Position numbers and translations under genes: made by a program. Shown in pieces: positions 1 to 64,000 of a DNA stretch of 64,000 nt. The notes beneath the pieces were generated by a model, which saw nothing but the letters and a program-made list of their open reading frames with translations, did not search any database and had not been told where the DNA came from. The stretch is from Erythrobasidium yunnanense (Eukaryota; Basidiomycota; Cystobasidiomycetes; Erythrobasidiales; Erythrobasidiaceae): assembly GCA_001600175.1 (NCBI GenBank), contig BCJC01000006.1, positions 1,801,973-1,865,972 of the forward strand, written 5' to 3'. Each line of letters opens with the position of its first letter. The first letter of the stretch is position 1.

Positions 1-484
1 ACGCGCAGAAACATGTGACAAAAAGCGAAGTCGCGCAGAACAGGCCCAAGCTTCGCTTACATTGTATCGACGCTATACGCAGTGTGAGCCATATGAACTG
101 CCCAGCTTGCTGCATCGAGTGATAGAAGGCAAGAACGAGAACTTACCAGATCCTGGCTGTTTTGGCCTCCTGATCAAACGAGACAAGGCTGGTCTCAGCT
201 ACAGTCCTATGAAGGCCAGCTCCATGCAATGATATACAGCATGTGCATCTACTCTGTACTGTGTGTGCAAAATTTCTTCTTCAGCGCGTACCTGGCTACG
301 TTTTGCCGAGCCGCGGAGATCTGTCAGCAATGACGGCTGTGACTGACAAAGCACAAACCGGCAAGATATGATAGCCGAGAAACTGCGACATTTCGTGTCA
401 GAGAGAGAAGAAATCTTCAACGTCAAACTCCGACTGCTCCCTCTTCTTCTCTTTTCACCACAACAACCCAAAAGATTATTTATC
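1..484. other. left-edge intergenic and leader region, no confident gene
   Basis: No confident gene is visible. The last 60 or so bases before the start at 485 are rich in C, T and A, as usual for fungal leaders. On the minus strand there is a donor-like GTAAGT near 140-145 following a short open stretch (about 190-146), and an AG near 118 followed by another open stretch to the window edge. This could be the 5' end of a minus-strand gene lying to the left, but no start codon or homology supports it. Confidence 0.3.
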
Positions 485-1765
485 ATGGCCCCATCCAACA
501 AAGCTCTCTTCTTCAAGCAGGTCCCATCAGAGCTACCGAAGCTTGGCCAAGACATCGCCGTCGATGATGCTCCTATAGACTTTGACGCTGAACTGCCCAG
601 CGGAGCCATCCTCGTCAAGGTGGGTCATCGTTCACACCTTGTGCATTCAGCATTTCTCTGACAGCTTGCTCACGTAGAACCTCTACATCTCCCTCGACCC
701 CTACATGCGAGGAAGGCTGCGCGATCCTTCCAAGAAGTCATACGCCCCTCCTTTCCAGCTCAACCAACCTATGGACTCCAGAGTAGTCGGCAAAGTCGTC
801 AAGTCCAACAACTCGAAATTCCCAGAAGGATCGACGTATGTCGGATTCAGCAAGATTTCGAATTATGCTATCATTCCGGAACAGTACTTGGCACAGAGTA
901 AAGTCATCGATAACAAGCAGAATATCGATCTGCCAAACTACCTGGGAGCTCTAGGAATGCCCGGTCTTACAGCATGTGCGTCTGTCTCTCCCTCTCTTGC
1001 TCAGCATGGACTAACGTGAGATTACAGATTCATCCTTCTATGACATTGGCCAGCCAAAGAAGGGCGAGACGATCTTCGTCTCAGCTGCTTCGGGCGCTGT
1101 CGGACAACTAGTCGTGCAGCTCGCAAAGCACGAAGGCTTGACAGTCATTGGAAGCGTAGGAGATGATGAGAAGTTGAAGTTCATCAATGAAGAGTTGAAG
1201 TGCGACCATGCTTTCAACTACAAGAAGGAGTCAGCAGAAAGCGCACTCAAGAGGTTCGCACCGGATGGTATCGATATCTTCTACGATGTGAGCAGTGACG
1301 ACTATCGAGTTGAGCGCTATACTGATGCTCTGTTGCGCAGAATGTCGGCGGAGAGACTCTTGACGCTGCTCTCGGTGTCATGAAGGATCATGGACGTGTA
1401 GTAGGCTGCGGTATGATCTCCCAGGTGAGCTGGCCTCCACTCTAGTATGCTGTGCAGTTACTCACGTCGGTGTTGTGTCTCCTCAGTACAACCTGAAGCC
1501 CGAAGAGCAGTACAAGCTCAAGAACCTGGGCATGGCACTCGTCGCCAAACGCTTAACACTACGCGGCTTCATTGTGGGGGATGCCAACATGGGACCCAAG
1601 TATACGAAAGAGCACCAGGTGAACGTCTCGAAATGGTTGGCGGATGGCTCATTCAAAGCAAAGGTCGATATCGTGAAGGGTATCGAGAAGGCAGGCGAAG
1701 CACTCCTCATGCTCTTCAATGGAAAGAACCGAGGAAAACTGGTACTGCAGGTCGCAGATGAGTAG
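485..1765 (+). CDS. MDR-family NAD(P)H-dependent oxidoreductase (prostaglandin-reductase/alkenal-reductase type)
   Basis: Medium-chain dehydrogenase of the zinc-independent subgroup that reduces activated double bonds (leukotriene B4 12-hydroxydehydrogenase / alkenal double-bond reductase family), probably cytosolic. Five exons: 485-619, 678-975, 1028-1287, 1341-1424 and 1487-1765, summing to 351 codons, close to the usual family length of 330-350. The N-terminal GroES-like half carries LDPYMRGR, typical of this subgroup. The Rossmann half carries the dinucleotide motif SAASGAVGQLVVQLAK (AxxGxxG), and exon 4 carries the family pattern NVGGETLDAAL. The catalytic-zinc cysteines of true alcohol dehydrogenases are not seen. 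The start was chosen because MAPSNKALFF is followed directly by the conserved N-terminal domain and is preceded by a CA-rich leader. The exact substrate cannot be read from the sequence; detoxification of reactive aldehydes or enones is the likely role from the family. Confidence 0.9.
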
Positions 1766-1959
1766 GCGGTGGCATAGATGTTTGTTAGAATCTGTCATAG
1801 AACGATAGGTCCAGCATGAAATAGACGAAATACGTCGCATTGAAGCAGTGTATCAAGCCAGTAGAAAGGATAACCGGGCAATGCACTTCGACCAGATGCC
1901 CTTCCCGTCCAGCTTGTCCAAATACGGTCGGACTCTTGCGAACTGCTAGAAGCCAGCTC

Positions 1960-4900
1960 ATGCGCCATCATGGACGCAGAACTGCAATACTACTGCAGTG
2001 TCGATGTAGCAGGCGTGCTTTCAGCGTCGTGCGACCGGTCCAGCAAGAGGCTGCGACCGATGCAGGCGGTCCGATTGACAGCAGCATCATAACCCACGCT
2101 GTCCCGAACGACAGTTGGTTTCACGAACTGCAGAAATTTCACGATGAGCTGAATGATGGATTCCCTGCTGTCTCAGTCGTCAGAAACCAAGTCGGTGTCC
2201 AGCTACTTTCGCCTGTCCTGCATGACCAAGTCTTTGGGACGAACGCCTTTCCTCCACTCGATAGAAGAGCCTTAAAGATCTCTAAAACACACTTGGAACG
2301 CCATGGTCTAGCTACGAAAGAAAGTCCCATCATCAAGCAGACTGATTTCACCTTGCCGAAACTCCAAGGAAACAACATCGAAGAACACTTCTATAACATT
2401 GGATCGAAGCATTCTGAACCGTACAGGAGGTATGCGGAAGACCTGAGTAAGGCAACTCTGCCGCCCCAGCCGGATACATGGCAGCAATTGCCTGGATGGA
2501 CGAGATACGAACAGGACGGAGCTTGGGAGCCTGTCGATTCACCTCCCGACAATGCACTAGTCTTCGATGTCGAAACGCTATATAAAGTCTCGTCGTACCC
2601 CGTAATGGCAGTCGCAGCCTCTGAGACGCATTGGTATGGCTGGGCATCACCTTGGCTTCTCGGACAGAGCACAGACATGGTACAACTCATCCCTTTCTCA
2701 AGCAAGAAAGCGCAATTGATTGTAGGCCATAACGTAGGATACGACAGAGCGAGGATCAGGGAGGAATACAGTATCGAGAAGACGGAGATGCGCTTCTTGG
2801 ACACGATGGCATTGCACGTCGCTGTCCGTGGTCTATCGTCGCATCAGCGGATACCATGGATGAAGCATCGGAAGCGGAAAAAGAAGGAAGAGGAAGAAGG
2901 CCTAGATTTCTCGGTCGATGAAACCTCCTCCTCTTCGGAATCTGCCACTCCTTCTCGCTCACCCACTTCCTCTCGCAAGTCCACACCCTCTTCTTCATCA
3001 TCGTCAGCATCGGCATTTGCAGACGGCGCTGTCAACAAATGGGAAGATGTCAGCTCCATGAACTCCCTCGTCGACGTCGCGAAGCTACACTGCGACATCG
3101 ACATCGACAAATCAGCTAGAGACTGGTTCAGCTCTGAAGACCCTCAAGAGATTGTAGATCAGTTCCAAGAGCTTATGACATACTGCGCGAACGATGTCCT
3201 CGTAACGCACAAAGTCTTCAAAGTCGTCTTACCTGCTTTCACACAAGCATGTCCGAATCCAGTCTCCTTCGCTGGCGTGCTGCATATGGGAAGCTCCTTC
3301 TTACCCGTAGACGACTCATGGGAGAGATTCATCGATACAGCGGAAAGCCTGTATCAGAACTTGACGAAAGGCGTAGAGACGGAACTCTACCGTATTGCTG
3401 AAGAAGCCAGAAAAATGATCTTCAAGTACGACAAGGATGGGAGACCTATATATGAATCAGATCCTTGGCTCAGACAGCTGGATTGGACGCCGAAAAAAGC
3501 GAGACCGATCGATACGTCGCGCTTGTTGGGGATCGCGGAGATACCTGAGGAGGCAGAGGAGGAGCAGGTTGAGGTTGGAAGTGATACTACGGAGGCCGAA
3601 GATTCGGGTTTCGAATCGAGCTGCGATAATGCAAATACGGCAACGTCGACTTCGACAGCAGCTGAACTACCGGAGGAGTCAGACACCTCCAGCAGCGCAC
3701 AAGCACCTCTTCGCGATGCGAAGCATGACGTGCCACAACCACAAGCATCTTCCACATCACAAAGTGAGGCACGCCCTGCATGGCATAAGAGCCTCTTTTC
3801 AAGAGCTAGTGGACAGATCACTCAGACTGGCTGGGATCAGATCGTCCCTCTTCTTTTAACCATGTCATGGAAAGGCTACCCTCTCCGATACAGCCTCGAG
3901 GAAGGCTGGTTTTATGCCGTGCCGAAAGCGAACAAGAAGGCGATATCTGCTCTGCCGAACCAGTTAGACGAGCAGCTAGCTGGTACGGAGAACATATCTT
4001 TCCGTCCTTTCGCGGTTATCAAGCGAAGCATGCTATCATCTAGGCTCAAGCTTTCGATTCAGCGAAAAAATCTTGGCTCTTCGTCCCATCTGGATTTCGT
4101 TGAAGAGCTCTGTGAGCTTGGATTGACAGGGAAAGACGGTCTGCAGAAAGCACGAAAGCGACCAGATCTACAAGAGAGGGTGCTAAAGCTAGCAGACGCT
4201 GCAGTGTCCCTCGACAAGACGCAGCGTGAAGCCGATCCTTGGCTTTCGCAACTTGATTGGACAGGCTGGGAGAAGCCAATAACGAACGCCCAGATTGAGG
4301 GTAATGCGACCCCGGCCAGCGGACATGATATAGACAGCCCGGCCATCATGCAAGAAGGCTCCCCTAACTTATCGGAAGATGCTATCATCGAGGCCGCATC
4401 GCCATTATCTACCGAAAGAAGGAAAGGAACACTCTTCGATGATGACAGCACTCCATCCACGTCGCAGACAAGATCCTTCTCTACGACTCCTTCGCGTCCA
4501 AATGGCGAAGAGCCTGTGCGCAGGAGTAGCCGCCTGTTTAGCGGATCCGAGGACAGCAGCAATTCAAGTCCTACTGAATCCGCTACTACGGAATCCGTCG
4601 ATGAAGAGTCCTTCTCCCCTCCCTCAGCTAGCAAGAAAACAGTCAAGACAAAGAAGGCTACTCCTTCAGCAGAGAAGCCGAGCGAGAAAGACCTAAGCGA
4701 CGCTGTATGGCCTCACTGGTATTGGCACATGTGGAGACCTCGGAAAGATGCCAAGGATCAAGGCGCAATGGATCTATCTATTCGCTCAAAGGCTGCTCCT
4801 TTGCTTTTGAAGCTCACATGGCAAGGGTATCCTCTTGCTTCTTCCCGCCAGCACGGCTGGCTATACCGAGTGCCCAAAACAGAATGGCAGGAGCCCAGTG

Positions 4901-6765
4901 AGGACGCCGGAGACGTACCCAAGCCAGTCGAATTCCAATTGAATGCAGACATCAATCTTGAGGAAGATACCGAGCATCTCTACTTCAAGCTTCCTCACAA
5001 AGATGGTGCTGAAGGTAATGTTGGCACGCCTCTATCGAAAGCCTTCATGCCAGCATTCGAAGAAGGTATCTTGAGCAGCGAGTACCCAGCTGCCTCGAAG
5101 GCTCTGGACATGAATGCACAGTGCAGCTATTGGATCAGCGCACGCGAGCGAGTCAAGGGCCAGCTTGTGGTATGGGAAAAGCAGAAAGGCGAGCAAGGGT
5201 TTCCAACAACGTCTGACAAGGCCAAACACGGAATGATCCTTCCACAAGTCGTGACTATGGGAACTGTCACTCGTCGAGCTGTCGAAAGTACCTGGCTAGC
5301 AGCTTCGAACGCAAAGAAGAATAGACTAGGCTCCGAGCTCAAAGCTATGATCAGAGCGCCGGAAGGATGGAAGATTATTGGTGCAGATGTCGACTCGGAA
5401 GAACTCTGGATCTGCTGTGTCATGGGAGATGCCCAATTCGGAGTACATGGAGCAACGGCGATAGGCTGGATGACTCTGGAAGGAACAAAATCAGCAGGCA
5501 CAGATCTCCACTCGAAGACTGCTTCTATCCTGGGCATCAGTCGTGACAAGGCGAAAGTCTTCAACTATTCTCGTATATACGGCGCAGGCGTCAAGCATGC
5601 TACCCAATTACTACTCCAATCGAACCCGAAGCTTACGAAGGGCGAAGCTGAGAATCTAGCCAAGACGCTTTATGCCTCGACAAAAGGTCTCAAGCAACAT
5701 AGCGTAAACAATCGCTTTGAGCGCAAGTTCTGGCATGGCGGTACAGAAAGCCATGTCTTCAACACTTTAGAAGCCATTGCGATGGCTGCAGATCCCAGAA
5801 CACCCGCTCTAGGCTGTGGTATCACTGCAGCTCTAGCCAAGGCTAACCTGCCAAAGACCGAGAAATCCAGAGCTGGAGAAGATTTCATGCCCTCACGCAT
5901 CAATTGGGTCGTACAGAGCAGCGGTGTCGATTATCTTCATCTTCTTATCGTCTCAATGGAGTACCTCTGCAAGAAGGTGAGACAAACTCGTTCCCACTTC
6001 GATAGCTGATCAATACTGAGATTTTGACTTGCTACAGTTTGGTATCACGGCACGATTCATGATTTCAGTACACGATGAAATACGTTACCTCGTAAAAGAG
6101 GAAGATCAACATCGAGCAGCACTGGCACTACAAATTAGTAATTTATGGACCAGAGCTCTCTTTAGCTACAAGCTGCAGATGGAATCGCTGCCACAGGTAA
6201 GCGCCAGTCTCTCATTTTGCTGAATCTCGGGCTGATACTCGCGATTCTTCAGTCTTGCGCATTCTTTTCGGCTGTAGATTTGGATCACGTCCTTCGAAAA
6301 GAGGTCAATATGGACTGCGTGACACCATCTCAAAAAATGCCTATCCCGCATGGGAAAATACAAACTATCGAGGAGACGATCGAAGCAACCAACAACGGCT
6401 CACTATATGCAGACGGTCGTCCGATGTCCGAGCAATCAGATTCCACCAACGAGACCCTGTCTCTAGGCCAAGCAGCGGTTGCGCCATCTGCAATCAACTA
6501 TCGTTGTGAAGGGTTCGAAGAGATCCTCTTCTTGGAGGCACAAAATGCCACTAGCAAAGAGGCTCTTTCAGAAGTGTTCAATCAAAGAAATGATCACCGG
6601 CACGAACTCGACTGGGACACGGGCGCCTCATCCGCTGCCCGGTATAACCCGTCGGGCAAGACAAGTAGTTCTGCTTCCTCTTCAAGAGCAGCAGCTGCGG
6701 CGAAGCGAGTGGGACCTCCTATCACCTCCTTGCCAACTCGACGAGCACCAGAAAGGGAGGCATGA
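1960..6765 (+). CDS. MIP1: mitochondrial DNA polymerase gamma, catalytic subunit
   Basis: Family A polymerase that replicates mitochondrial DNA. Three exons: 1960-5976, 6038-6196 and 6253-6765, giving 1,562 codons (yeast Mip1 has about 1,254). The first 30 residues are basic and Ser/Arg-rich, as in a mitochondrial presequence; an in-frame codon at 1840 is possible but the ATG at 1960 gives the better presequence. Exonuclease motifs are intact: Exo I FDVET (about residue 201), Exo [12 protein letters not shown] (about 255) and Exo [13 protein letters not shown] (about 407). Polymerase motifs are intact: A GADVDSEE (about 1141), [14 protein letters not shown] (about 1197) and C HDEIR (about 1351), followed by the conserved [16 protein letters not shown] Ser-rich acidic insert lies between Exo II and Exo III, and the spacer between exonuclease and polymerase appears internally duplicated (see findings). 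The C-terminal 100 residues are low-complexity. Confidence 0.96.
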
Positions 6766-6918
6766 GCCTTTGGGTAGTTTAGTCTATCGTATGTCAATAG
6801 GGCCAAGTGTAGCGATAGAACAAGCAGTATAGCGCTTTGTTGTTGACAACAACAGGTAGATAGAGCAAGTCATTATTGCAGGGTGTATAAACATCTTCCA
6901 TCTCTCACTTTCGGCGCT

Positions 6919-9567
6919 TCATGCGACATACTTCCTCTGTTCTCCCCTAGAATTGGTCGTCCAGTCTAAGAATTGCACAAACTTGTTCGCAGCCGCCATG
7001 CTAGGGCTTGTAAGTTTCCGTGCAGCGTCTTCCTCTTCTTTCCCAGTCTGATCGCCACTCTGTGCTCGGATGGCAGATGATGCACTACGCCATGAGAACA
7101 GGCTTGCACTTCCTCCAGCTAGTAAAGACCCAAGTAGATTCGCTCGCGCATGGTGGGAGTGCGAAGGCCCCGGGGCGCCATACGTACTTGGTTCTCGTAG
7201 GGGTGTAAGTGCTGCAGGAGGAGCTAAGGCGTGCTTCTCGAACCGTGGTGGAAGCCTTAAGCCTTCTTCCGCTAACTGACTATGCCGCGGCTCGTCGTAG
7301 AGAGCTCTCGCACTGCGTAGTTGTGCAAGTGCGCGTTCGTGAAACGCGATTTGCCCATCGAGAATCGTTTGTGTGGTCTTCCGTAGGTCGGCTTGCCGCT
7401 GCTGGTGCACCTGGCCGATCTCCGCAGATATGGCGTTCAGGACAGTCTCGAACTTGGCTTCCAGACCGTCATCAGCCTATAACAATACCTTGTTTAGCCT
7501 CTGTAAGAAGTATGGGAAAGCAAATGAGGCTTTACCTGCTGGCCCAGCTCGCGCTGCTTCAGGTATTCTTCCAGGTGGGATTGAGCCGATCTGTGCATGT
7601 CGACGAGCGCCTACAAAGGACGTCAACACTAGAGCTGAGGGTCCGAAGCCGACTTTACCTTATGCCGTTGATTCGGTGCATCGATCTCCGCCAGCGATTC
7701 CAGCGGGGCGAGCAGGACAGTCTGGGCCTATACACAGCCATATCAGCTTCTTCATTCTGGCCATATGGTACCAAGGACACTCACATTAGCTTCATAAAGC
7801 CCTGCTATCGTATTGAAAGCCCCCGCCGCTTCTTGTATCGCCTTCGTGCTGCTCAAACAGGCTTTGCAGTCATCTTTCCAGCAGAAAGCACCTTGATTAT
7901 CTTGCATACGATGTGCTTTTGCTAAGAAGCGAGACCGCTGGAGAGGGTCGACCGGAAGATCTACGCCTCGGGCAGACGGAGGGAGATCGATAGGGTCTGC
8001 GAGTCCTGCGATGAGCTTGTATAGACTGTGAGATAGTGTCTGTACGGCTGCACCAGTATCTGCAGTAGGAAACGTCAAGTCAGTCACTAGTCATACTTTT
8101 CTCACGGGTAAACTCACTTTGTGTGCTAGCACGATATTCAGCCAGACCATATTTAACTGCACCTATTCCTTGGCCTTTCTCCACTGCTTCTATATGCGTA
8201 GCGAAGTTCTCGACCTCTTCGCTTGACTCTTCGAGCAGGTCCGAAATGTCGAAACAGTTTCCATCGTGGTCGACTCGCTCGAAAAACCTGTATGGGTCGA
8301 TAGCGGTCGCACGTAGCAATCTACGATGTAAAGATCGCTGGTACTGCTATAATCGTAAAGCGAAGTCTCAGCTGATTTGATATTCGCTAATCAGGTGAGG
8401 GACAAACCGCACCTCTTCATCGTCGTTTGTCAGGAAGTCAATCATAGCTTCATGGCTCATGACAAGTGGATGTCTTATGATTCTCCTCAAGTATCGCTCC
8501 AAGTCCCTCCTGCGCACGTTCAGGAAATCCTGTGTGAACCGCCCAGTGAGTTTCTTTTCCGGCAATGCTGGTATACTGATCAATGGATAACTCATGCGGA
8601 GTATGGTGTCGAGATGCTGGAAGTGGTTATAGCGACGATGTACGCAATTATGCTTCATGATCCTTTCCACGTTGTTGTCGGTATCGATATTGTCCGAGTG
8701 CGATGAAGAGGAAGTGGTGCATGTGATTTCGTACGCCGTGTATTCACTTTCTTTGCTCGTTGAAGGTCGATGTGAATATGATGGAATAGAAAGGTGTGAT
8801 ACTAGAGAGCTTTCGATCCAGTGTCCATCTATGATTTGCGCCAGGTCTACATCCTCCTGCTCTGTATGAGCTTTGTCGTTTGAGAGTAAATATGCTTCAA
8901 CTGCGTTGTGCGGCCGCGTCAGATTAAGAGATGCTTGGCGAGTTCTGCTAGCTGTGGTCTGAGAACTCTCGATGATCGCTGCAGGGGACGAGGCAGTTTC
9001 AGGCTTGGCTTCGAGTACCGAGTCGTTCTTCGTCTCGGAAACATCTTCGGCCCTTGTCTGGGAGACATCTGGGTCCGGTAACAGCTTCAAGTCTTCGACT
9101 GTCTGACCCGACGTAACAATGCCCAGCCCGGTAGCGCTCGTCGTTGACATTGTGGCTGTCTCTTCGAACTTGGGAGCAGCTTGCTGCGGTTCAGGCTCGC
9201 TTGCGCTCACAGGCACAGCTTCGTTCAGGGTGCTCGGAACATACTGGAATCACGTTAACATCAGCTAAGAACTACAGCAGAGCACCACGAATGGCTTTCG
9301 TACCTCATAGAACCCTCTTGCTATAAGGCCGCGCGTCAATTGCGTAGTATCCTCCAGTTCCCTCTCGTTTCCATGCTCATCCACAAGCATTCCCAAACTC
9401 CATCCCTCCGTCATATCCTCGCAGAATATCAATATAGCATCGTCTTTGGCATAGCTTAACTCGCCGTACTTGCTTTCCCCAATGAAACTGAAGAGCGTCT
9501 TTGCGGGCAAAGGAGTTTCGAGGATGAGTCGGCCGTCGCTGGCGCTCTGTACGGTGAGTGTCGACAT
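6919..9567 (-). CDS. sorting nexin with SH3-PX-BAR architecture
   Basis: Membrane-remodelling sorting nexin of endocytic or endosomal traffic. Exons on the minus strand: 9567-9304, 9243-8408, 8320-8118, 8059-7785, 7727-7659, 7610-7536 and 7476-6919, about 759 codons. Exon 1 encodes an N-terminal SH3 domain (ALYDF-type core replaced by KTLFSF, then ELSYAKDDAILI and RGFYEYVPS). After about 170 low-complexity residues, exon 2 carries the phosphoinositide-binding PX domain (YTAYEITC, VHRRYNHFQHLDTIL, PALPEKKLTGRF, RRRDLERYLRRI). Exons 3-7 encode the helical BAR domain, with small exons joined in frame. A 69-base stretch near 7212-7144 has GT and AG ends and could be an optional intron. The order SH3-PX-BAR is that of animal SNX9/18/33; the last about 110 residues are not recognised. 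The start at 9567 is the first ATG before the SH3 fold. Confidence 0.85.
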
Positions 9568-9967
9568 GCAGGGTAAGCTGAAACTGATGGATTAGTGATG
9601 ACTTAGAGTACACGCAAAGACAAACGCCGTGTTGCGAAGGGGCCTATGATCTGGCCTGGCGGATTGGAAGGGGTCGGAGCTGGCTTTTGCATAATGTTGC
9701 GAACCGGACGTTGCAGAAACTTAGCATATCATTCAAAGACACTCTGTTACTCGTTGATGTCGTTGGAAGCTCGAAAAGCCGGCCAGAGAGATGTAGCGAG
9801 ATCGCGCGAAGAAGTTGCATGATCGCAGTGCTGGCTTCGTTGTTGCACAGTACGATATAGATTGGTGATACTATCCCGCGATGCCTCGTATTTCTGGCTT
9901 TCCTGTTGCTTTCTGTTCAAGCAAGCTCTTTCGACTTCTTCTTTCTCGTAAATCCAACTCTGCAATA
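9568..9967. promoter_or_regulatory. shared divergent promoter region, sorting nexin / SDH5
   Basis: About 400 bases separate the divergent starts of the sorting nexin (minus) and SDH5 (plus). I see no defined box. Part of the right side is pyrimidine-rich (CTTTCGACTTCTTCTTTCTC near 9926-9945), typical of fungal 5' leaders. An in-frame ATG at 9881 could extend Sdh5 upstream. Confidence 0.4.
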
Positions 9968-10813
9968 ATGATTCCCGCAACATCACGTAGAATGCTCCAA
10001 TCAGCAGCAAGAAGGACAACGACATTGCCTGCTGCAAGGCTCTCTTTTGCTGCTTCATCCCGTTATGCCTCCACCTCATCGTCATCCGCTTCTGCATCCG
10101 CATCGAAAATGAAAGAAGAGCGGGATGACACAGTGACTGCGCCTGGTCTGGCTGATGATCCATGGGCTATTCCCATGCAACATCCTGGAACGATGCCTGA
10201 AGAGATTCCACGAGCACCCGGTGAGTATGCACAACACAAGCCGGCGATGTCCGATGTCGTCTTGCAGCTCAAGCAGCACACCCATCTATCGTCGTTACAT
10301 GAGCTGACAGATATGCTGTGATGGTGCAGGCGGCGACTCGAAGCACCCAGAGGGCAGATCAGCCGATGAGGAAACAGAGACGATGCGCGCAAGACTTGTC
10401 TATCAGAGCAGGAAGCGTGGTATTCTAGAGACAGACTTGCTCCTCAGCACATTCATAGACTCGGGGAAGCTCAAGAATATGACGAGGGCAGAGATGGAGG
10501 AGTACGATAGGGTGAGCTCCGTATTGGTTTGTCTGTGCCAGGCGATAGGCTGAGGCAGGTGAACGTAGATGCTCACGCTCCCGGATTGGACTATCTACTA
10601 CTATGCGATAGGCAAGCAGAAGCCGCCTCAGGATTCAGAGTGGGCAAATTCCAAAGTGTTGGGTAGGCTCCGTTTCTTCTGCCTTGTCGTTTTCTACAAG
10701 CTGACTTCTTGTGAATGACAGCCGAACTGTCGAAGCATGCTGCTAATGAAGGGAAAGTGATGCGCAAGATGCCAAATGTGAATGCATATGGCGTTGCGGG
10801 TGTGCAGGGATAG
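9968..10813 (+). CDS. SDH5: succinate dehydrogenase assembly factor 2 (flavinylation factor)
   Basis: Mitochondrial matrix factor needed for covalent FAD attachment to the succinate dehydrogenase flavoprotein subunit (SDHAF2/Emi5). Four exons: 9968-10220, 10330-10511, 10569-10662 and 10722-10813, 206 codons. The N-terminus is Arg/Ser-rich with no acidic residue for about 45 positions, as in a mitochondrial presequence. The family core is clear: [20 protein letters not shown], then [22 protein letters not shown]-type sequence (here [15 protein letters not shown]) and a C-terminal lysine/asparagine stretch. Length and domain match the family. ATG 9881 is in frame and would add 29 residues; 9968 was preferred because it begins the presequence cleanly. 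Confidence 0.93.
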
Positions 10814-11010
10814 GGCAGCCGTCCCGTAAATCAGACCTCTCGTCAACTGTCATTCTATATCGTGTATCCGTAGTGCCAATGCATCCATCTCTGCTCATTA
10901 CTGCCTGATTGTGCCTGTCTTGCCTGTCATCGATTGTGATCGTCGCTGAAAATAGCTTTATCATCCAGATTGTCTTGTCTTTCTTTCTTTCTATCGCCAA
11001 TCTGCCTACA

Positions 11011-12759
11011 ATGAAGAACTACTGGAAGCAGGAGGATGCGCACAAGACTGCGCTGGCCAACTTTGATGGCCACTTCTTTCTTCTGTGCATGTACGATAGA
11101 TTTCAAGGATGACATATCTTTCTTCATGGCGCAATAAGCTGATGCATCTCATAGGGGAACAGGCGTGTGTCTACTATCTTATGTCTCTCCCACCCTCCCT
11201 CCTCCTGATGCCCTGCTTGCTGTCCAGATCCTAGCTGTGAACCTCCAAGTGCTGCCCTGCCAATTCCCCGGCCTAGGAATACTCAGTATAATAGTCTGGC
11301 TACTCGACCTGGTTCTCTTCATCCTCATCACTGGCCTCTTCACGCTACGATGGATCTATTTCCCAGCTTCTACGCTCAAGATGTTCAGAGAGGAACCTGA
11401 ACAGACTGTATACCTATCAACTATCGCGATTAGCATAAGTACATTGTTGGAAATGACGGCGCTTGTGCTGGGGAAGACGTGGAAGGGTTGGGATATAGTC
11501 GTTATGGTGCGTGTTGATAAACATGCGTTGTAGTCATCGTGCTGATTTGGCTTTACTTTTGGTCTGAAGGTACTGTGGTACTGCGACGTAGCTATCTCAG
11601 TCATAGCTGTACTCGTTTCATACTGGTAAGCTGCACAAGGAACGGATTCCCCGTGTCTGCTGATTCGTCGCTTCTACTCATGCCGCAGGATAATGTTTCG
11701 AATGGAGCATGGTAAGCCAGCTACATTGGATATACCTGTACCTCTGTCACATTCCGACCATCTTACCTAATTTCCAGTGAAAGTACAGAATCTGCCCCCT
11801 ACAGCATTATATCCCGCTACCGGTAAGCAGCATCACCTCTTTCCGCGTATGCCGCTTACGCACATTCATCACCTTCTCTTTCTCTCTTCCCAGCCGTTCT
11901 ATCAACAGCCAGTTCCGGCTCCGTCGTGATCGCCTATTCCACCCTATCCGTGCGGGCATCACAGCCTATTCTTCTTCTCTCCATGATCCTCTTAGGGTTT
12001 GGGTTTTTCTTAGCGCTCGCTATACTGGCCAACTATACGAGCCGCTTGCTTCAGTCGCATACACCGCCTGCTGAGAAAGCTATGGCGAGCTTTATTCCGA
12101 TAGCTGCGTTATCTAATGCAGGGTACGCTGCTGTGTCTTTGGTGGGTCTCTCTCTCTCTCTCTGTCTTATAATTAGGATCAATCGGCTGAATTGGAGGGA
12201 GCTCGTAGGGCCGCCTAGCTGGACCATCACGAAATCTCTTTGCAGAGTACGGCCGCGGCTATTCCGCCAATGCGACAGTGGGACTTGCAATTTATGGCGC
12301 AGGGCTCTTCACATCTTTGGCGCTGTTCGGATTCGCGACCTACTGGATGCTGCTCAGCGTCTTCGTCGTCATAGACGATATCCGAAAAGCGCCTTTTACG
12401 TTAAACTACTGGAGCGCGCTATACCCCTTTGGTTTTTATGCACTACATTTGGGCCAATTGGCTATGGATTTCGACTCGCCGGCGTTCAGGACGCTAAGTA
12501 CGGCCTTCGTGATTATAGTAAGGCAGCACTTCATACTTGTACACGACATACAGGATCGAATACTGATAGTGATCGTCTCCATCCATAGCTACTTCTGTTC
12601 TGGCTCTTCTGCATGGGAATGACCATTCCCCGTCTAGTGACGGGAGAAATACCGCTAGCGGAAGCGGAGGAGAAAGCGACTTCTCGAGAAAGCTGGTCAG
12701 ACATGCAGGAGACGCTTGCTGCTGAGCGGCGCGAGCAGCAGGACTCGGAGAGTGCTTAA
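11011..12759 (+). CDS. Ssu1/TehA-type membrane transporter (sulfite efflux or dicarboxylate carrier)
   Basis: Multi-pass plasma-membrane carrier of the telluride-resistance/dicarboxylate transporter family, whose fungal members include the sulfite pump Ssu1 and malate permease Mae1. Many short introns. The start codon split join gives LCMGTGVCLLSY, matching the family signature after the first helix; later come QFPGLGILS, helices ending RWIYFPAS, the helix with SVIAVLVSYWIMFRMEH, and the last exons with YGRGYSANATVGLAIYGAG and LFWLFCMGMTIPR. Exon 1 is 11011-11090, exon 2 starts at 11155, and the last exon is about 12591-12759. About nine to ten hydrophobic segments are visible. One intron (11507-11569) would use an AAG acceptor. 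Substrate cannot be told from sequence; sulfite or a C4-dicarboxylate is likely. Confidence 0.8.
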
Positions 12760-13014
12760 CTAGATGGAATTAGATTGGATTAAAGAAGTGGGACAGTGTA
12801 GCTTTATTGTCATCTCACTAAAAGCATATAGAATGTTCTGCTACTCTGTGTTTTCTGTGTTTCTATAGCATTTCAGTGAAAGTACATGGCGCTACAGAAT
12901 ATTTGGATGTTCTGGACAATCTTGGTTTTTGAAATGACAGCGATATTCTTTCTTCTTCTCTCCTTCTCCACCGTGGCTGAATCCACATCTCTCCATCTCC
13001 CCATCCTTGTAAAG
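12760..13014. other. convergent 3' intergenic stretch
   Basis: Short interval between the transporter stop and the end of the DUF4326 relic on the other strand. It is T-rich with CTTTCTTCTTCTC near 12950-12960. No gene or structured element is seen. Confidence 0.4.
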
Positions 13015-13401
13015 CTACTTTGCTGAGTCTTTCTTGGCTATCAGCTCTTGTCGCCTTTTCTCAGTTTCTTCCTCAGTTTCCTCAGCAATTCTAGCTAATG
13101 TGTCTCCGTGACATCTTCTTGGAGCGCACCAGCACCCCAGTATCTTTCCCTTCAACTCCTGCTTAATCTGCGTTACGAAGGCGCGTTGTTTGCCCTCAAG
13201 CAGCCATTTTTCGTGCTCTTCGATTACTTCTGTGCGCTTTGCTTCGTTGTTCTGTTCATGTGGTGAGATTTTGAACTTGTTGCCATGAGGCGCGTCCTTC
13301 TGGGTCGGTGGACACGTTTAGGGCAGGGGAAAGCGACCAACGTAGACATCGTAGCCTGGCTATTTGCAGTGTACTACGGTAGTTGTGGCAGGTGTCGACA
13401 T
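13015..13401 (-). pseudogene. DUF4326 domain gene, apparently interrupted
   Basis: Read on the minus strand from ATG 13401, one frame contains the whole signature of the DUF4326 family: TTTVVHCK, PGYDVYVGR, APHGNKFKI, EEHEKWLLEGK, then ELKGKILGCWCAPRRCHGD and a charged C-terminus ending at TAG 13015-13017. The frame has a TAG at 13362-13360, between VVHCK and PGYDVYVGR at the position usually held by a polar residue, and a TAA at 13320-13318. The second stop could sit in a short intron (there is a CTAAAC branch-like site and CCCAG acceptor at its 3' end, about 13297), but no donor that keeps the YDVYVGR motif was found, and no intron removes the first stop. No ATG follows the second stop in frame. 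Either a host pseudogene, a sequence error, or unusual decoding. The family's function is unknown. Confidence 0.6.
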
Positions 13402-13774
13402 ATTTGCACTGCATGAAGAGGTCAGATACAGTAAGTCGGACAATAGGTGCTGTTAGCGTTCTAGTCAGCGCGCGTACGGTCAGGCTAGGATATGGGCAGA
13501 GTAGCAGAGAGTAAATTGAACAGAAATGGAATGGTTCACGACTGCCTTGCCTTGCCTTGACGAGGAGCTTGATTTATTGTGTTTCTCAAGCTCCGGCGTG
13601 CTGCTTTATAGCGTTTTCGCTTGGTAGGAGGAAGAGAAGCAGGAAGAGGAAGAGAAAGAGAAAGAGAAGTGTAATCTACTGTATTGCTCGAGCAAACTGG
13701 CGTTGTATGCATCGGTCAGTCGGTTGTGATTGCTGCTTGTTGACGTCTGAACAACACGCGAGTCCTACTTCAGT
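13402..13774. promoter_or_regulatory. upstream region of the Num1-type gene
   Basis: About 370 bases without a gene between the DUF4326 relic and the Num1-type start. It contains a purine tract of GGAAGAG/GAAAGA units at about 13627-13668, the only notable feature. Confidence 0.35.
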
Positions 13775-16700
13775 ATGGACATGGACAGCTCTTTCAAGTC
13801 ACCGCGTCCACCAGGGCGCAAGCGTAGCAGGAGCAGAGGGCTGTCAGTCTCAGCAGCGACAGCGACATCGACGTCGACGCGTGAAAACAACGACGAAAGT
13901 ACTGGCGAATTAACAACAAATGCGCTACTCAACAAGCTGGAAGGCCTACTGCTAGCGAAGAGCAACGAGATCCAACTGGCTGGAAGACTGGGAGAGGCAC
14001 TCCTCAATCAACAAGCTGAACTCGAAGCCAAAATAAGGGAACTCGAGAATGACCTGGCACAGGACGGGAACTCACGGTCGCAGCAACATCGTAATAACAA
14101 TCAACACTACAGCCTCACTGATACCAGCGACGACGAGAGTATCGTCAATGGCGAAGTAAAGGAGAAACTCCATGCTCTAGAGGAGGAACTGCAGCGATGG
14201 GATAGGGACAATGGAGCATTGTATAACAGAGCAGGCTTGACTGCGAGCTCAGATGCAGCTGAGGCAACCCTGGGAATGGCCCGACAGGTAAGGGCGACCA
14301 ACAACGCGTCCCCGAGAGTCCAACAATTCACTGACGTCGAATAACAGCATTCACGCCCAAGCACACCTCCTCCACCGCTTCCTACATCCACAAACTACAG
14401 CGGCGATAACGTCCCCTCCAACTCTCTGCCCGAGACCGCAATGATGTCCCCATCAGCCTCAGCTTCGCGTAGGCAGAGGAATGCGCAACACCGAGCAAAC
14501 GACATCGAATTTGCAACCGAGATAGGGCAGTCACTGCTCACTGAAGTCCGGCGGCTTCAGGCACTTCTGACCGAGCGGGATGCGCAGATCAGTGCCCAGA
14601 AGATTGAGAAAGAAGGCATGGAGCGCTCCATGGAGAGTATGATAAACAGCCAGAAGAGCGTAGAAGAGTCTCTTGATAAGTACAGAGAGGAGAACTGGAA
14701 CCTCGAAGTCCGTAATCAAGAGATCTCAACTCAATTATCTGAACTCTCGTCCAATTTCAGTAAGATAGATGCGGAGAGAGCTAGAGTAGCGAAGGAGTTG
14801 GCGAGTACGAGGGAATACCTCGATACGCAGAAAGTGGAGAGTGAAAGACTCACTACACAAGTTGAAAGCATGAAGAACCGCCATGAGACAGATATGGCGA
14901 ATATGCGAAGGACGACAGCGGGTCTTCAGCGAGAGAAGCTGGATCTACAGACTTCTCTAGAGACAGCGCGGAAGGAGATCGATGTCCGCACGAGAGGCAT
15001 AAGACGCTCCGTCTCAGCTGCTTCTGGCGTCAATGTCCTTTCGCAAGGCGATTCCTCGCTACTTGGCCATGGAGACGCGGCAGATGCCGATATGGGCATC
15101 AAAGAAGAAGAAGAGGGCGATGAAGATGTCTTTGGAACCAATCGAAGAGCCACCCTCGGTGGGACAGGCCGCAAGAACATCGATCCGCAATTCGATTCTC
15201 CAGGAGCTGGGACAGGCTTTGATTCACCTTCCAATCGCTTATCAGAGAATGAGCGACTCGCTCATGCCCAGAAGACTATTCAGACATTACGCGCAGCTCT
15301 GATGAGAGAGAAAGAAGCAAAGATGGACTTGAAGCGGAAACTTGGAGGAGGTGGGAAGAGCAAAGCTGGAGACATAGACGAAGAGATCCACGATGATGAA
15401 GATGAGGATGAGCTCGACGATATACTGGACAATAGCCTGGAGTACGAAGATGAGAACGACGAGAACCAGCCTGAGAAACGAAGGCGTACACTTATGGCGA
15501 CTTCTTCTGGAAGAAGAGGTAGAGGAAGAGGAAGAGGTGCACTTCGTGGTGGTTTACCTGTCAGAAGAGGAAGCCTGCTCGGTCGCCCACCTAGAGGAAC
15601 ACAGCCCTCCCGTCTTTCTTCAGAAGTGCACAGCGATGTCTACGAACAAGAAGATGGAGCTTCAATCATCGAGCATGATATCTCAATGGACAGTGAAGAT
15701 CAAGATCAAGAAGAAGAAGAGGAACTCGCTTCATTCCGCTCGCAAGGGTTCGACGATGAACGAGCTGCTCTCAGAGCTTCGCAAGGCAGTCTAGCAGGCA
15801 TGGATCCAGCTTTTTTAGACATACTTCCACAATCATCATCTAGCGGAACTATCTCTGGCTCTGGCAGCGGCGCAGTAGCGAGACAGACTTCACTGGGCTC
15901 GCTTTTGAAGAACAATCGACCGACTTCTTCTATCTACGCGAATGACTTCAGTCTATCTGGACTGCAGGACGAGCAGGAAGTACTGGCTGCTGCGAAGCCG
16001 GAAATGAAAGATGTGGAAACCATGACGGACGAGGACCAGACGCCTGTCTTGCTATCTAAGATAGAGCAGTTGGAGAAAGCGGCTATACTGGCGCAACAAG
16101 CTGCACTGGCTACACCAAACGGGCATACAGAGCAGATATCTACGCTCACGAATGAGCATCAGCGAGATCGCTCGGCATTTGCAGACAAGGAGCAGGAGCT
16201 GCAAAGCCAGCTCGAGAAACTGCGCAAGGAGATGGAAGACTCTCGCACCAGCTCTGCACAAGCACTGGGAGCTGCGCATACTGAGCGGAGAGGCATCGAG
16301 TCGCAGCATGCCGCCTTGTCCGCTGAGTATGAAGCCGCCAAGCGCTCTCACGCTCAAGCTGGAGAAGAAGCTACTTCCAAACATCGAGATCTGCAGCAGC
16401 GCGTCGATGCTTTGCTTGCAGAAGCTACGCAGATGCAGGACAACATCGCTGCCCTTCAGAAAGTTTCGAAGGAGAAAGAAAATGACTTATCGACTCAATT
16501 AGCGAAAGTCCAGGAAGAGCTGTCAGAAACGCAGCGCCAACATACAGCTGCTGCTGACGAGGGCAAGAAACGAGAAGAGCAGCTGTCTAGCCGAATTGTC
16601 GGCCTCACGTCAGATCTCGATAATGCAAGTGCAGCTGCCACGGCTCTTGCTGCGAATCACAAGACTCAGCAGACGCAGCTTGAAGCAGAGCTAGCGAAAC

Positions 16701-19700
16701 TACAGCAAGAGTTACAGGAAGGTAAAGCAGAAGCAAGCAAGAACGAGGCAGATCTCCGTTCGCAGGCGCAAGCGGCTCGGGACCAGAACGCCCTTCTGCT
16801 CCAGGAGAGTACGGAGCAGACGACTGCTCTGAAGGACAAGCTTGCAGCGATGGAAGCTGAGGCTGAGCGGATCAAGCTAAGCGCCGCTAGCGATGCGACT
16901 CTCGCTGTCAAGGAACAGGATGGCCTAAAGGAACAAATACAATCACTTCAAGCGGAGCTTGAAGGCAGCAAGTCAGCAGCCCGTCAAGCGCAATCGCAGT
17001 TCGCAGCACGTATCGAAGAACTGCAAAAGCAGCACAATGATGCGCTTCAGGCCGGTTCTGCGAGAGAAGGGAAGCTGAATGAGCAGATCGCGGAGCTGAA
17101 GAAGTCAGGTGAAGCGGCCGCAGCGCTAGCTCTTGCTGCTGAGCTAGCTGTTAAAGCCAAGCTGGATACACTGTCTCGAGAATTCCAGGAGGCGCATGAT
17201 GCGCATTCTTCAGAGAAATCTGGGCTCGGAGGGCAGATCGATTCGCTTTCTCGAGATCTGGACAATGCCAAGTCTGCGGCTAGCCTTAAGGAAGATCAGC
17301 TCAATAAGCGTATCGAACAACTTGTCAAGCGAGCTGAAGAAGCGAATCAAGCTTCTCAAGCTTCGGAGGGCGATCTCCAGAAGCAGATTCTCAGACTTCA
17401 TCAAGACTCCGATGAAGCGAGTGCAGCTGCTTTGGCGAAAGAGGAAGAACTCAGGAAACAGCTCTTGGAAGCACGAAAGGCCGCAGCAGATGCACAGGGC
17501 AGCGCAAAGGCGACAGAGGAGGATCTGAGGAGACAATTGGCGCGCTTGCCAGCACAATCGACCGAGTCTGCTGCTTCATTCGCGCAGAAAGAGGCGAAGC
17601 TCAACAAGCGTATCGACGACCTCACTGCACAGATAGCATCTCTGCTCGAACAGCTGAAGACACAAGAACAAGCCAAGCTGGACGAGGCTGCCAGACTTCG
17701 AAGCGAGCTCGAGACACTCACTACCTCTTCACGTAGCGAGACAACGACTCTGCAAGACAAGATCACCGCTCTGACGAGCCAGAACGAGCAAGCGAGCAAG
17801 GAGTCTCAGGGTAGGATAGCAGGTCTGGAAAGCGATCTCGAAGCGAGCAAGAAGCTCCATGAAGAAATTGTGTCTACGAAGGTAACACTTGAACAAGGCT
17901 TGCAGGCACGAATCGCTGCTCTGCTTGCAGAGTCAGCGGAGAAGGACCGCGCTTTCGGCATTAGGGAACAGGAGCTGTCCACGCAAGCTGCACAGCGACA
18001 ACAGGAGCTCGAAGAGCAGCGCAAACAAGCTGTAGAAGCTGCTCAAGCGAGAGAGGCAGAATTGCTGTCGCGTCTTACTACACTGGAGAAGGAGGCCCAG
18101 GATGCCAAACTTTCTAGAGAGGCTGCTCTTATGGAACATCAGTCGAAATTGGATGCTCTGTCCCGAGCTAAAGAGCAGGCACAGCGGAGAGCCTCGGAGA
18201 AGCATGATGACCTGAGCCGACAGCTTTCGAACCTGCAGGAGCAGCACAACTCGGCTCAACAAGCCGCGAACGCGCAGCATACGACCAACCAGCATCGTAT
18301 TCATGAGCTAGAAGCAGCCGCCGCTGGACTAGCAGCATCTCATGCTGCCTTTGAGAAGGAGCTTAGCGATTCTCTGTCAAAGAAGACTGAAGAGCACGAG
18401 GATGCCCGGCAGGCAGCACTCGAGCTTGAGCAACTCCTTCGAAGAGAGATTGAAGATCTGAAGCAGGCTGCTGCTGCTGCTAAAGTCTCGACAGCTGAGC
18501 AGAGTGTCATGACAGATTCCCGTAAGTCGTTCAGCCCCAGTCACCCAATTTTCCCAAGCGCTGACCGCCTTGTCACAGCCGAACGATCTGGAGCGGAGAA
18601 TACGACTGTCTACTTGTCAGGCATGAGTAGTACGGCTCCAGAAGAGGATGCCACCATGCCTACTATGGAGTCTGTGCCACAATTTGCGGTTCCCCAAGCT
18701 GGACCCAGCACATTTGTCCGATCCTCCAGCGTCGCCGGCTCACTTGCAGATGACAGCTCCATCGCCCCGTCATTCAAGTCGTTCTCTCGTACGCAAAACA
18801 CAGACTACGACACTGCTACTGAGACAGAAGGCGACTTTGAGGATGCTCGCGAGACAATGGCGACCTTCGATGGTATCGGCGGTCTCTCAAATGCCTCGCA
18901 CTCTACTATCCTCCACAGCAGAAATGCGGACAGCGATCAAGAAAGCGAGTTTGGTGGTAGTCTGCAAGCGACACCTCGCTACCCTGGCAAGCGTCGAGCA
19001 AGAGAACCCACGATCACCAAAGAGATGGGTACTAGTCCTGTACAGCCGCCGAAGCCCGTCGCGCCTATAATGATCGACATAGCTGTACAGACCGACGACC
19101 TCCCTCTACCTTCACCTACGTACACAGACAATCAGCGTATGTCCGTCGCTATTTTCGGTCAGCCTTTGGCAGGTCGTACTGCTGCCCATTCCGATACAGC
19201 TGCTCCTGCTGGTCCAGTCATCCTCGAAAATACAGTCACGCCATTGGCCTCCTCCGCTTCTAGTGTGACTGAAAGCGATTTTGTACCATCCGCGCAAATA
19301 GCGGAACCTGAAAAGCCTCGTCCAAAGATGTCGATCCCACCTCCGCCCGCAGGTGCGCCTCCTAAGGATGCACTTCGTCTATCTACCACACCTGCTTTCC
19401 GACCACCTCGTCCTACATCACCTCCTCCGCCCGAGCTGCTACAACGAGCTCAGACACCTACCTTCCTTGCTCCAAGCACTATCTCTCGCAAGCGGTCTTC
19501 CGCGAGCGACGGCACTAGCAGCATCCTGTTCAACACTCCAGGCCAAAGAGACCCGAATGCTAGGGGTACTATGCCATTTCAACGCAACGAAGCTAGTTTT
19601 GGCGCTTCACCTGCTCCCTTACCTCATCATCGTCCGGCCTCTTCGCAGAGTCACTATCCTCAAACAAGAGCTACAGCATCAGCTGCGCAGCTGCGTAGCT

Positions 19701-21466
19701 CAGGGACAACTATTCGGTATCAAGCTGCTTCGTCAGGTCCATCAGACATGACCGAGTTTGGAGGCAGGCCAGGCGCCATGACACCTATCAACCAGATGAA
19801 GATGCCTCCTAACAGGCATGGCTCCACTCAGAGACGAAAGAGCAGACCCATGTCTTCCGCTGCGTCTGTCTCGAGTGCAGGCAGCAGTGCTCACTCGCGC
19901 AAGCTATCTATGGCTTCTTCGCGAACAAGCGAGGCTGGCGAAGAAGAAGACGAAGCTACTGGATTGCCTACGCCTGGAGGCACGCGTGCAAGACGAGCTA
20001 TGGCTGGACCAGCTGCCTTCCACGGCTCGACAGACCCAGCTGTCATTCATGCCATCACGCAGACTATGATAGGAGAGTTCCTCTTCAAGTATACACGCGG
20101 TACGTTTTCGAAGGAGACGTCCGACTCCAAGAGACATCAGCGATACGTCTGGATCCATCCATACACAAAGACGCTGTATTGGACGACAGCCGACCCGAAC
20201 AGAGTCGATGTCAACCAGTCTAAGAGCAAGAGTGGTGAGTGATATGTTCTCTGCTTGTCAGGACTTTACTGACTCCTGGAACATAGTCTTCATCGCTGCG
20301 GTCCGGACAGAAAAGGATACAAACCCCAACCCACCTGCGCTATACCAGACCAGCATCATCGTATCTACGGTCGGCAGAGAGATTAAGCTTACAGCGCCCA
20401 CCAAGGAACGCCATGACATGTGGCTACTTGTGAGACTAGAACCAGCTCGAGATGATGGAGGTCGAAGCTGATGCATTACATGTTTTCTCAGGCCATGAAT
20501 TATCTTCTGTCCAGACCAGATGACGACAAGAAATCGGCGGCTGGACCAGAGACTCCGTCCAGCGGCAGATTCAGTAGTCTGGGTAAATCCGTGACGAGAT
20601 CAGCGTCTTCCTTTCGTTTCCGCGGCAAAAGCGATCCTCTGACACCAGCACAAGCTACTAGTCCAAGCAAGTCGACCGTAGTACCTGCCAACCGCAACAA
20701 GGGCAAAGAGGTAGAAAGCCTCGATCAGCTTACTGCAAAGAGCAGAGGAGCCGGCGCACAGAATGCCAGCAGCAGCAGCAGCAAGCTGTATCATCATGAA
20801 TCAGTCTCTGAACCTCGCTTGACGCCCAAGCCTAGCAAGCGCAAGATGTCATCAAGCACAAACCCTAGCGTCCTGTATAAGCGAAGCGACACACCTGCTG
20901 CGGAGTATGAGAACTACATAGCGGAGTTTGGCTCTCCTCGCAGCGTACGAAGCTATAGACCAAGTAGTAGGATGAGCATGGCCGGCAACATCGTTGCTGA
21001 CGAAAGTCTGGAGATCATCGATAGGAAAGATGCTCTAGGTGCGGAAGGTGCGCCTGATGGCTACGAAGGGCTAGAGAACGTACGTGCATGCTGCAATGGC
21101 GAGCACGATGTCGGTAGGCTGTCTGCTGCACGGCGGCACAGTCACGCTCATCACCATCATCACGGACCCTCTGGCAAGCAGTCCCAAGCAGGATCCACGT
21201 CAGCTGGCTCCTTCCACACCGCCAGCAGGAACGGATCTGTTGCAAGTCGAGCAAGTAGTCGTCTAAGTCGCTTTGAAGCTCCTCCCCCGCTTCCAAGCCT
21301 ACTTCCGACTATGGCCGCTAACTTCACTCTACACCACGCTGCGGCGAAAGACAAGGAAGCTGTGACGCCTCGCTCGAAAGGTGCGAGCGATGAGCCGAGC
21401 AGCCCTACTTTGCGAGCGCGTTCTCTGAGCAGTACTTTGCGTCGGAAGAGTGTGGCAAAGTCGTGA
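13775..21466 (+). CDS. Num1/ApsA-type cortical anchor: coiled coil plus C-terminal PH domain
   Basis: Large cortical protein that in yeast (Num1) and Aspergillus (ApsA) binds the plasma membrane and anchors dynein and mitochondria, positioning nuclei. Five exons: 13775-14287, 14348-18521, 18579-20234, 20287-20429 and 20492-21466, 2,486 codons. Residues about 30-280 contain the conserved N-terminal pair of short coiled coils, with DIEFATEIGQSLLTEVRRLQ matching the ApsA region. A very long heptad-rich coiled coil rich in Glu, Gln, Lys and Ala spans roughly residues 740-1570, followed by a Ser/Pro-rich linker. The C-terminal PH domain is split by two introns: EFLFKYTRGTF, RYVWIHPYTKTLYW, PPALYQTSIIV, REIKLTAPTKERHDMWL, AMNYLL. 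The tail contains an acidic-poor His-rich run. The 57-base intron 18522-18578 has no stop and is a multiple of three, so retention would still give protein. Confidence 0.92.
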
Positions 21467-22086
21467 TATTGGCGTAGCTTTTGGACTGAGGACACGAAGT
21501 CTAAGCTGGCATGAATGAACGTTGTTATTGTAGTAGTGTTGCTGTAACTATCGTAGATATATCTATCATGTCGAGCCGGTGCCCTTATACGTAATGTTTG
21601 CATCACTCAGCTGGCTCTCTCCTCCGCTCAACTCAAGCTCAGAGAGAGGGAAAACACCCAAATTCAGGTCGCAGCGCAAAGCTGCACGAAGCAAACAGCA
21701 AAGTAACGTCGTAACAGAGAAACAGCAAACAACAAGCAGAAAACAGCGTCGAAAGACGGTGATTTGTATCGATATCTGGTGAGTTCTCGCTGCAGGCCGA
21801 AAGCGGGAATTGGGCAGCTGACATTTGCAAAAACAGGTGTCCGAATGCGCTACACCCTCTTCATCGATACTACAATCACCATCTGAACACGCTGTCCTTT
21901 CTGCATTTCCCCCCGTCCTTGAAAGAATCAACCAAATCCGAGCAATTCTACCCGCATTAAAAGATAAGAATCCTCAAGACAAACAAACATCAACAAAGAC
22001 TATATACGTGTAGCATACAATATATACAGATCTCACAAACTGGCCTGTAGCCCCAGATCCCCGCCGATCCCTGAACAACTTCCAAC
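21467..22086. promoter_or_regulatory. intergenic region with a probable 5' UTR intron of the white-collar gene
   Basis: About 620 bases without coding sequence. At 21779-21836 there is a well-formed intron-like stretch (donor GTGAGT, acceptor AAACAG, 58 bases) in the leader of the downstream gene. The flanks are A/C-rich with many CAAACA-type repeats, typical of fungal 5' UTRs. No boxes were recognised. Confidence 0.45.
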
Positions 22087-25000
22087 ATGGCCTCTCCGTT
22101 CGACTTCTCAGCATTCCTCCTTACTCCACCCCTACCCAAGACGAGCGCTACAACATCAGACAACAATGGCAATAACTCTGGAAATGGACAACACGCTTCC
22201 GACCATAATGGCAATTCTACGATGTCGTTGAACGTTCCTGGCCAGTACGGCCAAGGACAGTACAATACGGCACACCCGAACAGCAATTACCAGATGAGCA
22301 ACAGCCAGCTTGCTGGAACTGGCTATCAGAAGGATACGCAGTCAATGGCATCTGCTACTGGCGGCGAGTCCTCGCGCAATGATGGCAGCAACCAGTACCA
22401 GCAGCACAAGCAGCAGAACCAACAGCAGCAACAATCTGCTAGCACAAGCAACGCACAAGCATTCGACGAACGCGACTATGGTCTCGACCCATCAGCCTTC
22501 TCGAGCGTGTCGTTTGCGCTGCCCAGCTTCCTGTCTGGAGCTTCCAACCCTGGTCAGTTTGGAGATGGCCCCATCATGGTCGACCCGTCTGCGTAAGCTC
22601 CACTCTTTTCTTTCAACGATGTCAAATATGGTACTGTACTTACAAGCTTGCCCTCCAGCTTCCATCCTCCAGCCATGTCAAACTCCTATTCTAGCGGTAA
22701 CTTCTCTCTACCTCCTCAAGCGCCTATGCAGCCTGTTCAACAGCAACCGCCAACAACAGGGCAGCTCGTTCCTTCGACTCAATCCGCAAATGCGCAAAGC
22801 AAGCAGCGATATGTGCCAGACACCAACAATCCCGTATACGGCATCTACGGGTCTTCCGTCATTTCTGTCAACCCCGACTTGTCGCCTTTCAAGCTAGCTC
22901 CCAACAGTATTCAACAAGCCGTTTTGGCGAACAACCCACCTAGACCGCCAGAGGACCGAGGCACAACACCAGATTTCGACCCAAAGTCGCTTGGCTTGCC
23001 CGTGGGAAGCCAGCTTTTCCCTCAGCCTCTACCTGGGCTATACAGCTCTTCAGGCTTTGATATGCTAGGAGTACTAGCAAGAGTCGTTGCGAGACCGAAT
23101 CCGCAGATCAACATCGGACCCGTCGACACATCCTGTTCATTCCTCGTCATTGACGCGCGCAGATACGACATGCCTATCGTCTTCGCAAGCGAAACGTTCG
23201 CAAAGCTTACTGGATACAGTAACAGCGAGATTATTGGCAGAAACTGTCGATTCCTCCAGGCTCCAGATGGTCATGTGACAGCTGGATCGAGGAGGAAATA
23301 CACCGATGGAAATGCCGTATACCATCTCAAGACGCACATCTCGAGCGGAAAAGAGTGTCAAGCGAGTATCATCAACTACAGGAAAGATGGTTCGCCATTC
23401 ATCAATTTGGTCACTGTCATCCCTATCAGCTGGGATACAGACGAAATCGCATACTTCGTCGGCTTCCAAGTCGATCTTGTCGAACAGCCAAATGCTATTC
23501 TCGAGAAAATGAGAAATGGCACCTATGTCGTCAACTACTCGCTCCTGCCGACAAACGCACCCGCACCTGCACCGGTTCCGACTGTGCCTGCTGCTACATA
23601 CAAGCCACAGGAAGAGCAGCAAGAAGCTACGCAGAAGCAGACTGAAAGATGGGCAGAACAGAAGCCAGTCAAAGTTGTCAATCCGACAGCGTCAGCCAAT
23701 GCTTTGGCTGCCGCAGCTCAGAGTAGCATGACTATCGCTCCCGAGCTGCTGGAAGTCATGGGCCAAGCAGACAATGCAAGCGAACTGGATGACGATGCAG
23801 CAAAGAAGAAGTGGAATAAGATGCTTCTTGATCATGTGAGCGTTCTTAGCTACCCGAGCCACGGATGTAAACTGATCTGGTATATTGACAGACTGGCGAC
23901 TTTGTGCATGTACTCTCGCTCAAAGGCTCCTTCCTATACGTCTCGCCAAGCGTCAAGTCGATGCTCGAGTACGAACCTTCCGACCTGATTGGCAAGACTC
24001 TGCAGTCTGTCTGCCATCCTTCTGACATCGTGCCTGTCATGCGCGAGCTCAAGGACTCTTCCACCATCGCGCATCCAAACATCAACCTGCTCTACCGCTT
24101 CAGGCGCAAGAGCAGCGGATATGTCTGGCTAGAAGCCCAGGGCAAGCTTTATATCGAACAAAGCAAGAGTCGGAAATGTGTCATCTTGGTTGGCAGAGAA
24201 AGGCCTGTCTACAAGCTTTCTTGGCAAGACTTGCGACTTGCTGGTGGATTAGGCGAGAAAGAATTTTGGTCAAAGATCTCGCTTGATGGCAAATTCCTAT
24301 ACAATACGCCGACTGTAAAGGCAGTCATCGGACACGATGCAGATGGACTGCGTGGTTCCAGTATCTTCGAGCTTATCGAAAGCAGCAAGGCATCCGAGCT
24401 ATCGAGAGCTTTGCAAGATGCAGCCGCTGGCAAATCAGTCCGCCTACATCACAAGCTGAGGAACGAGAAGCGAGTTTTCGTGGACTGCATTACCAACTTC
24501 TATCCGAATTCGCAAGCCAAGTCGCCTACCCAAAGTACCGGTAAAGGTCTTGTTCACCCATCCATCATCGCTCAGACCAACGAATACTCATCCGAGATGA
24601 GGAGACGTGCTACTCTACCAGCCGCTAGAGTAAGCTCTCTTCCTGGTCCGACTGGAGTTGCTGGAACACCGGGAGCTAGCCGTCCGAGCTATATCAGAGC
24701 TGAGACCGGTATGGTGCGTGATATGATTGTCACGACGCCTGAGCCAGCTACAGGTGACGGAGGTAGCGATTCCGGATCATCAAAAGAGGAAGACCGGGAG
24801 AAGCGCAGCTCTAGCGGACCACAGTCAGGCTCAGACTCTTCTGCGCCTTCTACTTTCTCTGCTATTCCTTCAACATTCAAGACACTCATACACCATCCTT
24901 CATCTCAGAATGACAATGTCTTCGATGAGCTCGACGTGACTCGAACAACGAGTTGGCAGTACGAGCTTCATCAGCTCAAGTTGACGAACAAGAAGTTGAA

Positions 25001-25429
25001 GGAGGAATTACAGATGCTACAGGCCGCGAAGAGGAAGAGAAAGAAGAAGGAAGAGCTGCAGAGCCGGATGGAAGCTAGTGCTTCGCCTGCACCGCAACCG
25101 AACCCCGCAAACCCGGATCAGAAGATCTGCGCAAACTGCGGAAGGACAGATTCACCTGAGTAAGCGCCTCTCTTGAGTATTTACTTGGTTGTGATGCTGA
25201 CACATAGGATAGATGGCGTGTAGGACCATCCGGTGCTCGCAACCTCTGCAATGCCTGTGGCTTGCGATGGGCAAAAGCTACTCGCGGACAGAATAGGCAA
25301 GCCAGCGCCACGCCTGCCGGCAGCATGACGCCAAGCTCTATCTCCGATATGGACACGTCTGCTGTAGGCGGGTACATGGCCCAGCAAGTCAGCAGCGGTC
25401 CTTTCGCTCCTCGAACGGTCAAGAATTAG
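22087..25429 (+). CDS. wc-1: white-collar-1-like blue-light photoreceptor and transcription factor
   Basis: Blue-light sensor that binds a flavin and regulates transcription, normally as a complex with WC-2. Four exons: 22087-22592, 22659-23835, 23892-25159 and 25213-25429, 1,055 codons. The N-terminus is Gln/Asn-rich. A LOV domain lies at about residues 345-460 with the flavin-adduct motif GRNCRFLQ (photoactive Cys), then KDGSPFINLVTVIP. Two further PAS domains follow: GDFVHVLSLKGSFLYVSPSV to VILVGRERP, and the region with KISLDGKFLYNTPTVKAVIG. After a Ser-rich linker and a basic run ([13 protein letters not shown]) comes a complete GATA zinc finger, CANC at the end of exon 3 and CNAC in exon 4 (C-x2-C-x18-C-x2-C type). 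The finger is interrupted by an intron. The zinc finger is absent from some Agaricomycotina homologues. Confidence 0.93.
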
Positions 25430-25806
25430 CCAGTCTACCATCATCCTAGACTCTTGATACTTACTGCTTCGGTACTTTCTATCTTCTCGGGACGTCGCTC
25501 TGCCAGTCTTCTAATTTTATGTATATTCAATTTTTCTTCGGGATCAGCTGGGGCTGGGGGGTCAGGTTCTGTTTTGTGACAGCCTTTTGGCTCCTGTATC
25601 CGTTAGACCTTTAGTACACGCTCGCAACTATGTTTGCTTTGCTTTCATCTGGAGTTTGCAATTTGACCTTCGAGAACTCCTGTTTGGGGCTCTCGCATCT
25701 GCGTTACTATTACAACAGAGCTGCACACCTAGACACAATATGTCAATACATGATGCGACGAGAATAGATACAAGTGCTTTGTCGCTGAGTGAATCGAAGT
25801 TCCTAA
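25430..25806. other. convergent 3' intergenic stretch
   Basis: About 375 bases between the stops of the white-collar gene (plus) and the kinase gene (minus). It holds a T-rich run near 25510-25540 and a short G-rich run near 25549-25562; these probably serve 3' end formation. No gene is seen. Confidence 0.4.
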
Positions 25807-27388
25807 TTACTGCAGAGGCTCGCTTGATTCCGACAGCCGAGACAAGTGGAGGTATACATCCGTACCTGTAGCCAGACAGGAAGACGTTAGAATCAGTGTC
25901 TATCTTGATCTATGTTGAGCAACCCTCAACTTACCGTAGCCTTGCATCGAGATCAACTTCAGATTACCGCCCAAATACTGCGCGTAGAGTCTAGCGATCG
26001 GCAGACCGTACCCAAAGCCTGCCAAAGGAGCCTTGAAGTCTGACCCCCCAAATTCACCACCGACATCTTGCGCTTCAGCGGTTGTAAAGGCATAGTTCCA
26101 GACTATCGGGATGTCTTTTCGCGGAATACCACCACCTTCGTCCGATATCTTGATCGTTATGTCATCTTGGCCTTCTGCTACTATCACCTTTATCGGTGGG
26201 AACTCGTCGCTGTCTTCGCCGTGCGCTTCAACGATCGCTCGTAGGGAGTTCTTCAGAACTTCGAAAAGCATGTGATTCTGCAGAAGAGGGGTCAGTTGTC
26301 ATTCATATTCCTGCAGAAGAGAATGATTGGCGTACCAGATGGCTCGGTATATACATGAATTCCAGATTGTCCGGACAGCTCAGCTGCACTTGCGGGCCCT
26401 TGAAGAAGCCATAATGTTCATCGCAGATGAATTGTGCGTTATCTATAGCTTGTTGTGCAACATCTCTGACGCTCGTATTCGTGCAGATGACGCCGACATA
26501 GTTGGGGTCGGGGTCCAACTGATTCAACGCGATATGTTGGCCAATAAGGACTCGAATTCCTATTCTGCTCATGTAGAACCGGTCCAAGAATGTTTGTATT
26601 GTCCGTTCTACCTGTTGGCTCTGCTCTTTGTCCTTCTTCAGCTCGAATATGCCCTGCGCTACGGTTGTCACTACTGGGTCGTGCCGCTTCTTGATCTTTA
26701 TCAAGGCTTTCGTGAAAGCTTCATTGTAGTCATGTACTTCCGGAGGCCAATCGACTTTCAGATGTGGATTTGCATAGTATCTGCATCAACGAGCCGGCTT
26801 CAGCATCTCCGCTTGGTGATTGACAGCAAAAGAGCCTACCGGTGACCTAAACCTATCCTCGAGCGTCCATTCTGCGTCTTCTGGTGCTGCACTAGCATAT
26901 GCCGAGGTAAGCTTGGGTTTGGAACGGGTTCCGGTAATGGTTCGTGTTGAGCTTTCGCGAGTGATTCGCGTACGCTTTTCGGAAGAGACGGTTTGGGGAA
27001 GTTGACGAGTTCCTATGCAACCTATTAGCCTTAGAGATCAAGCTGTACCAGATAGACAGGACTGGCCCACCTCGAAAGACTGGGCATACCAGTTCTTGAC
27101 TTTCTGTATGCTGGGCATCTCATGTAAACCCAGCGGTAATTCATCTAGGTCTTTGACACGATGTGCAAGTCGTATAGGTAGTTCTTCAGCCAGGAATTCG
27201 GATGCTCGAAGCAGTGTACCCTGTGACGGGTTCTGGCCAAACTGGACCATCTGACGCAGACTGACGCCCGTTTGCTGGAACACAATACGATATCAGTATT
27301 TCTAAGATTATGAGAGATCGCAGCCCACGGGAAAGCTGGCATAGTGGGCTATCTTGCTGTAGAGCTCCGGCGTGATTCGGTAAGCCAT
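25807..27388 (-). CDS. mitochondrial pyruvate (or branched-chain 2-oxoacid) dehydrogenase kinase
   Basis: Matrix kinase that phosphorylates and inactivates the E1 subunit of the pyruvate dehydrogenase complex; a GHKL-fold ATPase rather than an ordinary protein kinase. From the minus strand: MAYRITPELYSKIAHYASFP, then QTGVSLRQMVQFGQ, the helical N-terminal regulatory bundle (ASEFLAEELPIRLAHRV, FLDRFYMSRIGIRVLIGQH), and the ATP-binding C-terminal half with N-box EVLKNSLRAIVE, G1 box DEGGGIP and G2 box GFGYGLP, followed by ARLYAQYLGG. The protein ends SSEPLQ in a short last exon. At least five introns. ATG 27388 matches where the family's conserved sequence begins; the same frame stays open upstream to 27595 and might add a presequence, which would be expected for a matrix protein. 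Pyruvate versus branched-chain substrate cannot be settled by eye. Confidence 0.93.
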
Positions 27389-28883
27389 ATCATGGGAGGG
27401 CCCTTCTGCGCGCGCCGATGGATGCTTTGAATACTCTTGATGGATACGAGATGCAAGATGTACAAGCTTTGTAGAGGAGTTAAGTCTTCGAAAATCCCGG
27501 ATGTGATAGCCGGCAAACAGATGAAAGAGGGGCAAGACCAGGGTAAAGTAGTCGAGGAAGAAGGTAGACCACAGAGAGAAGCATTCTACATACATGATGA
27601 AGATAGAGCAACAAGGTGATAGATAAAGTCAGTCTTTGCAGCTGGAAATAAGCGGGACAAATAGCAATCTATCTACACACTTCTTGATCAGTGCGAGTCG
27701 TTCTCATAAGTACAGCTGTACTTGGTCTCAGTCCCATAAAAAGAGCTGAGAAGAAGAGAAAGAGGTAGGTGCAAACGTTATACTTGTCGGCTGAAATACA
27801 CTTACAACTAGTATGGTGAGGGCTTAATAGAGGAGTAAAAAGGAGATTGACAGTACTAGCTGCTGTCACTTATCTCCGCGTAGAGGAGAAGCGGCAGGGT
27901 GCGGTTGGCTGCGCATACATTAGACAACTTGCCTGGTCGCGCCTTTGCATGGGGGAATGAAGGCCGTAAAGAAGCGGTGTAAGTAAGTTTGTGACAACTA
28001 AAGATGGCTTAGCTCTACGATTGCATTAGCACAAATTTATGGCGGAAATACGTGGGTTGAACACCGTCGAGAATGGATCGTTGCATTTGTAGCTCGGTAA
28101 TGGCAATCTGGAGCTTGTAGCTATACCACCAGCTCGTAACAGACCTGGCGAGATCCTCTGTATACACCGTCCATCTCCACGCGCGGTTTCTTCTGCAGGC
28201 TTAGTCCATCGAGTCGCCTTCCGGGCAGCCGTGAGCGTCGCGTACATCATATATATAGCGCATAGTGAGGAGGAAGATGAGGCGAGGGAGGGAGGTCTCA
28301 TTAGTAGCTCCAGCTGTCAGCCGAGACGCGCTTTCTTGATCTCGCTGCGCCTGGCACTGACACATAGTTGAGGAGGCCATGCTGAAGTCTAGAGATATGG
28401 AGTGGTTCTCGAGAAACAGTAGAACGCAGGAGCAAGACGGAGCCAGGCAGGTCTTGCGAGATCGAAAACCAGCTGAAACACGGCCACCGTACGGGCGCGG
28501 TCGGCGAGACACGAGAGCTTCATCAGAGGATGTCCATGGTGCTTGCTTGTATCCAGTGAGGCTGTCCTTTTCATGATTATCCGGCAAAACTTGTTGTACG
28601 TCATTGACAGGTCCGGCGTCCCAGAAGAAGCAAGAAGCAACAAGCTTTTTTATCGGGGAAGAAGCGCACGGCCGCATGACCTGGGTGAAATCCCTTGGAA
28701 ATAATATTGTGTTCTTTCGCGGGTTGCCTCTGCTCCATCTCGACGTCCATTCCTAGCAAGATTGCAGTCTGGACGGGCACCCTGTTCTTGAAAACAGCCT
28801 GCTGATCCCACCCGCTTACTGAAGTTTAGCTCTTGCCGGACAAGCATCAAGAAGAGAGTCGCAGTATTGGAAGAACATCAACC
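27389..28883. other. 1.5 kb intergenic region between divergent kinase and aquaporin genes
   Basis: The longest gene-free stretch of the window. Open frames here are short and lack splice-linked continuity. An alternating AT run (CATCATATATATAGC, about 28246-28260) lies about 630 bases upstream of the aquaporin ATG and could be a TATA-type element. GCTCTTGCC/CAAGCATCAAG just before 28884 is an ordinary leader. I see no RNA gene or repeat. Confidence 0.35.
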
Positions 28884-31027
28884 ATGGCTCCCGTGCTAGG
28901 AACGTCCTCGGCGCCTGTCAGCCGTCAAAATTCGCTTAACGGAGGAAGCGGTGATGCGCAAGAGCTGTCATTTGTGCCAAACAATGCAGGCCCTGAGATC
29001 TCACCAGCTTCATCAGACAGGACAGCTGCAGAGACAGCCAACAATACAGCTGCCAACGCTGGAGCTGGAGGAACTAGGTTCAATCTCGATCTTCCTACTT
29101 CTCCACGAAATTTGGGATCTGCTTCGGCTCCTACGTCCCCACACATCATTCAGAATGAGCCTACTACATCCCCTCTGTTTCGCTCAGACGTTACACAACC
29201 CATGCCGCTGTCGACCTCGCAGTCCCGCCCAGAAGCTTCCAGGTTGACCACTTCAGGCACAGCTGGAACTGTAGGCACTGCAGGTGCAGACGGCGTAGTA
29301 CGACGAGATCACCAGCATCGCCATCGTCATCATCATTCGGGACACAACACACCTGTCTACACCCCATACCGCGGAAACTCGCCTTATTCGTGGGACCATA
29401 GACCTATGAACCATCAGAACTCGAGGCATGCTACTCCGCTCTTCTCCCTTGCGCGCCCTCTTCCAACGCACGAGCAGAGGACTGCCCAAAAGGCCTACAG
29501 GAACCAAGTACGAGAGTCGGCAGGTGTCGCTGGTCCCGGAGCACACCACCATCAGCATCAACATCAACATCCGGTGGAGCACCCTGCTCTTCTTGGTCCA
29601 GGTGCCATGCACCATGGCGGTGTCGTGTCTGGAAGCCAGATGTCGCGCGGACCCTCCTATCTCGGCGGAGGACAAAATGACCTACAAAACGAGCAGATGA
29701 TGGCTATGCTTCGTCAATTGCTACAACAGACTCACGGCGACAACATCGCTGCGGCAGTCAAGAAGGAGCAAGGCGAAGACGATATAAGGGATGAAGACGG
29801 TGCAGCCGATGAGAAAGGTGCAGCAGGCAGGACGGGCAATGAGAAGACACAGCAGCGTACAGCAGCTGCGGAACGGAGATCCTCCTTCGGTTCAAACTCG
29901 TCGTGCTCTTCGTCGTCTTCGGATGAGGCAGATTCCGACTTCCCAAATCCTTGGGCGAGATTCCGCCATTCTATGCGAGAGCCTTTCGCAGAGTTCCTCG
30001 GGACGAGTGGGTCTCATTCAGTGGTAGACCTTCAGATAGACAGCTGATATTGTTTGGCTGCCAGTGCTGCTCATCCTATTCGGAACAGGTGTATCTCTAC
30101 AAGTCTTCCTGTCCTCCGATCCCGATGTCGTTTCGTCTCAACGCGGACAGTATCTCTCCATCTCATTCGGCTGGGGTATCGGAGTTGCCATGGGCGTCTG
30201 GGTTGCCGGTGGTATCTCAGGAGGGCACATCAATCCTGCAGTCACCTTCTCTTTGGCTGTTTTCCGAGGGTTCCCATGGAAGAAAGTGCCAGGCTATGTG
30301 CTTGCGCAGATCTTGGGAAGCATGACTGCTGCAGGCATCAATTATGGTCTTTATCGAAGAGCCATCTCGATATACGAAGGCGGACCGAACATTAGAACTG
30401 TCAATGGCGATACTGCAACAGCTGGGCTATTCGCTACATACCCACTGGAATATGTATCGGACGCAAATGCCTTCTTCCAGGAATTCCTGGATTCTACTAT
30501 ACTCCTTATGGTCGTATTGGCTATTTCAGATAGCAACAACGCTTCGCCTCCAGATGGTCTTAATCCCCTCGTGCTCTTCTTACTCATCACTGGTATTGGA
30601 GCCGCGCTCGGCATGCAGACTGCATACTGCATCAACCCTGCTAGAGATCTGGGACCAAGACTCGTAACATGGTTTGCAGGCTATGGGCGGTGAGCAGAGC
30701 ACATCTTACTATCTAAGATCATAGCTGATCTCGTCTCCTGTTGATGCCTTTCAGCGAAGTATGGAATTTCCGGTAAGTCAACCGCTCCGAGGTATCTTTA
30801 AGCAGCACGCTAAGCCTCTCTGCAGCTCCCAGTATTGGCTGTGGACGCCTGTGCTCGCCACGATGTCCGGCGCGCTCTTCGGTTCCTTCCTCTACGACGC
30901 CCTGATCTACACAGGCAGCGAGTCTCCTTTGAATAGGAAATGGCAGTTCCCATGGCAGAAGAAGAAGCGACCTGAATTTGGACCGGGCTCAAAAGCTAAA
31001 ATGCCTGCTGGTCAAAGTGAGCCGTAG
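28884..31027 (+). CDS. aquaglyceroporin (major intrinsic protein) with long N-terminal extension
   Basis: Plasma-membrane channel for glycerol and water. Four exons: 28884-30006, 30065-30689, 30755-30772 (18 bases) and 30826-31027, 655 codons against 280-330 for a bare MIP channel. The first about 360 residues are disordered, Ser/Thr/Pro-rich and contain two His-rich clusters (HRHRHHHSGH near 29317 and HHHQHQHQHP near 29548). The channel begins at REPFAEFLGT and shows both half-helix motifs: GGHINPAVTF and CINPARDLGPR. The Asp after NPAR is the usual mark of glycerol-conducting members. WLWTPVLATMSGALFG forms the last membrane helix, followed by a short basic tail. A long N-terminal extension is common in fungal Fps1/Yfl054-type proteins, where it regulates gating; no known regulatory motif was recognised here. 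Confidence 0.93.
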
Positions 31028-31487
31028 CTTCTCCACCAAGTCTAAGAGTTGGCGAAGAGACAGGCCGACACAGAGGTGCTCCCTTACTCTAGTCTAGTCT
31101 CAGTCTAATGGCGGTCAAGAAGGACAATCATTCGATGCGCAACCCAAATACGCGGAGGAAGATGTTGGAAACGAAGTGTATAGAAAGTAATCAGCTGTCG
31201 ATAGTGCGCTCCTGTCAAACAATACAAGTGTATACTATCAGTCGATGTCAGATAGCCGTGCGAGAATCGCCTAAGATAGTCAAAAAACCGAGTCTGCAGT
31301 AACATAGTAAGATATTCATGTATATCAGCTTATAAGGCATCTCAGTCATAACAAGTTGTCTCGCTTCATCAGAGCAGTCGCCCTATTTGCATTTCAAGCA
31401 TACGCAGGCGCATGTAGTCTAGCCATACAAGTAGAGGACGGGCCGTGACGAGGGACGAGGGAGGGAGATTAGGTTTGCGAAGAGTGA

Positions 31488-31504
31488 GGGGGGGGGGGGG
31501 GGGG
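31488..31504. repeat. 17-base homopolymer G tract
   Basis: Seventeen consecutive G on the plus strand, three bases downstream of the RPP2 stop codon on the other strand, so a C tract in that mRNA's 3' UTR. Length in the assembly may be unreliable. Confidence 0.9.
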
Positions 31505-31507
31505 TGT

Positions 31508-32191
31508 TTACTGGAGACAGATTGAACGTTAGCGAGTGTCGAAGGCACAGTTTGCGAGTTCGGCTTACATCGAAAAGACCGAATCCCATGTCGTCGTCGG
31601 ACTCCTGTGATACGCATCATTATCATCAGCATTCGCTTCATAGTCCAGCCTGCTAGCTGCCTCACCTCCTTCTCCTCCTCCTTCTTCTCTTCCTTCTTCT
31701 CCTCTGCTGCAGGTGCAGCACCGCCAGCAGCAGCAGCGGCGGGTGCAGCAGCGGCACCACCACCTGATGGGACGGAGGCAAGCTTGCTCGAACCTTGCTG
31801 GATGAGCTCGTTTACGTCCTTGCCCTCGAGCTCGCTGATGAGCTTGTCGAGTCTGTCAGAGTCGGTGTCGACGCTGTGCATGCATCATCTGATTAGTCTT
31901 CCGTTGGGATTTCGTCTCTTGAAGGTGAATTCGGCCCACCCTGCGGCATCGAGGACGCTCTTTACATCTGCGCTCGAAGGGGTAGCGTTTCCGCCGATTT
32001 GGAGCAGGAGGTAGGCGGCGATGTAGCGCACTGTAAGACACAGATAACCGTATTAGAATTGGATTTCCCTCGATCTTTGTCTGTATGGATGGCAGCTTGC
32101 TTTTAAGGTCGAGATATCAATTCTGAACGGGACAAAGACGGGTCAGTACGTCTGCATCTACACATTGTAAGTATGTACTGCATTACTCACT
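31508..32191 (-). CDS. RPP2: 60S acidic ribosomal protein P2
   Basis: Stalk protein of the large ribosomal subunit that recruits translation factors. 112 codons. Minus-strand pieces: A of the start codon at 32191, then 32030-31940, 31873-31666, 31604-31569, and the stop codon alone at 31510-31508. The N-terminal dimerisation domain reads [19 protein letters not shown] and [15 protein letters not shown]; an Ala/Gly hinge and an [13 protein letters not shown] acidic/basic run precede the conserved tail [12 protein letters not shown]. Two oddities: a 160-base intron with donor GTGAGT separates A from TG of the initiator ATG, because no in-frame ATG precedes RYIAAY in the second exon, and a 58-base intron lies exactly between the last codon and TAA. 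Family length and both conserved ends agree with this model. Confidence 0.93.
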
Positions 32192-32628
32192 AAGCCTGGG
32201 TGTTGGCGGACAGTCTCGTTTGGAAAAGGGAGGAACCAGCAGAATTGCAGTCAGCCAGCAACTCGCAATCGAGTTTGCACTTTTTCGCTTCACCTCGATC
32301 AGATAGGGAGAAGAGGGAAGACGGCGAAGGCTGCAAAAAAGGCACGAGACACCGCAAGAAAGTACTAAATCATTGTACTTTTTGCTGCTATACATATGTT
32401 ACATTGTACATCCTCAGTATGGGTACATTCAGCGGAAAAGTCCAAGAAAAGAACGCTGTCGAGTAGCTGGAAAAGCCTGTAGTACAAGCTATACATTGTA
32501 GTAGTAGTTGTCATGCATGTACAAGCCTTGTTTTGTTGGATTTGTTGCTGCTTTATCGGTCGCTTCCTTCCAGATCGCAAGTTTCAAAGTTGGCTCGAAT
32601 TCTCCCTCTTACCGACTACATCGACAAA
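32192..32628. promoter_or_regulatory. divergent promoter of RPP2 and RPS15
   Basis: About 440 bases between two ribosomal protein genes transcribed away from each other, so likely co-regulated. Three TGTACA/TACATTGTA-type motifs recur (TTACATTGTACA near 32399, CATTGTACTTTT near 32372, ATACATTGTAGTAG near 32491). No element was matched to a known factor. Confidence 0.45.
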
Positions 32629-33296
32629 ATGGCAGACACCGAGCAGACCGAGGTCAGGGCAAGACGTACATTCAAAACCTATTCATACAGAGGTGTAGAG
32701 GTATGCAATGGTCCAAGCTAGAGCTCAAACGGATCAGATCTGACCAAGTTGTCGATTCTCGCGATTCCTCGATGATTTCGTGTAAAATCACAGCTCGCCA
32801 ACCTCCTCGACCTCAGCAATGAACAGCTCATGGACCTAGTGCACGCTCGTGCACGAAGACGCTTCCAGAGAGGTCTAGGCAGAAAAGCTATGGGTCTCAT
32901 CAAGAAGCTCCGAAAGGCAAAGAAGGAGCAGCAACCAAACGAGAAGCCTGCTACAGTAAAGACACACTTGAGAGACATGATCATCGTACCCGAGATGGTC
33001 GGTTCCGTCGTCGGTGTCTATAACGGAAAGGTGGGCGGAGACCACGCTTCGCATCCTCGACAGAGAGCACGAAGGCTCACACGCTTGTGTTACCAGGTCT
33101 TCAACACCGTAGAAATCAAGGCAGAGATGGTCGGATTCTACCTCGGCGAGTTCTCCATTTCCTACAGACCCATCATGCACGGAAGACCAGGTGAGGCCAA
33201 ACAAGAGCTATAGATATTTCTTCAGTGTTCTGATATGTCTATGGTTTGCGAACAGGTCTCGGATCGACCTCTTCTCGATTCATTCCCCTCAAGTAA
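32629..33296 (+). CDS. RPS15: 40S ribosomal protein S15 (uS19)
   Basis: Small-subunit protein at the decoding-centre head. Four exons: 32629-32700, 32794-33030, 33097-33190 and 33256-33296, 147 codons, the normal eukaryotic length. Conserved features: [67 protein letters not shown] and the C-terminal SSRFIPLK. The ATG is the first in frame after a pyrimidine-rich leader (TTCTCCCTCTTACC). Divergent from RPP2. Confidence 0.97.
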
Positions 33297-33900
33297 ACTT
33301 TCTATCTTCGATTTACATCACTCGCTGGGCTGGCCTCTGTTTGCGGTACACGAGTTGATGATGCAGGATATTTGTTGACGGAGGAGATTCAGTCACGCTA
33401 GTACGACCGGAGAGGACGCAGAGTGAGAGAGGTTCAGGAAAGAAGAGTTGTGCCAACCTCTGCTTTTTTCTTCGCAATGCAAAAACAGGCTATGGCCCTG
33501 TGTCTCGTTCTAAGAAGCGGTGCTCTAAGTCACTTCGTCGCGCTGACAATTCTGGCGGGGCATCCCGCTGCTGGTCGCACCTTCGACACAGATGCCTGAA
33601 CAAGCTGCTCCTACCACAACCGTGTGTTCAATCGAGCATCCTCGCCTCGATATGCGAACGCGTAAAATACAGGCAACCGTACGATGATGACCTGATTAAA
33701 GCCAGGCATTGCTCACGTTAAGGCAGCCAAGGTGCTCATACGCGGCCTCTACTTCATAGCTATGTGATGAACGTCTACGACTGAAGACCATACTGCCTAC
33801 AGAGTATCATGCCCTTGAGCCAGGCTGAGCAAATAAGCCTCCCTCACTACTGACTTTTCCGGAACCAAAGAGCTTTCTGTGTCATCTCTCAGTAAGCACT
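33297..33900. other. intergenic, RPS15 3' side to MYND array
   Basis: About 600 bases between converging genes. A 35-codon open frame (33487-33597 region) follows a CAG but has no recognisable product. I searched by eye for the LPSQ...W ending and MYND motifs of the neighbouring family and did not find another relic here. Confidence 0.35.
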
Positions 33901-35659
33901 TCACCACTTTGATTCTTGGCTCGGAAGGTTTTGGTAGAATAGCCGGATAGTTTTATCATCGATCCTCTGCGCATGCATGTATACCGTTATTGTATTACGC
34001 GCCGTAACTCTGATCAATTTCTTGAATTCTGGAAACCCAGGCTGACCTTCTTTGATGTCTAGACATTGAGACATTGATTGGGATTGTCTTTAGCTGTATA
34101 AATCGCTGTCGTCAAGCTCTTGCAGCTTACAGGCGACTAGAAAGTGTGAAGCGTCCGATAATTCGAGCCTCTCTCCCGGATACTTGTCGAAAGTCACGGG
34201 AGCGATTTGCACCTTCACCGTAAACCGTTTGCCGCCCCCGAATAGCGCTGCTGGGATCAACTCGTCGTATTTCTTCCAGAATTGCCTATGCTTCTTGTCT
34301 ACTTCGTGTGCGCCGATGTCATCCAGACAGTGATCATACTTCAGACCTGACGGGTGTTCTGATACGCGGAAGTCTATGTGAGGGATCGTGTCCGGCTGCT
34401 TGCAGGGCTTCTTGTGCGCAGGCCAGTCTGTGACTTGACACGCTGGCAGTTGAACAGCAATCAGAAGTGAGCTATCAGGAGATGATGATGAGCGTCCGTC
34501 CTAGCAAGCATAACTCACCTCTCGAGCAATACGATACTATTCCACATCCTGAACAGGCCTGGTCCGCCTCTTTGCCGCAGCCGGCTGCGCATGCCACAGG
34601 TACTTGATACTTGGTTACGAGGCTCCTACCAAGATCGAGGACCGGCAATAGGAATGAGAGGTTGAAGTCCTTTTCCTCCTCTTCAAGATTTAGAGAAGGG
34701 CGATATTCTTCCGGAGCTACCACTTTCTGCGCGTTTTGTCGTAACAGATTGAGGAGCAGGTGCTGCTCGTTCAAAGTGCAGATGGAAGTGTTGGTCTGAC
34801 GACTGTGCTTTTTGTACCATTTTAGATCCGCCTCAGTTATCGTTATGCACGTCGTACTTCGCGTCACATGCTTGTACACCACGATGAGTAGGGGTTGTTT
34901 GGACTGTTCGCTCTCCGGTAACAGCTTTGTATTCAGATCGACAACTTGGTGAACCGTGACCAGTCGCATGAGAATTGCGCTGGTATCTTCTCTGTCAGTG
35001 AGAAAGAAGGCGCGCTGCTTTGCAACCGGAAGTGCGCACGATTGAGCGAAGAGTCCAACGGTCTGTACACATCGTCAGAAAGCGTAGCAGAATTCGCACA
35101 TGTTCTGGCCCAATACTTACCTGTCGCAAGTCTTCGAAAGCGTCAATCCCCTGTCTCATAGCTAGTGAGTCAAAGTATAACCATTCATCGCGTCGACCTA
35201 CGTATTTATGAAGACGATAATCGTCCACCTTCGCCATCATTCGCTGGTATCGACTTTGCGACCGGAACGCGCTGCCAACGAAGGCTTGATTCTCCTTGAT
35301 GCTGACATCCAGAACTGGAAGCTTGCCAGGATCGACTGCGAAAGGGCTGGCGAAGAAATAGTTCAGGCGCTCGCAAGCTGCAGGTATCGCAAGATCCAGT
35401 ATATAGCACAAGCCAGGAAGACACGTTAAAAGCGGGCAGAAGATGAGTAAGATGTTGGAACGTGAGACCAATATCGTATCGATGCGACATACACCTGAGC
35501 GCAAGCGTGAGACGTTTCTCTTTGGACTCTTCGGAAGTGCCAGGCAGGGAGGGAGACAAGCCCAGCGACTTGAACAGCTTGTCCTTCAGGCATCTGCATA
35601 ATCAGCAATCATCGTCGAAGCGTCCAAACGTCAGGAATCCGTACCCATTCAACCGTCAT
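33901..35659 (-). CDS. MYND zinc-finger protein, tandem family copy A
   Basis: First of four tandem paralogues. Exons: 35659-35645 (five codons, MTVEW), 35583-35493, 35377-35121, 35062 to about 34519, a MYND/C-terminal exon to about 34093, and a last exon ending at TGA 33903-33901. Order: exon 2 KSLGLSPSLPGTSEESKEKR; helix with ERLNYFFASPF; NEQHLLLNLLRQNAQK; then LSFLLP and a MYND finger CAAGCGKEADQACSGCG...YCS, split by an intron before CQVTDWPAHKKPC. After it come KQPDTIPHIDFRVSEHPSG, GGKRFTVKVQI and the family tail HAQRIDDKTIRLF...LPSQESKW. MYND fingers bind proline-containing partners; no SET or other catalytic domain is seen. The second exon seems to need an AAG acceptor (35586-35584). 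Function unknown; exon ends are by eye. Confidence 0.75.
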
Positions 35660-35930
35660 TCTGGGCGATGTAGCAAGTGCTTCGAGGCAATGATACGACG
35701 ATAACTCGAAAGCTAAGCTACAAGAGACCTGTCCAGCTTTGAAAAGTCGCTCGTCGGCTGGCCAAACAGGCCTTTGGTGGTCTGTGCTCGCGTCATCAGA
35801 CAGGCGCTGAAGAACTTCAATTCGACAACGATTCCATGATGATTGATAGTGGTCCACTGTGACACTCGTCCTGGACTACATAATGCGAGGATTGCTTGAA
35901 AAAGCATCCCGTAGATTGGCGATCTGCCCA

Positions 35931-35990
35931 TCACCATGCCAGATCCTGGCTAGGAAGATACTCTTCGTATACTCTGATGATATTAGACTG
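35931..35990 (-). pseudogene. 3' remnant of a fifth MYND-family copy
   Basis: On the minus strand this stretch reads NIIRVYEEYLPSQDLAW followed by TGA (35933-35931), matching the end of the last exon of the four family members (RVFHEDLPSQALTW, RVFHEDLPSEELKW, RLFYQNLPSQESKW, RVLLGDLPSQKMAW). It lies just 14 bases or so beyond the stop of copy B and has no recognisable upstream part, so it looks like the leftover end of a partly deleted duplicate. Short, hence moderate confidence. Confidence 0.55.
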
Positions 35991-36003
35991 AGAAGCATCC
36001 CGG

Positions 36004-37769
36004 TCACCAGGTCAATGCCTGGCTAGGAAGATCCTCATGGAAGACGCGAAGCGTCTGGTCATTGATTCTTTGCGCATAGATGAATAATCTTGCTCCATCA
36101 CGTCCAACTCTTCTTCCAAGTTCAGACATCTCTCGATAACCAGGTTGACCGCTGACTATAACTAGAGTGACAGACATTAGGGTAGTAGACAAAAGCCCCA
36201 GCATAAGCATGGACAGGAAAGCGCTCAGTCACGGATCAAGCAAGCTCACATGCCCATAGAGTCCGCGTAGTGTCGTATACACTCAGCGGACTGGTCATAT
36301 TCGGGATCTGAATCTTTACCATAAATCTCTTGTCATCACCGAATTTTGACGCGGAAATCAGCTCGTTATTATGCTTGTTGCTCGAGGACTTGTTGTGTTC
36401 TATGTCTATGGGAGCATCATTGCGATTGATTGTCGTCGTGAAATCCATGCCTGATGGATGACGTGACACTCGGACATCTATATGAGGTATAGTGTCCGGT
36501 TGTCGACAAGGCACTTTGTGAATAGCCCAATGCCGGGTTTGACATTCTACAAGGCGTAACACGTCAGTACGATCGCAAAGGCTACTGCTGTGCTCTGAAT
36601 GATTTCACCGCACCTTTAGAGCAATACGATGCTATTCCGCAACCAGCGCAGGTTAGATAGGCTTCTTTCGCGCAGCCAGCAGTACATATGACAGGAGCTT
36701 GGTATTTGGCCAAATGGGAGCTGCTGAGATTGTAGCATGGCAGAATGAAAGACAGCGCGAAATCTCTCTCGTCTGGAGCAAGCTCAAGCGCGGCACGATA
36801 GTCCTTCACCAGCTTCTCTGCGTTCTGCTGCAGCAGATTTAGAAGAAGATGCTGTTCCTCCAAAGGTGTCTCGGCGCTCTGCAGCTCTGTGCCTTGGTCA
36901 AACTGTCTCTGAATCCAGGACAGAGTAGCTCGAGCCGATTTAAGGAAGGCCGGACCCTTCCTGTCGTGCTTGTATATGACAACTAACAAAGGTTGTCGTG
37001 ATTGATCTTTTTTAGGCAGGTGTGTAGTGGAGAGGTCGACAGCTTCGCAAATCGCGACTACTCGTACGCTTATAGTACTTGTATCTTCTTTGTCCTGGAT
37101 AAGCAAGCATCTTTGACCCGTCCGAGGCTCCTCACATCTAGAAGCTATGCCTGCAAGTGCCTGTCGTACGGTACCTGTCAGCATGCCACTTATCTAGAGT
37201 AAGGTCTCACCTGTCTCAATCCAAAGAGAGTGTTAGGTCCCTTTGACGTATGAAGTCGTCAGCTAGACTGAATGCTTGTCCATGTAGTATTGAATTAGAC
37301 CTTACGTCTTCTCGCCCAAAAGTGCCAGTCACGGATTCTGCCAAGCTACCGGAAATGAATGCATCGATGACAGACTTTTTCCCTGCAGAACTGCTAGGAT
37401 CCAGTACTGCCAGCTTGCGAGGATCCACGATGAATGGCTTCACGAAGAAATAGTTCAGACGTTCCGAGCCTTATTGATGCGGTTTATAAGTCGGTGTGAA
37501 GACATGATGATATGAATTGGTAGGGAAGAGAAGTAAAGGGATAGATTGAAATCAGGTGATCATGTCCAATAGAAGTGTCGCGATGCGACATACACCGAAG
37601 CGCGAGCCTGATGCGTCTCTCTTTCGACGCTTCGGAGGTTCCAGGCAGGGACGGAGACAGGCCCAGCGCTTGAAGCAGCTTGTTCTACATGACACCAGGT
37701 GAGTTAACGGCATCGGACTTTGCTACCCAGAACGTCAAGATTGCCAAAACGTACTAGGTCAAGAGCCAT
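36004..37769 (-). CDS. MYND zinc-finger protein, tandem family copy B
   Basis: Second paralogue. The first exon is again five codons (MALDL, ATG 37769-37767), then NKLLQALGLSPSLPGTSE and KERRIRLALR with the same phase-1 donor (T then GTATGT). Next are the SERLNYFFVKPFIVDP exon, RCLLIQDKEDTSTISVRVVA, LLVVIYKHDRKGP, EEQHLLLNLLQQNAEKL and LSFILPCYNL. The MYND first half reads CTAGCAKEAYLTCAGCGIASYCSKG, and the second half after an intron CQTRHWAIHKVPC. Then KQPDTIPHIDVRVSRHPSG (first Gln/Pro as seen), DKRFMVKIQIP, YDTTRTLWAC and, in the last exon, GQPGYREMSELGRRV, YAQRINDQTLRVFHEDLPSQ and a TGG before TGA 36006-36004. No catalytic domain recognised. Its ATG is about 230 bases from copy C's stop. 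Confidence 0.78.
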
Positions 37770-38001
37770 TCCTTTCCTCCGAGTTGAAGAGTTTCTGATT
37801 GTGACAAGTCAAAGTATAAAGCCTAGTAAGTGTAAGGGCAAGATGTATGGACTAATCTGGCCCAAGCTTTGCGTTATCGAGAAGGACATTGCCAAAGAGA
37901 CCGGGCGCGTCCCGTGCACTTTCACAAGGCGTGAGTGAGACAGCTCGAACGAACCACTACCTACACTCTCCTCATAACGAAGAATGTCACATCAGAGCTC
38001 C

Positions 38002-39787
38002 TTACCATTTCAACTCTTCGCTAGGAAGATCCTCGTGAAATACGCGGAGAGTGTTGCCATCAATTCTAAGGGCATGAATGTAGATGAAAGTCACAATCGT
38101 CCTACGTTGAAATAGTCTTCTTCCGACATCTCTGATCTCTCGGAAGCCAGGTTGTCCCGTTAAGATGTCTATAGCCATAAGTGACACACCCAATGGGAAG
38201 CATCTCAGCCTCAGTAAAAGGAATAGCAAGACATATGCTTACACGCGTTCAAGGCATGCGTAGCATCATGCACGCTGATCGGCCAGTCTGGCTGAGGAGG
38301 AATCTCTATCTTGACCGTAAACCTCTTTCCATCTTCACACACATTTTCAGGCACCAATTCGGTCTGTCGCTTTCGCAGTTCGACCTGATGTAACAGGTCT
38401 ATAGGAGAGTCGTTCATGTCTAGCGCCATTCGCAGGGGACCTGATCTGTGGCTCTCTGGATGAACGGACACCTTGATGTCGATGTGTGGTAGAGTGTCCG
38501 GTTGCTTGCAGGGAGGAACCTTGTGCTTCGGCCAATCTTCCTTTTGACACTCTAGGGGACAGTGATGCAGGTTATGGCCAGCGCTTACCGTCAGCGTAGG
38601 TATATGGTAAAATCAGGCGCATCTCACCTTTGGTACAGTAGATTGCGATCCCACAAATTGCGCACGTCAGATCTGCTTCCCTTCCACACCCTGCCGCACA
38701 TTTCACCAGACCCTGATATCGTGCTAAATCACAACCATTGAGACTGAGGCACGGTAGCAGAAAGGACAAAGTGAAATCGTTGTTTAGCCCGCTGAGCTCT
38801 AGAGATTGGCGGTAGTCTTTCGTAAGCTTCTGCCCGTTCTGCTTTAGGAGATTCAGGAGAAGATGCTGCTCTTCTAGAGTAGACGAGATTTTTTCTAGTT
38901 TGACGTTGTCTTGCACAAGCTTGTGCATCCAGGAAAGACTGGCTTGGGGAGTGCCCAGCGTTTTGATTGAGAGTGTCTTATCTTGCTTATACATAACAAT
39001 GAGCAGAGGTCGCTTCTCCTGTCGCTCCTCCGGCAGGACGACCTGAGTGCTAAGGTGAACGACTTGATGTACAGCGAGCACCTTCAGAAGGATAGCACTT
39101 CGACCTTGTTTGTCTTGCAAAACCGCACAACACTGATTGTCCGGAGCTTGCTCGCAGGCGAGAGCGATTTTTAGAAGGGTCTGAGTTCTTCTTAGCCAGA
39201 GCTCCCATACGCCGACCCTTCGCACGACTTACCTGCTTTACATCAATAAACGCATCGAAGCCCTTTTATCAAAACGGAGTTTAGCCTCACAAGGGGAAGA
39301 ACAGCCTGTGACAAACGTACATGAGTACGCTTTAGATCGTTTCCCTTTCCCGCGACGGTATCTAGCCGGCTAAATGCCTCAGATATAGACTCAGACTCTT
39401 TTCCTGCGTTGTTGAAACGTGGAAGCTGTCGGGGATCCACTATGTAGGGTTTGTCGAAAAAGTAGTGCAGACGCTCGGAGGCTTATATTGTCATTGAATG
39501 CGGGCGTGTCGCGAGGTGAGGGTACATTGAATGCGGGCGTGTCGAGAGGTGAGGGTACAAGTCGGTCAGCAGGCCAGGTCCCAGTCATTCCGCGGGCAGG
39601 CTCCACGACATACATCTCAAAGCGAGTGTCAGACGTCTTTCTTTAGATTGTTCTGACGTAGTCGGCAAGGATGGAGCCAGCTTCATTGACTTTAGCAGAT
39701 TGTTCTAGACACAAGTTGTCATCAGTATGTGAGCAAAAATTAGGATAAGAACGTGTGAAAGATCTAGCTTACCAGATTGACAGCCAT
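38002..39787 (-). CDS. MYND zinc-finger protein, tandem family copy C
   Basis: Third paralogue. Five-codon first exon MAVNL (ATG 39787-39785), then NNLLKSMKLAPSLPTTSEQ and KERRLTLALR with the same T|GTATGT donor. The following intron (about 39617-39487) contains a 33-base tandem repeat. Next exons: SERLHYFFDKPYIVDPRQLP, KGFDAF, CCAVLQDKQGRSAILLKVLA, LLIVMYKQDKTL, EEQHLLLNLLKQNGQKL, LSFLLPCLSL. MYND first half CAAGCGREADLTCAICGIAIYCTKG, second half ECQKEDWPKHKVPPCKQPDT. Then IDIKVSVHPES, GKRFTVKIEIPPQPDWPISV, HDATHALNAC and the last exon with GQPGFREIRDVGRRL, IHALRIDGNTLRVFHEDLPS and a TGG before the stop at 38004-38002. Same architecture as copy B, to which it seems closest by eye. Function unknown. 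Confidence 0.78.
39492..39557. repeat. two tandem 33-base units inside an intron of MYND copy C
   Basis: Units 39492-39524 and 39525-39557 start CATTGAATGCGGGCGTGTCG and end GGTGAGGGTA; they differ by one base (C versus A near the middle). They lie in the second intron of copy C, just upstream on the plus strand of its acceptor. Introns of copies A and B lack it. Confidence 0.9.
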
Positions 39788-40110
39788 TTCGTGCAGCGGA
39801 GTAGTCGTCCCTTTCAGGTCAGATCAGTCAGAGATAGCTGCAGGGATGTGAATGGTCGGAGAGAGAAAGAAGATTTCCTGTCGAACGCCGCTTTTTGTTT
39901 CTCGTCGGACAAGTTTTGCCCAAACAAACCGATCGCGGACCGTGCGCCAGTATTGTCCAAGAAACCAGCTTTTCGAGCTCAGACAAGGGAGACAGGTTAA
40001 GACTCACTGAGAACTGCCGAAGAACTCGCAGCGGCTCTAAGGGTGCTGAAGGCATACTTTCGCCCAAGATGCGCATTGTATTGTCAGAACCAGACAGCGC
40101 TTCTGCTTCT
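39788..40110. other. spacer between MYND copies C and D
   Basis: About 320 bases between the start of copy C and the stop of copy D. Open frames exist on both strands but none carries family motifs. It presumably contains copy C's promoter. Confidence 0.35.
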
Positions 40111-41536
40111 TTACCACGCCATCTTCTGGCTGGGCAGGTCTCCAAGCAGTACTCTGACAGTAACGTCATCCATGTTTTGAGCGTATATACACAGTTTTAC
40201 ACGGTTTTGAGCTTCCGACACCCCGCTGTCTGATCAAGCCAGTCAGATCCCGGAAGTTAGGGTTAGTCTTGTGAATGACTGCGAACCAATCGGCAGAGCG
40301 GGATACGCATGAGAAGAAAAGAGCCAGTTAGTTTTGACACCAGAGGGCGGACGTCTGCCTGACTTACAGCCATCTATGCCTTTCCCAAAGATCCTCAGCT
40401 TTCGACCTCTCAAAGCGGTAAGCTTTGCGATGAATCGCTTGCCGTCTTGAAACACTATGCGGACTTCTGATCCGACAGGACCGAATGCATTTTCTGCAGG
40501 ATCGCTACTTAGCATCTTCGCCTTAATCGGTATTCCTGCCTTGATGTACGGTTGCCAAGCGACATGCTGGACTTCGAGATATGGTTGCTGTAAAACTTTC
40601 GTACACTCAGGAGTGTGTGTGTCCCAATGCTTGAGCTGACAGCCTAAGTGGAACATATAATTCTGGTAAGTATCGAAGGACTGGAAGCAGCGGCAACTTG
40701 CATACCTTTGGAGCAGTAGTGGGCGGCACCGCATCCTCGGCATTGTAAGCGCCCTTCCTTGCCGCAGCTAGGGCAGAAACGAGGCATCTGATGCTGTGCC
40801 AAGTACTCCGAAGTGAGATTGTAGCACGGTAACAGGAAAGAAGGCTCGTAGCCGGTCCCAATAGCAGGGCTACCTATGCCTCGCTTATCTGGTATTGCCA
40901 AGAGGTTCTGTTTGGGAGGTGCTTCAGGAGTACCGCCGTGCCCAGATTCACTGTGATTGTGTCAGGATTGTCCGCTATGGCTTTAGCAGCATATGCTGTA
41001 TCGTGTTTCTGATCGTTTTCGCCATCACGTGAAGCCCATACTATGTTGTAGGAGACAAATAGCATAGGCTGCAGCCCGCTTCCAGCCTTCTTAGATTGGC
41101 ACTTGTCACTGGCGGTCGCATAGGTAACCTCATGTGCAGCTAGTAGGCGTAAAGAGATGGTACAGCGACCTTGCGGATCCTTCAACACGACCGCATTTGA
41201 ACGAGCTTCTGCATCGTACTGCTTTGCAAGCTTTAAGAGGAGCTGAAGACAGCGAGTTGTTCAGCGGACTATTACAAAGCTCTGAGACGTCTCACGCACA
41301 TGTTTGAGGCCATTGAAAGCATCCAGAGACGTCAATGAGCCTCGCTTGTTGGGCATGCCATTCGCCGTCTCAGCCGCAGCTCCTTCGTCGCGAGCTTTCT
41401 CGAAGGGCAGTACCACTGGTCCAGCTTTCCATGTGCGTAGTTTCCACGGCGTTATCTTCGCATGTGGCTCGAAGTAGTAGTTCAATTTTTGTGCGGCTGC
41501 AGGATAGCGAAGGACGAAGATCGAAAGATCAGCCAT
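40111..41536 (-). CDS. MYND zinc-finger protein, divergent tandem family copy D
   Basis: Fourth and most divergent paralogue. Using ATG 41536-41534 it begins MADLSIFVLRYPAAAQKLNY, then YFEPHAKITPWKLRTW, LTSLDAFNGLKHV, LKDPQGRCTISLRLLAAHEV, and a stretch ending LLPCYNLTSEYLAQHQ. The MYND finger is canonical, CPSCGKEGRLQCRGCG...HYCSK, with the second half CQLKHWDTHTPEC after an intron in the same place as in A-C. Then DGKRFIAKLTALRGRKLRIF and, across a phase-1 intron, the tail CIYAQNMDDVTVRVLLGDLP, SQKMAW and TAA 40113-40111. The KQPDTIPHID segment of A-C is missing and replaced by unrelated sequence. Upstream (41702-41573) an open stretch with LSRLRATLEKTAAFRMLL may be the counterpart of exon 2, but I could not join it in phase, so the start is uncertain. 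Confidence 0.65.
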
Positions 41537-42167
41537 GCTTGCATTGGAGGCCGCCTAAAGTAATGTCTACCTCTAAGAGCATGCGAAATGCGGCGGTCTT
41601 TTCCAACGTCGCTCGTAGACGTGACAGAGGGACCAAGGCCGAAGCCTCGTAGCAACAAGTCGCGACTAGTCTCCCGTCCAGACTAGTTAGAGCACCCCTC
41701 ATTAGCAGAATGTACAGGTGTATAAGCTGCTCGCAATGCATACCCAGCCTAATCTTGATGCTACCTCCTTCGATAGAAGCATTCTGCCCTTGCAATCCGT
41801 AAGGCCTGGCACACGAATGGTGAGAGGGAAAAAAGGTGGGACGATGCTACACAACGTATGCGCGATAATTCGGATCGCAGGTTTCGTCAGGCATCTTCTG
41901 CTAGGTCAGACGACCGACTTGACGGAACGGTAGACCAGTGTCGTTTGCGCAGGGCCAGGTATCGGAAGTATCAGCATGGCTACGCGAGAGTCCTTCTTTG
42001 GTCGCGATGCAGAGCTGCGAGCTTCGAAGTCTGTAGACCCTCACGGCACTTCCGGGTTGCATTAGGGATCTTGACAGGAAGCTTTGTTGAGACCAGGACG
42101 ACTTCGCGACGGCATGAAGGACATGTTCAGGCAATAGGTAAGGGTCACTTTGGATTTGTGTAGCAGC
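41537..42167. other. spacer between MYND copy D and the Sly41-type gene
   Basis: About 630 bases. The left part (minus strand 41702-41573) is open and may belong to copy D. The rest probably holds the two divergent promoters. There is a GGTAAG at 42137 and a GACAG at 42186 that would make an intron, but the frame before it has no usable start, so I left the carrier as starting at 42168. Confidence 0.35.
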
Positions 42168-44238
42168 ATGCTCAATGATTTCGACAGGTTGCGCTCTGGC
42201 CAAGCCCCAAATCCCAAAAACAAAGGCAAAAAGTCAAGGACGCTTATTCTGACAGCAAAAGGGCGACCTGGAGAACACGTAGAGCGCCCTTTGGACGCGG
42301 ATACGGCTGGCTTGCTGCCTTGCGAAATGCCTGGCCTGCGAAACTCGACAACAGCAACGATCCCAGCGAGCCTCAACGCGCACGATAGCGGCAGCGGCAG
42401 GCAGAGCGAGTCTGAGCTGTTCAAAGGAGTTCCTACAAACACATACTGGCCGCCTAGCCCTCCTAGATCTCGCTCGACTTCGCCGTACGGCTCGAGAAAG
42501 CAGCAGCAGCTCGATACGTCCGCTGGAAGCGTCGCAAGGCATCGAAACGTAGGCAATAGCCCTGTAATGCAGATGCAGCAGTTACAGCCTGCATCGTCGT
42601 CGTCCGCTACGATGGTGAGAACCAACAGCAACCCTGCAATCGTGCCCAACGGCTCGAATGGCACATCTACGGCAAGCCAGCGTAAAGGATCGTTCCCTCA
42701 GACGAATATCGGATTGGGGCTACCTAATAGCTTTGTGTATCCCAACGTGGCTCCTTACGGCGATCATACGAACGGAGGGCAGCACCACGTCCACTATGCT
42801 CAGGATACCAAGATTCCGAACGGCGCTGCTGGCATGGCCGCTGGCTTCTACAATAAAGCGACTGACTTTGTCAGCAAAGGGTTACAGCAGCAACAGCGCT
42901 CGTTGCCCACCCATTCCACCTCACCTGCGCCCATGAATCCTCTATCATCTTCAGCACCTTCTTCCGCCTCTACCCACACTCGAAGCCATTCGAGGCGGAA
43001 AAGTATCGCACAAGCTATAGCTCCTTCCATATCTACAGTGCGCTTCGTCTCTTATTGCGCCCTTTGGTATACCTCCTCAGCTCTCTCTTCCAACACTGGA
43101 AAGTCGATCCTCATCAGATACAAATACCCCGTCACCTTGACATTTGTGCAATTTGGATTTGTCGCGGGATGGTGTGTCATCTTCTGCGTCGGGCGGACAA
43201 AGTTGGCAACCATGAAAGCGAACGGATCTTCAGGGCACCATTCGCGGAGCATGTCGGTCGCGCAACACTATGCGTTTTCGAAGAGTTGGGGCATTAAGAA
43301 GCCCACAAGAAAAGCGCTCGAAAGCGTCGTCGTGATGAGCGTGTTCCAGATCGCCGGTCATGTATTCTCAAGTATGGCGATCGCTCGTGTCCCTGTCAGC
43401 ACAGTGCATACTATCAAAGTGAGTGGTGAGAATGCTAGCACGTACTTAGACTATTCTGATCATTGGCGCACAGGCTCTTTCGCCTCTCTTTACCGTACTT
43501 TCCTACGGTCTCCTATTCCAAGTCCGATACTCCTATAACACCTATGTCTCCCTTCTTCCTCTCACTCTCGGCGTCATGCTTGCTTGCTCCTTCGACTTCC
43601 GCGCAAATGCAGTCGGGTTCCTATGCGCCCTAGGCTCGACACTCGTCTTCGTCTCGCAAAACATCTTCTCCAAGAAGCTACTGCCGAAGGATGGCGGAGC
43701 CTCATCTCAGTCATCAGCCGACGGTGCCGATCGCAAGCTCGATAAATTACATCTTCTGCTTTATTCCAGCGGGATGGCTTTTCTAGGAATGATACCCTTA
43801 TGGGCATACTACGACGGCTATCGCTTCTTGGTTTCTTCAGAACCTACAGTCAGAAGCGCCTCCTGGTCTACCTTGATTGTCCTCTTCACGATGAACGGCA
43901 CCGTGCACTTCCTACAGAATCTGCTGGCTTTCGCTATCCTTTCACTCACGTCTCCCGTGACTTACTCGATCGCAAGCTTGGTCAAGAGGATAGCAGTGAT
44001 ATGCATGGCGATCATCTGGTTCAGACAGCCGGTCTATCTAGTCCAGGGATTGGGTATCTGTCTCACCTTCACCGGTCTGTATATGTATAATCTGGCGAAG
44101 GGTGATGTCGAGAGGGGCGAGAATGTGAGGGTCAGAGTTGAAAGGAGGAACACGATGGGTGCTCTTCTGCCCACTACGAAGGAAGATGTAGCGCTAGAAG
44201 ACACGAAGACAGGCAAGGGGTGGGGAGTGGTCCGGTAG
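42168..44238 (+). CDS. SLY41: Sly41-type triose-phosphate-translocator-family transporter
   Basis: Endomembrane carrier of the drug/metabolite superfamily, TPT group; yeast Sly41 is an ER/Golgi protein that suppresses loss of Ypt1. Two exons, 42168-43418 and 43474-44238, 671 codons. The first about 285 residues are a Ser/Gln/Asn-rich disordered cytosolic stretch, then about ten membrane helices starting near VRFVSYCALWYTSSALSSN. Family patterns: KYPVTLTFVQF (first helix pair), ARVPVSTVHTIK followed after the intron by ALSPLFTVLSYGLLF, FVSQNIFSKKLL, and SLTSPVTYSIASLVKRI near the end. The tail is short and charged. The start at 42168 is the first ATG in the long frame. The gene name follows family resemblance only. 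Confidence 0.85.
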
Positions 44239-44592
44239 CCCAGAAGCTAGTTATGCAGGGGGGTTAGGCAGTTATAGATTCACATGTAGTTGTCTAGAAT
44301 ACCCTGTGAGTATCCCTTCGAGTACGTATGTTCAGCTAGCACAGCACTGATACGTGTCTTTCTAGCATTAGACTTTGTAACACCTGTGCTCCATATGCGA
44401 TGCATGTTGTGTATCACGATTTCTTCACTGCGGCGCAACTCGAAATGCTTACACAATGCACTAATTCCAGTCTGAGCACACCACTGTACTCAGCGAACGG
44501 ACTACACAAACCCTACGACTGCTACTGACTCCACAACTCTTCACACCATGCTGATGACTGCTTATCTGTCTGCCTACTCCTACTTGATCTGT
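44239..44592. other. convergent 3' intergenic stretch
   Basis: About 350 bases between the stops of the Sly41-type gene and the minus-strand gene beyond. No gene, repeat or RNA structure was recognised. Confidence 0.4.
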
Positions 44593-47500
44593 TCAACATA
44601 TTTTCTGTCTCTTACGAGGCGGACTTCGCAATGGTACCGGTCTATCGAACTCCATGGTCGGGGGAGAAGGTGATCTCTGTCTGGACCTGTCATACATATC
44701 TTTGAGGAAGTCATTTGTGGAAAGAAGGGAGTTCTCGTCTTGGCCAGTTGGGCGACTCGTGAACTTGAGAGAACCGTATGTTGAGCCGCCATTGCCATAC
44801 GATCGTGTGTTTGAGCCGTAGCGTCGAGTGACGGCTGGATAAGGAGCGCCTTTAGAAGCTTGGAAAGCTGAAACTGCAGCCGACAGTCCAGCTGTGCGGT
44901 ACAGAGCGTTGGAGGTAGATTCTGGTTTGCTTTGCTCCTTCTCTGAAGGCACCGTTGAATTGGAAGTACTAGTAGGTGCTTGCTTTGCTCTGCTTCCTAG
45001 CTGCAAAGCTTGCACACCAGTCGACATTGCTTCTGCGTTCTGACAATCCGTGAAGCACTGCTCCGGCTTCTCGACAATGACCACTTCGTTGTCCTGTTCT
45101 TTATTGGCCGTACCAGCCTGAGGTTCGCTGGTCTTGCCATAATCGAAAGGGACAACCAGCCCCCGAAGGAATTCCATATTCTCCGATTCTTCTAGTTGTA
45201 ACAAAGTCTCATCGTGGTCTTCCTCGAGAATAGATGGTACAGGAATGAGCACTTTGTGAGAGTCTTCGTGCTTCTCGTCTTCGTCAACATCTTCGTCTGA
45301 GCTGTCGTCTTCCTGGAGAGCGGGGTTTGCTGTTTTACCGATTGACACAGAATAAGGTGGAGATTCCTCGAAGAGGTCGAAGCTTTTATCCAAGCTGCGG
45401 CCCAGGCCGCCGAGCAGTATGTTCTCGAACTCCTTCTCGCATTCTCCTTCCGCATCTTCTTCGAGCTCTGAATCAGAGTTATCGTCATCGAAACCTAAGC
45501 CAATGTCTTCGACAAGAGTCTGACTTGATGTAGAAGTAGTCGGAGAGAGGTCTCTTGAGGAAGGAGAGCGTTTCAAGTCTGGACGTTTCGTACGAGTACG
45601 AGGAGGAACCACCTTGACTTGCCATCCCTCCTCCATATCGTCTTCCTCGTCGTTCTCTGCTGTAGTAGACAGAGCTGACATGCTAGGTAGGTTGGGCTTG
45701 ACCCTGTTGCTCTCGATCGAACTCGTATAGATGACGCCGCTAGGCATGTAGATACCTCTAGCGGGCCCAGGTTTGACAGGTGAAGGACTTCTTGCACTTG
45801 GTGAGACAGGAGTGAGTGCCCCTCGAGAAGATGCTCCGGACTCTGCGCTTTCAATGTTTGTATTTGCACTCTGTACGATTTCCTGCAAGACACCTCGCTG
45901 AGTGGGTCTGCCCGGTACGCTCCTTCTCTTCGAAGCTTTCTTAATGTTCGTGTCATTGGTAGGTGAAGGAATGGTGTAGTCAGGTCGTTTGGCTGGTAAG
46001 CCTACTGAAGCTCTCAACTGCGAGCGGGTCTGTCTAGGTGCAGTGTTGTGCTTCCTTCGAGCAAGTCGGATGTGAAGAGAGATGGCTGAGGGCTTTGCCT
46101 TCTCTTCGGCATCCTGACACTTCCTCTTCTTCTTCTTAGGAGTCTTCTCGGGCGAGACATCGTCTGTTTTGTGCCTTCGATAGGCTGCATGGTACGCTTC
46201 CTCGGCTTTCACTTCGGCGTTGATCGCTACTTGGACGCGTCTGCCCACTATAAGTCAGTAAGAAGTCTTCTGAGAGCAGAAAGGCATTTACTCAAAGGTC
46301 GCCATATTGTTCACAATGCCCAGTTCGCAATGCTCGATGATTTTCCATTCACTACTGCACAATCTAAGACCTCGCTTTCTAAGTTCCGGTGGACACAGAA
46401 GCAAGCCTTTCTCGGAGAAAGGAATGTCGTCCGTAGCATTTGCATCCAGTTTTGATTGTCTATCTTGCTCTGGTATCTTTTCTTCAATCTCTTCTCCCTC
46501 ACTTTCACCAGATAGTGCATCGTGGAAGACATCTGCTACGGTGTCGGACGATTGAGGGACTGGGTCGGGTTCACCCTCGTCGCTGCTATCCTCAGAGTGC
46601 AGCATCTCTTCGCGTATATCACTGACATCCAGCTCGACGATCATACTGCACCAATCCGAAAGCTACGAGAAGTAGAATCAGTTTTCGTAACGCGTAGTTT
46701 CTTTGATGTTGACAAGCTTGCCTCTGGATCTAAGAACTTCTGTTGCAGCTGCCTAGCGAGTGTCTTGCTGTCATGAATTGCATCATCTAGCGCTTCTCTT
46801 TTACGATTTTCGAGTGCCCAGGCGAGGAAGGTTCTCGGTGCTTTCGGGCGTGTCTTCAGCAAGGGAATGAGGTGAGTAGAGTAGATGTCCAGCAAGTATG
46901 ACTTGATCTCCTTCAGAATGCTGTTGCGAGCAGCCGAGCTCGCATTTCGTAGGCGTTCTGATAGTCGAAGGAGTCTAATTATTCTAAAGTCGGCACCCGA
47001 TATTCTTTTCAAATGAAAGCAGCATACCTTGCAAAGTGCTTGTCGGGCAGTTCGGCTTCGTAATCATCCTCAATCTCCGCTTGCTCAAATACGACGCTGA
47101 TAGCTTTATTCTTGCAGTCGAAGCATATTGACTCGATTGTAGTTGCTAGCCATGCAGACCTGCACAATTTGCCCCGGTTGGCAGAGGTCACTACTGTCCT
47201 CGGGAAAAGGCCGTCCTACCTGTCGAAGCTGAGGTAGACTAGATTCCCAGACGAGCATCCTTGCTCCAAGTATGTCTTTGCTGCTGTTTCGTATACAGTC
47301 GGCATCTGGACGGCATCGCGCTCTACATCTTCGATAAGCCAGTTGTTGTTGATTTGATGATCCAGTACGATAGCAGAACCGGTGAAGCCAGGTACATCGT
47401 TTCGAGGGATCAGACGAAGCTGCATAAGGTGCTTCGCAGCCTGAACGCCGCCTTTTTTCGTGCCCGGACGCGTCCATCTGCCCAGGGACTTGATGGCCAT
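44593..47500 (-). CDS. unrecognised large protein with acidic and basic low-complexity regions
   Basis: I do not recognise this family. Starting at ATG 47500 (MAIKSLGRWTRPGTKKGG), exon 1 has PGFTGSAIVLDHQINNNWLI and YLEQGCSSGNLVYLSFD; a small exon has CFDCKNKAISVVFEQAEIED; a helical exon has AARNSILKEIKSYLLDIYS and ALENRKREALDDAI; then the acidic exon with ELDVSDIREEMLHSEDSSDE and a Cys-containing stretch GLRLCSSEWKIIEHCELG. The last exon (about 46244-44593, some 550 codons) is basic at first (PKKKKRKCQDAEEK, a likely nuclear localisation signal), then Ser/Pro-rich and acidic, ending PVPLRSPPRKRQKIC, which is also basic. The composition suggests a nuclear, possibly chromatin-linked protein, but that is inference. 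About 1,000 residues in total. Exon joins between 46250 and 47220 are by eye. Confidence 0.7.
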
Positions 47501-47540
47501 TTGAGTCAGCTGGCAATAGTCAATCAAATCAATGTTATCT

Positions 47541-47628
47541 GAAAGAGAAGGAAAAAGAAAAGAGAAAGAGTTGGCGGGAAGGAAAGAGAGGAAAGTTGGG
47601 AATGAGAAGAAGGAAGGGGGAAAAGGGG
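47541..47628 (-). promoter_or_regulatory. pyrimidine tract upstream of the minus-strand gene
   Basis: The plus strand is almost entirely purine here (GAAAGAGAAGGAAAAAGAAA and similar runs), so the coding strand of the gene starting at 47500 has a CT-rich tract 40-130 bases before its ATG. CT-rich tracts commonly mark fungal core promoters and transcription starts. Confidence 0.45.
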
Positions 47629-47889
47629 TATCATGCGAGCTCTCGGGCCTCCTCCGATGACGAGAGACAGGAACCGTACAACAGATGTTTGATGAGTAAA
47701 TAGTGGAAAATAGATCAGAACACACGACTATGTGTGTATCCAATCCATCAGCTTTATGTTCGATCAGATCCGTGAATAAACGGTCTGAAGAGCGTTTCCG
47801 GTAATGCTACACAGTTTTTCCTTATGCATCCGTGCTCAATGACCTATATCATGTACGAATCGAGCTTCCTGTACAGTATCTCGCATCCA

Positions 47890-49317
47890 TTACAGACGCT
47901 CAATTGGCTCTTCAGGTCCGGCCTGGAGAATAGCAGCAGTGTCAGCTTTTAAAGATAAGATGCCAGGAAAAAGCACTCACTGGGACGATGCGTGTTGGGT
48001 TGATCTGAGGATGGCTCGTGTAGTAGTGGATCTGAGTGTTACGAACAGTGTAAGTTGTGCAATCGATAAGCGAGAACAAAGAGTGACACATACCTTGATG
48101 TGATCAAAGTCGGTCGTATCCTTGAACGCAGGGTAGTTCCAGTAGAGCTTCTTGACCCATCTATTCAGTTCAGGATAGTCGTGTCTGATGGTTCCTGTGC
48201 ACTTGAAGTGACCGGTGTAGACGGGATCGTAACGAATAATGGTGGTGTAGAGTCGAATGTCCGCTTCCGTGAGTGTGTCTCCGATCAAATAGTCTTTGCC
48301 TTTCAAGAGATCGTCCAGTCTCTGCAGAGAAGCATGCAAAGGCTTGAATTCTCCCTCGTACGCTTCTTGGGTAGTCGCAAATCCGCACTTGTAGACGCCT
48401 GCGGGATATCTCAGCATGGATTCCTGTCAATTCTTGCCAGCCTCGCTTACCATTGTTGACGGTGTTGTATACCCTAGCAAACAAAAGAAACGAAGATGAG
48501 GATGTTAGTGTAAAGACCCACTTCAATATGATATGCAACTCACCAGTCATTGAGCTCATCGATTTCCTTTCGAAGCTTCTCGGGGTAGTAGGTTACGCCT
48601 TTGTACTTCTGGTCGATGAGATCGTCGAAAGCGGTGTTGAGGAAGCGAATGATCTCTGAACTCTCATTGCTGACAATGGTCTCTGTCTTTGTATCCCAGA
48701 TGATAGGTACGGTAAAGCGGGCATCGTAGTCTGGCTGTGCCTTGAAATAGAGATCGCGGAGCTTCTTGACGTTGTAGAGGGTCTCTTCAGGCTTGGTGTA
48801 CGGTACTCCGCCTTTAGGTTGACCTTGACCTTCGTAGTCTTCCTGTCCTTCCCCATCGGCTGTTACCTCTGTCAGCCATGGATCATCATCGAAATCCAGC
48901 TACATACCTGTGAACGACCAGCCCAATTTGCCCATGTAAGGATGTACAGTAGAGACGCCTAGTCAGTACAGGTATTAGCTTGACATATCTAACTCGAATT
49001 GAACCGGAGCTTGGCATACCCATCAGGTCCTCGAGCCCTTTGAGCTTTCTCACGATGAGCGCGCGATGAGCCCAGGGACATGCTAGAGAAACGACGAGGT
49101 GGTATCTTCCTTTCTCAGGCTCAAACTTGCCGCCTTTCTCGATGACATCCCGGAACGAGCTCTGTTGACGCTTGAAGTGACCGCCTAAAGCCAGTTCGAA
49201 GGACATATATCAGCGTACTGAAGATCGTTGACCCTGTAGGGCTCTTCTGATGTATGCTACCTTACCATCGGACTTGGATGACCAAGAAGTGATGTCTTTC
49301 TGAAGGGCCAGCGTCAT
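47890..49317 (-). CDS. ECM4: Ecm4-type S-glutathionyl-hydroquinone reductase (xi-class GST)
   Basis: Thioredoxin-fold enzyme that removes glutathione from glutathionyl-hydroquinones. Minus strand, five or more exons. Signature active site LACPWAHRALIVRKLKGL with the CPWA catalytic Cys, preceded by GRYHLVVS. The N-terminal domain continues with STVHPYMGKLGWSF, YNVKKLRDLYFKAQPDY, FTVPIIWDTKTETIVSNES and SEIIRFLNTAFD. The C-terminal helical domain has VYNTVNNGVYKCGFATTQEA, YLIGDTLTEADIRLYTTIIR, YDPVYTGHFKC and NPTRIVPAGPEEPIERL, the usual family ending. The first coding exon used here (ATG 49317) reads MTLALQKDITSWSSKSDG and joins GGHFKRQQSSF in frame. An upstream ATG at 49388 followed by a donor GTAAGT is an alternative start. 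Probably cytosolic or mitochondrial. Confidence 0.92.
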
Positions 49318-49630
49318 GGGTCCGGTCAGGTCAGCTTTTCACGGCGCAAAGACCTGCAAGCATAGCTCATACTTACACCGTCCGACATGGTGAAACGAGA
49401 AGTCGTGAAGGTTCTGATGGAAAGTGATTTGCAAACGGCAAGCTGTCTGGAGCCAAGTTGGAACATCGACAAAACGTGAATCGCTCTTGTTTGTGTGCCG
49501 ACACTAGAAAGTCTATGGATATTGTGCTACATTGATCATTCGGGCGTGAGTGAGCCGATTATGGCCTATATTACTGAACTATCGTAAATGCAGATCGAAG
49601 AAATGCGAAAGTGAACAAGACCGTAGCGTG

Positions 49631-52075
49631 TTACTGATGGATATCGCTTGCGGCGTCGATGCTGACCCTGATACCGACGCGATGCGAAATGCTGGTCCCC
49701 CGGCGCGTTTCCAGAACGCTGGGTCCAGATGGGACGCTTTGATTTGAGTCGACGCTGTTTATGCTTTGGCGACGGCTGTCTACCGCAGCTGACGGCCTTC
49801 GCTTGGGAGTACGACTAGATCGACGTTCTGCTGTTGACGGCCTTTCGTCGAGGAAGGAAGGGCGACGAGATGACTCTCTTCGTGGGATAAGGACAGGAAT
49901 AGCTGTCTGCGGTCGTGGACTGCTTGTGACAGAAAGAGATGCTAGGAAAGGGTTACGGAACGAAGGAAGTGGTGATTCGAGCAGTTCGGCCATAGCACTT
50001 TGTACCAGTACAGGCGAGCCTTGCAGATCTTCGGCCTTGATCGCGATAACAGTAGCGGGATCTGGTGATTGGAAAGGGAGGTCGAAGATAGGGGCTGGAC
50101 TAGCGATGTCCGAGGGTGAAAGCCAGCCCTTTGAGTTGAAAGCGACAGGTGAGGCTACCGGTCGGAAGGGTGCGATAGAGCTTCTTCTTCGCTGTTGCTG
50201 ACTACCTCGTCTAGACTTACTGCTTTTCGTCTCCCTGGAAGACCGTCTTTGACCGTTTCCACTGGGAGACGAGGGTCTCGATACAGGCGCCCAGGGATCG
50301 CGTAAAGCCATGTCTCCAGCGGTGGGAAAGTAGATATGTGGCGCTGTTGCTTGTTCTGTATCGCGCTCGATAGTTCTGGCTGACGATCTTCGACGATGCG
50401 CATCATTCTGACCTCTTGCTGCAGGCTGAGAGGGCGACAATTCAGGTGACCACGCCTGATCGTTTTCCGATACCGTAGACAGTGGTATTTCAGGGATGGG
50501 AGGTGAGGTAGGTGCTAAGCCTTTGCTCTTGCTAGACTTTGTCTTTTTCCGTTGGATTCCAGCTTCATCGAGCGGACCCATTGAGCGATGGGATTCGGGT
50601 TGCGGCGGTTCCTCCGTCCGTGCCAATATACTCTGCTTGTATGCACTGGCCGCCGAGGTAGACTTCGCTTGACTCCAGTCGGGTGAGAAGGATGCCGATT
50701 GCCCAGGGGACAAGGGCGTTTCAGGTGCTGCGTATGCAGAATCTGCTTGGTACCCACCTGTCTGCCACGGATTGGAGTAGGCAACCGCGAAGTCGACAGA
50801 TGGTCCTTGTTGTGAAAACGTGGGCAATGCTGACAAGTCGGAAACCGCCGATGCACCACCAGCAGAGGGCGCTGGTGACTGCGCATCCCGTGTTGTAGCC
50901 GGAAAACAGACTCGCTCAGACGGTGCTGTAGTGGGGCGAGTGACTACGGGTGATGCTGATCTACTAGAGCGTGACTTTGATGAAGCGTAGCCAAAGTCGG
51001 CAGATTTGCTACCGGCAAAGTCAGGCTGAGCCCGAAGCTTGCGCATCGCCGGACTTGACAAGGGAGATGGAGAAGGAAGTGTCCGGCCTGGAGAACGTGT
51101 CGCATTGCTGGCTGATTCTGGGGGAACGCTTTTGACAGGAGATGATGCGGAATTCTTGCGAGATTCACTCGAGATGGATTTGCGGATAGTCTTAAAGACC
51201 GATGAAATGGTTGATAGACGCGGTGTCTTACCCGACGAGCCTCTTCTCTCGTCCTCTTGCGGCCGCCCTTGCGCTACTTTGGCTTGAGATGGCGAGGCCG
51301 TATAGCTATCCTTGCTTGCTTTGCGCTGTGAAAGAGGCAATGCCACATTATGTGCTATTGCTGCTACAGGCGTGTTAGATCGAGATGGTGTGGACTGAAG
51401 CTGTAACAGGTCGATCTACCATCAGCACACAGCATTCAAGAATGGCTCAAGGGGAGCTGACCTTGAGTGGGGCGGGAGCAGAAGCGGTCTTCTTTCTGAT
51501 ACTCAAGGTCTGTAGCATAGACTGAGGAGCCGAGCCTTTATCTCCAGCGAGTCCTTGTCGAGGTAGTAGACGAGGGAGGCGCGAGAGCTGAGGAAGAGTG
51601 GTAGTAGGCGGAAGGGGCGCTTTTCGAGGCTCGAGGTAGTCGTTTTCCGTGCTAGTCTCGGTTGTTTGAATGTGAACTACGATAGCTCGGCCATCGTGAA
51701 TATCGTCCGTAGGAGTGACAGGTTCATAGCTCGCTTGCGAATCGTCCGACCCTCTGCCGGCGTAGTTGTACGGAGGGTAGGTCCCTTGATTTACTACCTG
51801 GTGCACACTCCCATCGGCTGTACAGCTTCTTTCGCTCGGACCACTCGTCACTGTGGACTGTCTTGTACCCTCAGACCAGCGCGACATCTTCCTTTGAGGG
51901 GTTCCTTGGGGAGGAATAGCAGGAGTCGTTTGAGGTGATATGTATGATATGCGCTGTACATATAAACCAGTTATAAAGTCGCTCTCGAGAAGGAAGACGG
52001 GCTGAAGCTCACCTCGTCCCACAGACGACTTGCGACTGTCTGGGTGGGCGAGAAGTCAATCCCTAAGCCTGGCAT
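49631..52075 (-). CDS. unrecognised Ser/Pro-rich protein
   Basis: No domain recognised. Three exons: 52075 to about 52014 (MPGLGIDFSPTQTVASRLWD), about 51955 to 51463 (RISYISPQTTPAIPP to RKKTASAPAPLK), and about 51400 to 49631, some 770 residues in all. Composition is rich in Ser, Pro, Arg and Gln with no hydrophobic segments; it is probably disordered. Short less degenerate pieces are LSTISSVFKTIRKSISSES and a basic Arg/Ser-rich C-terminus with repeated RRSS/RRPS motifs, which resemble basophilic kinase sites. It could be a cytoskeletal or signalling scaffold, but nothing in the sequence decides. The conserved-looking first exon and frame continuity through two introns support a real gene. 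Confidence 0.65.
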
Positions 52076-52862
52076 GGTTTAAAAATTGGTCAAGATTGTA
52101 TTGAGGGTATTGAGGCTAGTGTTGTAAGTGAGAGAGGGGGAGCTTGGCTTGAGGGGACTTCGGGTTCAGAAAAGTAGGTCGAAGCGAAAACGGTCCAGCC
52201 GTAAGTGAAGGTGCGCTGCGAAGTTGATTAAAGACGGTGAAGAGAGGTGATCTTGCGGCCGAATGTGATGATAGAGAAGCAGGGCAGTAATGAGGAGCCA
52301 GATTGAACTCCCGGGACTCTTGTTCCTGCGCGACGTTGCTGGGGATTAAGCCTGCCGTATGAATGAGATCAATGTGACAAGTGCTCGGCGTACGCTTCTG
52401 GGTCGACTGCCTATCTTCAGCGGGCACTTCCTTCAGGCGCAGGGCTTTCTTGCGGTCTTCACGCGCAGATCCAGGCCGTATCTAGCTTCTCAGCTCGTTC
52501 AGCACCTCAAATTAGTTGTTGATTGCCTATCGAACATTAGTGCTCCACGTTGGCAACCCATTAGCGAAGCAGCAGCATTCTGCCCATTTCCGGCTGTTCG
52601 AAGGTCGCTTTTGGCAGGTGGGCGAGTCTAGGACAGAAGGCGCGACGTTCGTCCAGGTACAGGTGCCTCTTCGTATGTTTACTGCGCAAGCATACATTGT
52701 CACCGGGCGTGTCTTGGTTTCGGCGAAATCGAGAGCGGATTGTGCGGAGCCAGAGAGACACAAGTCGAGAGCGTACTTTGACTACCGCGATAGCAGGAAA
52801 ACTATAGTTGCAACAACAAGTAGAGACACCTTCTAACAAGATGCTACAGCCCAGGGATGTGT
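52076..52862. other. intergenic region, promoter side of the Ser/Pro-rich gene
   Basis: About 790 bases between the start of the Ser/Pro-rich gene and the end of PWP2, both on the minus strand. Open frames are short and unlinked. The stretch nearest 52076 is A/G-rich on the plus strand, hence CT-rich on the coding strand, consistent with a promoter. Confidence 0.35.
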
Positions 52863-55800
52863 TCAAGCAGCGATCCCGTTCTGCTTCTTCCGCAGAGCTT
52901 TTTGATCCAAAATATACTTTAGAGCGAAAGTATTGTCATCGCAGCTGTTCATAACAACATACATCAGTCTGCGTACTCACAGAAGTATGGCGAGCCAACT
53001 CACATCCGCGCAACCTGCCCTTCGGCTTCCTTGACGGACCGCTGTGCTTCCCGCAAAGCACTCGCATATTGTCCACTGTTCTCCTTGAGATGTTTGCCGT
53101 GCTCAATGAGGGTGCTCTCCATCCATCGAAGACCCAGATCAATATGTGGACCGTCTATCATCTGCTTGGCTATGAAGCGAACAAGCCGTTCAAGGTATGC
53201 AGCTGGCATCTCGCGAACCAGCAGCCTGATTTCTTGCGGAGGTATCTTCTTCCACACTCGTCCGATGAGAGGCGCTTCGTTCAAGCGGAAAGCCATGACT
53301 AGCGCTTTCAGATACTCCTTCTCCGCAAGCGTTTCGAGCGTTGTCTCGGGCGTGATGTCTAGATCGAGGTCGAAAGGATCGAAGCTGACACTTTGGTCTA
53401 GCGAGTATATTAGAAGCCCATCTGTAGAAGCCGCTGCCCACGCTCGACCTGTAGGTGAGAATCGCACGCATTTCGTCCGTGCTTCCGGTCGGTACTTGCG
53501 TTTCGAGAGATCACCATTCCTAGCACCAGGTAAAGAGTTATCGAGTCTATCTTCCAGATCCGAGAGATCTCCTCTTTCATCGATACCCTCGCTCGGCCCA
53601 GCTTCCGTAAGCTTCCTACTATCGAGGAATTCTTGCGTCCCTTCCAGCGAAAGATTCTGGCTGATCTCCCATCTCTTCAGCAACACTCCTTCTCTGACGT
53701 CGTACAAGCAGACATGCTTGCTGTTACCTCCAGCGATCACGCAAGATCCGTCTGCCGTGTAATGTAAGCTTGTAGAGTATTTGCCGCTTGCAGAGTTGCG
53801 AGCTGTCGTCCTATCGTCCGTCTTCCTTCCTCCTGAAATGTCCTTTCTACCTTCTACGAGGCCCGTCTGCTTTCCATCCCGTACATCCCAGAAGATAATC
53901 TGCCCGCTCAGGGTGGAGACTGCAATTTCTTGCCCGTCAGGTCTGTACGCCACAGCTAGACCATCGGAAGTGAGGTTGAATGGCTCGACAGCCGTACTTC
54001 GTCCATAAACATCCCATACTCTTGCTGTGCCGTCCCAAGAAGCTGAAGCTACCTTCTCTCCCAGAGCAGAGAACGCCAATCCTGCTATCGGACCTTCGTG
54101 ACCAGGCATGATATCGAGCAGTTTGCCGGTCTGCACACTCCATATGTATAGCTGGAAAGCCTCTCCGCTGCCTCCTGCTACCACAATCTCTCCTGATGGA
54201 TCTACCGCAAGACAGGTGAATTGCACTGGATCTGGAGTAGTGAAGGTTCTGAAATTCCGATAGCGGACCAAGTCGAAAGCTCGCACTGTTCCATCAAGAG
54301 AAGCAGAAAAGAGGATTTGGCCTTGTTTACTGACTTCGACAGCCGATATCGCGCTCGTGTGGTCTGTAAAAGTAACGTGGCAAAAGCCTGATGTAGCGTT
54401 CCATACTTTCAATTTCCCGTCGTCTCCTCCTGTGACTATCGTCTGTCCATCTGCTGAAAATGCTAAGGAGTTCATGTCGAAATAGTGCCCCTGCTGCTTG
54501 AGAACATAGCATTCTGACTGCCATTCCCATACGAGAAGCTGGCCTAGCTTAGAAGCTCCAAAAGCTAGCCATTCTCCTGAAGGGTTGATAGCTACGCTAC
54601 TGATCTTCTCTTGGGAAATGGACAGAGTATGGATGTTCGCGAAAGAAGGCAGCTCGTATAGACCGAAGATACCAGTTGAGAAGCCAACTACCATGATCGA
54701 AGACTTGCTATGGTAAGAAGCGCATGTCACCTTGGCATTGCCTTGGTTAAAGTAGTGCCGCTCCGAGATACCCCAGCGAGTGTTTGCTATCGAATTAGCG
54801 GCAAGTGCACCATTGGCGGATGTCTCTGCTTGCGGCGCCGCTTCATCGTCGTCTTCCCAGTCTTCGTCCATATCGTCGCTTCGCTTCGCTCGCCAGGTGA
54901 AGAGGGCGCCGTCTCTGCTGACCGTATAGATCTATGAAGGCATTATGATCAGCCTCGTATCCACTGCTCTGCAAAGGCGATGGGCTCACAGTTCGACCAT
55001 CGGCGGAGAAGTCTGCTCTCAGAACATGGTCACGATGTCCACCAAAGCTCTTTGGCCTGAAGCCTTCGACCGGGTGCAAAGTATATAGCTTGGCTGTCAT
55101 ATCCTTCGAGGTAGTGAGGAAGCATCTGGATGATTTGAAGTCAGCAAGAATTACCACATAGTACCGCAAGACTGCCTACTGCGAATCAGGACTCCAGGTG
55201 ATAGATAGGACATCATTGTAGTGTCCGGTATAAACCCTATGCAGAACGAAAGGCGCAAATTCGCGCACCAAATGCGATGGCGTCTTCCACACTTGTATAT
55301 GCGAGGCATGCGTGGCAGCTATATATCTGAACAAGCGCGTAAATTCAGCGAGAGATAGCCTGTTTCGGCGGAAGTCTAGCTTACTGGCCGTCTGGAGAGA
55401 ATTTGAGATCTCTGACAGGCTCTTTGAAGTTGAAATGGGAGAGCACGGTGCCTTTGCGGTAGTTGACCAGAAGAGCTCGTCCATCTGTGTCGGAAAAGCG
55501 TGACTGTCAGCTTGAGAAGTAGAAGCCGGCTACGCTCCTTTACCTTCGTCTACGCTGATGAGTATATTTGCATCAGGACTGAGTGCTATCGTAGTGATAT
55601 TCTTTCGATTCTCGAATGCGAAGGTTTTGCTCTTATTACTGCCGGGTCGCATCAAGTCAGATTTGAATGAGAACAGAAGCAGCCAGATGATGCCATGGAA
55701 CACACTTGACGAGGTCGAATACGGCGACCCTGTTTCCCAAGGGCGAGATGATAGAGTTTCCGTCATTGGTGAACAGCAGGTTTCCCTGTTCGCAAAGCGT

Positions 55801-55890
55801 CAGCGACAGTTCGCACGATGTCACATAGTACTCTACCTGTCTGTAGACTGTGCCGCATAAGTTTGCGAGCTGGAAGTTTGCCTTGACCAT
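52863..55890 (-). CDS. PWP2: Pwp2/Utp1, U3 snoRNP WD40 protein of the small-subunit processome
   Basis: Nucleolar protein of the UTP-B complex needed for 18S rRNA processing. Starts MVKANFQLANLCGTVYRQ at ATG 55890, then GNLLFTNDGNSIISPLGNRV, the family's first blade. Several small exons encode blades with LSPDANILISVDE, LKFSPDGQ, HIQVWKTPSHLVREFAPF, SITWSPDSQ, CFLTTSKDMTAKLY and VLRADFSADGR. The large exon (about 54930-53000) holds the rest of the two seven-bladed propellers (FSADGQTIVTGGDDGKLKVW, SASLDGTVRAFDLVR, SASWDGTARVWDVYGR) and the C-terminal helical domain ending EAEGQVARI. The last exon reads CDDNTFALKYILDQKALRKK, the usual Pwp2 ending, with stop 52865-52863. An acidic insert (DEDWEDDDEAA) sits between the propellers. 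About 900 residues, as expected. Confidence 0.95.
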
Positions 55891-56190
55891 AATTTCAAGA
55901 CTTTACGCTATCGCCGAGGCGAGCCTTAAGCTCTTTGCTTTCGATAGACTGATTGCAGCCAGTCAAGGTTTATATCGTTGTACAGATCTTGGTAGCTTTG
56001 AGGGCCTTGAAAGCCTTGCTTATTATTGTCTTTGTCGTCGTCTTGAAGCAGAGGACCGCGACTTGTCTTTCGAGCGTAAGCCGACTGATCCCACCTCCAG
56101 CAAGATTCCTGACGCTGGCTTCTACTGAAATCTGGACAGATTCAAGCTGTCGCCGGCCTTGACCTGGCCTCACCACTCTACCTCCATGTC
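55891..56190. promoter_or_regulatory. divergent promoter of PWP2 and ATG11
   Basis: Exactly about 300 bases separate the two ATGs. No box was recognised. An ATG at 56186 just upstream of the ATG11 start is followed at once by an in-frame TGA (ATGTCATGA), a minimal upstream open frame overlapping the ATG11 start. Confidence 0.45.
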
Positions 56191-59100
56191 ATGATGCGCG
56201 CTGTCCGGTCACTCGATGGCTTCACCCGTGACCTCGATGGCTATCTCCCTCCAAATGCAACGCTTGAGGGCCTTTATGGCGTCCTCTCAGAGCTTCACGA
56301 GATCCCAGTCGAAGCCCTGATTGTAATGCATCCGTCTGGCCGGCAAGTGGATCGCGAGACATTGCATGGCCTGCTCGACGGTAGCAGCGACTCTCATAGT
56401 CATAGACAATCTCAGGGCTCTGGGAACGATGCAGGTGGTCCGGGAACCATCTATCTATTCGACCGCGAGCTGCTCCAACTGGATCTAGACAGTCAGGAAG
56501 GTGTGGACTTCATGAAGGCTATGGAGGTGGACATGGATGTCGTACTTGAAAGGACTCATGGAGATTGTAAGGCGGGCACTTGCAATATCAGCATCTTTAG
56601 CTGACGCACCTCTTACCGAATGTATACAGCTACTAAGCAGCTCGAAGTGACGTTGGAGATGACAGAATGCGTGCGGCATCAGCGAGCTGCATTGAAAGCA
56701 GCTGTGCTCAATCTGGAGCGACATCGCGGCGGACGTCAAGAAGGCATCAACGCCTACAAGCACTTCGCATCACCCATGCTCTCCGAGTATCGCAACCTCC
56801 TCTCTACCTATCCCGCTTCGATAGCACTCGTCAGCCGTATAAAGGTCACGCGCACGACACACAGTCCAAGGTCTATTAGCGACACATCTGGCAGGGATCG
56901 CGCTATAGTGGAGTACGTAAGCCTCGATAAGATGGATAGCGTGAAAGATACTTGTAAGAAGACGCTGGATGAGATACAACGAAAGGACAGAGAGCTGGAG
57001 ACTATTTTGAAGAGCGTGAACGAGGGGACCGAGCAGCTAAGGCTGGAGATGAATGAGGAGTACGTACCTATCCGACTGACAAACCAATTGGTGTGATGCT
57101 GCGATGCTAACATACGTCTTCGACAGCCTCGAAGACTTGAACGAGTGCGAGCGAGATGCAAGGGAGGCCCACTCACGCGCTGTCGAGCTTCTGAATGACA
57201 GCAATGTAGCTGCGCAAGCTCGGCAGGAGCTGTCAGATCTGGACGCAGAAGCTGTTGGGCGTTTGCGGTATCTTGTCCCACGAAAGGTAAGCTAAGCCGG
57301 CTGAAGCCGCTGGGACAAGTTGGCTAACTGCTTCACACCCAACAGAACGTTGAAACACATCAACTCGTAAACTCCTTACAGCGTATTGCGGGTCTGCAGA
57401 GTCAGATCGCAGCCACTTCCGACCTTATTACCGCCTTACACCACGATCTGCGGACCAAATGCGATGGCTTCAAGCATCTTGGGCGATTGAATAGCCTGGT
57501 CCCAGCATATGCAGCGTCGATAGCAGAAGCTATCCGGAGGCGTCTTTACAGTATGCTGTTCTAAGCGATCCAGACTACTCTGCTCCTGCTAATATGACTG
57601 CACTGCTGCTAGACAAACTCTTCACGACATCCTCAGGGTCGTTCGCGGAGCTATATGGCAAACTCAGCGCAGACGAAAAGAAGAGACGCGGTGTCTATCA
57701 AGCAGAGTATGCAGGCAAATTGCCCTGGGAAACACCTGGACTAGATCAGGCGGTACTTGGACTGGAAGTAGAGCTTCGTAGCTCTTCCGCAAGCTTGCCA
57801 CCTGCTGGCAGGGAGGACAAGCAGAGTAATCAGCCGGAAATCACCATGGAAGACTTTGACAGTAGGTACTGTTCGAAACATCTACGCGTAAGACGGAAGC
57901 TGAGACAGAAACATCATCCATGAAGCATTGTCAGCGACTCTGACGGAGATCGAGGATGGATTGTCACCCGAGGACATGCCGGCTGGCGGGCTTCTGCATC
58001 CTGTCCGAAAAGCCATCAACCTGGTCGCCAAGTTCAAGAAGCAGATCTCCGATCTTCAGCAAGACTTCGACAAGCTATCAGCCAGTGAGTGATCATGCTT
58101 CACAGACAACAATTCGCAAACCTGTTCAGCTAAGTCCATGTGTCTTGCTTCAGAAATGGACGACACGCAAGACGACGTCACTTCCATATCTGTCTCGGTC
58201 TCCGACAATGCTGCTCTGAGAGCAATAGAGGAGAAGAGAATGGAGCTAGAGCGAGAATTGCAAGCTGAAAGAGGCAGCCGCGAACAAGAGACGGCTGAGC
58301 TGAACTTCAGGATCGCAGAACTGCAAAGGTCAGGATCTGATCGCGACCAGGCAATGGAGGCGATGGAGACTAAGCTGCGAGAGGCTATTGCACGAGCTGA
58401 GCAAGCTGAGACTGCGCAAAAGAACTCTGCTGAAGAGAGTGCTCGTCGGTCGGAAGAGCTCGATAGTATGCAGAGGCGCCTCGAGGAGGCTGAGGCAAGA
58501 ACATTGGATGCCCACAAGCGATCGGAGAGAGGTCAAGAGCAACAACGTGAAGCCTTGGAAGCTCTAGGAGAAAAGGAGAGGCTACTTCGAGAGTATCAGT
58601 CTGAAGCTGAGATCGACAAAGCAACGCTTGAGAAGGAGCTCAACGAAGAGAAAGAAAGAGCTGCCAGCCTATTACAAGACATCGAAGCTCGCCGGCGGGC
58701 TCTTGAAGTCAATCTGTCAACCTTGCAGGAGAGCATGTCAAAGAAGGATAACCGAATTGCGGACCTTGAAAACATGTGCAAGGAAAGACGCATCTCGATG
58801 GATGAACAGCAAAAGCAGCTGAAAAAGAAGGAGGAGCAGGATGTTGAACTCATCAAGCATACGAAAACTTTGTACGAGGGTATCGTAACCTTCTTGGCCG
58901 ACATAGTGAATGAGCGTATACCACTGGCGCCATCCAGCTCTCGCTCAAGAGAGAACAGTCTTGACGAGATTAAAGACAACGATATTACACTCTTCGTTCC
59001 TCCCACCTTCAATGACTCTTCAGCGGAAGAAGCCATCCAAAGCTTGCTACAGCTCGATAGCTCGATAGTCGAGCAAACGAAGCAGAAGATTCGCATCTGC

Positions 59101-60496
59101 GTCGATCAGCCTAAGCGATGGCAGAGGGAGTGTAGGAAGCATAAGGACAGGGCAGAGAAAGCGGTTGCAGCGCTGACAAGCAACAAGGACAAGCTAGCTT
59201 TCCGAAAGTGGGTCCGACTACCTTGACGAGCCTGGATTTTGCTGACTTGCAGACAGGTTCGCAAAGAACGACCTGGTCCTATTTCTGCCGACTCGCAATG
59301 CAAATTTGGAGGAAGTCTTCGCTGCCTTCAATGTTGTCAGTACATACCACAGGTCCTGTGCCCATTGCCGCTGATGTTGTGCTCGATCTCAGAACTGGCC
59401 TAACCACTTCCTCGACCCGACCGGAGATATGGTTGATCTGGTCAAGACAAGGGAATGTGAGTCGCAGACGACAAAATCGTGGGATGACAATACTGATAGC
59501 TCAAACACAGGGATCATCGCTCGCATCACGAACATCACCGAATATGTCGTTGAGTCGACCGACACCGAAGGAAACCCTTATTCTCTACAACTGGGCAGTA
59601 AGTACTTCAAACTGCTTGCGGAGCCTTGGAAGAGAGGATCTGGGTCTAGCAAAGTGAAGGAAATGCCAAACATGCCGAAAGACGATCCTGAACTACAGAC
59701 GGTTCCTTCGGCACGGAGCGAAACAGTCCAGAAAATAGAGGCAGAGGTATCCTCGGGACGACCAGGCATTCTACAAGACACGCTACCACGTGAAGGCGCC
59801 ACAGCTGCTGGCACGAGCGCAAGCAGCCCACAGCCATCGTCTTCGACACCTCTTCCACTTGCCAGACAGTCTGTCATGACAGAATTAACGGGATCAGCAT
59901 ACACTCTGATTAACGGGCCGCCGTCAGAACTCTCACGTCCGGATCTGCCTAAAGCTGTCACCTCACCGTTGCCGGCATCAAGTCTGACCGCTCAACGACC
60001 GGCGCGCCTCTCTCCCATTTTGGATCACCCTTCCCCTCCTCTTCCTCTCGCCGGGCCTACGAATCGAGAGGAGTCAAAGGAGAATATCATTTCGCGATCT
60101 ATTGGCGAGGCGGCTCCAGCTTTTCTCCCTATTTCCAAGACAGCCCCGAGAAGGATTGTCAGGTCCGCGACAACGTCTGGAGCCTTATCGAGTAGCATCC
60201 CAAGATCTTTCTCGTCAGGAGACTCTCACTCGCATTCTTCTTCTATCAACAAGCGTATGCGCTCGAGCAACTATCTCATGTCGATGTCACCCTCGAAGGC
60301 TCCAGCTACCACCTCCACGACCAGCTCCAGCATGACTCATGAGCGTTCGTGGTCACCACCCTCTCGCTCTACACAGACAATTGGGCGCTATTCAGGAAAG
60401 AAAGGATCAACCGCCCGAAGAGAAGCGAGCTCGCCGGCTCTGGCATCGCAGTCGAGCGTCGCTGACCTATTACGATCTATCACGGATGGTCATTAA
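56191..60496 (+). CDS. ATG11: Atg11-type autophagy scaffold
   Basis: Scaffold for selective autophagy that links cargo receptors to the Atg1 kinase at the pre-autophagosomal site. Many exons. The N-terminal region has a ubiquitin-like-looking start (RSLDGFTRDLDGYLPPN, LSELHEIPVEALIVM) and the family motif TIYLFDRELLQLDL. The middle contains helical exons (RHRGGRQEGINAYKHFASPM, LEDLNECERDAREAHSRAV, KLPWETPGLDQ) and a long coiled coil encoded by about 58150-59205 (EEKRMELERELQAERGSREQ onward). The conserved C-terminal ATG11 domain is FAKNDLVLFLPTRN, EEVFAAFN, HFLDPTGDMVDLVKTRE, IIARITNITEYVVES and YSLQLGSKYFKLLAEPW. A Ser/Pro-rich tail of about 290 residues follows to TAA 60494-60496. Start MMRAVRSLDG is the first ATG of the frame. 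Intron joins between 57090 and 58150 are by eye. Confidence 0.85.
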
Positions 60497-60679
60497 CCCT
60501 CGTTACACATACTTAGCGCAATAATCAGTTTAAATCAGTTCCGGTGTAGCAATTTGTCCTGTTGTCGTATATGTCAGTCAGGGCACGGTCCTAAAGCATT
60601 ACTGATTTGATTTGTGTATCGCGCTCGCAAGTAACGATAGTCGAAAAAAACAAAGACCGCGCCATAGAACCAGGATCGA

Positions 60680-61650
60680 CTACACATCCCGCTGGTGACT
60701 GCTCAAAACATCGTCTGACCAGTTTAAGAACTGTCCAGAAAGCTGTGGATCTGCCTTCACGGCCAGAGATGCGAGTACATAGCCTGGCTTCGCAGGCGGG
60801 ACTCTCTTCCCCTGCTCTTTGATGTCGACAAAGCGTTTACTTCGAGTACTATCAGCTTCGCCTGAAGTGGCATCGATGGAGGACTTACTAGTCCGCTGGA
60901 GACATGTGGTCTTTGCCCTTAGATAAGACTTCATCCTGCATCGCCGTCTCAAGCACACCTGGCCGAATAGCAACGAAGGTGACATCCGGCTCTTCCGCAG
61001 CGACTGTCCGACACAGACTGTTCATTGCAGCTTTTGATGCGTTGTATGCTCCCCAAGCTGTGTAATTTCCTGTAGCTGCCCCAGACGAGGTGAAGACTAC
61101 TTTGCCGTTCGTCGTCCTCAGATGCGGTAGGGCGACCTGTAAGATCGATACCAAGGAGAAGAAGTTGACATCGAAGGCTTTCTGAATGTCATTTTAGCCA
61201 TGAGCTGGCTGCTTCCGCTGACTTCGGTACCTTGAAGCTGGCGATATCAGCATTCGCTATTGACGAGACTGGATCCAATGTGCCGCTGTGTTCCGTAAGT
61301 TCAGTTTGCTAAGTGATGAGAAAGTCTTCGGAAGGATGCATACGCGTTCAGAATCAGTCCCTCCAAGCTACCAAACTTCGTGATGGCATGTTCTACGGCT
61401 TTCTGCAGTTCCGATGTCATTACGGCGCGTGTTATGGTGTATCTGGAAGCACCTTCTGATCAAGCTCTTCTGCGACGTCGCCTTGTACATGGGAGAGTTG
61501 GCTTTCGTGCTTTGCTTTCAAATCCGAAAGCTCGGAGGAGATGCTGCGCGAAAGGACGACGACATTGGATTGAAAGGTTTGCAGCAGAGTTCGCACACAT
61601 TCAAGGCCGAGACCTTTAGAGCCGCCTGTCACGATGATGGTTTTAGACAT
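60680..61650 (-). CDS. short-chain dehydrogenase/reductase (benzil/sepiapterin-reductase-like)
   Basis: Classical SDR, probably NADPH-dependent and cytosolic. Begins MSKTIIVTGGSKGLGLECVR, whose TGGSKGLG is the cofactor-binding TGxxxGxG motif. Further: SHVQGDVAEE, LEGLILNAGTLDPVSSI (NAG motif), KAFDVNFFSLVSILQVALPH, KVVFTSSGAATGNYTAWGAY (catalytic Ser) and YNASKAAMN (catalytic Tyr-x3-Lys), then AIRPGVLETAMQDE. The C-terminus contains KPGYVLASLAVKADPQLSGQ and FLNWSDD. Four exons; about 255 residues, the usual length. The arrangement resembles yeast Yir035c/Irc24, which act on diketones such as benzil, but the substrate is unknown here. Confidence 0.88.
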
Positions 61651-61745
61651 GATTTAGGAATGAAGAAAAGGTGCATTATGCTTCTAGTATGCTACAATGG
61701 TGTTTATCTAGCAGTTGAACTCGCTACATGATCAAGGATATTACT

Positions 61746-63265
61746 CTATCTCAGGACGATCGCGTCCAAATCGGCTTGTAGGGTATCTAGACTGCCCGAC
61801 TCCATGCAGGGATAGCCATTACGCTCCTCCCTGTGTGTGTCTATGAATGAGCTCAGCAGGCTAGCACGGCGGAAGTCACCAGTCATGGATTGCCGACGAC
61901 TGCTGTCCCTACTGGAGCCGCTGTCGTCATCTGTGCTGAAGCCCAAGCTGGGAGTATCGAGTCCTTCAGGAGTATCGTCTTGTGCAAGGTAAGGCTCCTC
62001 GTATGCGGAACATCTCATTGGCTCGACGGACAGACGGGACCGCCGTAGCCATTCATGCTGCAAAGCTTGCTTGATAGAGGGCCGATTGGCTTCTCGCTGA
62101 GCAGTCAGGAGTCGCACAAAGTCCTTGGCTATCAAGAGACGTGGTTCAGCGTGTGGTAGTACTCAAGTGTGTCGCATCAGCCTACCTTCATCGCTAACCC
62201 CGGCAAAAGGCTCTTCATACAGGATAACACCTCGCGTCAAGGTCTGCTTGATGACCGCTCTAGGGTCTTGAGAGTTCCACGGCGACCAGCGCGAAAGAAT
62301 ACCATATGCTGCACAGGGCGAACACATTGTTAATCAACGAACAGGAATTCCGAAGCCCTGAAGAGCACTCACCGACAATCCCTGCACTGTAGGTATCGAA
62401 TTTCTTCCCGAACCCGTTGCCAGCGTAGACTTCCGGAGGTACGTAGCCTACAATCCAACTTTAGCATGCTAGCAGCTCGTGGAGCCCCAATCTCCTCACC
62501 TGGCGTGCCTGCCATATCATGTAATCTCTCTGTGTCTGATGAACCTTTGCTTCGCAGTACGACGGCCAGCCCGAAGTCTGCCAATGCAAAGTCCAGAAGA
62601 TCGTCTTCATTGCGGTACAGGATATTGTCTGGCTTGATGTCCCGATGTATCAGGCCATGATCTTGGAGGAAATCAATAGCACTCTGAATGGATATATAGA
62701 TCAGTTAAAGTCAATCTTCCAGCATCTTAGGACCGCACAAGTAGTTTGAACATGAAGTCTTGGGCATCACGTTCGGAAAGCTTCCCAAACTTGGTGAGGT
62801 AACGAGTAAGGTCTCCTCCAGAAGCCAATTCCATGGCGATGTAGTATCTATCAGGTCCTTCTTGAAAGTCTAGCAGGCGGATGATATCGTCGCGATTTTG
62901 GATTGTCGCGGCATCGTCTAGTTCTCGCAAGCGGCGAAAGAGCTTCTTCTGCTGTTTACGGTCGCGCATAACTTGTTTGCTGACGATCTTCAATGCGATA
63001 TCTCTGCCCAGCTTCGCGCTGTACACCTTTTCGACGCCTGCAGGAAAAGCTTGGTCATCAAGGATAACGCAGAGGGTCGGTCGGGGCAGCTAACGCGATG
63101 CATTTCCACGTCCAAGGATGATACGGTCTTCAGGATAATGGTAGTCTGCTTCGCCATGGTCAGCGATCTTTTGTATGGGTATCAGAGAGATAAAGATTCT
63201 TTACCTTCGAGCTTTTCATCCAATGACTGCTTTTCGGTCTTCCAAGGGATGCGTAGATTGACCAT
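61746..63265 (-). CDS. CaMK-like serine/threonine protein kinase
   Basis: Protein kinase with calmodulin-kinase-like features. Starts MVNLRIPWKTEKQSLDEKLE, next exon YPEDRIILGRGNASR completing a glycine loop across an intron, VYSAKLGRDIALKIVSKQVM (ATP-binding Lys), YYIAMELASGGDLTRYL, HRDIKPDN (catalytic Asp), ADFGLAVVLRS (metal-binding DFG), AGTPG followed after an intron by YVPPEVYAGNGFGKKFDTYS, YGILSRWSPWNSQDP, AKDFVRLLTAQREANRPSI and ALQHEWL. All catalytic residues are present. The C-terminal about 90 residues are Ser-rich (SRDSSRRQSM) without a recognised calmodulin-binding segment. Six or so introns. Adjacent to a related kinase gene upstream on the same strand. Confidence 0.87.
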
Positions 63266-63502
63266 TGTGTAAATGTATAGACTATTGTAGCTATGCCAGC
63301 ATGCAGTAGCAGAAATGGTGCATTGCGATTGGAATGATAGTGATTACTCAGATTAGTCAGATGCTGATAAGCGAGGCGAACTGGAGGGAGATTTGACAAG
63401 TACTGATGACTATACTACAGCTATTAGAATGACAACGCAATGAGAGCGGTAGACCGCACAACCGAGTGAAAGCTACAGAGAAGAGGAATACAGACAGATA
63501 TT

Positions 63503-64000
63503 TCACGCTTGAGCAGCAATTTCCGGTGCCAGATCATTCTCTTCCGCATGGTGCGTAAGAGCTTTAGCAAGTTCACAGCCTTCGTAGAGAGTTTGTGCTT
63601 TAGCAGTCTTTGTCCGTACTAGGTTCTGTGGAACGGGTGCAGGCTCCTTTCCACCTTCTCCGGCGGAAGTCTGCAGCCAGGGGTGTTTCAGAGCCTCCTT
63701 AGCCAATGGCCGCTTCTCTGGATTCTTCTCCACGAGCATGGAAATAAAGTCTTTGGCTGGAAAAAAGATAACAAATTCAGTAGAGCCCGTGGTGTTATGA
63801 CCATGCCGACCTCACCCTCTTCGCTGACTCCTTCCCAATGCGACGCGTAAAATTTAACAGGCAGAGTCATGGTTTCCGCCATCAGCTGCTTGGGTTCGCT
63901 CGAGTTCCACGGCGACCAGCTCGAGAGCGCGATATATCCTAGAACACCGATACCGAAGAGATCACTATAGTATGCACGTCAGCCTTATATTGCGACTGGA
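63503..64000 (-). CDS. second CaMK-like kinase, 3' part, cut by the window edge
   Basis: Only the end of the gene is in the window. The edge exon reads YSDLFGIGVLGYIALSSWSP, WNSSEPKQLMAETMTLPVKF and HWEGVSEE (subdomains IX-X), and the last exon, about 63757-63503, AKDFISMLVEKNPEKRPLAK, EALKHPWLQ and a 50-residue polar tail ending EIAAQA. The SWSPWNSSEP stretch parallels SRWSPWNSQDP of the neighbour, so the two genes are probably tandem duplicates. The catalytic half lies beyond the right edge. Confidence 0.8.

Follow-up and report, generated by a model that had tools for sequence, protein, structure and literature searches.

Results

Organization of the array

The window, a stretch of 64,000 nucleotides from contig BCJC01000006.1 of Erythrobasidium yunnanense, contains four minus-strand copies of a MYND zinc-finger gene between positions 33901 and 41661, designated A, B, C and D. 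The copies repeat with a period of about 2 kb (landmark spacing ~2.0-2.1 kb), and their second exons start at 35583, 37684, 39704 and 41661, respectively. The neighbouring genes were identified by Pfam as Ribosomal_S19, a 60S acidic ribosomal protein and a TPT carrier. These observations agree with the initial annotation, which had placed a tandem array here beside ribosomal and carrier genes, and they support its view that the array arose by local duplication. As judged by sequence search, similarity among the copies is far above chance: gene B matched exon 5 of C and A with E values of 5.6e-48 and 2.8e-46, and exon 6 with 3.4e-20 and 1.7e-17, respectively; the shorter exons gave E values of 2e-9 or weaker. 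Rfam, applied at gathering scores to the whole window, gave zero matches.

The four copies had been taken as equal genes. This holds for A, B and C, which are intact, but not for D, which is frame-broken and probably decayed. Gene A (33901..35659, minus strand) has 7 exons, at 35659-35645, 35583-35493, 35377-35202, 35150-35121, 35062-34519, 34442-34131 and 34058-33901, and encodes 441 aa. Gene B (36004..37769, minus strand) encodes 433 aa in 7 exons at 37769-37755, 37684-37594, 37469-37306, 37240-37211, 37160-36614, 36546-36250 and 36161-36004, and gene C (38002..39787, minus strand) encodes 441 aa, likewise in 7 exons, at 39787-39773, 39704-39614, 39481-39321, 39262-39233, 39180-38628, 38551-38243 and 38168-38002. 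Each is a single open frame after splicing, with exon sizes of 15, 91, 161-176, 30, 544-553, 297-312 and 158-167 nt; protein identity to A is 46% for B and 48% for C. As had been proposed, the copies have intron positions and phases in common: in the alignment, six introns fall at identical columns and phases in A, B and C (6/0, 36/1, 95/0, 105/0, 291/1 and 401/1), with the splice sites placed by hand. These sites were chosen as GT-AG under guidance from the other copies, especially for the first acceptor of A, so that the GT-AG borders at 18 of 18 introns, and part of the intron agreement, follow by construction. Independent of our choice are the presence of suitable splice sites at matching places and the maintenance of three full open frames.

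The ordered motifs described in the initial annotation are present in A-C with small variants, namely LSFILP and DKRF in B and APSLPTTSE, ERLHYFF and LPSE in C. The PSLP motif of exon 2, the best conserved exon, is invariant in the three genes. Copy D has diverged: PSVT replaces PSLP, KLNYYF, SFLLP, the finger and DGKRF can be recognised, the tail lies in a different frame, and QHLLLNLL was not seen.

Copy D (40111..41661, minus strand) retains a 91-nt exon 2, as in A-C, and recognisable introns 2, 4, 5 and 6; intron 3 is absent, and there is no AG at the position homologous to the exon 2 acceptor. Its 5' half comprises segments 41661-41571, 41496-41300 and 41242 to 40874, where exon 5 runs into a stop upstream of the finger. 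The 3' half comprises about 40850-40706 (the first half of the finger), 40643-40368 and 40278-40111, the last exon having a stop at 40166 in its entry frame. With at least 2 frame breaks and a missing acceptor, D looks decayed. It is conceivable that an unusual intron accounts for the first frame break; for the second, none was found by eye. Also, directly downstream of B lies a fragment resembling a last exon and ending in LPSQ..W and a stop (35934..35987, minus strand; profile match 8.7 bits; repeat family D6, 73 nt from the B tail), which is likely what remains of a further copy, either lost or incomplete.

Upstream of A and C we observed TGTTTGG-like words, and a variant of these upstream of B. 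A common promoter element was rejected as an explanation, stricter patterns giving 0 matches in one further MYND array of this genome (C1, described below) and 1-2 each in two others (C3 and C5). The same place translates as GLFG in A, B and C. Among 100 shuffles of this region, the observed score was reached by 10 for the pair A-B, 3 for A-C and 1 for B-C, and by 99, 97 and 48 for the pairs with D. No start or splice site consistent across the copies was found, and the region may represent either a 5' exon that the models lack or a leader that has been conserved; for this reason the first exon of the A-C models, which contributes 5 codons, is uncertain.

Age of the copies

The expansion had been described as recent. 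This was rejected: the numbers of differing fourfold sites in the three pairs among A-C are 58/90, 64/90 and 63/95 (64-71%), which is near saturation, and dN is 0.44-0.48. Since silent sites are nearly saturated and the protein is conserved, A-C are, on this comparison, old duplicates under purifying selection.

The MYND finger

All 3 spliced proteins exceed the Pfam gathering cut-off for PF01753 (22.7 bits), with scores of 42.7 for A, 34.8 for B and 39.1 for C. The fingers, each split by intron 5, lie on the minus strand at 34402..34591 in A (residues 262-299), 36506..36686 in B (residues 259-296) and 38508..38700 in C (residues 260-298). The eight zinc ligands (C4-C2HC) are invariant in the 3 intact copies, the first pair being C-x3-C, and so are Tyr282, Gln288 and Trp292 (gene A numbering). 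The best PDB profile matches were the fingers of ETO (CBFA2T1; E 5.2e-07) and DEAF-1 (E 2.8e-06), and in the profile alignments these three residues align with Tyr, Gln and Trp of both. The accessible text of PMC4742278 describes this Tyr, Gln and Trp as strictly conserved residues that do not bind zinc but matter for the binding of peptides by BS69, ETO and DEAF-1, and that of PMC3555993 likewise assigns roles to the Gln and Trp. The A-C fingers thus resemble those of ETO, DEAF-1 and BS69/ZMYND11 in zinc ligands and contact residues. They differ from them in the C-x3-C first pair, in lying mid-protein and being split by an intron, and in the lack of recognised flanking domains. A PDB profile match to ZMYND8/RACK7 extended upstream of the finger (positions 211-307; E 5.9e-05 and 7.6e-05), although no bromodomain, PHD or PWWP was found in A-C by Pfam.

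Sequences outside the finger

A novel domain on either side of the finger had been proposed, to be sought by profile search and structure prediction. The flanks are conserved in A-C, and in the profile searches nothing significant was found for them in Pfam, NCBIfam or PDB; that they are folded domains received no comparable support. A structure model of exon 5 was weak (mean pLDDT 55.8; mixed alpha/beta, H-E-E-E-H-E-H), and of its 644 Foldseek matches at E<=10, 0 reached E<=0.001, the best having E 0.19 and a TM of about 0.2. The exon 6 model was discarded as unusable (mean pLDDT 39.0, pTM 0.19). PDB matches to RanBP2 (profile positions 209-241; E 0.27-0.36) and septin-6 (positions 184-230; E 0.46) were not significant. 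The flanks were not found elsewhere in the same genome among the best candidates scored. Searches for relatives of A-C in prokaryote genomes and viral contigs gave 127 and 153 pattern matches, respectively, 0 of which were confirmed. A-C form a genuine family that has no name, although its type is well known; among the matches listed for the open-licence literature, the text accessible contained no recognisable description of it or of tandem MYND arrays.

Other MYND genes

Three further tandem arrays with a MYND finger (C1, C3 and C5) are located on other contigs of the same genome. They match A-C only around the finger and at most ~60 residues upstream. Beyond MYND, 1 of 2 C3 pieces passed the Pfam cut-off for TPR, and one C1 and three C5 pieces showed no other confident Pfam domain. 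The genome also contains, at L018:371-2674, a single open frame of 767 aa that includes a MYND finger but falls short of a complete gene model; we take it to be Mub1/SamB-like. In a single comparison, gene B matched 22 finger residues of this frame (11 identical, E 2e-04), and outside the finger only pieces of E 4.5 or worse were obtained; its first zinc pair is, by eye, C-x4-C, as compared with C-x3-C in A-C. Fuz1 of Ustilago maydis may be counted, with Mub1, among the known systems near to A-C. Of other families sought in this genome, the fungal family Fungal_trans gave 42 matches and STE3 also matched; the family of basidiomycete pheromones gave none, which is uninformative.

Discussion

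Our preferred interpretation, to which we assign a probability of roughly 0.55, is that A-C encode old, locally duplicated intracellular adaptors, the finger gripping a PxL-type peptide and the flanks binding a second partner or another copy. Each intact protein comprises an N-terminal region (residues ~1-258), the finger (~260-299) and, from ~300 onwards, a C-terminal region. A short proline-containing peptide of a partner would lie in the finger, in the groove that serves this purpose in BS69, ETO and DEAF-1. With the conserved flanks engaging a second partner or another copy, an A-C protein would bring two proteins together. Peptide binding is the most likely activity by analogy with these fingers, whose type binds PPPLI or PXLXP peptides. 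The two-sided role is a further step that we infer, and an intracellular location is suggested by a start that, by eye, is not signal-peptide-like. Ligand preference and charge differ between BS69 and DEAF-1 (PMC3555993, in the text accessible), and the ligand of the A-C fingers is therefore not predictable; also, given the C-x3-C first pair, the groove could differ. The many fourfold differences at a dN of 0.44-0.48 indicate that the proteins have been kept, and the Pfam, NCBIfam and PDB searches, which found no catalytic family in the flanks, favour an adaptor.

An unlikely alternative is that the flanks are a diverged enzyme or ligand-binding domain to which the finger is accessory, as in SMYD methyltransferases. 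Long flanks conserved in A-C and the mixed alpha/beta character of the weak exon 5 model are consistent with this, as is a sub-threshold match of exon 5 of A to RibD_C, which scored 12.6 bits where 24.1 are required (E 0.12), although the spliced protein did not repeat that match. Yet neither SET nor any other enzyme family was found in the 3 spliced proteins at E<=1 (HMMER filters drop most matches >0.1), including the split SET domain that surrounds the SMYD finger; SMYD matches in PDB were confined to the finger, and the Foldseek result is as given above. We consider it rather improbable that A-C are substrate adaptors of a ubiquitin ligase, like yeast Mub1 with Ubr2. That complex, as described in the accessible text of PMC3567142, is a known ligase containing a MYND protein, and this genome has a frame of presumably similar type; however, gene B resembles that frame in the finger only, and the spacing of the first zinc pair is different. 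It is highly improbable that all copies are functionless, decaying duplicates. The broken copy D and the tail remnant next to B would fit this view, but A-C, although their silent sites are close to saturation, have kept their full frames, their splice sites and the residues that are conserved.

Basidiomycete MYND genes are, to our knowledge, mostly without an assigned function. Some basidiomycetes are rich in them: in PMC4469406 (Table 3), zf-MYND counts average 41 in seven Agaricomycetes and are 26 in Rhodotorula glutinis, 11 in Sporobolomyces roseus and 2 in U. maydis, and PMC2644716 gives 25 MYND gene models for Moniliophthora perniciosa. The likeness to our case is in numbers, the accessible portions of these sources giving counts rather than families or arrays. 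The A-C locus offers a clean test case, with three intact old paralogues carrying invariant residues and a decayed copy as internal contrast. It is a distinctly speculative suggestion that a whole set of MYND adaptors is maintained in this genome, in at least 4 arrays on 4 contigs, each with a different partner region and with the finger as the only part found in common. If the finger has repeatedly joined new partners and then been amplified, the arrays may together form a diversified system for recognition or signalling and not one ordinary family. A bolder form of this suggestion would make PSLP in exon 2 a ligand of the family's own fingers, the copies binding one another. With three further arrays carrying other partner regions, repeated amplification of the finger for a common purpose becomes testable.

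Composition of the array

On the minus strand of the contig bearing the window (C6, one of 10 contigs in a 20.9-Mb genome), we observed one gene present in four copies spaced by ~2.0-2.1 kb. These are designated A to D in order of increasing coordinate, and their second exons start at window positions 35583, 37684, 39704 and 41661, respectively. The array is flanked by ribosomal protein genes (acidic P protein, S19 family) and a TPT-type carrier gene, as identified with Pfam. As an observation, the MYND gene array described in the initial annotation is sound; its count of four genes holds for copies, which comprise three genes (A, B and C) and a probably decayed fourth copy, D.

The predicted spliced frames of A, B and C comprise 441, 433 and 441 amino acids, respectively, each as a single open frame of seven exons separated by introns of 50-132 nt; B is 46% and C 48% identical to A. 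All six introns occupy the same protein-alignment columns and phases in the three genes, but splice sites were placed by hand as GT-AG with the other copies for guidance, which by itself produces GT-AG introns in 18 of 18 cases and some of the intron agreement; it does not account for the open frames or for the existence of usable splice sites at these places. The least certain piece of the predicted models is the five-codon first exon. An element reading GLFG lies ~110-145 bases upstream of the A, B and C starts (minus strand, 35745-35775, 37875-37905 and 39900-39935), and is possibly a missed 5' exon or a conserved leader. Intron 2 of C contains a 33-nt tandem duplication (97% identical, 39492-39557).

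Copy D retains an exon 2 of 91 nt, like the other copies, and recognizable introns 2, 4, 5 and 6 with GT-AG ends. However, intron 3 is absent, the position homologous to the exon 2 acceptor lacks an AG, and two frame breaks occur: a stop at 40874 interrupts exon 5 ahead of the finger, and the entry frame of the last exon stops at 40166, with the conserved tail in a different frame. An unusual intron might bridge the first of these frame breaks; none was seen by eye that would bridge the second. Most probably, D has decayed. A further, last-exon-like fragment (35987-35934, minus strand) adjoins the tail of B, so that copies have probably been gained and lost over time.

Age and selection

The expansion had been described as recent, which is wrong: differences affect 58/90 fourfold-degenerate sites between A and B, 64/90 between A and C and 63/95 between B and C; by the Nei-Gojobori method, dS reaches 4.8 for A-B and is not computable for the other two pairs. 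Conserved degenerate codons differ at 111/195 (0.57), 125/200 (0.63) and 122/204 (0.60) for A-B, A-C and B-C, where codons picked randomly by usage would give 0.64; the corresponding dN values are 0.47, 0.48 and 0.44. Silent differences are therefore near random while the protein is conserved, so that either the duplications are old or silent sites change rapidly in these genes, and purifying selection has maintained the three proteins. Among the longer exons, conservation is highest in exon 2 (67-73% residue identity, versus 39-54% in the others). Over 109 nt covering exon 2 and the start of intron 2 (35480-35588 and 37581-37689), the DNA of A and B is 82% identical, exceeding the rest of the genes, versus 66% for C; past gene conversion is a possible cause.

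Relationship to other MYND proteins

The spliced A, B and C proteins matched Pfam MYND at 42.7, 34.8 and 39.1 bits (cut-off 22.7); their remaining Pfam matches, at E up to 1, were sub-threshold zinc fingers covering the same stretch. Single-exon scans added a few unrelated families below cut-off (e.g., RibD_C, E 0.12), and NCBIfam gave no match for any of the three proteins. A profile search of the PDB returned 49 sequences at E up to 10, of which those at E up to 0.012 were zinc fingers only (ETO, DEAF-1, ZMYND10, ZMYND8, SMYD and methionine aminopeptidase 1), every match including the finger; two ZMYND8 chains matched upstream as far as profile position 211. In these Pfam, NCBIfam and PDB searches the family has no name. 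Folding was limited to contiguous exons, and no conclusion rests on the models: the exon 5 model, alpha/beta and weak (mean pLDDT 55.8, pTM 0.58), had no significant structural match in the PDB, and exon 6 gave no usable structure.

Among the best candidates scored in whole-genome searches, nothing outside the finger region matched except at this locus. Gene B gave 17 of 22 matches here and the other five over the finger, one from residue 214; for C, all nine N-terminal-flank and all six C-terminal-flank matches were here. A six-frame Pfam scan found at least 27 MYND matches in the genome: six, seven and nine (one with an internal stop) in further tandem arrays at C1:415.7-423.4 kb, C3:670.9-679.1 kb and C5:771.8-784.1 kb (loci L009-L015), four in single genes, and one in the window array. 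The last is the finger of D, listed alone among the four copies, presumably owing to its usual C-x2-C spacing; three further fingers, those of A, B and C, were detected only once spliced. Large MYND complements are on record for other basidiomycetes, as given in Table 3 of PMC4469406 and in a passage of PMC2644716.

Searched with profiles of both flanks, 1699 frame fragments from the C1, C3 and C5 arrays gave no match below E 0.84; the four single MYND genes, left out of that scan, were covered by tblastn, in which one matched, over the finger. A-C match the arrays around the finger only, extending at most ~60 residues upstream. Similarly, the match of a C1 protein to C3 and C5 is confined to the region around the finger, and one C3 and two C5 finger-less pieces match their own array only; one of two C3 pieces passes the Pfam TPR cut-off. 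Judged from the pieces tested, the partner regions of the three arrays resemble neither the window family nor one another. A MYND finger also occurs in a 767-aa open frame (L018:371-2674), which we take to be Mub1/SamB-like and which matches gene B over the finger only. Two STE3 pheromone-receptor matches with equal scores lie at mirror-image positions on another contig (C10:9109-9981 and 47901-48773), which is either palindromic or a fold-back artefact of assembly.

Possible function

A-C retain, without exception, the eight zinc ligands (first pair C-x3-C) and a Tyr, a Gln and a Trp. A structural comparison of BS69, ETO and DEAF-1 (PMC4742278, with Gln and Trp also covered in PMC3555993) describes the corresponding three residues as strictly conserved, without a part in zinc binding, and important for binding peptides. 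This conservation supports a putative peptide-gripping finger, which would hold a partner peptide; conservation of the flanks points to a second contact, and thereby to a proposed role as an adaptor. An invariant PSLP motif, present in exon 2 of A-C and absent from D, shares its P-x-L core with known MYND ligands and, speculatively, binds the family's own fingers. We regard the window family as an orphan family of putative MYND adaptors, of a familiar kind though without a library name.
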